From the NCBI GenBank assembly GCA_907163375.1, contig CAJQUW010008949.1, positions 69,501-133,500 on the forward strand: a stretch of 64,000 nt of DNA, written 5' to 3'. A program made the translations under genes and the position numbers. Positions within the stretch are counted from its first letter, which is position 1, and the number at the start of each line of letters is the position of its first letter. The notes below the pieces were generated by a model. That model made no database searches. It worked only from the letters and a program-made list of their open reading frames with translations, and was not told the origin of the DNA. Shown here in pieces: positions 1-64,000 of the stretch. Origin of the DNA: Prostheceraeus crozeri. Its lineage: Eukaryota; Platyhelminthes; Polycladida; Euryleptidae.

Positions 1-80
1 TCAAAGAAAAAAGAAAAGTAAGAACAGAAACAAACAAAAAAGAGAGGATAAAGCAAACCTCGTGATCCCTTTCATAAGTG

Positions 81-551
81 ATGTCTGTAACAAAAAAATA
101 TGACCTAAAAGCAAACCTAGTGACGAAACCGAACGTAACGTTGGAGCAATTTACTAGAAAGAAAAACTTGTCTCTCGCTAATGCCTGCGCGTGTTACATA
201 TGCAAAGAAATTGCCCCAAAATACCACTGTCAAGACAGACATGTGGTGTATCAATACACTTGTAAAATTTGTAATGAAAAATATATTGGAAAGTCATCTA
301 GACCTTTTAAAATGAGACACCAAGAACATAAAAGTAGTGTGAAAAATAAAACTAATTTGAGTGCCTTAGCCCAGCACAACAGTAAACACCAGATCAGCGG
401 TATTGAAGATTTTTCCATTCAAATTCTGTCGAAAAAAATAAACAGTCGTGATGTTACTATAGAGGAAAGTAAGTACATTCGAGACCAGAAACCTGAGATA
501 AATAGAAAATCGGAATTGACTAACTATCCGTTGATCAAGGGAATGTTCTGA
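81..551 (+). pseudogene. Penelope-like element, C-terminal GIY-YIG endonuclease end
   Basis: This frame encodes the C-terminal part of a Penelope-like retroelement polyprotein. Residues about 36-45 hold paired cysteines (CYICKEIAPKYHC) and are followed by VVYQYTCKICNEKYIGKSSR, the signature of the GIY-YIG nuclease found at the end of these reverse transcriptases, with an Arg-x-x-x-H-x-x-EH continuation and a final conserved glutamate region. The frame has a TAA at 75-77 just before it, so no reverse transcriptase is joined to it here; the RT part would lie left of the window or was lost. I use the ATG at 81, but it is probably not a true start, only the opening of a 5'-truncated fragment. The same domain occurs in two other places in the window (about 42.2 and 49.5 kb). 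The family is clear; activity is unlikely. Confidence 0.75.
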
Positions 552-700
552 GCCTTAAAGAGTGTTCACTTGCTGATGTTTAGTTGTGGAAGCTACCTAT
601 TTAAAGCAAGCACATTGTAACTTTCTGTTTGAACATCGCACCAAGAAGGCACAAGGCCGAAGATCCGTGCATATTTCTTTTATAATCTGTTTTTTTAAAC

Positions 701-2400
701 GTGATCAATAAAGACGTACGGAGCCACCAAGAAGTTTGGTTCTTCTTATCAACAACGAAATTGGAAAGCACCAAAAAAGCAGAAAAAGTTTTTGAACCAT
801 TAGCTGGAGCTTTCAAGAAGTGTGTGATAATTTTTGATGATATTTACGTCAAACCGTCTTCTCGATATCGAAGCGGTCATATTATTGGATATTCCGCTGA
901 TGAGCCAAAAAAGCTTGCTCGTACAGTGTTGGTATTTATGGTGCGACAAATTTTAGGCAAACATCTTTTGATATTCGATTTATCCCCATTCATAGACTGA
1001 CCGGAGAAATTTTGTCAAATTTCTTGATGAATGTCATTGATATAATCGAAACAGCAGGAGGACGCTCTACTGCTATCATGTCTGATAATCTATCTGTGAA
1101 TCGAAAGTTAGGTGGATTGCTTCGTGCACGGTATAGACCCTTCGATGATTTCGGAATTCTTCATCCATTCTATCCGAACAGAATATTATATCTGCTTTTT
1201 GACGCAGTCCATCTTTTGAAAAACATTCGTGATAACTGGAAGACTGACAAAACTAAGCGATTGATGCTTTGTTTGCCAAATGATTCAACTGGTCATATCA
1301 CACAATGGGACGACTTGATTGATATTCATGAAAATGAAAGCAATTCAATGGTAAGGCGAACTACTCTTACGTACGCATCTCTTCATCCATCAACGATTGA
1401 GAAGCAAAAAGTTTCCCTTGCGTCGCAAGTATTTCACGAAAAAAGTGTAGCTTCTCTTGTCCAAGATAGTAAGAGCGATACTGCCCGTTTTATCGATGCA
1501 GTACTTCGCATGTGGAAAATACTCAACAAAAAATCTACAAAAGCTCATGTCACTTTCAACGACCAATTGCCTCAACGTCTGACGAACAGTTAAGCTTATC
1601 AACTGATGTGGCAAGCATGTTCCGTGAAATAGCACCAAATGGCAGCGATCAGCATCCTTCCATTCCGAAATCTATCGCAGACCATAAAAGGATTTGTACA
1701 TCTTTGTCGAAACCTTCTTTCCGACAATGTAATTTCTTTTGCTCTTTTGGGACGATGGCAGAGCGATTCACTGGAAGGAGAGTTCGGAATTTACCGGCAG
1801 ATTTTCGGAGGCTTGTATCACATCACATGCGAACAAGTCCTCCCTGTTGGAAAACTTCGGCGTCTCAGTCTTCTTGTAGACCTTGAGCTTTTATCAGAGC
1901 GGGATTCGAGTGATCATGCCGGTAATAGCAACACTGATCGTTGCAGGTTAGAACTTAGTGACGATGAATTCGAAAGCATCGACTATATTTTTCATGAACT
2001 GTGACATGTTACAGATCTCGAAAGGCAGACGATATTTTATATTGCGGGATTCATAAGGAAATTTTCCACATTTTAATTGGTCATTCACAGGTGATAGTGA
2101 TTTTCTTACTCTGGTGCCCCGGGTTAAACTATCACACCCATCCGAGGAGCTATTCAATTTTTCTTTATTGTTTTGCAAGTTTTCGAAAGTTTGAGCAGAG
2201 ATACAAACGAAACGTTTGTAGAATATTTCGCATGATATCGACTGCTATTTTTTCTGAAATTCCGTCAATTGGTAATGTTGTGTCACGACTAGCAAACACA
2301 TTTTTCAAGGGACTGATAACAAAGCAAAGCGACTCTTACGCAATGCAATTGCATCAAATGAACGAAAGAAAGCAAAGCTTTTAAAATCGTAATTACATTT
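701..2400 (+). pseudogene. P-element/THAP9-like transposase relic
   Basis: Several consecutive plus-strand frames together resemble the catalytic region of P-element-type (THAP9-like) transposases. The first piece (701-1000) holds CVIIFDDIYVKPSSRY and IIGYSADEP. The second (about 985-1593) holds AIMSDNLSVNRK and LFDAVHLLKNIRDNW, typical of the family's Asp and His-Leu-Leu-Lys-Asn motifs. The third (1639-2004) holds GRWQSDSLEGEFGIYRQ, the conserved glutamate region. Frameshifts separate the pieces near 970-990 and 1590-1640, and a stop at 2002-2004 precedes a further frame that still reads as the C-terminal tail. No THAP DNA-binding domain was seen upstream. The copy is therefore a decayed, non-functional transposon gene. 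Terminal repeats were not identified. Confidence 0.65.
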
Positions 2401-3718
2401 TATCTGGAAAATATATCATGGATCTCTAATCTTCCAATGCATATTTTATTCATGCGTACATTGTGCCTTAAATAAACTCAACGTCAACATTTAGGCCTCA
2501 GCATGCCTAAATTATCATTATACAGTAGATGCATTTCAGCAATGAAAACCGGCGTACGGCTGGCAGCCCACTGCCAGAGTTCTACGTCCCGGTAGCTATA
2601 TAGATACCTTAGTAGTCACTGGTTCGACAGACAATAACTTCGGACAACTTCTCTGCTTAGTAAAATAAGTCCGGACGAACCGGAACATCTGCAGCACTGT
2701 AGCTTGCAGAAATGAAAACGACATTCAACGTATCTGCTGAATTCTTTGCATCTTAACAGAATATTTAAGTCAGTCAATGCTGTATAGAATCTAAAAAGCA
2801 TTCAAAAATCCCGACCCTTGCTCGAAAAAAGGTTTTTCTGTACACCCTTTATTAACCTTGGTAGTTTTCACGTCTTTTTTGCTTCTAAAGATATGTAGGT
2901 TAATTACTCAAATGTCAATACTTTATAATAGTATGATAGGTCTGCATGCTCTCAATTTAGTTCATATTTAGCATGATTATCTAGTAGATGATTTCAAAGT
3001 TTGTATTCAGGCCAATGTTTGCACTTGAAAGAGTGAACGAAATGCGTTGTGCAAAGTATTAGTTTTGATTTTCTTAAAATGAATTTAGTGGTTTTATCTA
3101 CATATAAATCTATCAGTCTTTATTTTCAGTTCTGATTATTCTCAATCACATCTTTGGTAATATTTTAGAGTGACAAGTGGGCCTAATTATGAGTGGAAAT
3201 TTAGGTTATGTCTGTTTACCACCTATCTAAACCGGTTAATAAAATAGATTTATTATTCTTGTGTGGGAACATCCCAAACTTGACTGTTGTGGAAGATAAT
3301 TAAATTATTGTCGCATTTCTTGCATATATTTAGTGGTGGCCCATAACACCCATGAACTTTTAAAGATGGCAAATTCGCCTCTATTAAAGAAATTTCCTGC
3401 ACATCAAGGTAGAACTGGTATCAACCGAAATTATCATATGGAACCTTTCCTCCGTGTCCATAGCTAGTGATTAGGACAAAATCGTTGATCATAGAGTGGA
3501 ATTAGTGTCCTCTATAACCCCCAAAACTCAAGTGGCCCATACACCCCGCTCTCCCATACGAACTACAGTGTGTAGTTACATCTACTATCAAATCAATGAT
3601 ATAGCTATCACGTTATTTCTGACAACATATAGTCTACTATCAATAATCAATATGAACCCATAATTTCTGCTTATACATGATTGGCAAAATCAAAAGTAGA
3701 TTTCCTTACAAATAAACC
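2401..3718. other. intergenic, no gene recognised
   Basis: AT-rich sequence with short ORFs only. I see no exon, RNA gene or repeat boundary that I can support. Confidence 0.5.
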
Positions 3719-3724
3719 TTTATT
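3719..3724 (-). promoter_or_regulatory. poly(A) signal of the eL40 gene
   Basis: AATAAA on the minus strand, about 73 bases past the stop codon of the ubiquitin-eL40 gene, a normal distance for its 3' end. Confidence 0.65.
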
Positions 3725-3796
3725 CCGAACGAAATAACGAAATGGGTAACCATCAAGCTACTTCGCAAATCTGTGCAGTCTGATGAAAATGTTTGT

Positions 3797-4369
<573 letters not shown>

Positions 4370-4439
4370 CTATCACTCCTGGTACACAAAAATATATTTG
4401 ATGAACGCTCTTTGTTATGTTTTATAACAATAATTACTA

Positions 4440-4640
4440 GTGATCTTCGTGGGACAGTGGTCAAGCGCTTGGCCTAAATTTTTGATGGTGTATTAAGGTC
4501 GAGTTGTCAGACAATTGGATGTCGGGCGTGCGGGCATTCGGACTAACTGTCAGCACCGTCCAGGGCGCTAAGTTATCGAAAGCGCATCGTCTACACCATC
4601 AGGGTGGCTTTCTGAAATCCCAGAATTGTGTTTAATGGTC
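4440..4640 (+). repeat. possible tRNA-derived SINE
   Basis: The stretch cgtgggacagtggtcaagcg resembles a pol III A box, and taaggtcgagttgtc about 40 bases on resembles a B box one base short. This is the usual head of a tRNA-derived SINE. No second copy was seen in the window, and no A-rich tail is obvious, so this is tentative. Confidence 0.3.
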
Positions 4641-6253
4641 GTCACTGATTTGATTTTACCTTATTCGTATTTCTTTTCACTTTCTTCATCTTGGTATAGC
4701 GCTTTTACTTTTGGACTTGCTTGATTTGCTATCTTATTTTATCACTTGGTAACCATTTCATGTAAAATGAAATCTTTTATATCTGCAGAATCATTTAGCA
4801 TTACGCATCTTCCGTCACACTATTCGCAATATACTCGAATTTTGCATTTGTTATCAAGCTCGAAGTCCTTCCTTTGATGTCATGATCGTTCTTCACTGTA
4901 ACACGCATGAATTGAATTTCTCAATTCAATGCTTTTAACTTCCAAAAGGATATTTTGCCTAGTTCCTGGCACCACGAAAAATAGCTTGATGACTGGGAAA
5001 AATTTTGTACTCCCATTTTCTTCTGTTAGCTGCACCATGTCAATCTCTGTTTGTCAGTCTTTCAGGATAGCGCTGCACCAGATGGATAGCTAACCGAAAC
5101 ATGCTTTTGATGTGCTTGGTCAGACCTGGTGTCATTTATCTGATGAATTTCAGTGCGTAATGGCTTTTTTCAAGAAACGAATTAAATTAAAGATATTCGA
5201 ACGTAGGACAAGAACTTTCTACTTTTTGATAAGTGGGAAGAAACACCGACATAAATCCATCAGATTACCAAACAAAATATCTCGTGCACACCAAATTCAA
5301 TGTCACGAGACACCGTTGTCTTGTTCTTCAAGTATAAGATATACAATTCACAATAAAATAAAGGAGCTAAACGAAGGAGATGAACTGTAAAAAGTTTCAT
5401 TAGACTCGCTACCCTTGTCAAATTAATTTGCACTACTCATTTAACCACACAATTTTCAATTCGTTGGACTGAGTTTCGACAAGACGTTGTAGAGTGTAGA
5501 CAAACATCTCTCTACGGTTGTGATACACGTGCACGATTGATTTCATTGCAGACCTACTAACAGTTCTGGAAATGGATGTTATCCCAGACGTACCAGAAAA
5601 TATTGTTGATCTCCTGGATTTTGAAAAGACTTTGTACATATGCTACAGGCCCATATTTTGAATGCTGTGCGACACATCGAATAAATGTTGCCGTCGACAG
5701 TTACGAGCATCGATAGCGACGAAGTTGGTGCACCACGACTGAAGCGTTTTTATGACTTTGCATTTTCTATTATATAGTTGATTTTGCACTTCTCTCCCTT
5801 GCTTCTTGCCTTTAGTAAATAAGTTGAACTTCCACATCACATGTATGAGCTGTTGATCCTCTTCCGCTTCATTAAGCTATGTGATGCCAGAAATTCGACG
5901 GTATAAAGACAAACGAAATTCACTCCAAGATAAGTCCGTTGCAGAAGTTAGGAAAAAGCAGCGCAAAATCCACTCTCGAAATCATGTTTAAAGCAATTCC
6001 GTGTTACATATCTGTTGCTGACATGTACATGCATCTTCAAACACTTTCCAATCAACAAAGCAATGCTGAGTTGGCATATGGTACAATAAGAGTTGGCACA
6101 CCTTATAAAACTTGCGATAAATGTCTTAAGACCTTTCATGGAACGCATGTCTTCCTTTTAAGCGGCAATCCGACCAGCTATGCACAAATACGGAGCATTT
6201 TTAGAGCTTTTAAATGCTACTAATAGCTTCATAAAAGGTAATATGAGGTTTCG
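4641..6253. other. intergenic, unrecognised ORFs only
   Basis: Holds short ORFs, the largest a 94-codon plus-strand frame at 5939-6223 with two Cys-x-x-Cys pairs (TCDKC). None resembles a family I know. The last eight bases before the hAT element are its left target duplication. Confidence 0.4.
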
Positions 6254-6261
6254 ATGTCAAC
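6254..6261. repeat. hAT left target-site duplication
   Basis: ATGTCAAC, identical to 12378-12385. Confidence 0.75.
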
Positions 6262-6377
6262 CAGTGGTCGGATTCTTAAATTTTGAAAAATTCGTGCATC
6301 ATTTCTGCGGATGTCAATAGTGCATTTTTCAATCATTTTCACTCTGCCCATCTGAATTAAATACTCTCATGTACATA

Positions 6378-8110
6378 CGTGGTGTGATCCAAAATGTCCC
6401 GGACTAACCTACTTGCAGATAACCTGTGATAACCTACTTCAGATGTAAATTTAGGTCTTTAAGGCATGAGAAATATGGTCGCCGAAATTTTTCCGGTCAG
6501 TTTTCTATTTTTAAAAAATATTTTTACATTTTAACATGAATTTCTGTATTTTCTGAATTGATCGAGATCCGATTTGTCTTATTGTTATAGTTAGATTGAT
6601 TTTGATTTGTACCTTATTTGACGGATATCTTTGCCATGAATATTGCACGTCTTTTGTTAATTGCTTCATGTGTTACGATATCAATCAGTTAAGTTCATTC
6701 AGCACGCATTCATTAAGAAATCCGTGTCAACGATGGTTCTTTGTTCTATCAGTTTTCATGATGGATGTGACAAGCGTGTCTTCAGTCGAATATCGCAGTG
6801 TGATACGATACCTCCTGATCCGCGGCTTCGCTAATGGTGACATTCTAAAGGAATTAAGCCTGGCATATGGAAGCAAAGCTCCATCGAGAACTACTGCTTA
6901 TTTCTGGATAAGCGAATTTAAACGCGGAAGACAATCTGTGGAGCAAGATTTTTCAACTGTTGGTCGGCCGCAGGAGATTCCGGAAGAGAAATCGAGTCAG
7001 TGCGATGAAGTGATTACAGCACACAGAAGGATAACCATCCGTGAGTTGTCAAGAGAGTTGCGAATCAGTTATCACTCCTGTCATGACATCATCGAAAGAC
7101 TTGGATATCGCAAACTGGCATCACGTTTCGTACCGAAGTTTCTGTCACCTGAAATGAAGGAGAACAGACTTCTGGCGGCACAGTCAAATTTGGATCTCCT
7201 CGAAATGCACGGAGATCAGTTTCTGAACTGCATCCTTACAGAGGATGAAACACCTTTAAGTTTGTATCTGCCTCAAAGTAAGCGAGAATCTGCAGAGTGG
7301 CGAAAATCAGGCGAGTCTGCCCCTTTGAAAATGCGATCCGGAACATCACATCGCCGGTCGTTGATGCTGACGGTCTTTTGGAACGCTTCGGGAATCCAAC
7401 TGGTTGACTTTGCGGATAAAGGAGTAAGAATCAATAGCGAATATTATTCCAATCTGTTATCTGAAGCGAGGAAGAAAATAAGAAAGCCACGAAACATTCC
7501 CCTCTACTTGCTTCATGACAATGCTCCGATTCACACCTCGCAGGAGACAACCAATGCCTTAACGAGAAACGGATTTCAACTATTGAGCCATCCTCCTTAT
7601 TCACCTGACTTGGCCCCAAGTGACTTCTATCTGTTTAGATTCCTCAAAAAGCATCTTCGTGGACACCATTTTGAATCGCCAGTTGAACTGCGGGATGCAG
7701 TTACTGAGTTTTTTGATTCTTTGACACCGGAATTTTTTCATAAAGCTTTTTGTGAATTGAGACTTCGTTGGCAAAAAGTGACGAATGCTAACGGCTCATA
7801 CATTGAAAAGTAAACTGTTTTCTGGAACAAAACATTTGTTTTTCCGTTAATTATTAGTCAGGTTATTAGTGATAGCTTAACTGTCAAGTTAATCTAAATA
7901 TATTAATTCTAAATCGCTAGAATTTATAGGAAAATCTTGAAATTCAAACAAAAATGTTTGAAAATTTTGAAAAAATAGAAAACTGACCGGAAAAATTTCG
8001 GCAACCATATTTCTCATGCCTTAAAGACCTAAATTTACATCTGAAGTAGTATTCGTTATCACAGGTTATCTGCAAGTAGGTTAGTCCGGGACATTTTGGA
8101 TCACACCACG
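6378..8110 (+). mobile_element. mariner transposon with long inverted repeats
   Basis: A 1.73-kb element with near-identical inverted repeats of about 135 bp (6378-6512 and 7973-8110, starting CGTGGTGTGATCCAAAATG), differing mainly by a 5-6 base indel and a few substitutions. It is flanked by TA on both sides (6376-6377 and 8111-8112), the mariner target duplication, and carries one uninterrupted transposase gene. It sits about 115 bases inside the left end of the hAT element. A related uninterrupted sequence at 14347-14595 shows the site before insertion. Repeats this long are more than the roughly 30 bp of classic mariners. Confidence 0.9.
6758..7813 (+). CDS. mariner transposase, apparently intact
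   Basis: A 351-codon open frame, the usual length of a mariner transposase (about 345). The N-terminal half has a helix-turn-helix region (EYRSVIRYLLIRGFANGDI, then a second around TIRELSRELRISYHS) that should bind the inverted repeats. The catalytic half has the DDD triad: Asp in ILTEDET, Asp in LLHDNAPIH and Asp in SPDLAPSDFYLF. Exactly 34 residues separate the second and third, the DD34D spacing of mariners. The frame is open further upstream to about 6596, but I chose Met at 6758 (Met-Met-Asp) because family length and homology begin there. The WVPHEL-type linker of Mos1 is not evident; the matching place reads KFLSPEMKENR. No stop or frameshift was seen, so the copy could be active or recently active. 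Confidence 0.85.
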   Translation: MMDVTSVSSVEYRSVIRYLLIRGFANGDILKELSLAYGSKAPSRTTAYFWISEFKRGRQSVEQDFSTVGRPQEIPEEKSSQCDEVITAHRRITIRELSRELRISYHSCHDIIERLGYRKLASRFVPKFLSPEMKENRLLAAQSNLDLLEMHGDQFLNCILTEDETPLSLYLPQSKRESAEWRKSGESAPLKMRSGTSHRRSLMLTVFWNASGIQLVDFADKGVRINSEYYSNLLSEARKKIRKPRNIPLYLLHDNAPIHTSQETTNALTRNGFQLLSHPPYSPDLAPSDFYLFRFLKKHLRGHHFESPVELRDAVTEFFDSLTPEFFHKAFCELRLRWQKVTNANGSYIEK

Positions 8111-8382
8111 TACATACATGTATACAGCACGGCTCAGCGAGTTTGCATCAAGCATCAATATGACTCCGTAAATCTCTCTACTGCTGCTGTGGATGTTTAC
8201 CATCAATGGGCGGATTACTTTCATTATGTTACATGTATTGTACATAGATACTATATTCAACAAAATTTGAATATCCTGCTACTTGAAATCGGCATTACTT
8301 TCAGAAGGTATCTAAAATAAATAGAATTTGGAATTCTACTCATTTGTTATGGGTAGGCTTATTCCGACAGTATAGCGACGTG

Positions 8383-9570
8383 ATGACGGACCGTAAACAA
8401 ATACGAGCCATCCTGGCTGACCATACTTCTAAAATACAAAGACAAGTTGCCGAAGCTGTAGGAATAAACCAGTCAACCGCTCAAACAGTAGAGTGCAACT
8501 GGTGAATTCACGCAAATTATGAGAATTGCGAGGACAGAACAAGAAATTCGACGATAGAGACATTCGCCATATTCGTCAATTGTCTGAGAAAAATCCAAAA
8601 GTGACTCCACAAATGCTTGAATGGTTTCCAGGTGCCTCAAGTGTTCTTCACCTGGACAATGCACTCTCATAACTCACGAAGAACCATAATAGCTTGTCTC
8701 GATATGCATAACCTCAATGTAATGAGTAGATAGACACCGACATCTTAGGTGAATATTTTTGTCATCTTAGGTTTTTTATAGGTGAATAATTTTACAAAAT
8801 TTAGGTTGTATAATTAAGTTGAATCAAAAATCCATCAAAATATCTAGATTCATTGATGGCAATGGTATGTTATTGTTTATTTTCATACATAGTGCTTTCC
8901 TCGGTAACTAATATGTAAACAAATACCGCGATAACAATCTACGTATACATTTAAAAAAAGAATTAGAGAAAAGAAAATGACAACTAAGTCCTTAATTTAA
9001 TCACGCTTCGGAACGATTTTATTTCAAGCTATAGCAACCGCACAGATCAAACATTAACAACTAAGTCGACATATATATGTTTCAAAATGTATATAGACAA
9101 TTCATTTGTACAATTATGTATGTGTCAAACAGATCAAAAACAGTCGTATTTCAAATGCACCAGAAGCACCACGATTTTCTCAACGTTTTCGAATGTGATT
9201 CCAATGTAGATGAGTTAATCAAATAGCAAGTTTTTGTCTTAATGACAATAGTAAGGTGATCTAGGTGTTTTTACAAAATATCTGGAATTTAGGTAAAATA
9301 TTCATTTTAGGTGATTCATCTAAATTGTCGCTGTCTAGTCATGAGCTTTCTTACCCAATCCCCCGATTCAGTAACCAAATTGAGAATTTATGGGGCAGTG
9401 TGGAACAGAGACTCAGAGATTGCAAATATCATTCTCGCAGCGAAATAGCATCTTCGTTTGCAAAAATACGGAATCGAGAAGGAGAAACTCAAGAAATGTG
9501 CACGCCTTTGGTTGAAAATTTACCAAGACGAATAGCTTCAGTGATCGCTAACCGTGGTGGACACACTTAA
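8383..9570 (+). pseudogene. Tc1-like transposase relic, split by a MITE
   Basis: The left part (8383-8720) encodes a helix-turn-helix (MTDRKQIRAILADHTSKIQR then VAEAVGINQSTAQTV) followed by frames with stops. The right part (9346-9570) encodes SNQIENLWGSVEQRLRD and NLPRRIASVIANRGGHT, which match the end of Tc1 transposases (the conserved IENLW and PRR-I-VI-KGGHT tail). The central catalytic Asp region is largely lost: LHLDNALS remains at about 8650, where the second Asp motif is expected. A 0.6-kb MITE sits between the parts. Decayed and inactive. Confidence 0.6.
8727..9337. mobile_element. small hAT-type MITE in the Tc1 relic
   Basis: Imperfect terminal inverted repeats (left TAGACACCGACATCTTAGG from 8731, right in reverse TAGACAGCGACAATTTAG ending 9337) are flanked by GTAATGAG (8719-8726) and GTCATGAG (9338-9345), a 7-of-8 match. 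Eight-base duplications with TAGA ends fit a non-autonomous hAT element. No coding content. The left end has a doubled TAGA. Confidence 0.5.
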
Positions 9571-10533
9571 TATTAGTAACTTAGACAGCTTCTACTTTCA
9601 TGTCTTCTCATCCCATACAATGTATTATAAAATAATCACGAGGTGTGTTTGCTTTTACATTGATTTGAAATAGTTATACACTCAAAATTCGCAAATTTCA
9701 GGCTTGATGCAAACTTGCTGAGTCATACTGTATGTTAATTTCAGAGGTTGAATCTTAGAATGAACTATGTGATCCATTTTGGGGCATCCCCTAGCCCCTA
9801 ACACTGGTGTATTCTGGATGCCATCCATTAACTGACCACATACACGTTATCCAGATAGACGTTATCTACGAATATGAATAGTATAATAGATAATACGTAG
9901 TATTCATCTCGACACATCAGATCGAAACCTGTGTTGTTTCATAAAATAATTTTGATTATTCACTCAATCAATGCACAAAAAGTTGCATATAATTCCACGA
10001 GGTATCAAATGCACGAGCACGCAGTATGAATGCTTTTGTCGCCATTTAGGTGCATGTAGGTCTAACCATTTCAATGGAAAAATATTCACATCCAGAGAAG
10101 TCGTGCTGCAATCTTCATTGCATGTTGAAAGACAACGATTTCACCATTCTACTCATGGTATAAAAGGAATGCATGCGAATGCCCAAATACAGGTGTAGGA
10201 ATTAAAACGAATACCTGCACTTGTTTTCAAATTATCTATAAACAGATCCCTCGCCATGGATGTTGTTTATTCGGATACTCGTTCATGCCAAGAAAAACGG
10301 GTATTCATCGTCACAAATTGCACGGACTTTTTAGGTACCATAGCTGTTACAATTTGTACATTTCTATATGATATCGTTGCATCACGTCTATACTAGTACG
10401 GTGGGGCTCAGAAAATATTCCATGAGACTTAACAATATATTGTTCAGCAATATTTCGCGTGGACTTAGTGATCAATTAATAGTACTGCACATAATGACTA
10501 GATTACCGGCATACTACAGCATCTGATGCTTAA
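9571..10533. other. interior of the hAT element, no gene recognised
   Basis: Short ORFs only (for example 9971-10198, with CFCRHLGACRSNHF); nothing I can assign. Confidence 0.4.
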
Positions 10534-12187
10534 TTATGCATGAGTCAGAAAATTTAATTTCCTTTGTGAATCTTTGCCATGGCAGAGACACCCAATTCCA
10601 CTACCTTCCTCTTCAGAACGCTTTGTGCAACACGCTCCGCTTCCCTTTCTTTTTTTCTTAGTGAGAGATTCCTGTTCTAATATAAAGCGATGAATTTCCT
10701 CCTCATTTTCCCTTGACCTTTTCTGCAAATCCTTTAAAGGGGGTGTCACACGGGCAAACTTATCGTCCGATAAGTTTGCCAGGGGTGTCACACGAGCAAA
10801 CTTGTTGGCAAACTTATCGTAAGTTTGCTGAAACCGCCGATCTAACTAGTTAGATATTTTCATCAAACTTGCTCCATTTCTGGTTGCTGATTGGACTGAC
10901 GCTTATCACTGACATGACGATAATGGTGACGTGTCAGGGTCGAATGATACGGGAAATCCATTTGTGTGTTCGCTGTCTTTGTAGTTTAATAAATCTGTAC
11001 TGAATCACAGACGAGGAAGAGATAGATAGAGTGCATTAAGACTCACACCCTGATACGGTCTGAAGCCATTTTCCTTCTCTTATCAATAGCATCCTATCTC
11101 TGGTAACTCTTCTGCGATGTACGTGTACGTGTGGTGGCTACAACAATAGCTATTGAGGCCCACAATTGTTTCTTTCGGAACGAAGACATGACTACACTAT
11201 CTAACACACTCTAACTTCAAAGTGGAGTCACAGTTCGTCTGATCAACAGCATTTGCTCTGACTTTCCCACTGTATTTCACAAAGCAAGAAAATGCTATTT
11301 TTAGAGTTACATCATCGATGAAATTTGCCAACAAGTTTGCTCGTGTGACAGGGTATATTTTCATCAAACTTATTTGAGCAAACTTATCGGCGAACTTATC
11401 GGACGATAAGTTTGCCCGTGTGACACCCCCTTAACAATCGACGCTGCTCTGCTTGGACTTTCATCTCTTCTTTGATTTCCTTTTCATTATTCTCCAGGTT
11501 TTGATCCAAATCCGATATTTATTTGTTCGTTTTCTCGGCAGCTTGCACATCTGCGAGAATGTCCATTTCAAGCTTCTTTTGTTGAGCAGCTTTTGCTGTT
11601 TACTCATCACGGATACATCTCTCATTGTACGATGCTTTTCGCAGTCCAGTTGTTTGTCATCAAGCAAGACTGGCTGACCAATAACGCTTTCACCGTATAA
11701 GGAGCAAGGATGCTCCTTTTCTCAGTGACTACATCACAGGTTGCTAAACAACCGTTCCACTTCAGCGTTTCCATGTGGTAGGACAAGAATGGATTTGACC
11801 AATTTTACAAGTGGTGTATCGCCAGAATCCGCAACACTCGTCCAGAAATCGATTATTTTCTCGTTCGTCCGATCTCCGATGGGAGCTTTGCTGACTCTGT
11901 CTTGATGTAATCTTGCCTCGACCTCAAGAGTGCCAATATCCTCTTCTGGTGCCACAAGAGAAGGATGTTTTGCAGCACGAGTAACCCATTTCGTGAATTG
12001 CTTATCAAGTGAATGGGCAAGGCTTCACCAGCGTGCACGATCCAAGAAATTTGTTCCCCAGGGGTAGATACTCCCGAAACTTCACAGTGCCTGTCATGAA
12101 GAACTTTTTCATGAATTCCAAGCAACCAGACTGGCAAGCAGATTTCTTGCTGTTAGCAGCGATATCCGCATAATTCCATGCTAGCAA
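10534..12187 (-). pseudogene. hAT transposase relic (C-terminal dimerisation region)
   Basis: Reading leftward on the minus strand, frames at 12187-12005 and then about 12000-11734 run into FWTSVADSGDTPLVKLVKSI and LPHGNAEVERLFSNL, which is the C-terminal hAT dimerisation motif (the E-R-x-F-S core). One frameshift lies near 12000 and another near 11735. The tail that follows is a charged coiled-coil-like region (KEIKEEMKVQAEQRRLL, then KDLQKRSRENEEEIHRF) that is interrupted by the TTAA MITE at 10738-11430. Removing the MITE and one TTAA rejoins the two charged halves in the same frame. The BED-type zinc finger and catalytic core were not found. The gene is dead but clearly belongs to the surrounding hAT element. 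Confidence 0.6.
10738..11430. mobile_element. MITE with TTAA target duplication
   Basis: A 693-bp non-coding element with inverted ends GGGGGTGTCACACGGGCAAA and its mirror, flanked by TTAA at 10734-10737 and 11431-11434. TTAA duplications point to the piggyBac or Kolobok superfamilies. The left end has one extra A before the G run. Just inside the left end a second, diverged copy of the terminal sequence occurs (gtgtcacacgagcaaacttg), and the right end has a similar doubled block, so each end carries nested subterminal repeats. It interrupts the hAT transposase tail. Confidence 0.75.
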
Positions 12188-12377
12188 AAATGACTTCTAT
12201 TGATATGATTTTAGGTACTCTAACCCAGTTTGCGGCTTCCCTCTGGCAAAAATAGGAATTTCACTGGGTAAGAATTCGTGCATTCTCATACATAAAATTC
12301 GTGCCTCCATCTGAAATTTCGTGCATACTTCCTAAAATTCGTGCAATGCACGAATTCGTGCATGAAGCCAACCACTG

Positions 12378-12385
12378 ATGTCAAC
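12378..12385. repeat. hAT right target-site duplication
   Basis: ATGTCAAC, identical to 6254-6261. Confidence 0.75.
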
Positions 12386-13069
12386 TGAAAGAAAGTCCAC
12401 GTGAATTGGAAATTTATACATTTTTACAAATTCATAAGCTCATTTTTCCATATGAAGACGAAAACATCAATTTTGAATAATGCATCATAAAAGCTCATTG
12501 TTATCATCTTCGTTGTTGTTTTTCTTTAATAGTGAGGATTTTTGACAAGTGTCACTAGGTTGGAGGAAAGCATGCCTCACAGTCAACTAAGCATGCAAAA
12601 ATAGGAGGATAAGCTCAGTAATGTTAAATGAGCAGAAAAGAAGACATTGAAGCTGCTTTCTTGAATTTTTTTCGTTTTTCCTTGGACCATTTTCTTGAAG
12701 TTTTGGTGTTTTCCCCGAATGAATTGAACTAAAAATTCGTTACGAAGATTTCATCAAATAAGTCATGAAGCTGAGGAAATTTCGGATATCGTTTCATTGA
12801 CAATAATTCTTGAAGCACCAATTTCCATTTGTAGTCCAAGAGTGCAAAACAATTTCATAAAGGACTTTTAGGAAACCATGTTTCAGATCGGCAGTTATAT
12901 GGAGTGCATGCAGCAGACAGATGAAGCATTCTTGCAATCTTTTATGGAATTGACCTATATGCCGCCTTCCGCCATTCAAATTTCGAGGTGGAGTTCCTGA
13001 CAAATTCAAAGATGCACAGTCCTACGTACGTTTTACTAAATGCTAAAAATTCCCAAAATATTATAGGAG
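12386..13069. other. no gene recognised
   Basis: AT-rich. A 71-codon minus-strand ORF (13009-12794) is present but unassigned. The end of the hAT element just to the left has several copies of aattcgtgca between 12270 and 12360. Confidence 0.4.
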
Positions 13070-13960
13070 GGAAAAATGAAAATGGGATCACTTAGCGATC
13101 GAAACAGGTCTTTCGTACTGCACAGAATCCAGATGGACCCAATATATTCCCGAATATATCAAAGGAGAAATTCCCAAATATATGTGTGTGAAAGAAACGC
13201 AACGTTTTAAAATTTCTGACGGTTCTGTCAAACCGAGTTTCAGCCCAGTTAGATAAAACTGAGATTCACACTATAAAAAAAGGATCGGGAAAAAGGAAAC
13301 GGCGAGAATTAAACGATCGAGACATGTCTCTCAAACTGCCCAGAATCCAAATAAAACAAAATGGAGAATATATTTTTAAGAGCGGAAAAAGAAAAGGTCT
13401 GCCTATGATCTATCGAAGCAAGTCTCAAGTCTCATTCTGAAAAAATTTATATCCAAAAAGAAGGAAAAGAGAATGGTAAATGTCGGCCACCTGATGATCA
13501 AGGCGGGTAGTCGCCCACTCTTCACAGATAAAATAAATTGGTGTAATTCATTCCCTCAAAAAGAACTGGGATCGGGAAACAGAAAACGCCGCACTATAAG
13601 CCGAAAATTCGTCTCTCACTTGGTCCCAATGAGGCACGACAAATTTGACAAATTCCGAAAAAATAAAGAGTAGGGAAGAATACGCGTAGACCATTACATG
13701 ACCGTAACGTTTCTCTCACTATGCACAACCACATGCAAGTACCAATGTATGCATCACAAAAATGCGTTGATATTCGTAGGCACCAATATATTCGCTTTCT
13801 TCATAAGGGCTTCATCAGTGGTGCATGTCCCAAACCACGCTTTTATCTCCCACTCGGCAACAATGAAGTTCGAGAAATTCAGAAAGAATAGGAGAAACCC
13901 TGAAAAAAGGATGGGTCTGAAGTATGTGAAAAGAGTGGAAATTGTTTTCCCGTGAAACCC
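13070..13960 (+). repeat. degenerate tandem repeat
   Basis: Similar blocks recur about every 200-290 bases. The clearest pair reads gatcgaaacaggtctttcg near 13098 and gatcgagacatgtctctca near 13316, each followed by actgc-cagaatcca. Weaker versions follow near 13600 and 13700, and acaaattccgaaaaaataa / gagaaattcagaaagaata recur near 13650 and 13875. Old and heavily diverged. Confidence 0.35.
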
Positions 13961-14346
13961 CGGTTTCTCCGGAAAAATGGAAGACATTCACTTCCACACG
14001 TCGCTTGTTTGTCGATGTTCATCAGTTTATTGTAATGGCCATAATCGACTTAGTATCTCAAGCTTCTTGTTTTAAGGAGTCTACACTGGAGCATTGTTAC
14101 TCATAAAATATGAATTCTACTTGTCTCAATACAATGCTTTTACATGCCTTACTGATTTATTTGGTAACCTACTATTACGGTTGCCCTATTTAAGATTCCA
14201 TTCCAATGTTGGTACATTCCTTATTATTTCACAAAATCTTACCCTGGCACTTTTGCATATTAGGGACTATTTTTCTCGATTAATCAAACCTCTAAAAATC
14301 GAAAATTGTAGCTAGTCAACTTTGGAAGTATATTACATATTGATGC

Positions 14347-14595
14347 CAGTGGTCGGATTCTTTAATCTTGAAAATTCGTGCATCATTTCTGCGGATGTCA
14401 ATAATGCATTTTTCAATCATTTTCACCCTACCCATCTGAATTAAATACTCTCGTGTACATATATACATGTATACAGCATGGCTCAGCGAGTTTGCATCAC
14501 AAGCATCAAAATATAGCTATGACTCCGTAAATCTCTCTACTGTTACTCTGGATGATTACCATCAATAGGCGAATTACTTTCATTATGTTGCATGC
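14347..14595 (+). repeat. second copy of the hAT left end, uninterrupted
   Basis: Starts CAGTGGTCGGATTCTTTAAT and stays alignable with 6262-6377 joined to 8111-8236, that is, with the hAT left end minus the mariner. At the mariner site it reads gtacatatatacatg where the other copy has gtacaTA-mariner-TAcatacatg. It therefore shows the empty site. Right of 14595 the two copies diverge; no matching right end was found nearby. Confidence 0.75.
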
Positions 14596-14907
14596 ACATT
14601 AGGGTGGTGCTCAAAAATGAAAAGTCGGCAAATCTGCCGGGCCACCCACACAAAAATCTTGGCTCCTAAAGATGAGTTTAAGAGGTCGCGCATAAGCCCG
14701 TATATTTCATCAGATATTAATAGGCCTGCAATAAAGCATATTTTACTTATCATAGTCGCTTTAAATTGGTCACTTTAAATTCATGAATTCAACTGAAAAA
14801 TCACATTATATTGATCAAGTAAGAGCAATGTGAATTTGTTGTATCATAAGGGCATATTGTTAGAATATATGTTGCAGCATTTTTCGTACATCACTTTGAG
14901 CGTACTA

Positions 14908-15596
14908 GTCCGGCAGCCAGAACGAGTTTCTGCAGGGAACGAGGCCGAAAATGAGACTTTCACAGAATGATGTACACCCTATGCCTACTACGAATTCGCG
15001 CGTCTGCAGAGTTCTAGTGAGTTCCTCTTCTTGTCAGACAGGATCAAAGAAAAACATATGTAAATCCAATGGGACGCAGATTGCAGTTTTTGGCTCAAAT
15101 GAAATTTTGTATGTTTTCTCTGATTAAACGAAAAGTACTAAGCCCAGAGTCATAATTTTTGGCATGGAATGTCTTCAGGTCATTTCCTATGATGTACATG
15201 TGCTATTATCATGCTTCTGATCGGCAATGTATGTGACAATGTGGTTGAATGTGAATAAAGTTGCTCAAAATGTTTGTGTTTGCCGACACTAAGAGGCTCG
15301 CCAAATCTGAATGTGTTTATCTATATAGACAGGGGTGCATGAAAATGAAAGGAAATGACCTGAAGACATTCCATGCCAAAAATTATGACTCTGGGCTTTT
15401 TTTTAATCAGAGAAAATACAGGAAATTTCATTTTAGCCAAAAACTGCTGTTTTTCTTTGATCCTGTTTGACAAGAAGAGGAACTCACTAGAACTCGGCAG
15501 ACGTGCCGATTCGCAGTAGTCATAGGGTGTACATCATTCTGTGAAAATATCTCTTTCGGGCTCGTTCCCTGCAGAAACTCGTTCTGGCAGCCGGAC
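14908..15596. mobile_element. foldback MITE with TA duplication
   Basis: Two inverted arms of roughly 290 and 255 bp (14908-15200 and about 15345-15596, outer end GTCCGGCAGCCAGAACGAG, one base different at the other end) surround a loop of about 150 bp. TA lies on both sides (14906-14907 and 15597-15598). There is no coding capacity; the 69-codon frame at 15261-15470 is only the arm read through. TA and the structure fit a Tc1/mariner-type foldback MITE. It abuts the end of the transposon protein relic at 15603. Confidence 0.75.
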
Positions 15597-15602
15597 TATA
15601 CT

Positions 15603-17154
15603 GTCACTTTTCTGGAATCAGGGAACTGCTGACGATGTTTAGCCACAACTTGTAAGAGAGTTTCTTTCTGCTCTTCGTCGTAGGTCAGGATATTGTAGTC
15701 CTTCATTAAAGCCACTCCTCTTTCAGCACAATCGTTGACAAACCGGAGACCTGACTGGAGATCGTGTTTTGACATCCTTCATGGAGAAGACTGGTCGCAC
15801 TTGACGCCGCTTTGAACTCCCATTCTCATTCGGAGAGTACATTGCTTCTAAAATGGCTGTCTTCGTAGTTGTGTCCACCGAGTCACCAAGAGAGCCAAGC
15901 ATTCGTTTTCTTGGTTTAAATACCATGACTGGTGGAGTATGGCCTTCAAGGCAGCTGCTGCCACAGGGCAGTTTATGGAACGGCATGCTTTCAGCGGCTT
16001 AATGAAGGAAAGATCTTGTCGAGGAGCCTATACTGTATTAGGTACTGTGAACCATGCTGTGCAATACATAAGAGAGACACGTAAGTTAAAATTTCGAAGT
16101 TGGTTCATCTCACGTGCTGAAAGATTGAATTGGTTTCTCAGCAGAAATATTTTGATACTGTATATAGTTTTTGACATCAATGCGATCGATGCATTGCTCC
16201 CGGTGCCCTGATGTGTGTTGATGTCGTATAACCCAAGAAGATAAGTACCAGTTGCAACAGATCGAGATAATCGTCACGAGGTTGAGTCTCAATTAAAGCA
16301 TTCCGTGCGAACAAAGATATGTAGAAAAGACATGGCACGTACGTTACTCGTCACTCACCAGTCATGATACCATGCAACGATTGCTTTCGACATGTTTTCA
16401 CCGGTGGCTCTTCCTATCGATGGTACACCAAGGAGTTGCTTTGGACCCAGTAGTTGACACGAGAATTGCAAGCCGCTCCTGCATTTCCTTCTTCCGAGAT
16501 GTCTGATAAAAGTTTGGAATCCCAATGAACTGTCATTCGTACATCAGGATTGAAGTTCTCCTTGATTTCTTCCATGCTTGCTTTCCGAAATTTTGCACGG
16601 CTACATCTGACACTCCATCGATTCAATGATACATTTTCTGGGTTATTACCTAGACTTTTAACGACAGCTGCTAATGCAAAAACAGCTTTACGATCGGAAA
16701 TTTTGGTACGATCAAGTGCTGCTGCCACGTCTTTTGTAACGATGTTTTGTGGTCGTAGACGAGAGGATTTACGTAGACATAGCCGGAAAGTAACTTTCAT
16801 CGGAAGAATCACTACCTGATGTGTCGGATGTAGAGCTACAAGCTGGGATTTCCACCTCTACTTTTGCCTTGCTAAGAATTCCTCTCGCCGGTCCATCTCC
16901 TTTTTGAGTCGATCGACGCGTCGTCTACCTTTTCTATACCGATTCATGCCAATTTCACCCATAGAAGTACTGTCTCTTCCATCTCCGAGTTGTTGTCGCA
17001 GGAATCCTTTGTCCTCACTGATGGTGATACGATTTTTAACACCTTGGTGTTTGATATCGAAGGTCTTCTTAATTTCACCCTGAATTTCCGCTTTGCCATG
17101 ACGATTCACAAATTTATACTGAATATAGACACTACTAATGTGAAACGAATGCAA
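15603..17154 (-). pseudogene. decayed transposon protein of an invertebrate repeat family
   Basis: Minus-strand frames over 1.5 kb form one decayed protein. The N-terminal piece (17154-16858) is charged (MNRYRKGRRRVDRLKKEMDR). The middle (16812-16414) contains LRPQNIVTKDVAAALDRTKI, the block NRWSVRCSRAKFRKASMEEI and VRMTVHWDSKLLSDI. The last piece (about 15750-15605) reads LRFVNDCAERGVALMKDYN and EEQKETLLQVVAKHR. VHWD-KLL and the FVND-AERGVAL tail are recurring blocks of an uncharacterised repeat-encoded protein family I have met in many invertebrate genomes; I know no proven function and would guess a DDE transposase. Stops and frameshifts occur between pieces (for example after 16414 and around 16250-15990). 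The foldback MITE begins just past its end. Confidence 0.5.
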
Positions 17155-17936
17155 GTGTGAAGATTCTAAGAAATTTCAGAATTCCAAGAATTCTATCGCA
17201 TCAGTTATATAAATAGCATCCAATAAGAACTAACCCGAAAAAACAAGTCCGAATATTAGACATGGGATTATTGAGGTGATTTGTGATGTAGAAATGTGTC
17301 ATATCTACCTATTAGGTATGAATGTCCCTGGAACAACAATGTATCAATGTAGTATTGGCAATTAAGCGCTTACTATTACAGGGCTGCCACTCTTATCAAA
17401 AGTAAAAACCGAAAAGTCAAATGGGAATGGCCCCCTGAATTATGTAGTTGTGGGCCTCCTCAAAGTAAGAAACTTACGATCATTCGACATCACACAACTC
17501 GGTGAGTTTTGAAAGTGTTTAAGCAGAATTTGTGTCTGTTCTAATAAAGATGCCTCCGAATCCTCACAGTTAGTAAGTAAATGTACAAAATTATTACTGA
17601 TGCTTATTCAGTCATCAGCTTCAACAAGGTGCATGACTCGAACAGCTACTATTTTCAGGAGAACCGTTTTCGAAGGTTGGAGATAGTGTGCTACAAAGAC
17701 CCCTCTACCTGCCCCCAATGCAAAATCAGCATGAAGTTATTGATCGATTGACGATTTCAGCTTGATATAAACACTGCATATTATCGAAGTCTACATGTAG
17801 GCCTATGGATGATTTTGTTTAACTGCTTCAAAGACAACTTTCTTCATTTCGTTCAAAAATATTACATTCAAATTTATAATGCACTCTTCTCGTACGGCTT
17901 TGTCATTTTCTATTAATCGTGCCATGACGTCACACG

Positions 17937-18480
17937 GTGCAAGATCCCGTCCTTATTGTGAAGAATTTTCATGAAATCACTAGGAAATTGTTGTCCAGCT
18001 GTTCGACGTTTGGAAGACTGATTCAGCAGAGCGGCCTAGTCACAACAAATATCTTCATACAAAATCCATGGTCAGCGCGGTCTAAATGCTTGGGCAGACA
18101 TTTCTGTCAGCCATTTTCTTTGGGAGAGCCATTATTCTTTCGAGAAATCGAGAATGTGTGGTAAATTCCTTTCTATGCTGTATAAAATGTACCGAATGTC
18201 ATGAAGGATAGTAACATCTTCATGCAGGATGGAATGCCAGCGCACTACTACAGACCCATCATAAATTATTTAAACAGCAATTTTCCTAAATCTTGGATTG
18301 ACCGTCATAGGAACCTTTGGAATGGCTTACGTTACCACCAGATTCAATGCCTTGACTTTTTTCTTTTGGGCACGTTCAAGAAATGGTGTATTAGAGTCAT
18401 CCTATGCATTTGAATGAACTGGAAATCAAAGCTTTGCACCGTTTTCTGCAGATCGACGAGCGATTGCGTAGAGATATGCT
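17937..18480 (+). pseudogene. Tc/mariner-type transposase relic
   Basis: The frame 18201-18413 reads NIFMQDGMPAHYYRPIINYL, then FPKSWIDRHRNLWNG and CLDFFLLGTFKKW. This follows the pattern of mariner/Tc3-like transposases in which a Q-D-G-x-P-A-H-Y motif carries the second catalytic Asp and a (D)FFLWG block follows. The third acidic residue survives as CLDFF. Upstream frames (17937-18164) look like remains of the same gene but contain stops. Decayed. Confidence 0.5.
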
Positions 18481-18499
18481 CTTATTGCGCTGTTAACCG

Positions 18500-19850
18500 A
18501 AGAATATGATTGCGTTCGGGCAAATGGTGAGCAAGTAGAAAATAATTGTTATAGTGGTATTCGTGTCAGCAAATGTTTTCCTTTGAATCATAATTAACTT
18601 ATAGAAATTAATCATTGAGTCGCTAATTGCTATTGTATCAACAACTTTGAAATTGTCACTGCTAGAATCCGCCACGTTGCATAAACAAAATGATTTTGAA
18701 TCAATGTCACATAATAAATTGACGACTAAAAACTATCGCATTTTCTCAATATGAGAAAACGGAGTTCTATAGATTGTGTCCAAATATTACACATTACAGA
18801 AGCCATATAACTTAATATACTATTCAATCTGAAATGAGATGATAGCAACAGTTGATACAATCCATTACGGAAAATGCTGACATTTCTGGATTTTTAGCCG
18901 TCATCAGTGCAGTATACCTGTAAAGAATCAGTAACTCACATGTAAACAAATCATCATACGAAATACAGACATCTACAATTAATGAAATACATGCAGTTCA
19001 AATCTCATTCTGTAGAGTTCGTTTCCAAAATTTGAAATTTGCAAACACCAATACAAATAGCTAATTGGTGTTTGCAGTTCATACACGAAACTGAGCTGCC
19101 GGATTCCCAAGCACATCCACCTACCGATGGGTCTGTGGTGTGAGTTGCTGATTTACTGCACTGATGGCGGTTAAAAAAGTCAAAAACGTTTGCAGTTGAA
19201 GTTGCCTGAAGAAACTTCATCAGTACTTGTACCTCCGGCAATGATTCAAATCAAATATTGCTCTCATCTCTTGTACTTAAAACATAATAAAAAACAATTA
19301 CAACATAACAACAATTGCATTAAGAACAGCTTAGGTCTTCCAAACAAGATTATGACAGCTATTTGATGAAGGTTGATCCGCCATGGCATAAGTAAACGCA
19401 AAGTCAACACGAAAAGAAATCCTTATCATTTCTGCAGTTGTTTGCGAGATTTCAATTTTCGCTGGTGTCTTCGCCGAAATTTAGCCGCTTTTGAAACAAG
19501 TGATCGCACAAAATATTCATTCGTCATTCCCTTGTGTTCCCGAAACTTTTTAGATTTTTCTTTCATATTTTTCTGGCAGACGCTTCTTGAAATGCACGTT
19601 TTGGAGGGCATCAAAGCAATCAGAACTCAATTCATGATAAACTCCATAATGACATATACGTATTACAACTTTTTCGTCAAGCATTCCCACCAAAATTTAT
19701 TTCTTATTTCAAAACCTTGATTACTTGAGTTTCGTCCGGTTTCTTAGGATTGACGAAAGGATGACCGACTTCCTTGTAGAAGAATCTTCTGCTCAAGAGT
19801 CATGCGGATTAGAAAGCATCTGCTTTGAATTTGATCACCCTTAAAAATTG
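18500..19850. other. no gene recognised
   Basis: Short ORFs only, including a 115-codon plus-strand frame at 19373-19720 rich in Arg and aromatic residues that resembles nothing I know. Confidence 0.4.
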
Positions 19851-19879
19851 TATGGTTTTTAAGGTTCCCAAACAATCTG

Positions 19880-20280
19880 CACAGCACCGTTCACAATTTC
19901 AAAGGAACCCTACATAATCTAAAAGGACCCACATGCTCTTATATTTAAGGGTCTCGGTCTCAATCCTATAGGCCCTTTACAATATCAAGAGGTCCATTCA
20001 TACCTAGAAAGTGCTCTTCAAAAACCATAACAGTTGCCGTTCACTATCTCAAAGGGATGCCTCACAAAATCTTATGGGTCCCTTTCAAAATCTAAATATG
20101 GCCTCTTTTAGATCGTGAAGGGGCCCTTCGCACTCCCAAAAGGGCCACCTCACGATCTAAAAGGGGCCCCATCACGATCTAGAAGGGGCCCCTTCGCAGT
20201 CTCTAAGTGTCCCTTCGCAGTCCCAAAAGGGCTCCCTAACAATCTTAAAAGGGGGCCCTTCGCAGTCTCTAAAGAGCCGG
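19880..20280 (+). repeat. 21-bp minisatellite, left block
   Basis: Tandem copies of a unit of about 21 bases built around aaaagggcccc and ttcgcactct/ctcacgatct. Sharp from 20110, degenerate before that. One frame reads as heptads (GPFALPK, GPPHDLK, GPFAVSK). The same array resumes at 23036, so an insertion of about 2.75 kb splits it. Confidence 0.75.
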
Positions 20281-20283
20281 TTA

Positions 20284-20370
20284 TATCCGGGCGGGTTTTT
20301 TCGGGTTTTTTTATACCGGGTTTTTCGGGTTTAATCGGGTTTTTCGTGTTTAATCTAGTTATTTCGATTT
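20284..20370 (+). repeat. cgggttttt repeat at left edge of the insertion
   Basis: Runs of cgggtttttt and cgggtttaat begin exactly where the minisatellite stops. Similar cgggtttttt words occur at 22990-23010 near the right edge. Confidence 0.4.
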
Positions 20371-20399
20371 TCTTGAAATTAAGAGGTAATCTCTTATTT

Positions 20400-21470
20400 T
20401 AAAATTATCATTTTATTGAAAAATCAAACTACATTGCACACATCAGTGTAATGTAAACCATGATTAAAAGACAATATCATGAGAAAATATTGGTGAGTAC
20501 TTAGTATAGGTTACTGTATTTTAGCCGTACCAAATATTCAGATAATTACAGGCTATCTAAATAAGGAATCATATGAAGTTATTCTCTCACCTACATTTAC
20601 GAATAGTATACTTTACACAAGATTGGCTGTTATCTAAAATTTATAAGTTTTTTCTATTATTGTATTATCAGAGAGAAAACACATGTGTAGAGGTCTATAA
20701 ATTGAACTTTATATAAAAAATATGGTCAAAACGGGAAGATCTAATGAGTCATCTGAACATCGATCACCAAATATCTGTTTGTCATACCGGTATTCCAAAA
20801 GTAAGAAAATATAGGCCCAACTGTTATCAGTGTTACTGATACTAAAGCTAAATAATACGCAGATCGTTTCGTCGAACTTTCATATCATAATTTCGATTCA
20901 TTTTATTTATTTATTTATTGATAACCTGAGGATGGTCGTTTGGTGTGGTCGAAAGACCTCGTCCTAATATGTGAAATCGAGGACGCACGCTCTTTCTTAT
21001 GGTCTGAAGTGTCCGTCGCAGACTTGCAGCCTGCTGCGGTATCAGTAATGACGCGCGCGTACCACGCACGCGCCACCCCGAACTCCCCATCATTTCCGAG
21101 TGTCTTTTGTATGCTATAATAACATTAATGACCAGACTTGTGGGCAGTGGCTTTAAATCATTGTTTGCCAATATCGATCTAATCTTACGCACTTTCGACT
21201 GCACCAGCCACCCAAAGACATGCGACCAGCAGCGTCAACCATTATGCGTGTGCTCTCCCGAATTCCCCATCATCTCACGAATGCATCACTACAGTCCGCT
21301 GTTGACAAATCCAGGCTGGCTGATGTCCGGCGAGTCAGGGATGGACAATGGGCATCATATCAGCATAGGCGTTAAATTTCTTGCGCAATGAAAACATCGG
21401 ACATTGACATATTATTCGGTTTTCCTTTTCAATATTTGGTGTTGTAGTAAGAAACATGTAGATTACGGAA
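20400..21470. other. insertion interior, no gene recognised
   Basis: A minus-strand ORF of 97 codons (21204-20911) and short ORFs; not assigned. The patch near 21050 is CpG-rich compared with its surroundings. Confidence 0.35.
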
Positions 21471-21475
21471 TTGTA

Positions 21476-22840
21476 GGGGAGAGTGGGGCAGGTTCGTGCG
21501 TGGGGCACATTCGTTCATTGGGGTTTGTGTGAAAACTACTCATCGCATTAACTTTGCATTGCGATATGTTATTCCTTATCTTCATCCGCTATTATGACTG
21601 TAATATCAGCTGATACCGTGCAATCAACGCTTAGTAAGGTCAAAAAAATCATTTTTTTACATTTTTACGAAATTTTTCATTTTTTTGTTTTTTCGTGCTC
21701 CTGAAGCATTGCTTTGTTCAATCCAGATCATTTTTGCGTTACGAGTTGAGCTTGATGTGCCATATTGGTTAGTGGTGTACATTATTTATGATCATCTCTT
21801 GAATTGCATAAATATCGATTTTCGTTGCAACAAAGGGCATGGGGCACATTCGTTCACACACAGGTGGGGCACGTTCGTGCAGCATCAATTTCTGAAAGAT
21901 GTCAAGTGCCCGAGCGAAAAGCAGGCAGAAGAAAGGGATACTCGAGGATTCTTACTTCGACGTCGGAGAAGTTGAAGATAATCGAATCAGAGAAAAGAAA
22001 ATCCCGCAAAGTCCAGAGAGGTACCAGTGCCAAGGAGCTGACATTACCTTCTTTCGAATCGGATGACGACAACTTGATGACAGCAGACGAAGTGAACAGA
22101 GCTGGAACCCCTTCACCAAGAGCAGGATCGTGGTACTTGGTTTCGATTCGCGGTAGAACTAGAAAGAAGTGTATTGACTTCCGCTATGTTGGTCGCGCAA
22201 CCGCCGACGTTGATGAGGACGGAGACACTCAAATGAACGGTTACAGAAGCATCGACGAGTCAGAAACACTATTCAAAATATCTGAGAATGATATATTCGC
22301 CGTTCCACTGACCGACATAATTTGTCAGTTGAGAAATCCTGTTGATGAGATTTTGAGTAACGGACGCAAAGCTCACGTGCGCTTCAGTGGAAGCATTTAC
22401 GTAAAAGAGTGCTAAAGTTTGCCTATTATTTGTTATTTTTGTCTGAGTCTGCAGAGGAGTAGCTACATCTGTTATTTTTATCTGAGTTTGCAGATGAATA
22501 TATCCACATTCTTGAATTTAATTCATTCAGTGTTTTGTAAGATACCAGTTCTTTATTGCGGACTTATGTAGAAAAAAACTTGGGATAATAGTAATTTGCA
22601 CGAATGTGCCCCACTATCTGCACGAACCTACCCCACCCATGGGGCAGGTTCATGCAGGTTGAGACACTTTACTTAAGTCAATATCACGGGATGAGTAAAG
22701 ACTATAGACTAAAGTTATTAAATGGAAAATAACTACAAGACCTACCGTCTTTGAGGCAACAATCAAATTGCCCGTCAACTGAATAGGTGCTGAGAAATTC
22801 AAATTTTAATTTTTTTGCACGAACCTGCCCCACTCTCCCC
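21476..22840 (+). mobile_element. pogo/Tigger-type element, internally deleted
   Basis: Terminal inverted repeats GGGGAGAGTGGGGCAGGTTC (left) and the mirror ending CCTGCCCCACTCTCCCC (right), with TA on both sides (21474-21475 and 22841-22842). At 1365 bp it is too short for a full transposase and carries only the C-terminal coding part. Eight copies of a 16-17 bp word TGGGGCA-(G/C)-TTCGTGC lie near both ends (see findings). TA duplication and the TIR type fit pogo-like Tc1/mariner elements. Confidence 0.75.
21950..22415 (+). pseudogene. C-terminal part of a pogo-type transposase
   Basis: An open frame (from 21804, about 200 codons) ends in the pogo element. The recognisable part is FRYVGRATADVDEDG and ENDIFAVPLTDIICQL. 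This follows the pattern of the small C-terminal domain (V-x-YVG-x-V ... DI--V---DIV--LP-P) that I know from pogo/jerky-like transposon proteins. Upstream residues are a charged linker (KELTLPSFESDDDN). The HTH and DDE catalytic domains are absent, removed by internal deletion. Start uncertain; this piece is probably not translated as such. Confidence 0.5.
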
Positions 22841-23035
22841 TATACATTCCATACGATGATTTTTGAGAAGAGGCAGAGTCAATAAATCAGAAAAATGAAT
22901 TGGCATTACTGTATTTTAATTAGAAGCATCGAAAAAATGACATAATATGGAAAAATCCATTTCACCCGATTTCACCCACCGGGCGGGTGAAATCGGGTTT
23001 TTTTCTGACCGGGTGGGTTTTGACCAACCCTGCAA

Positions 23036-23425
23036 AAGGCCCCCCTCATGATTAAAAGGGACCCCTTCGCACTCCCAAAAGGGCCTCCTCACGATCTAAA
23101 AGGGCTCCCTAACGATATAAAAGGGGCCCGTTCGCACTTTCTAAAGAGCACCCTCACGATCTTTCGGGGCACTTTCGCATTCTCAAAAGGGCCCCTTCAC
23201 AATCTCAAAAGGGCCCTCGCGATCTTAAAGGGTCCCTTCACAATCTTAAGAGGGCCCACTCGCAATCTCAAAAGGGCCCCCTTCAAAATCCAAATTATCT
23301 GTTTCATTTTTATTAATCCAAATATTTGTTTTACTTTTAAATTCACGGGTTTAAATGGGCCCCTTCTCAATCTCAAAAGGGCCCCTCACGATGTAGAAGG
23401 GCCCTTCAAAATCTAAAATAGTTCA
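23036..23425 (+). repeat. 21-bp minisatellite, right block
   Basis: Same unit as 19880-20280; heptads in one frame (GPPHDLK, GLPNDIK, GPLHNLK, GPFTILR, GPTRNLK). Interrupted near 23284-23350 by attatttgttt-rich sequence. Confidence 0.75.
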
Positions 23426-23697
23426 AAATCCAAATTATTTGTTCCTTGGCAAAACATTTTCTCACTACCTACTTCATTAAAAAAACCGGAAGAGTGGCAG
23501 CCCTGTTTTTTTATCATAAGTTCTGTTGCTTATAAAATTCTTAAAATCTATAAGTGACGCAGTAAAAATTGAATTCCATTACAAAGATCTATGAACAGCG
23601 AATGGATCTCAGAAAATGTCTGTACAGCTTAAGAAGTCACGGGTCTAGCGAAAATCATGTTATCTGCTAGTATCTCAGAAATTCATTGTAACGCCGA

Positions 23698-23976
23698 CTA
23701 AGAAATGTCTGACAGAATGCTCAATAACAAATGTTTCATATCAATTGCATCTTGACGATCGTACTCAGCACAATTTTGTTGCGCTATATTCTGAATGACT
23801 ATGTCCTCACTTCCCATCACTAGTCGATGATCTCGAATTCTCATGTTCTCGGGTCTTAGTTGGTTTTTCTCTTTCCTCTCTCTCATAATCGCCCTACAAA
23901 TAATTTTGAAATTCGAGAATGTCTTTTCAATTGGATATTGCACGCTAAGGGCGGTAGCCATTTCAATGAGCGCCAT
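23698..23976 (-). pseudogene. possible hAT dimerisation fragment
   Basis: A 92-codon frame with TALSVQYPIEKTFSNFKII and NQLRPENMRIRDHRLV, loosely like the hAT C-terminal pattern (E-x-x-FS-x-K ... R--L-PEN). It lies outside and faces the wrong way for the TIR at 23505. Weak assignment. Confidence 0.3.
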
Positions 23977-23979
23977 TGG

Positions 23980-26900
23980 AAAATAGGCTACCTTACATAT
24001 ATAGGAAAAAAAACCGTGCGTCGCATGCGGATTAATGTGAGTTTAAGCTAATCCGATCATTGCGCATTGGTTTCTACCTTCCGATCATTATTGAAAAAGT
24101 AGCAGGCGTACGAAAATTAGTTCACTTGATGATTTCACAACCGTCTTTTCAACATTCCTTACTGCATAATGCATACACTTAATCGAATGTTAGCCAAGAC
24201 AATGTGTGTTTTGGTGTGTGCGAAGTGATATCACAACATGCATCTCTCTGGCTCTGGTGTCCTCTGCTGACAGTTTATTGTTTACCATTTCCAATAGCAA
24301 GCGATACACGAATTATCCATTCGAGAAGGAGCAAGTCGTCTATTTCTGTGGTGCCATTTCGATATTAAGGCTACATATAACCCTTCCTTCCTAGGAAATC
24401 GAAGCGCGTGCAGATGAATCTAATTGTGGTGCGGGCAGATTGTAACTGTTGTGAATCCAAGATGTGAAATCATTTCTCAATTCCTTCACACACAGCGAGT
24501 TCCAGCCAGCTGAACTCGAAAAAGTTTGGAACATTACCTTAATTGTACCGAGTGCGATCATCAAATGCTTTCCCTTAATTCAAGATGCATTTGATATGAA
24601 ACATTTGTGATGATTATGGCAGACATTTCTTGATCGGCACTACAATGATTTTCTGAGTTACTAAAAGGTAACCAATGACTATAACTAGACTCCTCACTTT
24701 CAAGTTACATTGATTTTATGATGCGCCTTGATAACCAATTATTATTGGTATTCCCACTACTTATTTCCTGAGTTATGTTAAGAGCAGGGCTCCGGAAGCG
24801 ATTGATTTTTATTCGCTTCCACTTCCAATTATTGGCGAACACACATGGGCTACACACCTCCCTATTTCAAGCCACTTTTCATTTTCCACTTTTTTACGAG
24901 TTATGGGTTCTGACGTTAACAGTTATCAGTCTCCACGAACGTCCTGTCGCAAAAACTAGTTGACTTGTATACGTTTTTCTGACTTGCCAAAAAGTCATAT
25001 TTGTCAAATTTACTGAAAATTTTGACCTTTGGGAAATTATGAAATAAAAACGTAATATTTTCCCAACACGAGTAGCAAAAAGGTATTAGACGACCAAGAG
25101 TGTTTGAGAATGCTACAATGAAATCGCCTCTAAAACAAACCAATCCGCATTGTGTTGAGTTGTCGTTGATAAGATAATACTGAGGTTTTCTGATTTCGAA
25201 TGCCAGTATTCTGAGATAGTACACCTTCGTTTTCATAATGAGAAAATTAAAAGCAACTGCATTCAGCAACGCAGGTGCCACTTTGTAATTACTGTAGGTG
25301 TAATAGGGTAAGTAGTAAATATGACAACGATTACTTAACTCACATCAAGACTCAAGGTCAAAAGTCAGAAGTGCCTCGCCTCGACCTGACACGCGAATTG
25401 GGTCAATTATTAGTGGATAATATTGGAAGCGTAGGCGATCGTCGGGCATTTTCTTCCGCTTCCAATAAAAACGATGGCTTCCATAGCTTTCGCAGCACTG
25501 GTTAGGAGAATGAACAATTTCTGTTTGACTTGATTGTTGTCAGTGTTGGGCATTATATATATGACATTCTTACGAATTTATTTTAGGCATCATTATGAAT
25601 TGGAATTCGATGTTTACTTTTCTCTGACACTCCTTTTGATGATTTAAGGCACCGTAAGGCAGGGTGACTTTCGACAGTTTTAAAGTTTAAATCTTTCGAA
25701 GTCAAACAGCGTACACTAACAGGGTTTGCTGAGCGTGGCAAAGTAAAAGAATTAGAAATGTTTTATTTGAACTAAAAAATAATAACAATGGCGATCGCAT
25801 ACCAATTTCATGGAATTACGGATGATGAAAATTTTATAACTGCTAGTTTAAATGAATGACCTGGATGTGAATTTGAATGAAGAATGTAGGCCTTACTGTT
25901 GATGTTCAGCAAAATATTCTTAAGTTTGTGAAAGATAAATCAATCACGAGAAAAAAATACTTATGTCTATCAACACCATTCGACATCGACACAAATGCTC
26001 AATTGAAAATGTGTGGAAAATATCTACAAGAAAACGCATTAATAGGCATATCACACTGACATGCTATCGTCAATAGAGGCCTTCATCGCACATGAGAGGA
26101 ATTTTTGTTGATGCCGGCATTCCGCTACGTAAAACAAGCAATTGAGTCCGATCGATCTTTTTTAAACGGATATGCAAGACAAAATATCCTAGTTGGAATA
26201 AAAAAAATTAGGTAGGCCTTCATGATTAGACAACGGAACTAATCAAGCACTATTGTTACATAAGACGATTTCATCGCCGAGACAACTGACATCGTCGGTT
26301 GAAATGCTGCTGACGGTACAATGCACTAAAAAGTAGAAATTTTCTTGATAACGAAAGAAAAATCACGAGGACGAAGAGCACCACTTCGGCTCGAAGTTAT
26401 AACCTCAGTACTAAATTTACATTGGCCGGAAGGCAAATATCAAAAAAATTATCCATGACGTAGCTAGGAATGATTAGTTGATGCAATAAACCATCATATC
26501 ACACTCAACTCAATAGTAACTCACACGTCGAGTCCCCCAGTGAATCGAAACGAAAGGAAAGCTTTCTAACAATGACTAATTTAAACACACACTAGTATTG
26601 CATTAAAAAAATATTTAACTCACAAATTGGTTTTTCATATTAAGATGATTTTTATTGTGGTTTCTAAATTCCACACACTGAATGTTGGCTACAGTGATGA
26701 TTGCGTAGAATTGGCATTGCCGTCCTGAAATTGTTGTTTTTATATGCATTGCTCTCATGCTTCAATCAGGGAAAGCTTCAGGACTGCCATTCACACTCAG
26801 ATCTACAATTAAAGATCCTGTCTAGATATGCTGATAATCATGCCCGTCATCTTTTCATTTTTGGATCAACTTTGAAGCCCATGTTTGAAGCAATCCACAC

Positions 26901-27563
26901 AAATACATCAGAGCACCATCTGGCAGCATGTACCTATTGTATTCTCTGTTTGGTAGTGAACTCTGATACTTCATCAGTAAGTATTCTCCATCAAATAATT
27001 GAGTATAATGAAGCACTGATGTTGTGCTTCTTGCTTCTTATCCTACATCAAAGATGTTCTCAACTATTACTATCAAACCTCTCTGTCGTGGCCATAGACA
27101 TCGGATAACATTGTTAGGTCCTAATAATGTTATCCAATGTCTATGGTCGTGGCATTGACATGTTTGACATGCCGACTTGAAGCATCATACATAAGCGCTT
27201 CATGGACATGACATCAGATGATATTTTCAATTCACCTCAAAAATTCTTTGATTCGAAGATGTCAACCATACAGTGACCACATTCTATGACTGTGATTTGC
27301 AACCATAAATATCAGATAAATACATCAACAGTTAATTGATTATTTGTGTTATTTGAAGGGTTTTCGAGAACAAAAAATTTTGGCCAATATAATTGATGCT
27401 TTGAACCCAAGTCATTGTTCACCTTTGATGCTTGATGCATCTGAGATTTACAGCAGAACTCTCTCTACATATTTCTACATCTGAGCTAACTTAGATATAT
27501 GGAAATTACGTGTTGTTTAAAACTGTTATATCCAATGACAATTATTGTGAATTTGTCAACAAT
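23980..27563. other. upstream of the UPF0193 gene, no gene recognised
   Basis: ORFs of 60-135 codons (for example 25281-24916 minus and 26701-27108 plus) resemble nothing I know. The promoter of the UPF0193 gene should lie at the right edge, but no core element stands out. A short hairpin is at 27092-27146. Confidence 0.4.
27092..27146. repeat. near-perfect hairpin
   Basis: Arms of 26 bases (starting CCATAGACATCGG) match at 24 of 26 positions around a 3-base loop. Confidence 0.7.
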
Positions 27564-27657
27564 ATGAGCGATGGCCGTGTTCCTCGTGTTGCAGAAGGAG
27601 GATTTTGGAATGCTCCTGCAGTCAATTATAGTCCTCAAACGAGGGATCTTTTGAATG
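27564..27657 (+). CDS. C22orf23: UPF0193 gene, coding exon 1
   Basis: Begins at Met of MSDGRVPRVAEGGFW and ends after LLN plus one base (phase 1) at the donor G|gtatga. The frame is open further upstream (to 27510) but the family start matches this Met. The family's Y-(S/T)-P-x-T-x-x-LL motif is present as NYSPQTRDLL. Confidence 0.85.
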
Positions 27658-27659
27658 GT

Positions 27660-28277
27660 ATGAAGACTTCTCAGGTTCGCAGAAGCTGTTTTTAAACAGG
27701 GCTGTATTAAATATCTAAGATGGCATGTATGAATTTTCAACTAAATAGTCAGCGGCTGTTGCTCCTCCCGAGCCGGAACAAATTTGGTGTCCTGGCTATT
27801 CCATCAGATAAGTCGGTGGAATATTTTAGCACATACTTTATCACGCCCCAAAAATTCTCAGCTGTAAAGTCTTTATATCGCTCAATATAACAAGAAATAT
27901 GCGAAGCGAGCGACTACAAAACACTCAGTGTAGAAAAAACTCGATTTGGTTTTTTTTAATAGACTAATTTTTTTATATTTTTTACCTCCTTATGAAGTAA
28001 TTGCTATTTCTGGTTCAGCCAGTGTAATAACCACGAGACCAAACATGTGCCGGCTCAACCATTGTAATGACGATTGGCAGATGAACTTTGCTGGGAACCA
28101 ATGGTAGTTTTCTGCAGCACAATGTTCATCATTACTTGTGTCTCCATCTATAGGTAAATATATGGATTTGTAGATTAGAAGATCTATGATGAGAAACCAG
28201 ATGACTGATGCCATGCAGTGCGATCTGTTTTAGTGCATTGTCTCTCAAATCTAATGCACTGGAAATAGAAGTAGCAT
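27660..28277. other. intron 1, left part before the Gypsy element
   Basis: No gene or repeat boundary recognised. Confidence 0.4.
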
Positions 28278-29165
28278 TGTAACGGGCCGAACTAGTAGAT
28301 ATAAATTAGATGGGTAAGTATGATGCGCGTACTGTAAGTGTTGCGTTATAAACCTACCGATTGCTGCCAGTGGTTTCCTTTGAATCCTCAGCAGTCTCCA
28401 AATCCTTCGCCTCTTGTCGTAGAAGCAGTCGTAGAAGCAACAGCAGTTCACTATTAAGATTATTTATTATTATTTTGAGAACAATACCCAAACCAGAAGG
28501 CCTATAGGTATTATTCACTAATTTTACCCAACCCAAGGGGATATAGGTAGGACAATATTGAATTACCAGACCAACCGCATCGAAGGCTAGGCCTATAAGG
28601 TAGTTATTATCAACACGTGAATGACTTAAAGTCTAACCCAACTCCGAAGAGCTATAGGTCTATTATTATTATTATGTCTGTGACAGCGTAAACCCAACTC
28701 GGAGAGCTTTAGGTTTCTTCTTCTTATTATTATTATATTATGTCTGTGACAGCGTAAACTCAACTCGGAGAGCTTTAAGTTTCCTATTATCATTATTATG
28801 TCTGTGACAGCGTAAACCCAACTCGGAGAGCTATAGGTTTGTTATTATTTAATTTATGTGGCATAGCAAACCCGTCTCGTAAAGTTATAAATTTATTCAG
28901 CCACTACACTTAATATACAATTTATTTTATATATAAATGTGTTACTATTCTCTACATAAACATATAGCACAATCACACCGGACAAGTCACATACCACTTC
29001 GCCGTATACTACACGTATGTCAATGCTTGTATCGTTCTAGTCGTGAACAGAGTTCACCAAATTTATTAAATCGACTTTACTATTACAAAGCATATTTAAA
29101 CGACAGCGTCGTACATTTTGTTATCTGTAGTTATTTGGATATTGTATGCCTTCTATTATTCGGCA

Positions 29166-29202
<37 letters not shown>

Positions 29203-29374
29203 TGATTATATATAATCCGCTGTGTCCCAGTACCATCAACAAGCATAATAAGCATAAATAATACATTTAAATGAATGTACACATTTTCATGCCATTTAAA
29301 ACCGAAACTAACATTTATAGTTTCATTGAAATGTCATGTAATCAATGATATCATAGTAAAACAATACTACTACA
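28278..29374 (-). repeat. Gypsy 3' LTR
   Basis: Runs (plus strand) from TGTAACGGGCCGA to ...ACTACTACA, so on the element strand it is TG...CA. It contains about five imperfect tandem copies of a 55-70 base block (gtctgtgacagcgtaaaccc, then aactcggagagctttagg, then att-rich) between about 28570 and 28890, and an (AT)n run at 29167-29200. About 1.0 kb of it closely matches the right LTR. Confidence 0.85.
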
Positions 29375-29386
29375 CTTCCCCCTACT
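29375..29386 (-). promoter_or_regulatory. Gypsy polypurine tract
   Basis: AGTAGGGGGAAG on the element strand directly before the 3' LTR, the priming site for plus-strand DNA. Confidence 0.7.
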
Positions 29387-29413
29387 GAAAAAAAATCGTC
29401 CCGATTATGGAAT

Positions 29414-30211
29414 TCATAGACGGAAGACACGCTTGAAATTGTCTCGGACAATATTGCGTAAGTTTTCTTCCGTGAGGTCGCGGCATTTAGCTACACGGGA
29501 GAGAACATAATCCGTTCGCGTTGGATATCTGGCAAGATGAGGCGCATCCGTCTCTACCAGTAGGCGTTCGATCGCGATGCCCCGTATGGCCTGAATCCTG
29601 GGATCGTTCCTCCGACTCAGATCGTTGCGGACGAGAATGGACCCAACGCTGATAAACATGCTGCGGAAGAGATCGGCAAAAGAACGTATTATCTCCCGAG
29701 GGACGTAAGTAGAATGCAAGATCAGTCGATTGGCCGGATTTATGTGGTTCAGCAAAATCTCTTCCAGGGTTTCGTGGGCCTCTGTATCTCCCCACTCCTT
29801 CCCTCTACAGTATAGGATCAATGGGAGGGAAAGTTCAGCGGCCAACAAAGCCTGGTCACAGAATGCTCGACACTGGCAGTCCCAATCAATGGTCCATTTC
29901 CTGTTGAGTCCAGTCTCGCCGATGGCCCCTATATTGTTGTTGTGGCGTACATGGCGGCGAAGTTGTGCTTCAACCGAAGGAGACCAAATGTCGGCATGAC
30001 GGGGCTGCAGACCCATAGCTAAGATTATCTTGACGTGGGGAAAGTCTCCTTGGAGGTCGCTGTGTCCCCAGGTGTCGACATTGTCCCGAATGTCTACTAC
30101 TGCGCTCATCTCTGCGATATCAGCCTCCATCTCATCGATATGGCCAGAATGGCCCGCGCGAACGCAAGTGTCGTAGAGGTGGATGTGGGCTTCACCTCTC
30201 CAAACGGACGA
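29414..30211 (-). pseudogene. TatD-type metal-dependent hydrolase domain in the Gypsy element
   Basis: About 265 codons resembling TatD DNases, metal-dependent phosphodiesterases with a TIM-barrel fold. From the N-terminus: EAHIHLYDTC (HxH metal motif, codons at 30187-30179), IGAIGETGLNRKW (metal-bridging Glu), a helix AFCDQALLAAELSLPLILYC, LILHSTYVPRE (His), IAIERLLVETDAPHLARYP (conserved ETDAP Asp) and a C-terminal helix ending RDNFKRVF. The family's third His, in LP-x-x-H-CR, is Tyr here, so activity in this copy is doubtful. The ORF opens after a TGA at 30212-30214 and has no Met before 30130. Upstream reading is shared through two frameshifts with the pol extension, which suggests an original fusion. 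It ends about 28 bases before the polypurine tract. Confidence 0.8.
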
Positions 30212-30261
30212 TCATCTCCGTCTGCACCCTCGCCTTCTGGACCCTCACCTCACGTAGGTCT

Positions 30262-31569
30262 TCAACGGGCGCCGAAGATGCACCCTGTGTGGCTATAGGC
30301 GGACTGGCGGCCGCAGATGGAATCGGCTCCAGGTGAGCCAGATGGCACAACCACAAAGGCAGCGTCGGCGCTGACGTCTGCGAGATTGTCAAGGCTGGAT
30401 GTCGAGTCACGAAGATTGTCGGTCATGGAGGCTGTAGGAGCCGAAGGGTTCCCAACCACCACTGCCCGACTATCGCTGATTACCTCGAGATCGATGACTC
30501 CTCGAGTGTCCTCGGACGTTACGAGCAGAACGTCGGCCTCTTGTTGTACATTTTGGCGCGCCTCTTTCAGCGTCTGTTGTTGGTTTCGCATTTTCCGCTG
30601 ATGACGCTGCTGTTTGTCGCTGATGTTCTCGCGATTTAAATTAATGTGCGACTCATGCAGTCGAATAAGTTGGCGAGACGGAACTCTCCACAGGTCTGCC
30701 AAATGAATGATACGGCCGTGTACGATGGTTTGGGCGTCTCTGGATGTGGCCAGAGGCGTAGCTTCAATGACGGCCCAGCTTAAACATCGGTCTTTGGTCT
30801 TCCTTTTCCAACCTGGAGGACAGCCCTGAACCAATCCCTCACCCAATAAATATTTTTGCAGTTCTAATTTAGCTGACTTCGCTTCTGCTTTTGGTATGCA
30901 GGATCCACCAGTTGCCATTTTCTGGAAGGAAAGACAGTGAATATCGGCCTGATGTTCTACGATAACGGGTTCTATTTCTATCTCGGAAATGTCGGAGTCG
31001 GTTACGTCTGACGAAGCTGTGGTACTGTGAATTTCAATCATTGGGGCAGTGGACTCTGTTGTGTCACTGTCACAATCTTCTGCAATCATAGGTAAGGTGG
31101 AGTCGGTTGCATCGGTCCCCACTAGATCATCTACGCTGATGTCGGATTCATCCCGCTCGTCTTCGATGCAATCTTCAGCATTGTTCCTGACGCAATGGAA
31201 TTTTTTTAACCGATCAGCGTGTGAGACAAACGACTTTCTCCCGCGCTTGGTGTCGCGAATGAGATATGTGTTGTCAGAAAATCTCTGCTCTATGACCCAA
31301 GGTCCGTCCCATGGGCGATAAAATTTACGTTGTTCCCCTTTAGGAGCAATGGTGTGGTAGTACATCACGAGATCTCCTACTTGATAAGTAACATCTCTCA
31401 CCCCCTGCGCGTCATATCCTCGTTTCTGACGAGTCTGCTGAATGCGAGATATGGTTTTTACGATATCCCAGGTCTTCATCAGTTTTTCCTGGATTTCATA
31501 AATATGTTCCGACGTTTCTCGTTCTTGCACAGTTTCCAAATCCAGCTCAAAATCAACCGGAAGTCGCAT
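30262..31569 (-). pseudogene. Gypsy pol C-terminal extension (linker ORF)
   Basis: A 435-codon open frame. Residues 1-150 are the integrase C-terminus (KRGYDAQGVRDVTYQVGDLV, the GPY/F module). Residues 150-215 are acidic and Ser/Thr-rich (DESDISVDDLVGTDATDST). Residues 215-310 form a compact unknown segment (GLVQGCPPGWKRKTKDRCLS, HGRIIHLADLWRVPSRQLIR). Residues 310-360 are coiled-coil-like (KQQRHQRKMRNQQQTLKEAR). The rest is low complexity. No chromodomain or Env features were seen. A frameshift near 30290 and another near 30195 lead on to the TatD-like domain; the intervening 30 residues (EDLREVRVQKARVQ) run in a third frame. Confidence 0.65.
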
Positions 31570-32165
31570 TTCGCGACCGTATGTGACGGAGGCTGGAGAG
31601 AAACCTGTTGTACTGTGGGTACTGGAGCGGTATGTCAGAGGCAGTATGATATTGTTTGATCCCAGTTATCACGATCGCACTTCTCATGAGCGATAACTAT
31701 CTGCTTCAAGGTGCGATTGAAGCGCTCGACGCCGCCGTTACCCTGCGGCCGATAAGATGTCGTACGCATTTCATGATGCCAAGCAAATTGCAGAGCTCCC
31801 TGAACACCTTGGATTGAACTAAGCACCTTTGTCAGAGTGAATCCTATCTGGGACCCCATGGCGACAGATCCATTCCCTTAATACGGCCCTGCCGCAGTAG
31901 ATGTCTCTTTATTGGGTACTGGAGTGGCATCAGCCCACTTGGAAAAGAGATCAACCATTGTGAGAATATAGCGGTTACCTCGCTTGGTTTTGCGCAAAGG
32001 TCCCACCAGATCGACCTCGATGCATTCCATCGGCTTGCCGGTGATAATGGAAGTCATCGGAGTTCGCATTTTTGGTATAGGACCTTTGAACGTGACACAT
32101 ACTCCGCAACCATTTAAATATTTGGTAGTGTCCTCTCTCATACATGGCCACCAGAAACGCATCCC
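31200..32165 (-). pseudogene. Gypsy integrase, frameshifted
   Basis: Pieces in three frames make a Gypsy integrase. The zinc-binding part has H-x-GRDAF and CGVCVTFKG (about 32100). The catalytic core has EVDLVGPL (first Asp), RYILTMVDLFSKWADA, then in another frame HGVPDRIHSDKG (second Asp, about 31830) and in a third SYRPQGNGGVERFNRTLKQI (Glu, about 31730). The C-terminal GPY/F-type module KFYRPWDGPWVIEQRF (about 31310) lies at the start of the long downstream ORF. Frameshifts near 31880 and 31800, a stop after the second Asp motif, and a break near 31600-31640 make this inactive. Confidence 0.75.
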
Positions 32166-34194
32166 GACCTAAATGGGATGACCCGACGCCTGCATGACAT
32201 TGTTGAATGAACGACATTCTTTCTGTAGCAGGTGGAATAAATTTCTTGACATCTCCCATCACCCGGAACAGCAGCCCATCTTCTACAATCACAGACTCCC
32301 AGAATTTGACAATATGTTTGATTTCTTCTGAACAAGTCTGCAATCGTGTGGAAGTGGGTTTGTCCGAGTGATGTCTGTGGGTCTTCCAAGACAGGACCTG
32401 AGCCAAATCGGGATCCTGAAGGGTTTCTCGTTTCATGTCATCGACTCCGGCACCAGGAGACCATAAATTGAAGATAACTACGGAGTCATCTTCTAGGCGA
32501 TCCGACAACTGTACCGTCTTTTCGTCACAATGAATAGTACTGGGCAACCTGGAAAGAGCATCAGCATTGCTATGTGCTGACCCGGGACGGTAGACGCAGT
32601 CAAATTCAAATTCTTCCAGAATTTGGAGCCATCGGGCTAGCATTCCGCGCGGTTCTTTGAAACTTCGCAACCATTCTAAGGACTTGTAGTCCACTCTAGC
32701 AAGGAATTTTTTTCCTGTAAGATATGGACGAAAGTGTTCCATAAAGAAAACAAGGGCAAACAATTCCCTTTTTGTTGGTGCGTAATTGGACTGGGCTGTG
32801 TTCAGTGACTTACTGGCATACGCAATTACCTTTTCAGAACCGCCCGGTTGCATTTGGGAGAGAACAACTCCGATGGCATATCCAGATGCATCTGTATCGA
32901 GGATGAAACACCCCGATTCTGCCCGAAAGTCTGGCATGGTTAGTATCGGTGCTGAAGTGAGACAGTTCTTGAGGGTACTGAAAGCGGTTTGACAGCTTTC
33001 TGTCCAAGTGAAGGAGTGATCCTTCCGAATCAAATCATGCAGAGGTTTGACGATCCGCGCAAAGTCTTTGACAAACCGTCGGTAATAAGACGGCAGTCCT
33101 AAGAATTCCTTCACCTGTTTGGCCGTTGTTGGTGTGGGCCACTTTATTACTTTGTTCGTCTTCTCTGGATCGGTATGGATGCCATCTGGCGTCTCCATAT
33201 GTCCGAGATATCGGACAGACTGTAAGGCCCATTGACATTTCTTAGTGTCAAGTTGTAGATGTGCATTCCTCAACCTTGATAAAACCAATTCTATGTCCTG
33301 CAAATGGTCAATCCAATTTCGACTGAAGATGATTATATCATCTAAGTGCACCAAACAATTGACACCCACGAGGCCCCGCAATTTATCATCCATCATTCGT
33401 TGGAATGTGGCGGGGGCCGAAGCAAGTCCAAATGGCATCACATTGAACTCGTATAGGCCCAAAGGGCATATGAAAGCAGATTTTTGTTTATCAGAATGTT
33501 GGAGCGAAATCTGCCAGTAACCGGATTTGAGGTATAGCACCGAGAAGTACGAAGCGCCGTGCATGGCGTCCAAAGCGTCGGATACAGTTGGCAGGGGGTA
33601 GGCGTCGAACTGGCATGCTTGGTTCAACTTGCGGCAATCAACGCAAAAACGAAGGCTACCGTCTCGCTTCTGAACTAATACAATCGTACTAGCCCATGGA
33701 CTATTGCTGTACAAGATAATGCCTTGATCAAGCATTTCCTGAATCTGCTTCGTAACTTCTGCTTTCAAGTGTGGTGGGACTCGCCTGCAAGTCTGACGAA
33801 TAGGTGCATGGGCACCCGTATTTATACGATGTTCTACCCCGGAACCTCGACCCAATGGCCGGTGGTCAGACATGAAAACATCGTCATATTGTTTTAATAA
33901 CGTTTGCAATTGTGAACTTTGGAAAGTTGTGAGGGTTGTGTCTTGCGCATTCATCTGATTTACATCGGAGCCTTTATGCATTACTTGACATATTCTGTTG
34001 GAGGATTCCTCCAAGTTTTCGCCCTCATCCTGGACAAATGAGATTTTATCGACCTCATAGCTAACTACAAAAGGTTCAAATTTGCCGATGACTTCATTTT
34101 TGATGATGACCGAATCATCATTGTTATTGACAATAGTAATTATTATATTTTTATCATTCACAGTGGTGATAGAGGGCAAAAAGGTCAGCCCCAA
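32166..34194 (-). pseudogene. pol: Gypsy reverse transcriptase and RNase H
   Basis: An open frame of about 675 codons. The RT has LVQKRDGSLRFCVDCRKLNQ, QKSAFICPLGLYEFNVMPFG and the active-site box VHLDDIIIFS (33337-33345), where the family usually has Tyr before the two-residue spacing to Asp-Asp. In the first catalytic motif the family Asp of F-S-x-L-D-L-K-S-G-Y is replaced by Tyr (VLYLKSGYWQ, codon 33532-33534), so polymerase activity should be lost. RNase H follows with FILDTDASGYAIG, ELFALVFFMEHF, ARVDYKSLEWL and NADALSRLP, all acidic residues present. The frame runs on into the integrase zinc region before a frameshift near 32165. Confidence 0.85.
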
Positions 34195-34299
34195 CCGAAC
34201 AGTTTCTGAGCTGTCAGCAACAATGCCAGATATAGGTGCCCCACAAGGTCCCTTTGAATCGAAGGCGAGCCCGAACTAACTTCACAGATTTTGGAGGAA

Positions 34300-34700
34300 T
34301 TTCTATTTTGTAATTAACCCCTTTTTTTCATAACGGTGTTACGACCCGTCAATATTGGCAATATAACCCCAGGTCTTTTCAGCCACACCTGACTGCAGTC
34401 TAGATCAATGACTGACCGTTCCGGTAATAGGAAGTCCATTCCTAAAATCAAATCAATATCACTAGAGACTACTAATGATCGAGTAGGACAATATTTACGA
34501 AACGTTATTTTGGTATCAGCTATACCGACAATTTGTAATTCTTCGTCTTTAGGGCCTCGAACATCTAGTTAACTGTTTGCTGGCAAGGGTTCATAAGTGG
34601 AGACAATCCTATTGCTACATACCGAGCAATCAGCTCCGGTATCTATCAGTGCTATGACTTCTCGTCCCTCTACCATAACAGAAACATTTTGCCCTAATGC
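34300..34700 (-). pseudogene. Gypsy aspartic protease
   Basis: Minus-strand frame with ALIDTGADCSV (active-site D-T-G at about 34632-34643) and about 65 residues later an ILGMDFLLP flap-end motif, the pattern of retroviral-type aspartic proteases that cut the polyprotein. A stop lies in the middle (about 34569). Located between gag and RT as expected. Confidence 0.7.
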
Positions 34701-34739
34701 GGTCCCTTTTAGTAGTAACAGCGACAGAACGGGACGCAT

Positions 34740-36061
34740 CTACCGCTTTTGAGCGTTTCCCGCTGGACAGAATCGAGCGATGTGTCCTTTGCCTGAACAT
34801 TTAAAGCACACTATTTCTTGATTTCGTTCCGGATCAAACGAATTCGATGCTGCTGGTGCTGATGTTATAGGGTGTGGTGGAGCAGAAATTGCAGGCACGT
34901 CAACATGGGGTTGTGCTATAGTTGGAAGGTCGCTCGTCCTGTGTACAGCCAAGGTTGGTGCAGAATAACCTAATTGTCTACCCTGCGGAGGTGTGTAAAC
35001 ATTTTGAGGAATAATTGGTATTTGTCTTATCTGGCGATCACGTGATGCAGAGCGCCAAGGTACAGAGAAATTGTTTGGCCATATTTGATGTTGTGGTGAC
35101 GACTGAGTGCCTCAAGAACCATATTCATACACTGGTTGTCGAAAATTTCGACGCTCCACTGGAGTCGTTGCCGATGTAATGGATCGGAACGGTAAAGTAC
35201 AGGAAGCAGCAATGTGGCCAAAGTTATTGCACTTATAACAACGTATGGGAGAATTGAAAGTGGAAATAGTAGAAGTTCGTGTCTGGGGAACATTTGCATC
35301 TACCCTTTCAAATCGAGTGACGACATCCAAGTAGTCGTTCAATGAGTTTGGTGGAAACCTGCACATTGACAATTTAACATTCCTACTTGTATCTCGTGAC
35401 ATGAGCGTATTCAAAACTCGACGCTCCAAGTCATAGGTACGCATATCTGGGAATGCGTGTCTGCCGAGGCGCAGAAGTACATCAGCGTAATCGCGGATTG
35501 TCTCATCTTTTGTCCGCATACGCGACTCGTACGCCGCTTCCGCCTCTATGGTTGTTGCAAACGGGCAATACCTACATCACATTTCGTGGATCACCTCTGC
35601 GTAAGTGTGGGTATCTGCTCGATCCACAACAATTTCATTAGGCCTATCAACGGTTTTGATCAATAACAAACGCAATTTACGTGAATCTGAAAAGTTATCG
35701 GCGAGCAACTCGAAGACCTTGAGCCAACGATCAAAGGCTAATTTCCCATCAAATTTTTGCAAAGCATTTATATCATCCGGGATTTTATTTGCATTCGATG
35801 GCTTACCATGTAATAGAGAGGTGCATTTGTGTCAATGGTATCGATTTGTGTCTGGAGCTTAGCCAGAACGTGGACTATGTCAGAAGTTAAGTTCATGTTT
35901 GCAATACCTTTCCCTTCTGCTTCTCGTCTAGTAAAAAAATCAACGTCATCAGCGTTCAAAGCAGGTTCACCATCCGTTTTTACATGTGATTCGTGCTGAC
36001 TCCTACCTCGGAATAGTGTTGTAGCTGAAAACCCCGTCGCTCCAAAGCCATAGTGCGACAT
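34740..36061 (-). pseudogene. gag: Gypsy gag with two zinc knuckles
   Basis: The minus-strand frame opens at the Met at 36061 (MSHYGFGATGF), shifts near 35765 and continues to 34740. It encodes the capsid-like stretch FDGKLAFDRWLKVFELLADN, then KDETIRDYADVLLRLGRHAF, and two CX2CX4HX4C zinc knuckles: CYKCNNFGHIAASC (about 35240) and CFKCSGKGHIARFC (about 34790), which bind RNA in the particle. In-frame stops at 35577 and 35112 plus the frameshift break it, so no full Gag is made from this copy. Two knuckles with a linker of about 145 residues between them is a wide spacing. Confidence 0.7.
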
Positions 36062-36085
36062 AATGGAATACTGATCGGTTCTATA

Positions 36086-36097
36086 CCGCTGCCACCA
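36086..36097 (-). promoter_or_regulatory. Gypsy primer-binding site (tRNA-Leu type)
   Basis: TGGTGGCAGCGG on the element strand, two bases inside the 5' LTR, is complementary to the 3' end CCGCTGCCACCA known from animal tRNA-Leu. Confidence 0.7.
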
Positions 36098-36099
36098 AG

Positions 36100-37098
36100 T
36101 GTAACGGGCCGAGGTAGTAGGTATAAATTAAATGGGTAGGTATGATGCGCGTACTGTAAATGTTGCGTTATAAACCTACCGATTGCTGCCAGTGGTGTCC
36201 TTTGAATCCTCAGCAGTCTCCGAATCCTTCGCCTCTTGTCGTAGAAGCAGCAGGAGCAGCAGCAGCAGTTCACTATTAAGATTATTTATTATTATTTTGA
36301 GAACAATACCCAAAGCAGAAGGCCTATAGGTAATATTCACGGCACTAATTTTAACCAACCCAAGGGGATATAGGTAGGGCAATATTGAATTACCAGACCA
36401 ACCGTATCGAAGGCTATAAGGTAGTTATTATCAACACGTGAATGACTTAAAGTCTAACCCAACTCCGAAGAGCTATAGGTCTATTATCATTATTATGTCT
36501 GTGGCAGCGTAAACCCAACTCGGAGAGCTTTAGGTTTCTTCTTCTTATTATTATTATGTCTGTGACAGCGTAAACCCAACTCGGAGAGCTTTAAGTTTCT
36601 TATTATCATTATTATGTCTGTGACAGCGTAAACCCAACTCGGAGAGCTATAGGTTTGTTGTTATTATTTAACTTTATGTGGCAGAGCAAACCCGCCTCGT
36701 AAAGTTATAAATTTACTCAGCCACTACACTAATATACAATTTATTTTATATACAAATGTGTTACTATTCTCTACATAAACATATAACACAATCACACCGG
36801 ACAAGTCACATACCACTTCGCCGTATACTACACGTATGTTAATGCATGTTCCGTTCTAGTTGTGAACAGAGTTCACCAAATTTATTAAATCGACTTTTAC
36901 TATTACAAAGCATATTTAAACGACAGCGTCGTACATTTTGTTATCGGTAGTTATTTGGATATTGTATGCCTTCTATTGTTCGGCACCTATATATATCATG
37001 ATTATATATAATCCGCTGTTTCCCAGTGCCATCAACAAGCATAATAAGCATAAATAATACATTTAAATGTACACATTTTCATGCCATTTAAAACCGAA
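36100..37098 (-). repeat. Gypsy 5' LTR
   Basis: Matches 28278-29311 closely; small differences include a shorter (AT)n run. Similarity drops past aaaaccgaa at 37098, where the left LTR has about 63 more bases, so the outer end of this LTR is truncated or replaced. Contains the same tandem blocks (36470-36690). Confidence 0.85.
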
Positions 37099-38266
37099 GC
37101 TCGAGCAGAATGTTTGACGTCATGTCTTCTAGTAACAGTCTATTATTATTGAGTTGTACATTGTGAAGCAAAGGTCTGATCAATTTTCACACAACATTTT
37201 GTGGTATTTGATTTGCGCTTGTGAATGCAGCGCATTGACTTAACTTGCAGGGTACAATGATTCAAGTGATCTTTCATTTACGTTTGTCTACTGTTCATCT
37301 TTCATGCCTGTCGAGATCGTTGTGTGCAAGTATTCATTTAGTGTCTGATTGGTCGGCTGCGTTGATTGCTGTAGTATATCTGATTCCAAGTGTCTTTACA
37401 AACCGTCTTTGTCAATTTGTCGTGAACATGGCTAGTGGACGCTAGCCGAAAACGGTCGACAGTATCATTTTGAAGAAAATAAATATAAATAAATGAAAGA
37501 TCACTTTAATCTGAGTTCTTCCGCTGTTCAAACCTAAAACATATGACTTAGTCTCTGTTCGGAATTGCAGGGTACAGTTGTATAGTTTGACATCGGAAAG
37601 CTGTAAGTTGAGCTTTCAAGTAGTTTTAACGGATTACCCAGTTTTTAAAGTTTTCCTTATGCTGAAAAGTTCTGAAGTTAAGTGTCTCATTCTTCGAAAC
37701 CTTCCTCTTTAGTCGATTAGCCAGGGAGTAGAACGATTCCGCGGATTTGGTGATGAAAATGGTCACTCGTATTTCGTGCAAATATGTAATAAAAAAATAT
37801 GAATGGGGGGGGGGGTAGGGGTATCCGAAAATTATCAGGTGTCACTAAAAGAAACGCGTTTCCGATTTGCAAGTATATACTCAGTAATTAATATAGAGGC
37901 CTAAGTGTATAGCCTGCGTCATGTGAGCATGAATTAGTTAAGTCTCACTTTTCCTTTCAGAAAAATTATTCTATCATTTGGATTTTTGCGAATGTAATTT
38001 ACTTTAGACAACCTAAAAGAGTTTCAACAGCTAAATATGTAAAATTCCGAAAAATGTCAAATTATGTGAAAAACTTAAAATCCGAGACTAGATTAGAGAC
38101 TGCATGTAATTGTGCATGTTAATTAACAGTACAAGCTGCTTCTCTTCTACATATATCTGAAATGTTTTCAATGATACGCATGTATAAACATATTGCTAAC
38201 TGTGTGTGAACGTATTTTTAAAGTTCAGAAATTGAAAATCTTATCAGAAATTGAAATTTTTTTCTA
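37099..38266. other. intron 1, no gene recognised
   Basis: Contains an 11-base G run near 37805 and short ORFs only. Confidence 0.4.
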
Positions 38267-38587
38267 TTGAGGAACTCTCACTTGCAAATTTCTTCTTTAA
38301 CTTATGAAATCAAACTGAACAGTGATCTTAGAAAAGAGTTCCTTGCTTTTAATAATCAAAGGTCGGTGTTCAGAGAATTGATGAATATTATTGCTCTTGG
38401 TGACTTCTCTGAATACTTCTTTGGAAAATCTCATTGCACAAACGGACATGATCTGATATCCGAAATTTCAATGAGATTTTTCAATTGCATATGCAGGAAG
38501 TTTGTGCATGAAATCTCAGTTGCCTCTTCTGAGAAAATTGTAAAAAGAAAGATTGCAAAGCTAACAAATAAAGTGAAAGCATGCTGA
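38267..38587 (+). CDS. unrecognised ORF in intron 1, probably a transposon C-terminus
   Basis: A 106-codon frame with an ordered look: EFLAFNNQRSVFRELMNIIA, LGDFSEYFFGKSHCTNGHDL, then a basic tail EKIVKRKIAKLTNKVKAC. The tail and helical content recall the ends of transposon-encoded proteins, but I cannot name a family. No start context or splice signals were chosen. Composition matches the AT-rich surroundings. Confidence 0.3.
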   Translation: MRNSHLQISSLTYEIKLNSDLRKEFLAFNNQRSVFRELMNIIALGDFSEYFFGKSHCTNGHDLISEISMRFFNCICRKFVHEISVASSEKIVKRKIAKLTNKVKAC

Positions 38588-39174
38588 AAGCACATGACTT
38601 TTACGCGCGGTTTAGACATGTGGGACCCAATGTTGTAATCTGCTGGAAATACGCAGGCCTACTCTTAATGTCTAAAATAAACAATGACAGTCTAGGTCTA
38701 CTTGTAAGATGCCATAATTCAGGATTGTTGGCCTGATCATGTATAAGTCTGATTTCAACCTATCTGTCCAGAGAAATTTAGAAGTCTATGTCAAAATCAG
38801 ACCGCGAAAGAAAGGAAGCTATGTTTATTAAGATGTTTCTTCCCTCTTTGAATTCGCAATAAGCTAGCTATGCTATGCTTTTCTGATGGCTTATTTTCAT
38901 CATGCAATTTTTATCTTAGTATCTATGTATCAAAATAATTTCATGTTAAAGATATCTTAGTATAAATGATTTTGTATAGTATTATTTGTATTTAAAGCAC
39001 TGTAAATGGATTTTATTATTGTTAAAAGCCATATTTTATTTTTCAGGAAAGTACTATAGTTTGTCGATATCTGCATTTAAAATCTCAGTACTTACATCAG
39101 TGTAAGTACTGGTCATAAAAGTACTTACATTCAGTTAAGGCAAACAACTAGAACACTTTGCAAAAACACAGAAG
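38588..39174. other. intron 1, no gene recognised
   Basis: Holds one isolated copy (38811-38866, aaaggaagctatgtttatta) of the arm sequence of the Penelope foldback at 41942-42430. Confidence 0.4.
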
Positions 39175-40425
39175 TCATTTTTCATTTGAGTCATTTAGTT
39201 CCTTGCATTCATTCACTGTAATTTTAACAGTGCAATTTTGGAATGAGAACCTTGCTCCACTTTGACACTCAATGGATCTCACTTCGTTATTTGACTGATT
39301 ACAGTATATAGCACTGCTCATTTGCTTCTCAAATAAGCTCCCATCGATGTATGCAGAATCTGCAGCATCAGATATGCGGCCAGTCTTCTTCCTGGCGACC
39401 TCGCTTGGAATCCCGGCTTGCACCAGCCTATTCTTCGCGGTTCTTCTCAGGCTTGTATTTGTAAGGAACATGTCACTTGATGTAGAATGTAGAAACAAGT
39501 TCCTCACAGTTTGCTGAATGCTATGTATACCCAAGCGGGTGTTTTTATACCAGACGGGGCCTCGAGGATAAGGTATGCATGCAAGATAAAATGCCTTGTT
39601 GCCTTCTTGGTTATGAGCTTCAGGGCGATGCGACACGTACTCTTTGAATAACTTCAAAGGACAGCGTTCGGCATTATCACTGGCATACACTCGCGTGACC
39701 TTCGGATCCATTCTTGTGTTAGTAATACCAAAGCGTTTGTTTTTAGACATTCGCTCTGTGTATTCAAGAAAGTCACCATTTTCATCCTTTCCAAGGCGTA
39801 TTTGTGAATCCTCACCGTAGTCCAAATCATATTGCTCTTGAGCTGCTCTTAAGCTAAAATGCAATCCAAGATGATAAATCAACGTTTGCTGAAGTTGTTT
39901 TGGATTTGAATATCCAAAAATTCCTTTTCGCCACAATTCATCTTCGGCTTCAATCGGTATATTGTTTGCTCGCTTTTTGGGTTTAGCAAGACCAGCCTTA
40001 GCTGACAGTTTCATTTCAGCATTTAGGACCATGCGCGACTCTTGAAACTGAGGATCTTTGAATAAGGAGAAATTAAAATTGTAGTTGTGTATGAAATTGT
40101 ATTGAATCATCGCTCCAAGCTCTTTTAAAGTTGACGGTGGATACCTGCTACCATCAGTTTTTCTGACATCAGAAAAGAAGTACTTGAGGCAGTAATTCAA
40201 ATCGGATTCGGTAAATTCATCAATTCCCTTGATTACCTTTAATGGACCGTGAATTCTAATTTTCCATTCATCGTGCCAACTCTTAAATAGCTTAAATGCC
40301 CACTTCGCTTTTTGAATAGTATTTTTTGGGGTCACTTCATTTAGATGGCTTTGAATTTCAGTGTCAGTAGTTGATGCAAATCTACTGGAAGTGGGAATTT
40401 GATTTTCAGTAATACGTGAAGCCAT
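39175..40425 (-). CDS. Crypton-type tyrosine recombinase, single open ORF, altered active site
   Basis: A 416-residue protein without interruption, starting MASRITENQIP. Residues 40-110 are a helical N-terminal domain (KNTIQKAKWAFKLFKSWHDE) and residues 150-400 the catalytic domain of Crypton-derived recombinases (related to the C-terminal part of ZMYM and QRICH1 proteins). The first Arg (LGLHFSLRAAQEQ), the second Arg (SLRRTAKNRL) and the Tyr (AADSAYID) are there. The His before the second Arg is Thr (LTNTSLRR) and the His of the TGH motif is Arg (KKTGRIS). Canonical strand exchange is thus unlikely, yet the frame is intact, which could mean recent decay or a kept non-catalytic role. It lies in intron 1 of the UPF0193 gene on the opposite strand. 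Confidence 0.75.
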   Translation of the reverse strand: MASRITENQIPTSSRFASTTDTEIQSHLNEVTPKNTIQKAKWAFKLFKSWHDEWKIRIHGPLKVIKGIDEFTESDLNYCLKYFFSDVRKTDGSRYPPSTLKELGAMIQYNFIHNYNFNFSLFKDPQFQESRMVLNAEMKLSAKAGLAKPKKRANNIPIEAEDELWRKGIFGYSNPKQLQQTLIYHLGLHFSLRAAQEQYDLDYGEDSQIRLGKDENGDFLEYTERMSKNKRFGITNTRMDPKVTRVYASDNAERCPLKLFKEYVSHRPEAHNQEGNKAFYLACIPYPRGPVWYKNTRLGIHSIQQTVRNLFLHSTSSDMFLTNTSLRRTAKNRLVQAGIPSEVARKKTGRISDAADSAYIDGSLFEKQMSSAIYCNQSNNEVRSIECQSGARFSFQNCTVKITVNECKELNDSNEK

Positions 40426-41033
40426 TATCGTGTAAACCTTTCAGGAGATGAGCTTGGATAAAATGACCAGATTATTCCAGTTAGATTATGCATGATTCAG
40501 ATTTCAAACATCATTGAGAATATCATGGAATATACCAGGTAATCCATGGACTTCTAAATCATAGTGCTATTGTAGTCTGTGGATGAACCATAGAATTCGA
40601 TCTTTCATGCCTTTGCTATCCATGGACTCCTACAACGAATGCATAGATATATAAGACTGAATCCATAGAATTCCAAGGTTTCAAATCTAAAAATGAAAAT
40701 AAATCTATGGAAACCTAGATATTCTAGATCTCCAAGAATACAGAATCCCAAATCTATGGTTGAATATATTAATTATGTTTGTCAATGTTGATATCATTAC
40801 ATACAGTGCTATAAATATGTTATAAATGCCTCGATATCGGATCCAAATGGCCAAATATCCTCGTGGCTTCGCCACTCGGACATTCTGACCATTTAAATCC
40901 TCTATCGAGGCATTTATCATATACGTACATTCATTTAGTAGCCTTGAAAAGCCGTATCACCCGGTGAAAACGTTTGGCTAGTAAAAATTCTAATTTGAGA
41001 TTCTCTTCTGGTTCTCACTTATTTCATTATATA

Positions 41034-41035
<2 letters not shown>
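40426..41035. other. intron 1, words ccatag/aattc recur
   Basis: Several loosely repeated words (ccatggact, atccatagaattc) between 40540 and 40700; no gene. Confidence 0.35.
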
Positions 41036-41083
<48 letters not shown>

Positions 41084-41783
41084 TACACGAACACTTGTTC
41101 GACACGAACATTTGTTCGACAAATTTTCGAACACTTCTTCGACACGACATTTGTTCGACACGAACACTTCTTCGACACGACATTTGTTCGACACGGACAC
41201 TTCTTCGACACGACGTTTGTTCGTTATTAAGCAATTATAGTCTTTTTCTTTTTCAGGTTGTGTATTTTTTGAGAATTTGCATTTTTTTATACTTTTTGTC
41301 TTAAATTAATTTTTTTCCTTTCTAAAAAATATAACTCTTGCATCGCATAGATTGAACTAGAAGCGTATTTGTAATTTAAGATATTACCCTAAAGACGAAA
41401 GATAGCCAGTACCTAAAATTCTATTCATGTTAAATCCATAAACAATTATTTCATTTATAAAATGAGAAACACTTTCAATCAAATTCATAATCATTCTATT
41501 AACTACAACATATACACAAAAACACTAAATCAAGTCACTTTAAGGAGATATTCATTGCAATTCCTTGCAAATAGTCCAACATTGGCATTTGATTTTCGTG
41601 TTCGTGTCTCTTGTCGAAGAAGTGTTCGTGTCGAACAAATGTCTTGTCGAAGAAGTGTCAGTGTCGAACAAATGTCTTGTCGAAGAAGTGTCCGTGTCGA
41701 AGAAGTTTTCTGTCGAACAAATGTCCGAAAACATAGATATCAACTTGTCGAAGAAGTGTCTGTGTCGAAGAAGTGTACCAGAT

Positions 41784-41826
<43 letters not shown>
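41036..41826. repeat. foldback of (TA)n and a 33-bp minisatellite
   Basis: Left: (TA)n at 41036-41080, then about four copies of a 33-bp unit (acacgaacacttcttcgaca + cgacatttgttcg) to 41225. Right: the same unit inverted at 41590-41785, then (TA)n to 41825. The middle 365 bp is AT-rich and unique. All ORFs here (reading DTNTSSTRHLF heptad-like repeats) are by-products of the repeat. Confidence 0.85.
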
Positions 41827-41828
<2 letters not shown>

Positions 41829-41941
41829 CAGAATAAAAATCAGCCAGATTCTCAAATAATACTTTATGCCGATCGATTTCACACTTTGACTGCTTATCAA
41901 GGCATTAAGTAAAAAGTGAGAAGAGGATGCATGCATATCTA

Positions 41942-42430
41942 TACAGTACAGTAGGCATTCAAAGTAGGAAGAATTTTCTGAATGAACATATCTTCCTTCC
42001 TTTCCCTTTCTATCTTGGAAGCATTAGGAGATAGCTGATAGAAAGGGGTGGCATAGAAGTCTTTGCCACACGTAGCTATATGCTTGCTCACTTAGAGGAA
42101 AGAGCAGTGAGCATTATAGACCGGCTGTCGGTGGACGGTAATTGTCCTTCTAAAAGTGTCCCCGGTTTGGCCAATATAATATTCATGACAAATCCGACAT
42201 TGCAATTTGTAAATGACATTGGACGATGCACATGTAAGGTTTGGTGCCGAAAGGGGGTTTGGAATGCAATGCTTTTACCGGTAATTAAGGTGTCACAAGC
42301 TTTACAGCGACTTTTATTACAGCGCCGGATTATCAGCTATCTCCTAATGCTTCCAAGATAGAAAGGGAAAGGAAGGAAGCTATGTTCATTCAGAAATTTC
42401 TTCCTACTTTGAATGCCTACTGTACTGTAT
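41942..42430 (-). mobile_element. Penelope fragment inside an inverted repeat (copy 2)
   Basis: Arms of about 99 bases (41942-42040 and 42331-42430, starting tacagtacagtaggcattc) match with only a few differences. The 290-base centre codes, on the minus strand, for a Penelope-type GIY-YIG piece. Confidence 0.75.
42100..42330 (-). pseudogene. Penelope GIY-YIG endonuclease fragment
   Basis: Minus-strand reading gives a cysteine linker (RRCNKSRCKACDTLITGKSI), a frameshift near 42240, then VIYKLQCRICHEYYIGQTGD, the GIY-YIG core with the usual Cys-x-x-Cys before YIG, and FRRTITVHRQ. It stops at a TAA near 42103. Same family as 81-551 and 49400-49750 but a different lineage (YIGQTGD versus YIGKSSR). 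Confidence 0.65.
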
Positions 42431-42980
42431 AGCAGTACAGTATAATCGAGACAAGAATTATTTATTCTATTTCATCAATCACTGCACTGTAACACGCATT
42501 TCATGTTATTCGATATCTGTAAGGATCGTGCCACAGATTGCAGAACTTGACCATTTTTGCCTTACACGTGGATGGCCTTGTTCAGGAGATAGGCTTATTT
42601 TTTTCGAAATTAAGGTTTCAAATGAATTCCCTAAATGCAGTATTTTTGATTTCCAATCGATAAGAAGCAATCGAATGCATGGACTCTACAGGAAAAACGG
42701 ATTGAACACCGGGGATCTGTCATTAGACATTTGTTTCTTTTTTTCAATGTCAGTGTCACATATGTGAAATTTGGTCTTGTAGGAAACTGTAGTTAAATCA
42801 CTTCCATTTGTTGTGTTCTAATGATGACTTGAAATCATGTAAATTTATTTGTTCATAGGATGATTTTGCATGTTGAACTCTGATAATCGAGTCAGTAAGA
42901 AGTATGAAAACGGAAGAATATAAAATACAGTTATATAATTTTTGTTACAATTGTGATAAATCTATCTGAAATAGTAATGT
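42431..42980. other. intron 1, right end
   Basis: A 79-codon frame at 42528-42767 is unassigned. Ends at the exon 2 acceptor. Confidence 0.4.
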
Positions 42981-42992
42981 TTTGCTTTTCAG

Positions 42993-43055
42993 TAATGATG
43001 AAGGAGTCAAAATTAACAAATCTTCAACAAAGAAAAATTAATTCTTCGCTTGCAA
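42993..43055 (+). CDS. C22orf23: UPF0193 gene, exon 2
   Basis: Acceptor gcttttcag, 63 bases, donor A|gtgagt. Its first two bases complete a Val codon, then MMKESKLTNLQQRKINSSLA, nearly the same as the human MMKESKLTN-QQR stretch. Ends in phase 1. It lies 15.3 kb from exon 1. Confidence 0.9.
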
Positions 43056-43274
43056 GTGAGTCATAAAGTTTTCTGAACAGATTATCTTATGTGTAGTGGT
43101 TCATCATCATCTTCATCATGATAGTACATCAAGCTACTCGTAACCGTCTGAATGTCGCTAAGAAGAGCATTGTTTGCTGCCTTCAGGTTTATGACTTAGG
43201 TCGAACGTTCTAGTCGTCCGTACTTCCTGAATGAGATTTTCTTGCAGTCCCCAATATACCGGTAGGACCTTCTA

Positions 43275-44575
43275 GTGTCGTGCAAAAGTATTGCACCAAG
43301 TTATTTTCTTTGTCCCTGTTTTTGACTTTCAATAAACGTATATAGTTCAATGTAACGCACCAATAGAATGTTTCTATCATATCTTTGCACTTTGTTTCAT
43401 CACATTATTCAGTAAAAATATAAATTTAGGTTCATACGCACAATATTTGACATTTTACTTTCAAATAATAAAAATTCAAGATATGTGATATTTCAGAAAA
43501 ATACAGTCTTCACAATACAATTATGCTCCATGAAATTGCCATTAAACGAAGCAATACGCTTATCCATTCAATCTTTTATAGAAGATCAGGTCAATCACAC
43601 ACGATTTCTCAGTATTTGGTCGAATAACCCTTAATTCTTCAGAGCCACACGAATTCTGCGAGACATGCTATTGCTGAGATTCCCACGCACATCTTCGAAT
43701 CCCATCCTTCAAATCGTCAAGGCAGGTCTATTTACTTGCCTTGAAGTCTTCCTTGAGCACTTGCCATAAATTTTCGATTGGATTGAGGTTGGGGTGTTTC
43801 CGGTAAATGCAGTAGGTCTATTTTGATGTTCTTCTCCCTGAACCCTACCATTGAAGCTTTGGAAACATGACGGATGCAGTTGTTTCACTGTCTGTCTGAA
43901 AGATTGTGCATTATGATAGGTTCATAAAATCGGTTTCCATCGGCTTGTCTTCTGGCAGCTGAATAAATGAACCCGAATTCATCCACTGGCTCTTTTTTGA
44001 GAAACGTGAGAGCTCCTCGTTCCATGGTGACCAAAACAACCCCACATTATTAAGGCGTTGTATGTTTGAGGGGTCGAACTGTGTATTGAGGGTCACTTGG
44101 ACTACATTTATTGCACAAAGACCTAAAAAAAATGATACGAGTTGTGAAAATTTCAAACGTGATATCATAACGTGGCACTTTCGGCAAAAAACATGTCTCT
44201 TATTCCTCATAGCGACTGTTGGCAAAGGCCTCTTTGATGACTTACGCGCTGGAGCGGAAAAGGAAGATCGTAGCCGACGATTGATGGTATCGATGGAAGC
44301 ATTTTAAGACAATCACTAGCATCCACGGTTTTCTCACGGTTAGTAAATTAATACGTATTCACTTTAATTCTAGTAAGATATCTCACTTATTGTTCGTCAA
44401 CATGAATATCTGCGATGTGACAAGAAAAAATGTTATTATTACCTATGTATAAGTGATGTGCACCATCCATCCCTTGATATTTCAGTTGATTGGTTAGATG
44501 ATTTAAGAAACGTAAAACAGTTATGTAATAAATTATTGAAAAAAGGTTGCTTGGTGCAGTACTTTTGCACGACAC
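43275..44575 (-). mobile_element. Tc1-like transposon, decayed
   Basis: Inverted ends GTGTCGTGCAAAAGTATTG (left) and the mirror ...gcagtacttttgcacgacac (right), both next to TA (43273-43274 and 44576-44577). Length 1301 bp is within the Tc1 range. A transposase relic lies on the minus strand. It is in intron 2 of the UPF0193 gene. Confidence 0.75.
43600..44307 (-). pseudogene. Tc1-like transposase relic
   Basis: The N-terminal part is readable: ASIDTINRRLRSSFSAPARK, then KRPLPTVAMRNKRHVFCRKC, the second helix-turn-helix and start of the catalytic part of Tc1 transposases. Later frames give the MWGCFGHHG-type core block (about 44040) and short matches to the Q-S-P-D-L-N-P-I region, with many stops and frameshifts. 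Inactive. Confidence 0.55.
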
Positions 44576-44599
44576 TAATATAAACTGATTAAATTATGT

Positions 44600-45065
44600 C
44601 GGAATTATAAACACAGCACTATTCTTTTAGATGCCTATATATGCACTCAATGCTGTGAATAAAATAATGTAGGCAACACTATGTAAGTCTGCAACTAACG
44701 ACAAAGGTACCGGAATTTTAGAAGATGCCAACTCTTGTTGGACTAAATCTTCAGGTAGTTTTTGCCTATCTTCAATACAGATGCAGTGTGTCTATGATTT
44801 GTCCTGAACTTTCACAGTGATTCGCGGCCAGTATTTCCAGACCTGCGCACTTTCTTTGAGCGCGGCTCCAGTCAGCAACTTCTGTACTGGGAAATCTACA
44901 CTTTGTTACTTTGAGACTTGCGATTAGCAAGTCAGTGAAATTTCGACAGGCATTCATTAAATATCACTTTAAACACACTGCTGGCAAATTGCTTAAGTTA
45001 GTGCGCCTGAAATCATTAATAAATGCTGCTTTTTGTAAACACAATGTAAATAAAATAATTAAACA
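44600..45065. other. intron 2, no gene recognised
   Basis: Short ORFs only. Confidence 0.4.
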
Positions 45066-45069
45066 TGGA

Positions 45070-45279
45070 GTTGCATCCTCAGCTGAAAAATGGAAACCGA
45101 CCTGAATAACTGCTATTTCATCCAATTTCAGCAATCATCAGAAGGCCTAGTTCACATCTCTCAACATCGGGAGTTGTGTCGTTTTTGAGGGATGTAAACT
45201 AGGCCTTCTGATGATTCCTGAAATTGGATGAAATAGCAGTTATTCAGGTCTGTTTCCATTTTTCAGCTGAGGATGCAGC
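45070..45279. repeat. long hairpin, possible foldback element
   Basis: Arms of about 90 bases (45070-45160 and 45189-45279, containing tcagctgaaaaatggaaacc) match with only a few differences around a loop of about 30 bases. Weaker similarity continues outward for about 25 bases. No TIR-like ends or target duplication were defined. Confidence 0.75.
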
Positions 45280-45319
45280 TCAATATTTAATCATTCTTTT
45301 TACTTTGTTGCTTTGTCAA

Positions 45320-48300
45320 TGAAATTTGTGGGACAAATAAATAAACTGTTTTTTTTTGTAACATAACAAATGGTGAAAAACGAAAAATGATGAAGTGTTA
45401 ATCAACTGAAGCAAAGTCAATGATACATTTCACTGTTATGAACCTATTCTTCATGTGGACGCTTGCGATAACGGCACGCATCGTCTGGGTTGTGAGAAAA
45501 TGCTTCACATCATCATAACAGCTGAAATCACATGGAGGGGACACTGATTCTTGTCTGGTTGTATATGGTGCTTTCGTGTAGTCTTGACCTATAGTCAGTC
45601 TTGCTGAATCCACTCAACCTCCGTATTTTGAGATTTTCCAGAACTTCCAGAACGTTGCGATACAAGACATTCAGGTTGCATTCAGTGGCGTCGCGTGCTC
45701 CCAGACCATAGGCCTTCACTCGGCATTGGAATACTATTTCTATACCAAACACTTTTATGTTACAACATTAATTTTCATGAATTTAAATGAATTTTTAATA
45801 ACAACATTCCGAACATTATTTAAGGCCAAGTGAATGTGCACATGAGGAGTGATTGCTCATGTCGCTTAACCGCCTTACTCAAGGAGCTGAGACCACATTA
45901 TCTCGAGAAAAAAAGAGGCAAGGCCAACAGTTTCCTGTGTTTCTCACGGCCGGTCAGCCACTCACATGTTTGAAATTTTGATGCATAAAAATGTCTAGTG
46001 TAGTGCTTCTTATTTCTTTCTCAGCGACTACTTTCATTTTATATCAGGTGTTGACCTACCTTGCTTGACGACTGTCATCTTTTCATTATATTCCCTTCGG
46101 ACGAAAGGCGTGGTTATGATCTCATCTGCAGTACTCAACATAGTGTCACATCAATCACGTAAAAACAAATTATGGAATTCTACCGAATCTGGGTTTTCGA
46201 GTCAGTATTACTCTGGATTCATTGGAGAACGCTCATCATCTGATCACAGTCTTGTGTGAACGTCAGCCATTTGCTACTGTCGACGTAGTGCCTCTCTGAC
46301 ATTAAGCGAATCCGGGAACAATTGGGTTGCACTTCCCTTACTATATTTAGGTACCGCGTCTTGATTAAGAATTGCGTAGAATTTCATTGCAAAAATTGGA
46401 GAAGGCAAAGCATCATGTCTATCTGGAAAGCCAATATTTACGCGCGCGTGCGCTTACTGCCTCACACGCACACAACTCGCTTTCGCTGTCTGAACATCAG
46501 TGCTCCTTCTGGACACACGACTAGCTTGTGTGTCTAATTGTTCGAAGAAAACAGCTGTGATTCGAGCACGTGCTGCAAAACTGTTAGCTCTGAGATTAAG
46601 CGTCTGACTTTGAGATGGAAAGCTGTGTACAGTTATCACGAGAAGCAATCGAATTTAAATGAATGATGACACTTTTCATTTTTATAATTGTTGGAAAATT
46701 ATTTTTGAGGATGCGCCGAAGGCCTCGCAGGTACGGAGAAGACGCCACTGGTTGCATTGCAAAATTGATTTTGCATCGCAAAAGTGCGATACAAAAGCCA
46801 GGAAGCAAATTGTTCCCTGTATTTTCTATCGAAGGTTCCCATGCGATTATGGCAATCACATCATGTCTTGAATATACTTCTTGTACTTTCTCCCGAAGTC
46901 TCGGACTCGACGCCCCCTGATCATTCAAACATCCATTTACAGTTCAGAATATACCGGGTATTTTGAATAATTGATTAAAGCAGGCTGATGCAGACTGAAG
47001 ATATTCTCAATCCGTAGGCTCACAAAGTCTAACAGAGGTTTACAAATGTTCTAACATGTCACTTCTATTATCGAATGTCACCGATTATAGCTCGCATTCA
47101 TTTTGTAAAATGTAGTGGTTCTGTTAAGAAGACTTGCTTTTGTCGCTATCTACTGTTCACACGTCCCCTGCAAGGTGGTGAAAAGCAGTTAAACAAATAC
47201 TGTTGCAATTTGTCAGTACATGAACATATCTCCTGTAGGAGTATCTGTCCCCAAATTTTCTGCAACAGTCGTCATGATGATTAAACGCATAAGTTAGTCA
47301 TCATTTTCCAATGTCAACGCTTCTATGTATCTTACAAAATAAGCATGAATTTGAAACATCACAAATAGCCATCTATTATAGTGTTTTCAACCGAGGTCCA
47401 TACACCACCCTATTGGGCAATAAGTTGCCGGCTGGTGCATGCGCATGAACTAACCGATCGTAGGAGGGAGAGTAATGGTAGACGGACCTACTGATTTATC
47501 CATACAGCATTAGTATGATTTTAATACTCAGGGAGCGCTCTAGTGCTAAATAGAGTTGAATAATTTTGAATTTTTATCAATTGCTTTTGATTAGATTCTA
47601 GTAGGGTACTTGCTGCTGGTAGAAGTAATATTGGTGACCGAAATATACAGCAAGAAGCTTATTTCATGTAATTAATTACCTAAGCTTTTCATTCCAAGCA
47701 AAATCACATCGACAGTCAGCATCATTAAATTAATGCAGACGCGGATGAACCGATCCATTTTCTAACCAATGATGGCATGAAAAGACAGAACCCACCTTTG
47801 TTATTATGTCGAAAGGTTGTGAAGTTACTCGTAATTACTTCCTAAACTATAGGACTCCACTTTGAGGGATGATAAATTCATCCGTTATTTACGGAAATTA
47901 ATACAATATGTAGGCCGATATTCTGCGTTGGAATTCGAAGCCAGGTATGCCAGTTGCACTAGTGAGTATTCCATCACAAGGCTACAATAGCAGCTGGTAA
48001 GCTGCAAAGCGAATGTGTGCATGTCGCAGTCAACCAGAGACGAGATCGTGACATGGACAAGGACTACTTAGAATTTGAAAAGCATGAAAAGTTGAGATCA
48101 GCGCTTCTTCCAGAGTGGAAACCGAACCTGGATTTTTAGAAACACAACCGGTCGGTCGTTCTTAGGGTTATTTTCCTTGCCGTCCTCTAGTACTTGATAT
48201 TTCTATATACGATAAATGCATTGCGTTAATGCGCAATCGAGTATAATTTGTGCGGTTTATAATCATGACTATCATGGCGATTATTATTTCTTCGAGATAT

Positions 48301-48978
48301 GACACAACTTTCCAAGCATTTTATTGCCGAGATAATTTATTGATAACAAGGAGATCTCCTTGGCGGGTGCGAGTCATAATTGCAATTTGAAAAGCTGGCA
48401 CACGTTTGCGTGTTTCGAATTATGAATGCGTAGCATCCACGAATATGAAAATAAGCATGTTCACTTGCAGATACATATCAAAAATTGCATTCAGTTGGTG
48501 ACTATATACATTAGCTTTTGAATACCCATATGCCTTTGTTCTGAACAAGAAGACATTTGAGTGAATCTTGATAATGCAAAATATAATAATTGATTGTTCA
48601 ATCATAATTTGCGCATATATTCAAATGGCTACTAATTTCAAATAAGACGTGCCTGGGTCTAAAAATTAAATCTGCAAGGGGACCAAAGAATTGGTCCAAC
48701 CGAAAACCCATTCTGGTCTCTTCTACCCAGACTCGGCGAAAAAATACTAAGTATACGCACTAATGCATGATAATATGCGAGAATAACTCTTTTACCAGCA
48801 TTCATAATCACTATGAAAATCTAGTCTATGGGAGAATTCATTGTTATCAATAATGGGAATGATATAAAGAAGTCATTTGAATTTGATTAGTAGTTCAATG
48901 CACAATGTGCATGCAGAGTGGAGTTTATCTAAATATTTGAATATCATATAGTTGATGGATTTCGTCGGGAGGTTCATA
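45320..48978. other. intron 2, no gene recognised
   Basis: Short ORFs on both strands (longest 46928-46596 minus, 110 codons), none recognisable; some overlap each other on both strands and look like chance frames. Confidence 0.4.
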
Positions 48979-49922
48979 ATATGAGAAAAACAATAATTTG
49001 TCGTTAGTCTCTCCCCAATACTTTTTTCCAATATGCGAGTGTTTTGAATAAAAAGGCAGATGTTATGCGCCAGACGTTTCGCGTACCAGCCGCTTTCTCA
49101 ATGGCAAAAATCTATTAAAATTTTACAAATCGAGTAAAAGAATTGCTAAAAGCATGATGCCAGTTCGTGACGACGATTTAGAGCCGGCTTCATTTGTGCA
49201 ATCAATTGTGATTCGCTGATGCTGGTTTTAATTATATCATCTCATCATATATCATTATCATATTTATTATCTTAATTTTTATACTCGTATATCTCAAATT
49301 AATTATCTCATTCGCAAACATAAACTTAACATTAGATTCGTAAATAAAAGCAACAAAAAATTATGTCATTTATTTCGCAGTAAGGATAGGAATAAAAAAC
49401 ACAATAATTGTGTTCTTTGTAGTAAACTACCTAATTAGATTAATTGCAATGTTCGTTTTGTAGTTTATCAGTTTATTTGTCATTTTTGTTCTTCTAGTTA
49501 CATAGGTAAATCTTCACGCCCATTTCGGTTGAGATTTAATGAACATCGCAGAAGCATCGTGAATGGAGACACAGCAAGTGCCTTGGCTGATCACTGCTTG
49601 AAATGTGCAGCGAACAATATTGAAGACTTTGACGTCAGCATACTGCGAATTTTAGATTACCCTGTCAAAATCAGCATCAGCGAATCACAATTGATTGCAC
49701 AAATGAAGCCGGCTCTAAATCGTCGTCACGAACTGGCATCATGCTTTTAGCAATTCTTATATATACTCGATTTGTAAAATTTTAATAGATTTTTGCCATT
49801 GAGAAAGCGGCTGGTACGCGAAACGTCTGGCGCATAACATCTGCCTTTTTATTCAAAACACTCGCATATTGGAAAAAAGTATTGGGGAGAGACTAACGAC
49901 AAATTATTGTTTTTCTCATATT
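48979..49922 (+). mobile_element. Penelope fragment inside an inverted repeat (copy 3)
   Basis: Arms of about 250 bases (48979-49229 and 49667-49922) are nearly identical inverted copies. The right arm holds the last 28 codons and 3' flank of a Penelope ORF; the left arm is the same stretch turned round. Between them lies the rest of the GIY-YIG coding part. The 3' flank holds gcggctggtacgcgaaacgt, like the conserved GAAACGT word that often follows Penelope ORFs. Confidence 0.8.
49400..49750 (+). pseudogene. Penelope GIY-YIG endonuclease end
   Basis: The frame reads NCVLCSKLPN, an in-frame TAG (49436-49438), then CNVRFVVYQFICHFCSSSYI, GKSSRPFRLRFNEHRRSIVN and on to a C-terminal RRHELASCF stop at 49748-49750. 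Y-x-x-x-C-x-x-C-x-x-x-Y-I-G and R-x-x-EH are the GIY-YIG nuclease marks, and a Glu in ISESQLI fits the metal ligand. It closely follows the fragment at 81-551 (YIGKSSRPF in both). The RT part is missing. A 5'-truncated, dead copy. Confidence 0.75.
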
Positions 49923-50298
49923 TGAATATTGTCTTTCGATCAGTCACCAAATTTGAATGAAAATCAACAAAAATCTTGAAAAGTCCAATAATCGACAAAT
50001 AATCGGCCGATTACCGATTATCACTCTGCAGTGTCAATAATAGGGCGATAAATCGGTGGGCCACCAGATAGAACTGACTTTTTTATGCAGGCGTTCCTCA
50101 ATGAACGAGTGACTTAAAATGTTTGTATGAGAATACATTGAAAAATGAACTTGTATTTATAAATTCGCCAGTCTTTTTTACTCAAACCACCCTGTAAAAG
50201 TTTCCACAAAATTTCATTTGCCCTATATGACATTACCTAATATCATCGCGATCCTGCTGCATTGCCACTACAGCTACAATGAGAATTTGTGCTTTCAG

Positions 50299-50401
50299 AT
50301 GGTAGAGGTCTTCCTGATCCAAATCCTCCTCCTCCAAAAGTCAAACGGAAACCCGCACCTCAGAAAGGAAAACCTCTGAATCCGAAGCAAGTTCACATTT
50401 T
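50299..50401 (+). CDS. C22orf23: UPF0193 gene, exon 3
   Basis: Acceptor gtgctttcag; the first two bases complete an Asn codon, then GRGLPDPNPPPPKVKRKPAP. I chose the donor TTTT|gtatta at 50402 because its phase (2) fits exon 4; the GT at 50391 would break the frame. The 3' end is the least certain junction of the gene. Confidence 0.65.
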
Positions 50402-50653
50402 GTATTATTTCAATTGTTTCTCATGGAAAAGTTTTGCCACTATAACAGTTTAGAGGCTGGCATCTATAGCCCACGGTTTAGTTAGGAATTAGCTTCGATA
50501 TTTTCCAAGGTTTAGCAGTCATGTACTTATAATAAATCAATTGCTTGTGCTTACCGGATGCATTAATTGTACATTTCACTATTTTAATTGATAATTTTTG
50601 AATATCTGTGATCATTTCACATTGATTCACATTCTTGGTGTTTTTCTTGACAG

Positions 50654-50880
50654 GAATTACTCATCATCATTGAGAACGAGACAGCAAATAGAAGAAAGTG
50701 GGGCATATGAGAAACCAGCATATCGGCCAAGGAATATTCCAGGTCGAAACAGCAATGAGAAGGATCGGTTAGCGAATATGATGGCGTTCGGCATGGATTT
50801 AGATCCGAATCAGAAGGCGAAACAAGCCCGACCACCAACTCCAGAATCACCTCCTCCACCCATGGATCGGTTTGATGAAC
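50654..50880 (+). CDS. C22orf23: UPF0193 gene, exon 4
   Basis: Acceptor ttcttgacag, donor C|gtaagg. Encodes SGAYEKPAYRPRNIPGRN, NEKDRLANMMAFGMD and a proline-rich PPTPESPPPPMDRFDE, matching the family block before the C-terminal helix. Ends in phase 1. Confidence 0.85.
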
Positions 50881-51681
50881 GTAAGGCGTTTGATACTGTA
50901 GACATACGTTTGAGTACTTCTTGAATTTGACGTTGGTTTGAAAAGTTAAGGGTAGTTTGAAAATTAAAAATCTGGTGGGGAAACAGCCTAAAAAGTACCT
51001 TAGTTTCGTATAACATCGGAATACGTGATCATTTCGATCAAAGCATGTGAGAGCTGCGATCTTGAGCTAACGATTAGGAAGTTGTTTTACTTTCTTGTTA
51101 GTGCCAGTTTTCTGCACCAAAAGCAACAATAGTAGGCCCACTTTCAGTTTTTTCTGACTGCTACTTGCTAATAATTCCGGCATCCACGCTGATGAGACGC
51201 CTATGAAACTAACCCTGATTGCAATTGTAAAACTTTTTCTACAGAAAGGTTATTAACACATCTGTCTGAATCTAAATACATCAGGAAATTAGGTCCGAGT
51301 AATTCTCCACAGACATGAAATATAAGTGATCATCTGCTGATATTTACGTTCTACTTCCTTCCCGTTACCAAGAGCGAGGAGCTCGAAACGTGGGGACTTT
51401 GACGTTATTTACTTTTGTCTTTTATGTGTTGAATAGAGCCTCGGGGAGAAATTGATATTTATCATAAAAATAAGGTCGGCTATAAACTTGTGAACAATGT
51501 GCAATTATGAAGCTTGAAATGCGGACGTTTTGCTTCAAATTTATATTCCACCTTCATCACTCTAAAGTCCGCCACGTGATAATGCCTTATGATTCTGTTT
51601 TTAAATTTCTATTGCCGATTCTGAACATCAATTGTGCATTCTTCCATGGTGAATTCTCCGATCTTTCCTACAATCTTTCAG
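50881..51681. other. UPF0193 intron 4
   Basis: No repeat or gene recognised; bounded by good gtaagg and tctttcag splice sites. Confidence 0.7.
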
Positions 51682-51782
51682 TTGTGGAGGAAATCGAAGA
51701 GCGAAAAAACTTTCTTGACAAAATGGAATCTCTTGGACAAGGCAAGCAATATCGCAGCAGAATTGAGACTGAAATTTCCCAG
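51682..51782 (+). CDS. C22orf23: UPF0193 gene, exon 5
   Basis: Acceptor caatctttcag; first two bases complete Leu, then VEEIEERKNFLDKMESLGQG and KQYRSRIETEISQ. Donor CAG|gtaagt (phase 0) is near consensus. Human C22orf23 has about 20 more residues after this point, so at least one exon follows. A possible acceptor only 35 bases downstream (tttgcag before 51818) opens a frame, but its product is unlike the family. Confidence 0.85.
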
Positions 51783-53299
51783 GTAAGTTAATAGGAAAGG
51801 TTTATCTAATTTTGCAGAAGTTATTGATTGCAAAGGCTCGGAACCTGGAATTGAGTGATTTCTTGTTAGAGTTTGAGCACGCAGGAACTCTCTTGGAAAT
51901 TCGTTCTCTATTAGCTTGCGTTTGCAGGGAATCAGGGATGCGGAGTCCCATCATTTTGATAGGACTCCGACTCCAACTCCGGGTGGCCACTATTTAATAA
52001 AGCCTAGCTTTTTTTAAAAAAAATGGTAACCGACATCATAGATCATCATAGGCTTACCTGAACTTATCTTTAGTGATCACTGCTGTATCAAGTATCAATC
52101 ATTTTCGATGAAAGTTTATCAAATGTCGCTTCAAGTTGGATGCATACCACTGGGCTCCTCCCATCTTCTTGATGTGTGCTTCACACGGTTTTTCTCCAGT
52201 ATGTACCAGGCAGGAAAATCCCCCATCCTTTTCCAAAAAGTATGAGTACACTTTCAATTTTAACAAGCTTTAGAACATCATTTTAGTGCTTTGGAGGAGC
52301 CATCACACACGATTAACGTGAGGGTAAGAGGTAATGTTCTCAAACAAACCAGTATTTCATTTTTGTCTCTGATGTGACCTTTGGTGCGTAAGTGTGATCG
52401 AGGCTATAGGAAGGCTTGTCTTCTCTATTAAATCACCGAGTGAAAAGACAATCGTTTTTCACTATCACGGTTCATTCCCTCAATTATTACAAGCATTGCA
52501 TGCAGCAGTGTCGCTGTACTTTTGTTTGAAGGAGAAAGCTGACATCAAGATAATGACAACTATACACAAGGATAAATAATTTACTTCGGGTCTAGCTATA
52601 GGCCGGAGTCCTATCATTTGATAGGACTCCGACTCCGACTCCCTGCAGGGAATGTTTTTCGGATATACTCCGACTGTAGTTTGGTAAGACTTGTCCTTTG
52701 TAATTTGCTTTATTAATCAAAGTAGACAGATCATCCACCGCAGCGCCTGCTGTTACAGTAGTAACATCAGTTTTAGTAACTCACTCCATGGTTTGGCAAG
52801 GTTTGAGTACCAACTGCTTCAACAATGCTGTCACACTTTAATTCCAGAAAATTAACTCCATTCAAATGGACTACTACATTTGATAAGGTTTCTTCAGCAG
52901 TAATGTTTAATAATCGTTATGCGATCATTGACATTGGAGTGAAAGCATTGGCGGACTGATGAAGGGTCTCGCATTAATAAGTCCAATGATCATTTTGCAT
53001 TGCGCTGTCGCACCCAAAACGCTAATTCATGCTGGCAAGTAAGGCGTGCGTCAGTCGTCGTACTGGTGTGAAGCATCCTTAAGGCCAGTATATACTTTTT
53101 GACGTATAATTGCAGTACGCCGACTGGAAAAAGCTTCAGTCCACAGATTATGTCAGTCGGACCTGCTATTCCCTTAATCAATGAAAGCTAGCGTACAAGT
53201 GTTCAAACTAGGCGCAGTCCTTGTGCGTTTGCAGTGTAGTGATTTTCAGTAAATATTCCTGATTCCGATCATCATCGGTAGCATCATCAACGAAATTTG
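51783..53299. other. downstream of UPF0193 exon 5
   Basis: Contains two blocks rich in gactccgactcc near 51930-51985 and 52605-52650, in related but not identical contexts (ataggactccgac, ctgcagggaat). They may be ends of a small inserted repeat. The last UPF0193 exon was not found here. Confidence 0.4.
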
Positions 53300-53589
53300 A
53301 ACATAGTGGTGATCAGAGAGTTTCAGAGGAGTTTGGCGCAGATATTTCCATTTTTCTTGGATGGTGTTTCGTCTTTCTCTATTCCGATAGATGAGACCGG
53401 CTTATTATCCTTCCATGAACTGTTCGCTCTCTCTGTATTCTTAAATTTATTACTCTCTAAAACCCAAAGAAGCTCGCACCTCCGAACCTCTTCAATTAGT
53501 TTATCACCGAACCTCTTCTAGTTTTAGTTTATCACCCATACTGGGGATCGGTCCCCTCGCACGATATTCTCCTTGACTTTTTTCAGGAT

Positions 53590-54498
53590 TTGATTGATAA
53601 CACAACATGTAGCCATGTTTTGATTTTGGGGGATGTTAATGATCTCCGTTTGAGTATAAATGATTTTTCTGAGTATAATGGTCTGACACAAATTGTACAA
53701 CATGCTACGAGAGGCCGTAACATTTTAGACATTGTTCTCACTAATCATGCTTTGAAGTTTGAAACTCCGACTTGTATAGCTCCTCTCGGTCGTTCTGACC
53801 ACAAAGGGATTTATATTAAAAGCTCTGTTCCATCCCCCAATGTTTCCTTTATTAAGAAAGTCCGCGCCTTCACAGCTTCCTCCTTTGCCTCGTGTTATTC
53901 CTTCCTTGGTTCTGTGAACTGGGATGACTTTCTGAGTGTCAGTGATGTAGACTTGATGGTCTACCTTTTTCAAGATATTTTGTTATTCTGCTATGAACTT
54001 TACTTTCCGGAAAAACATGTTCGGATGCGCTCCTCTGAGCCACCTTGGATAAAACCCTCTCTGAAAGTTCTGTCGGACGCCAGGGATAAGGCTCTTTCCC
54101 GCGTTAACTTTTGCAAATATCTTGCTTTGCGAGAGAAGTTCAACTCCCAAATCCTCAAAGCTAAGTCTCGGCATTTTTCTCGGTTGCACTCAAGCTCTCC
54201 CTCAGAAGTCTGGAAAACAATTAACAGCCAACTAAAATGTACTTTTGACTCTCGTCTTGATCCCTCATTAGCTTCTGAGCTTAATGACAAATTTATTGAG
54301 CACTTTGCACCTCCTGATATCCATTTATTCAACAGCTCTTCTGTTCATAGCACCCATTCTTTGTCTGTTCCTCATGTTTCTGAATTTACTGTTTATAACA
54401 TGATTAGAAGATGTAAGTCGAATTCCACAGGACCTGATGGCATCCCACCACACTTTTTCCGTCTGTTTGCCGAGGTCTTAGCCAAGCCCTTGCTATAA
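53590..54498 (+). pseudogene. LINE ORF2, endonuclease end and linker
   Basis: A 302-codon frame with VLILGDVND (the GDFN motif), TRGRNILDIVLTN and PLGRSDHKGI (the SDH motif), marks of the LINE endonuclease that nicks target DNA. An open stretch just upstream (about 53530-53590, with YWGSVPS) belongs to the same domain. A linker with conserved Trp and Pro (SEPPWIKPSLKVL, EVWKTINSQL) leads to CKSNSTGPDGIPPHFF, the start of the RT domain. A one-base loss near 54493 shifts the frame and stops it at 54498. Confidence 0.8.
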
Positions 54499-55754
54499 TC
54501 TATAATCGTTCGCTCGAGACTGCTATCTTCCCTCAGCAATGGAAACTTGCTAACATCACGCCATTACCCAAAGTTGACGGCACTTTCCGCCCAATCTCCA
54601 TACTTCCATTCGCCAGCAAGGTTCTCGAAAGGCTGATACGGGACAAGGTTGTTCTACCGTCCATTTCTGTGCCTCTAAATCGTAGTCAATTCGGTTTCAT
54701 TCCGAACTCCTTTGGCGGCTGTACCAATGCAGCACTTTCTATTCGGCTCCACTTACTTCAACATCTTTCCAAAAATCCCGGAAATTCAGCGAAACTACTT
54801 GCTGTGGATTTCGAAAAAGCTTTCGATTCCATAAGTCACCATATTCTCTTAAACACCTTGAAAGAACAACTTCACTGTAATTCCCACTCTGTTAGGCTTG
54901 TCCAAAGCTTCCTGTCTGATCGCTTTCAGAGAGTAACGTGTGAAAATTCCACTACGGACTGGAAGTGTATCACCAGTGGTGTCCCTCAGGACTCTGTACT
55001 GGGCCCCCTTTTATTTGTCCTCCTGATTAATGATTTGCCCTCCTTTTCCGACACCGCCGTGGTAGCCTACGCTGACGACATTACCCTTATCCATTTTGTT
55101 GAAAGAGACTCAACTTCTGATTTCCAAGCTATCGTAGACTCTTTTCATGACTGGTCTTTGAGTAAGAAACTGAACATCAATATTGATAAGACCAAGCTTC
55201 TATCAGTTCGACGGTCTATGACTCCATCTGTTGCTCCTGTTACAATCGATGGGTTTGTTATTGATGAAGTTCGTTCTGTTAAGATCCTGGGGGTTTACTT
55301 CACGGATGATTTGAAATGGGATGTTCAATTCAACTTCTTATACAAAAAAATGTGTAGGAGTCTTTCCTGTGTAAAAAGGTTGAAAGTGAATTGTAATACC
55401 TGTAATGTTATCTGGCGAGCCTACAACGGCCTCGTAATGTGTCATTTGAATTTTTGCTGGCCAGTGATATGTGATTTGCCTATGAAATACCTCGCTAAGA
55501 TCGAACGAATTGATCGCCTTGCCGCCAGATGGGCCAATATCAAAAATGTTCTTCCTCTGAGGAATAGACTGGACGAATCGTGCATCAAACTGATAACGAA
55601 AGTTTCCAAGAATATTGAAGTACACCCTCTCAGCGAATTCTTTGAAATTCGCTCTGAAACCTGTAACACCAGACATTCTAGAGCTTTACTTCCTTTACGT
55701 CGTAAATCAAGATTGTACAGTCAGTCATTTGTAAGATTTTCACCATTTTCTTGA
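54492..55754 (+). pseudogene. LINE ORF2, reverse transcriptase
   Basis: About 420 codons continuing the previous frame after the shift. RT blocks in order: LANITPLPKVDGTFRPISIL, RSQFGF, LLAVDFEKAFDSISH (first catalytic Asp), SGVPQDSVLGPLLF (Asp where most copies have Gly), VVAYADDITL (catalytic Asp pair), KLNINIDKTKLL and SVKILGVYF. C-terminal conserved region: AARWANIKNVLPLRNRLDES. The catalytic residues remain, so decay is recent. Confidence 0.85.
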
Positions 55755-55831
55755 ATTGTTGCGAGTTTGTTTTTTGTCAAATACCGCTATGTAGTATTTG
55801 AAATATAGCATTATTATTATTATTATTATTA

Positions 55832-55990
55832 TAATATTAGCCGCCAATGCGCCTCACCGTAGCCGACAGATGCGCCTCACAAATGCCAATGCGCCTCAGA
55901 CTGGTAATATTAGCCGCCAATGCGCCTCACAGTTGCCAATGCGCCTCGCAGTTGCCAATGCGCCTCAATCAATAGTTATGATAACTAACT
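55832..55990 (+). repeat. array of a GCCAATGCGCCTCAC motif
   Basis: Five copies of (c/t)gccaatgcgcctc and one diverged copy (agatgcgcctcac). Two begin with the longer taatattagccgccaatg (55832 and 55907). Inverted copies stand at 63047-63063 and 63595-63615. Confidence 0.75.
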
Positions 55991-57075
55991 GCTTTTGCGC
56001 CTCGGTCGTCTGATATTGTCAAAACATACGTTGTAATGTTAAAAATGACTTAAATTTGGGAAAATTATTCTTCGCAGAGTAGCCAAGATGATCATAGATT
56101 AAAAAACTAACGGAACAGGCAAAATTATCTGTACAGATGAATGAAGTTGCGGTTTTTTTTCTCGCCAACTCAGCTTTCCAAACCTTTGAAGAAGCAATAA
56201 TCTTCCTCACCAACTGAACGCTCTGAATCATGTGAAAGAGCACCAATTTCGGCATCATCCTTACATATATACTCAAAGCTTCTACAATAATATTGTCTGC
56301 AGAAAAACTGAATAACCGAAGTGTACGGTATGTGAATCAATATCAACCATTCCTGAAATGGAAAACATTTATCACTTACTTTGCAATGAGCGATCCATAT
56401 CCCATGGAAATTCAATAAAAGGTGACATGTAGATTAACGTTATTTGACTTTGACTATGCCATAACAATGATAGATTAGGTGTATATGAAAATCTATCAGA
56501 GAATGGTTATGTAAAGATGATAACGTTTACTGTGCTGATCAATGTCATCATGCCTCGAAATGATCCCAGGATTAACAACAGGATGACTCAATGCTGCTAA
56601 AACCAAGACATTCTGAGGCATAGACATAATTATACAAGAAAATAATTCAGTGCTGGAATCATGATTACAGAAGTACGGAAGTACTCTGAATATTTCACGT
56701 TTCGGAAGCAAGTTCTGAATATTTCTGGACTTGGAGGAATGTCTTATGCGTGCTCAGATAGAACAGATTGAAATATATGTGTTTTATAGACAGAACAGAG
56801 TAACTATTAAAATTAACTCATCACCTTTTCATGAGGCTCTCAGTGTAGATACGCACATAAATCTCTTTGGCTATATATGATGTTCATGAGTTTCAAGCAA
56901 GTGGATGACATTCACTACTACAATTCTTTCTTTAATCAAGTATTAACATCAGAAAGGCTACATTGAAGATTCTATTTCAATATTATTCTCTAGATTATTT
57001 TTTATAATATGAAATAATGTACGTGACTGTAAATAACAAGATATATACATTCCTCAGTATCAATATACTTGCAGT
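55991..57075. other. no gene recognised
   Basis: AT-rich with short ORFs; nothing assignable. Confidence 0.4.
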
Positions 57076-57442
57076 TTAAAAGATGTAGGAGTTGATATCC
57101 GTCAGCTTCACTTTCCTCTTAGCAAGTCTGTCACGCAAGGGCAAAAGAGGGATTTCATCATCATGTACTTTCCTTTTCCTTTCGAAGTTTTCTTTACCTT
57201 TCTTCTCAGCTAATTGTATTTTTTCTTTACCCTGTACACCGCCAGCATCGTCTCCTTCTTGGTCGTCACAAACTTCTTCATCATCCTTTTCTGCTTCGTC
57301 ATCCTTTCCTGTTTCGTCATCATTTTCTTCTTCGTCATCCATTTCCTCGTCGTCATCTAACACTTCAGCGGCTCCTTTATCATCACCGTCCAAATCGACC
57401 TCATTTTGCTCTCCCGTTATAAAAGCGAAGTATTCTGAAAAA
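57076..57442 (-). CDS. acidic protein, probable last exon
   Basis: A minus-strand frame preceded by a good splice acceptor (tatgttttttttcag before AATACTTC). It codes for a very acidic middle (EEMDDEEENDDETGKDDEAE) followed by a basic, Lys-rich C-terminus (KKGKENFERKRKVHDD and RDRLAKRKVKLTDINSYIF). No family recognised. The charged layout and acceptor make a real terminal exon plausible, either of a host gene or of a gene of the surrounding element; low-complexity acidic runs can also arise by chance from GA-rich sequence. Confidence 0.4.
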
Positions 57443-57599
57443 AACATACAGAGTCTACATTATAGTGATATAACTGCGACATTTGTACTACCACAGAAAA
57501 TGTAGTACGAGGCGAAGCCGAGTCTTTTGAAAAGGGTGAAGGCAGATGGACGTGGGGATACAGAGCACTATGACCAAAAACATGTAGATGAAAAAGACT

Positions 57600-57991
57600 T
57601 TTCATTGATTTCAAGCAGGCTTGACATAAATGTACCACAACAACTTCAGTGGCTTGTATTTGTCGTTATTGGTTTAATTTTTTTTGTAAGAAGAGGGAAT
57701 GAAAATCTGGATGGAATGACAAAAGATGATTTTGGGTTCAAATTAGCAGAAAATGGAAAGATATACATATATCTGAAAAAAGATGAGCTAACCAAAAGCC
57801 ATCGTCAAAATGATCCAGAGAAATCTAATGGGGGATTTATCGTTGAAACCAATTTATTTAATTGTCGGTATTCTATAGTACTGCATTACATCAAAAAATT
57901 AAATCCTCTAAACAAGTATTTTTGGCAACGTCCGAGGGTTCATTTTGTATTGACGACGAAACTTGATTTGAAAAGAGAAAGATTGATGTAA
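57600..57991 (+). pseudogene. Crypton-type tyrosine recombinase fragment
   Basis: A frame reading LQWLVFVVIGLIFFVRRGNE, DDFGFKLAENGKIYIYLKKD, ELTKSHRQ and KYFWQRPR. This matches the first part of the catalytic domain of Crypton-derived recombinases: helix with the first catalytic Arg (here F-V-R-R-G), the beta region, and the F-Q-R-P segment. The second half with H-x-x-R and the Tyr is missing. It is on the opposite strand to the larger copy at 58941-60266 and is only distantly like it. Confidence 0.5.
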
Positions 57992-57999
57992 ATACTATC

Positions 58000-58930
58000 A
58001 AGGGTTACATGTCAAACAGAAGTAAATTTTGCAATTTAAGTACACTAATCATTGTCTCAGAGTTTCATGTTGCTCTATACAGTATTATGTACTAAACATG
58101 CTGAAAATGATATAAAAAGCGTAAGTGGACATGTTAGCAATTCTGGGTTGGTATACATGTATACTGTAAAAACGAGTTCAGCAGAAGAAATAAAATTGAG
58201 ATGGCAATGGATTCAGCCAAAGCCATGAATAATCATTAAAAAAATAGATAAATGATAAAGAAACAGATGAACTGATGAATGATAGAAAAATGACCAATAG
58301 CTTCTTAACGAAGCGATCAAAATTGATACATCTACAAACATACAGAACACATTGAATGAAAAATTCCAGGAGTATGCCATTTTCATCAATGCAATGTGAC
58401 TGACTATTAACATGAAACGTTAAATAACATTATCTATTTCCTTCCTGGTGTAGGCTATATCTTTTTATACATTGCTCAGCGTTGATTGATAACCAACTGT
58501 TATTTATAGAATTTGCTAGTTTATGAAATACACCGGTAATTATTTCACATAATTCACCCGATTTTGTACATAGATACAGTTTTATCCATTCTCAATTTAC
58601 TTATGCCAAAGATATCATCTAGGCTTACATGCAATTTGAGTGCATTGTAGGGTAAAAAATGTAGCACGGTAGCCCATTGGATAATATGTATTTTGATTCA
58701 TAGAAATTTCGTTCTACATTACAAATTAAACCATAGTGAAGAGGGAGTTATCTGTAATACGGGATATAAAACTATGGTTATCTCGCGCTTCCGGGATATA
58801 TTTTAAGCACTTTAACACCATAGCACTAAAATGTCTATGGTATACGAGTTATGCCATAGAACGTAAAAATATCAAAATACATCCGAAAAATGTAGATGCG
58901 TAACATCGAAACTCAACTCCAGTAAAATGT
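58000..58930. other. no gene recognised
   Basis: AT-rich; at its right edge the words gttatct and cgggatata that recur beyond 60340. Confidence 0.4.
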
Positions 58931-58940
58931 ATACGGTAAG

Positions 58941-60266
58941 TCAATTGTTATTTTTTATAATGACATTACAACCATTGTTAAAATTGAAAGTTATGTTTGG
59001 TCTCATTGCAGTTGATGCATTCGTTGTTGATACGCTTGCCATTTCACAAATTTTCTTACTATCTAAAATAGCTGAGCAGTTCGACAACAGATAGTCGTTA
59101 GTTCGTTTGTAGTTGCGAACTCCAACAGCACTTTGATGCCCGGTGTGCTCCATGATGAGTTGTTCATCGACATTCGATTGATATAGGCGACTCGCACAGG
59201 TAGTTCTGAGACTATGGTTAGTTTTTCTGCCATCAATTCCAGACAGAGAACAGATGTCTTTCATAAATTTACTCAATGAAGTTTTGCCAACCGGTCTGGT
59301 TGAAAACCAGCATCCATCTTTCGGTTCTTTGAGCGGCTGCAGATAAAATCGCGTTGTTCTTTTCGGTCGAACTGAGATAAACTTCGTGAAAAGATCGATG
59401 TGACTTTTCCTCCCGTCGCTTGAAACATTTTCAAAATGAACAACTTTCTTTGGAGATTTTCGCATATCCCTTAAACCTCCACTAAATGTCTTCGAAAATT
59501 TCTCACTGTAAATGAGGTAACGTTTACCGTTTCTTTCTGTCGCTTCGAATTGGTCAATTGTCAACTCAGTGTGCTCACTTCCACCTCTTAAAGCGAAATG
59601 TATTCCATTTAGGTAGAACAGCGTCTTGATTAGCTGCGAAGGACTTTCATCTCCGAAGACAGAAGTCCACATCTTCTTTTCTTCCTCATCTGAAATGATT
59701 TCTGCGTGTTTGCGCTGAAGCCCTACACCATTTCTCGTAGCGATCTTCATCGCAGCATCCAAACTTCGTGTTATGAGATAAAACTTATGTTCTTTGAAAA
59801 AGTCCACACTTCGATTACCATCCAGATTGATGTGATGCTGAATCCCGGAAATAATGCTGACGAGACTAGTTGGAGAATAGCATCCTCCGCCATCCTTTCT
59901 TGTTTCATGAATGAAGCGAGATACATTGTCAATAAGTTATTCATCGGTCAAATTTTGTACTTGCACATCTGCATTGAACCTTTGCTTATACCAATACGTA
60001 AACATATTGATCGCCCCCCTATCACGTTTGACTGTGTTCTTCAGGATTACCTGATTGTTCGTGTCATTAATGCTGTCAATTTCAACAAATCTGTGCTGCT
60101 GCTGATTTTTGCTTGTTGTTGGCATTTGGTTGTTCATATCAGGAAATTGAATTTCACTAAAATTGCAATTTTGGTCGTATGATGTTTCATTTATCATTCG
60201 TTGAATTTGCTCTTCGGAGATGCCTACAGGATGCCTATCAAAATTCAGCATACCATTCCAAGCCAT
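58941..60266 (-). pseudogene. Crypton-type tyrosine recombinase, one in-frame stop
   Basis: A 440-residue gene starting MAWNGMLNFDRHPVG. The N-terminal part ends near residue 110 at a TAA (59937-59939); the same frame continues without break to 58941. The central region (KDGGGCYSPTSLVSIISGIQ) is the family's N-terminal helical domain. The catalytic domain keeps every residue: Arg in GIHFALRGGSEHTEL, His and Arg in TNHSLRTTCASRL, His in MEHTGHQSAVGVR and Tyr in RNYKR. A single nonsense change thus separates it from an intact gene. Repeated words (ccgggatatat, gttatct, ttaaaccatagtg/tttaacatagtgg) stand on both sides (58730-58800 and 60340-60510) and could be element ends. Confidence 0.75.
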
Positions 60267-60299
60267 GGCTTATGATTAAATGACTATGCGCAATCTCAT

Positions 60300-61140
60300 A
60301 ATATTCTTTGAAATTTGAATGTAGTATTGAATGAAATAGCGTCCGGGATTTATTTTTTGTCCGGGATATATCTAAATAGATCCCTGAAGAATCATATGAA
60401 TCATATGGTTTAACATAGATAACTCATGACCATGGAGTGAGATATCAAACTTAAATCCCTCCAGCGTCATGAGTTATCTGCTACATGTAGAACGCATAGT
60501 TTAACATAGTGGAAATAGGAAGAGAGTTCGATGATATGTAATTTGTATTTCTCTTTCCCATTATATTTTGAAAAACAAATGTAAGAATAAAAATATCTCT
60601 AAGAATGAGATGGACAAAATCTATGTACAATCTATTCAGAGGCGCTGTTTGACGTGGGTTTCACGTCATAAAAATCATCGGCTGTCTTCTCAGAGTGCAT
60701 TAATGCCGTTGATAGGTTGGAATAGTTGATTATCCTCACATTGGGTTGTTCTACAACGAAAACAATGGGAATTGCATACTGGCATTTAATCTGGTGGATA
60801 AGTACAGGCATCACAGCAAAAAACCATGCAAATAAATAGTTTTAACTGAAACATACTCTGACCTTTACTATCTGCGGTAGCTTCCATCGATGAAATTTAT
60901 CGTCAATAAAATAGCCGAGTTTTCAACTAAAAATCATTTTGATACCATCTTTAAACATATTTTTCTTTTCCAATATGGTACAAAAGTAAAAAGGCTCCTA
61001 ATTTTCCGTCTTTTTAGGGATTTCCGTCTTTTTCAAGATTTGGATCATTCTCGAGATTGATGCAAATATACGCTAAAAGATAGGGGTAAGGTGTAGGCTA
61101 CCTCTTCCAATCTGAAATCTTTTCAGAAATCTGTTCATTA
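60300..61140. other. no gene recognised
   Basis: A 60-codon minus-strand frame (60814-60632) is unassigned. Confidence 0.4.
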
Positions 61141-61149
61141 TGTTTCCTG

Positions 61150-61375
61150 TTACTTGAGGAAGAAAGGCAGAATGATAAGAGGAAGATGCGAGTTGGAGAA
61201 GTAAGGAATGATCAGAAGAAGATGCGAGTTGAAGAAGCAGGGCAGGATCAGAGGAAGAAATGTGAATCGAAGAGGGGCAGAATGATGTGAGGAAGATGCG
61301 TTGTGAAGAAATGGTGCAGAATGATGATAGGAAGATCTGAGTTGAAGAAGTAGGACATAATCAGAAAATGAATGT
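61150..61375 (+). repeat. GA-rich minisatellite
   Basis: About six imperfect copies of a unit of some 36 bases built on gaggaagatgcgagttgaag and aagcagggcagaatgat. Confidence 0.6.
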
Positions 61376-63594
61376 TGATACGCAGATATCTCTGAAGCAG
61401 ACATCTCTAAGCTTCTTCTAGTGACGTTTAGGTGATGCCGCTTCTTCTCGTGGTTTTCTTCAGTTTGCAGTAACCATCTTCCGACAGAGTTTAGTCTTTT
61501 TTAGTAGATTCTATCTCCTTTGTTTTGTTTCTGTACTCGAGAGAAAAGTACACTGCTTCCACCAAAGAAACCAATAGTGATTTCTGATACAGCATTTGTT
61601 AGTAATTTGCATTTTAGATAAAAGATAAGTTATTTTATTGCATTTTTAAGCTAGGTATGTTGCTTGTTCAGGAGATGCCTATTTCTCACCAATTTCAGTA
61701 AAATGACATTGAAGTACGTCAAAAAATTTCCGCCTTTTTTCGTCTCCTGTTAGATGCCCTGGGTAAATTGGCTTCAAACCATCCGCCGTCCTCGAATTTG
61801 GCGCGACTGAGCATGGTACCGGAACTGGCGGAGAGAACAAAAATTCTAAAAATAGAAAATTCCTCCGGGGCGCATGCTGGTCAGTGTTGACTATGGTGCA
61901 GCAGCGCATTACCGTAAAATATCGATACAAACACCAGTTTCAAGCAGATAACAAGCTTACAACATGACAATATGTGACAACAAGAGAATATGTGGCACGA
62001 GCATCATAGTTTTCGAGACACCATGAGTATCCAACGTAGACATCTATCATTACTATGCACGTGCTTACAGTAATGAAAGTCAAATATACTTGAGAGTTTT
62101 TTTTATACTTACATATTAAGCATACCGTCGGATGAAATGTAGTCTCAAAAAGTCGACCATAAAATGTTGTACCTGTTACAATGTGAGCCTCTGTTTACTA
62201 TTCTACATGTATAGTGTGATTTGTGCCATCTACTAAATGACTTACTTAACAGAAAAAACATCTGCCAGTGAAGTTCGAACTAAATGCAAACAAAAGACAT
62301 GGCCGGCGTAAGTTTTCTGAGACTATATCGTTCACTTATATATATACTATGAGAGTTTAGCTGCTAAATCCAATACTTATTCAATGCTGCAAATAAACGT
62401 CCTATAAAAGGTTGAGCACTCCTTTCTTATCGTGTTTAGATTCGTGATTACTTAAAAAACATGTACACATTAACTATGAGGCAATTTTTCTATAATTCAC
62501 TTATTGTAGATCAAACCTTTTTGGAACCGCTCTACATTCGAGCCAACATTATTGACTTACAATCTACAGTCATTAACACAACCATGAATAAGAGTTTAAG
62601 TAGAAGATAAATATCTTAGATAAAAAAATATGAAAATGCTACAAATTTTTCGATAATTTGAAGACAAAATGTGTTACATTAATAAAATTTGTACGTATTT
62701 AAACATTTGCACCGAGTTCATTTAGATAATTGATAATTAAGCTTACAAGCTCATTTCTAATGATTTTTTTTAATAATTCAGTTCATATAGTCAAGCATAT
62801 TTAAAATGCTAATAAAACATTGCCCTCTCAGTCAATAAATGAGGTTATGTGCAATGGTTGTCTTTCATAAGGGATTTCCCGGCAAACAACCACTAAGAAG
62901 TACTTCGCTATTATTCTCAAGAAGTAAATAGTGGTTAGTAAGCTGTACAAACGTTGGGTAAGTGTGAAAAATAATCTAGATTTTACCCTTTTGCTGACTT
63001 TTGATCCCTCGGGTCATTTTATGTGGCAGAAATGTTCAATTTGCAATATGAGGCGCATTGGCATATAATTATTGTCAAAAAAAGCAGATTGATGTACTTT
63101 CTTCATCTTACTGACAAAAACTAGTGAAATATTCGAAAACTAGACCATAAAATTACCCCATAACGATAAATTTTTAAAAAAATTATCCGCAGCTAAAATC
63201 CGTTTACATTGTGTCGTCACATATGTCTAACATACACCATGCATCGCAACCACATATTCGCCGTAGTGTTTGACCACAAATCGGAATTATATAAATAATA
63301 ATAATTATTCATATATGCTAATTTAGCTACTTCTAGCTCTCAGATTAAGCTGAATTGCTCTCCAATCAACAGAGCATGTCGATGTTACATTATACGTGTA
63401 TTTGGCATAATTGAAATAAATCTATATGGCTACTTATAAGGCCTGAGAAGTATGGCCTATAATCGACGAAATATCACATGTGATGCACCTATATCGATTC
63501 AGGATACTCAGAAACACCATTAAAGCACCCATAATTACCCGACAGAGTCTTGCAGTTATGATTGGTCGACCAGAAAACCCCATTTCGTGGACAG
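61376..63594. other. no gene recognised
   Basis: AT-rich with no ORF above 83 codons. One inverted copy of the gcgcattggc motif at 63047-63063. Confidence 0.4.
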
Positions 63595-63615
63595 TGAGGC
63601 GCATTGGCAGGTAAT
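63595..63615 (-). repeat. inverted copy of the GCCAATGCGCCTCAC motif
   Basis: Reads gtgaggcgcattggcaggta, the mirror of the motif at 55832-55857, followed by an att-rich run as on the left side. Confidence 0.65.
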
Positions 63616-64000
63616 ATTCTTATTATTATTAACAATTCTTCAAACAAATCAACATTCGTATTTGTTACAGCTTCCGCAGGTATTTTCGCAACAATCAGTC
63701 GGCTGGTTGAAAATGAAGTTGAATCGCATTTAACTTTAATGCGCTCACAGAAACATCAGTCGACTGACAGTGTGACTGATCAATCGATCACGCCGATTAC
63801 AGTTAACTGCAAATTTTATTCTGTCGAAGTCAACCGACTAAAGTCAGCGTATGCCAGTTAGCGTTGACCTGTGCGTTATGCCAGAAGTATAAACAGACCT
63901 TTACAAGTGTGATGCATCCTCAGGCGGACACACTCGGAGTGCTAACCTATTGCACCATCGCATCGAAGCGCGACTTTAGCCAGCTGAACTATCTTGCCCA
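63616..64000. other. window end, no gene recognised
   Basis: An 85-codon plus-strand frame (63604-63861) is unassigned. Confidence 0.4.

What the first reader, a model, noticed from the sequence alone, without database searches (positions are those of the whole stretch)
29414..31569. Gypsy retrotransposon carrying a TatD-type nuclease domain after integrase
Inside the LTRs and polypurine tract, downstream of integrase, lies a coding region with the TatD order of motifs: HxH (30187-30179), G-E-T-G-L-N, L-I-L-H and E-T-D-A-P. Such a domain is not part of any Gypsy layout I know. It could have been captured from a host TATDN gene and used to process element DNA or counter host defence (inference). 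Whether it has been described before I cannot tell without a search.
Basis: partly seen in the sequence, partly recalled or inferred. Interest (0 to 1): 0.85.

Follow-up and report, generated by a model that had tools for sequence, protein, structure and literature searches.

The report
Gypsy retrotransposons with a TatD nuclease domain
A group of Gypsy retrotransposons in this genome carries, at the end of its polymerase-integrase protein, an extra nucleic-acid-cutting domain of the TatD kind that was conserved in several lineages but lost in one daughter group that still spread, which makes its role directly testable.

Summary
Window 29414-30211 (-) encodes a TatD domain (PF01026, E 1.1e-28; confident TIM-barrel model) between integrase and the 3' LTR of a decayed Gypsy element. 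It is not private to this copy. The window's genome (2.05 Gb) gave 150 TatD matches at 143 places (150 of 229 candidates scored). Of the 61 RT elements scored, window copy included, 43 have TatD downstream on the same strand, none on the opposite strand. In 13 others RT and TatD report one open frame of 1443-1816 codons. Four copies from different subfamilies keep all six metal-ligand residues; the window copy keeps five. TatD changes no faster than the integrase C-terminus. Of 26 more distant Gypsy RTs, one has TatD. Twelve copies of one subfamily share a clean deletion of TatD, so it is not needed in cis. Most likely it is a captured accessory nuclease delivered with integrase; its substrate is inferred. 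Ten searches of one open-access library showed no report of it.

The parts
36100..37101 (-). 5' LTR, lacking about its first 65 bases
   Evidence: blastn and repeat search against 28278-29309; ends ...TTACA before the primer-binding region
36080..36099 (-). Probable primer-binding region just inside the 5' LTR (CTTGGTGGCAGCGG...)
   Evidence: position next to the LTR end; tRNA not identified; the C400 element has a similar TGTGGCAACGG at the same place
35112..35519 (-). Gag fragment with zinc knuckle
   Evidence: PF00098 E 6.2e-5
31975..34194 (-). Reverse transcriptase and RNase H
   Evidence: PF00078 2.4e-29, PF17919 2e-32, PF17917 2.5e-31
31878..32162 (-). Integrase zinc-binding part and start of the core, in a short frame (integrase core broken in this copy)
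   Evidence: PF17921 5.9e-6 (above cut-off), PF00665 5.2e-6 (27.1 bits, below its cut-off of 32.6)
30262..31569 (-). Integrase C-terminal stretch followed by a long linker
   Evidence: PF22938 1.4e-9; no other Pfam match in it
29414..30211 (-). TatD nuclease domain, 265 codons open, five of six metal-ligand residues kept in this copy
   Evidence: PF01026 1.1e-28; AlphaFold2 pLDDT 90.9, pTM 0.90; best Foldseek match 6l25, S. aureus YcfH-type deoxyribonuclease, TM 0.83; 13 of the 17 best rows bear TatD or TATDN in the title
29375..29386 (-). Polypurine tract
   Evidence: AGTAGGGGGAAG directly before TGTAG of the 3' LTR
28278..29374 (-). 3' LTR (TGTAG...TTACA)

Best explanation
The window holds a decayed copy of a Ty3/Gypsy group whose Pol polyprotein ends in a captured TatD nuclease domain: (PR)-RT-RNase H-integrase-linker-TatD, then polypurine tract and 3' LTR. 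The domain was probably gained before the present subfamilies of this genome split and was kept as a metal-dependent nuclease; this copy has decayed since its insertion. Shown by sequence: order, RT and TatD in one reported open frame in 13 other elements, ligand residues kept in four copies of different subfamilies, constraint on the protein, and secondary loss in one spreading subfamily. Inferred: that there was one capture, and (about 0.35 for this role) that TatD travels with integrase in the particle or pre-integration complex and trims element nucleic acid (3' single-strand ends, RNA remnants or hybrids), and can be supplied in trans by full copies, which is why copies without it still spread. 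A counter-defence role is the main functional rival. The confidence below is for the group-wide TatD-bearing Pol, not for the role.
For: PF01026: 150 matches scored of 229 candidates, all 150 at E<=1.1e-9, at 143 places. 43 of 61 scored RT elements (window copy included) have TatD downstream in the same orientation, 0 opposite. With a second RT query: 27 of 52 (>=75% RT identity), 50 of 72 (54-61%), 1 of 26 (50-53%); 13 elements with RT and TatD reported in the same open frame. DNA of two copies was read from integrase into TatD in one frame: L029 rve + IN C-term + TatD E 3.7e-37; L030 IN C-term + TatD 3.2e-32. A second family member (C400) has 630-bp LTRs 99.4% identical, TAAG on both sides, and Gag knuckle, protease, RT, IN and TatD matches. 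TatD of C13669 against C2191: pN 0.27, pS 0.78 (saturated), against pN 0.31 in the IN C-terminus and 0.43 in the linker; window against C13669 dN/dS 0.17. The element domains read share the absence of a loop present in bacterial TatD, and two of them group together, support 0.93.
Against: 18 of 61 RT elements and, in the second search, 72 of 150 RT hits showed no TatD among the 150 scored matches; 12 are true absence by a shared deletion, the rest is unresolved. Spread of TatD-less copies argues that the domain is not essential in cis. No enzymatic or expression evidence. The window copy itself has one changed ligand and broken frames; the C400 TatD is frame-broken too. Long branches and short fragments weaken the tree, which holds no eukaryotic TATDN. 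61 of 150 TatD matches have no listed RT upstream. No relative outside this genome was found.
Confidence: 0.78

Rival explanations
1. TatD is an accessory counter-defence or host-interaction factor (for example destroying host small RNAs, R-loops or sensor ligands) and not part of the element's replication chemistry.
For: It is dispensable in cis: 12 copies share a clean TatD deletion and have spread. For the m6A demethylase of orchid Gypsy elements the authors propose a link to host surveillance against transposable elements (PMC9289625; abstract, passages and one section read).
Against: Nothing here points to a host target; trans supply of a replication enzyme explains the same loss.
Confidence: 0.3
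2. A host or bacterial TatD gene fragment inserted by chance into this one copy.
For: The TatD frame is separate from the integrase frame in this copy.
Against: TatD recurs downstream and on the same strand in dozens of elements, in one reported frame with RT in 13 and read directly in two.
Confidence: 0.01
3. The domain has lost its enzymatic role and is kept as a structural or nucleic-acid-binding tail of integrase.
For: The window copy has one ligand changed; activity was not tested.
Against: All six ligand residues are kept in C13669, C2191, C3565 and C866, the last three only 60, 32 and 31% identical to C13669.
Confidence: 0.12
4. Several independent captures of TatD by different Gypsy families.
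For: TatD identity between subfamilies is low (31-32% at the lowest).
Against: Same position, shared absence of a loop, grouping of the two domains put in a tree, and RTs that are near kin.
Confidence: 0.12

Closest known systems
Ty3/Gypsy (Metaviridae) LTR retrotransposons
   Same: LTRs TG..CA, probable primer-binding site, Gag zinc knuckle, RT, RNase H, integrase with H2C2/rve/p58-type C-terminal domain, polypurine tract; protease match and 4-bp flanking repeat in the C400 copy
   Different: extra TatD domain as last domain of Pol; none of the 120 listed (of 3,786) RT relatives in a 5.8-billion protein database has PF01026 in its Pfam column (only proteins of about 406-1,293 aa were eligible, so a full fusion would be missed)
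Orchid Gypsy elements with an AlkB-type m6A demethylase (PMC9289625)
   Same: Gypsy element that gained an enzyme acting on nucleic acid and amplified with it
   Different: plant, additional ORF, demethylase tested in vitro; here a TatD domain in frame after integrase, untested
TatD / YcfH family DNases (E. coli TatD, S. aureus 6l25; human TATDN1, TATDN3)
   Same: fold, HxH-E-H-H-D ligand set, sequence family
   Different: part of a retrotransposon polyprotein; lacks the loop after the ETDxP motif seen in bacterial TatD; 25-35% identity to the 116 database proteins found
QatD (TatD nuclease of the Qat anti-phage system)
   Same: TatD nuclease in a genome-conflict setting (recalled)
   Different: 23.6 bits against a cut-off of 230

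Membership tests
Ty3/Gypsy LTR retrotransposon | RT-RNase H before integrase, with matching Pfam domains | tested here: met
Ty3/Gypsy LTR retrotransposon | LTR pair, primer-binding site, polypurine tract | tested here: met
   window; C400; the primer tRNA was not identified
Ty3/Gypsy LTR retrotransposon | target-site duplication of 4-6 bp | tested here: inconclusive
   window copy has a truncated 5' LTR; C400 copy shows TAAG on both sides
TatD nuclease family (PF01026) | profile match above the curated cut-off | tested here: met
   100.8 bits against 27; L029 128.5 bits
TatD nuclease family (PF01026) | six metal-ligand residues HxH, E, H, H, D (ligand roles recalled; positions invariant or nearly so in homologues) | tested here: met
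   met in C13669, C2191, C3565, C866; the window copy has five of six
TatD nuclease family (PF01026) | TIM-barrel fold | tested here: met
TatD nuclease family (PF01026) | metal-dependent nuclease activity | not testable with these tools
   needs protein assay
Host TATDN1/2/3 derivative | closer to a eukaryotic TATDN than to bacterial TatD | tested here: inconclusive
   profile: bacterial 3.3e-24, TATDN1 3e-16, TATDN3 2.6e-9; TATDN2 and host genes not compared
QatD | NCBIfam equivalog cut-off | tested here: not met
   23.6 of 230 bits

The most novel reading that the evidence does not exclude
A previously undescribed Metaviridae lineage whose Pol carries a fourth nucleic-acid enzyme, a TatD exonuclease acquired once, used in or around integration and shared in trans, with a natural TatD-deleted daughter family that parasitises the full-length copies.
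Probability: 0.4. Interest if true: 0.8.

Novelty: new variant of a known kind. Interest (0 to 1): 0.66.

Why it matters
Fixation of extra protein domains in LTR retrotransposons is considered rare (PMC9289625, abstract) and can tell what limits their life cycle. Here a nuclease domain has been kept through the split of several subfamilies, and nature supplies a matched comparison: copies of one subfamily with and without the domain, about 93-94% identical on either side of the gap in the pair compared. That makes the question of what TatD does for the element directly testable. It may also mean that some genes annotated as TATDN2-like in invertebrate genomes are retrotransposon pieces: a figure legend of the giant squid genome paper lists a TATDN2 in the Hox cluster beside transposon-like genes (PMC6962438, one passage read); that link is a guess.

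Tried and rejected
Relatives outside this genome: none close. TatD against 5.8 billion proteins gave 116 proteins at 25-35% identity; those whose name gives an organism are bacterial. A second search for longer fusions (about 605-1925 aa) found none at E<=0.001 among the 7,999 candidates scored. IMG/VR scans with TatD and with RT: 3 and 1 pattern matches, no relative. Prokaryote contigs: 21 pattern matches, no relative. A viral structure library gave one match at E<=0.001, a protein of Yasminevirus. Both locus scans look for close relatives only.

Literature: ten searches of one open-access library. Those that paired TatD or TATDN2 with transposon terms were 1 paper; 2; 6; 5; 2, TATDN2 and mollusc; 2. 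I opened TatD passages in four of the papers: PMC5408686 (a TATDN2 retrocopy in human), PMC6962438, PMC7545183 (the word is a wheat gene, TaTDP1), PMC5840709 (tatdn2 as a fish gene); the others I saw as listings only. Searches were on R-loops and on captured domains; two searches were poor queries whose listed rows hold no TatD. Subscription journals and repeat databases were not searchable.

Intactness of the TatD frame in this copy by chance: about 0.5 nonsense changes and 2.4 frame changes expected since insertion from LTR divergence, none seen; suggestive only. Not resolved: 13 of 52 C400-like RT hits with neither TatD nor the deletion junction; one of these, C568, has a satellite at the expected place. 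61 of 150 TatD matches without a listed RT upstream: only 61 of 8,836 and 150 of 6,687 RT candidates were scored. The planned search of the genome with TatD proteins did not complete. A first run of the dN/dS script failed and was repeated.

Full report
Observation. Window 29414-30211 on the minus strand is an open frame of 265 codons with a strong TatD match (PF01026 1.1e-28; TIGR00010 8.4e-27 but below that model's cut-off). The predicted fold is confident (pLDDT 90.9). Of the 17 best PDB matches 13 bear TatD or TATDN in the title; the other four rows are two chains each of 6l25 and 3e2v, which also match the element profile by sequence. The frame lies between an integrase C-terminal stretch (PF22938) and the polypurine tract and 3' LTR. 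In this copy integrase and TatD are in different frames, the integrase core is broken, the 5' LTR is truncated and the LTRs differ by 4.0% substitutions plus eight gaps, so it is an old, decayed copy. At the six ligand positions the copy keeps five residues; the sixth, His in 116 of 116 database homologues, is changed.

Is it only here? In 28 loci (267 kb, the neighbour piece L020 included) this remained the only match to the window's RT. That element has 630-bp LTRs 99.4% identical, TAAG on both sides, and matches for a Gag knuckle, protease, RT, integrase and TatD, some below their curated cut-offs; its TatD frame is broken by small frameshifts, with the motifs recognisable across frames. 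RT identity to the window element is 46-51% over the two main aligned stretches.

Genome search. G000 (2.05 Gb, 14,165 contigs; window at C7440:69501-133500) gave 150 PF01026 matches, all 150 that were scored out of 229 candidates, at 143 places when pieces under 1 kb apart are merged. They include one probably bacterial gene and a tandem array of seven. RT search with the window's RT/RNase H: 66 matches, merged to 61 elements, the window copy among them; 43 have a TatD match 0.7-7 kb downstream on the same strand, 18 have none, and 0 have one on the opposite strand within 9 kb. RT search with the C400 RT piece (175 aa): 150 of 6,687 candidates scored; TatD within 1-8 kb downstream in 27 of 52 hits at 75% identity or more, 50 of 72 at 54-61%, and 1 of 26 at 50-53%. 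The last band includes long open frames (1751, 1751, 1730, 1446 and 1359 codons), so absence there is not mere decay, though TatD matches outside the scored 150 could be missed. These bands are identities, not a tree. In 13 elements the RT and TatD matches report the same open-frame length on the same strand (1443, 1453, 1459, 1522, 1527, 1622, 1743, 1743, 1746, 1780, 1780, 1797, 1816), which I take as one frame. DNA from the integrase part into TatD was read for two of them and is continuous (C13669, C2191); TatD-end pieces were read for C3565 and C866 and run open from the edge of the piece.

Constraint. TatD of C13669, C2191, C3565 and C866 keeps HxH, E, H, H, D; the last three are 60, 32 and 31% identical to C13669. 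Between C13669 and C2191, pN is 0.27 in TatD (263 codons), 0.31 in the integrase C-terminus (93 codons) and 0.43 in the linker (312 codons), with pS of 0.78, 0.93 and 0.77; synonymous change is saturated, so no dN/dS is given. Window against C13669: dN/dS 0.17 over 264 codons. The element domains lack a loop that bacterial TatD and the C8477 protein have after the ETDxP motif. A C-terminal tree of the window and C400 domains with 116 database proteins puts the two together (support 0.93), with long branches and no eukaryotic TatD.

Loss. The C9510 copy (RT 97% to C400, frame 1483) has the linker and the polypurine tract/LTR nearly directly joined: L037 1-1042 matches L010 8592-7551 (94%) and 1048-1141 matches 6580-6487 (93%); the roughly 970 bases with TatD are absent. 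The 161-base junction is matched over 159-161 bases at 13 places (12 at 91% identity or more, one at 83%) among 40 scored of 105 candidates. Of the 52 C400-like RT hits, 27 have TatD, 12 have the junction, none both, 13 neither. The deletion derivative has therefore spread, so TatD is not needed in cis.

Origin. A profile of five element domains scores bacterial YcfH/TatD first (3.3e-24), TATDN1 3e-16, TATDN3 2.6e-9. No host TATDN gene was identified. The best PF01026 match, C8477, is an uninterrupted TatD frame in a piece of 26% G+C (unselected stretches: 37%) on a 906-kb contig, and looks bacterial. The donor is unknown. The organism was not identified.

Mechanism (inference). A TatD domain as the last part of Pol would be packaged with RT and integrase, and released by the element protease or left on integrase. 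The NCBIfam model for E. [quoted passage not shown] Trimming of cDNA ends, RNA remnants or hybrids fits the position beside integrase; loss in a spreading subfamily fits supply in trans. Counter-defence fits the loss equally well. I put about 0.35 on processing and 0.3 on counter-defence.

Novelty. Capture of enzymes by Gypsy elements is known (AlkB type in orchids, PMC9289625: abstract, passages and one section read; TatD is not among the domains named in that section). Ten searches of one open-access library showed no report of TatD in a Gypsy element. Hence: new variant of a known kind, well supported as a feature of a group of elements in this genome, function open.

Noticed in passing
G000:C10044:35122-58937 (L034 = 34900-35660): Seven TatD matches 3.8-4.3 kb apart on one strand: a tandem array that seems built from part of a C400-like element, with TatD followed by the polypurine/LTR side in three of the units matched.
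   Followed up: partly
G000:C8477:616472-617212 (L031): Best TatD match of the genome, an uninterrupted gene in a 26% G+C piece on a 906-kb contig; looks like a bacterial (perhaps symbiont) contig in the assembly.
   Followed up: partly
window 6369-8112: Element with inverted ends about 180 bp long and a 418-codon frame that looks like a mariner-type transposase by eye; L010 3-1754 is 97.7% identical to 6380-8112.
   Followed up: no
window 3797-4369 (-): Frame resembling a ubiquitin-ribosomal L40 fusion by eye, in one piece; possibly a processed copy.
   Followed up: no
window 39175-40440 (-) and 58941-59936 (-): Two recombinase-like frames: the first matches DUF3504 PF12012 (1.6e-23) and weakly QRICH1 (below its cut-off); the second resembles it by eye.
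   Followed up: no
G000:C568:60740-61600 (L035): Where TatD was expected downstream of a C400-like RT with a 1819-codon frame there is a tandem satellite.
   Followed up: partly
window 53500-55754 (+): Endonuclease-like and LINE-type reverse transcriptase frames by eye.
   Followed up: no
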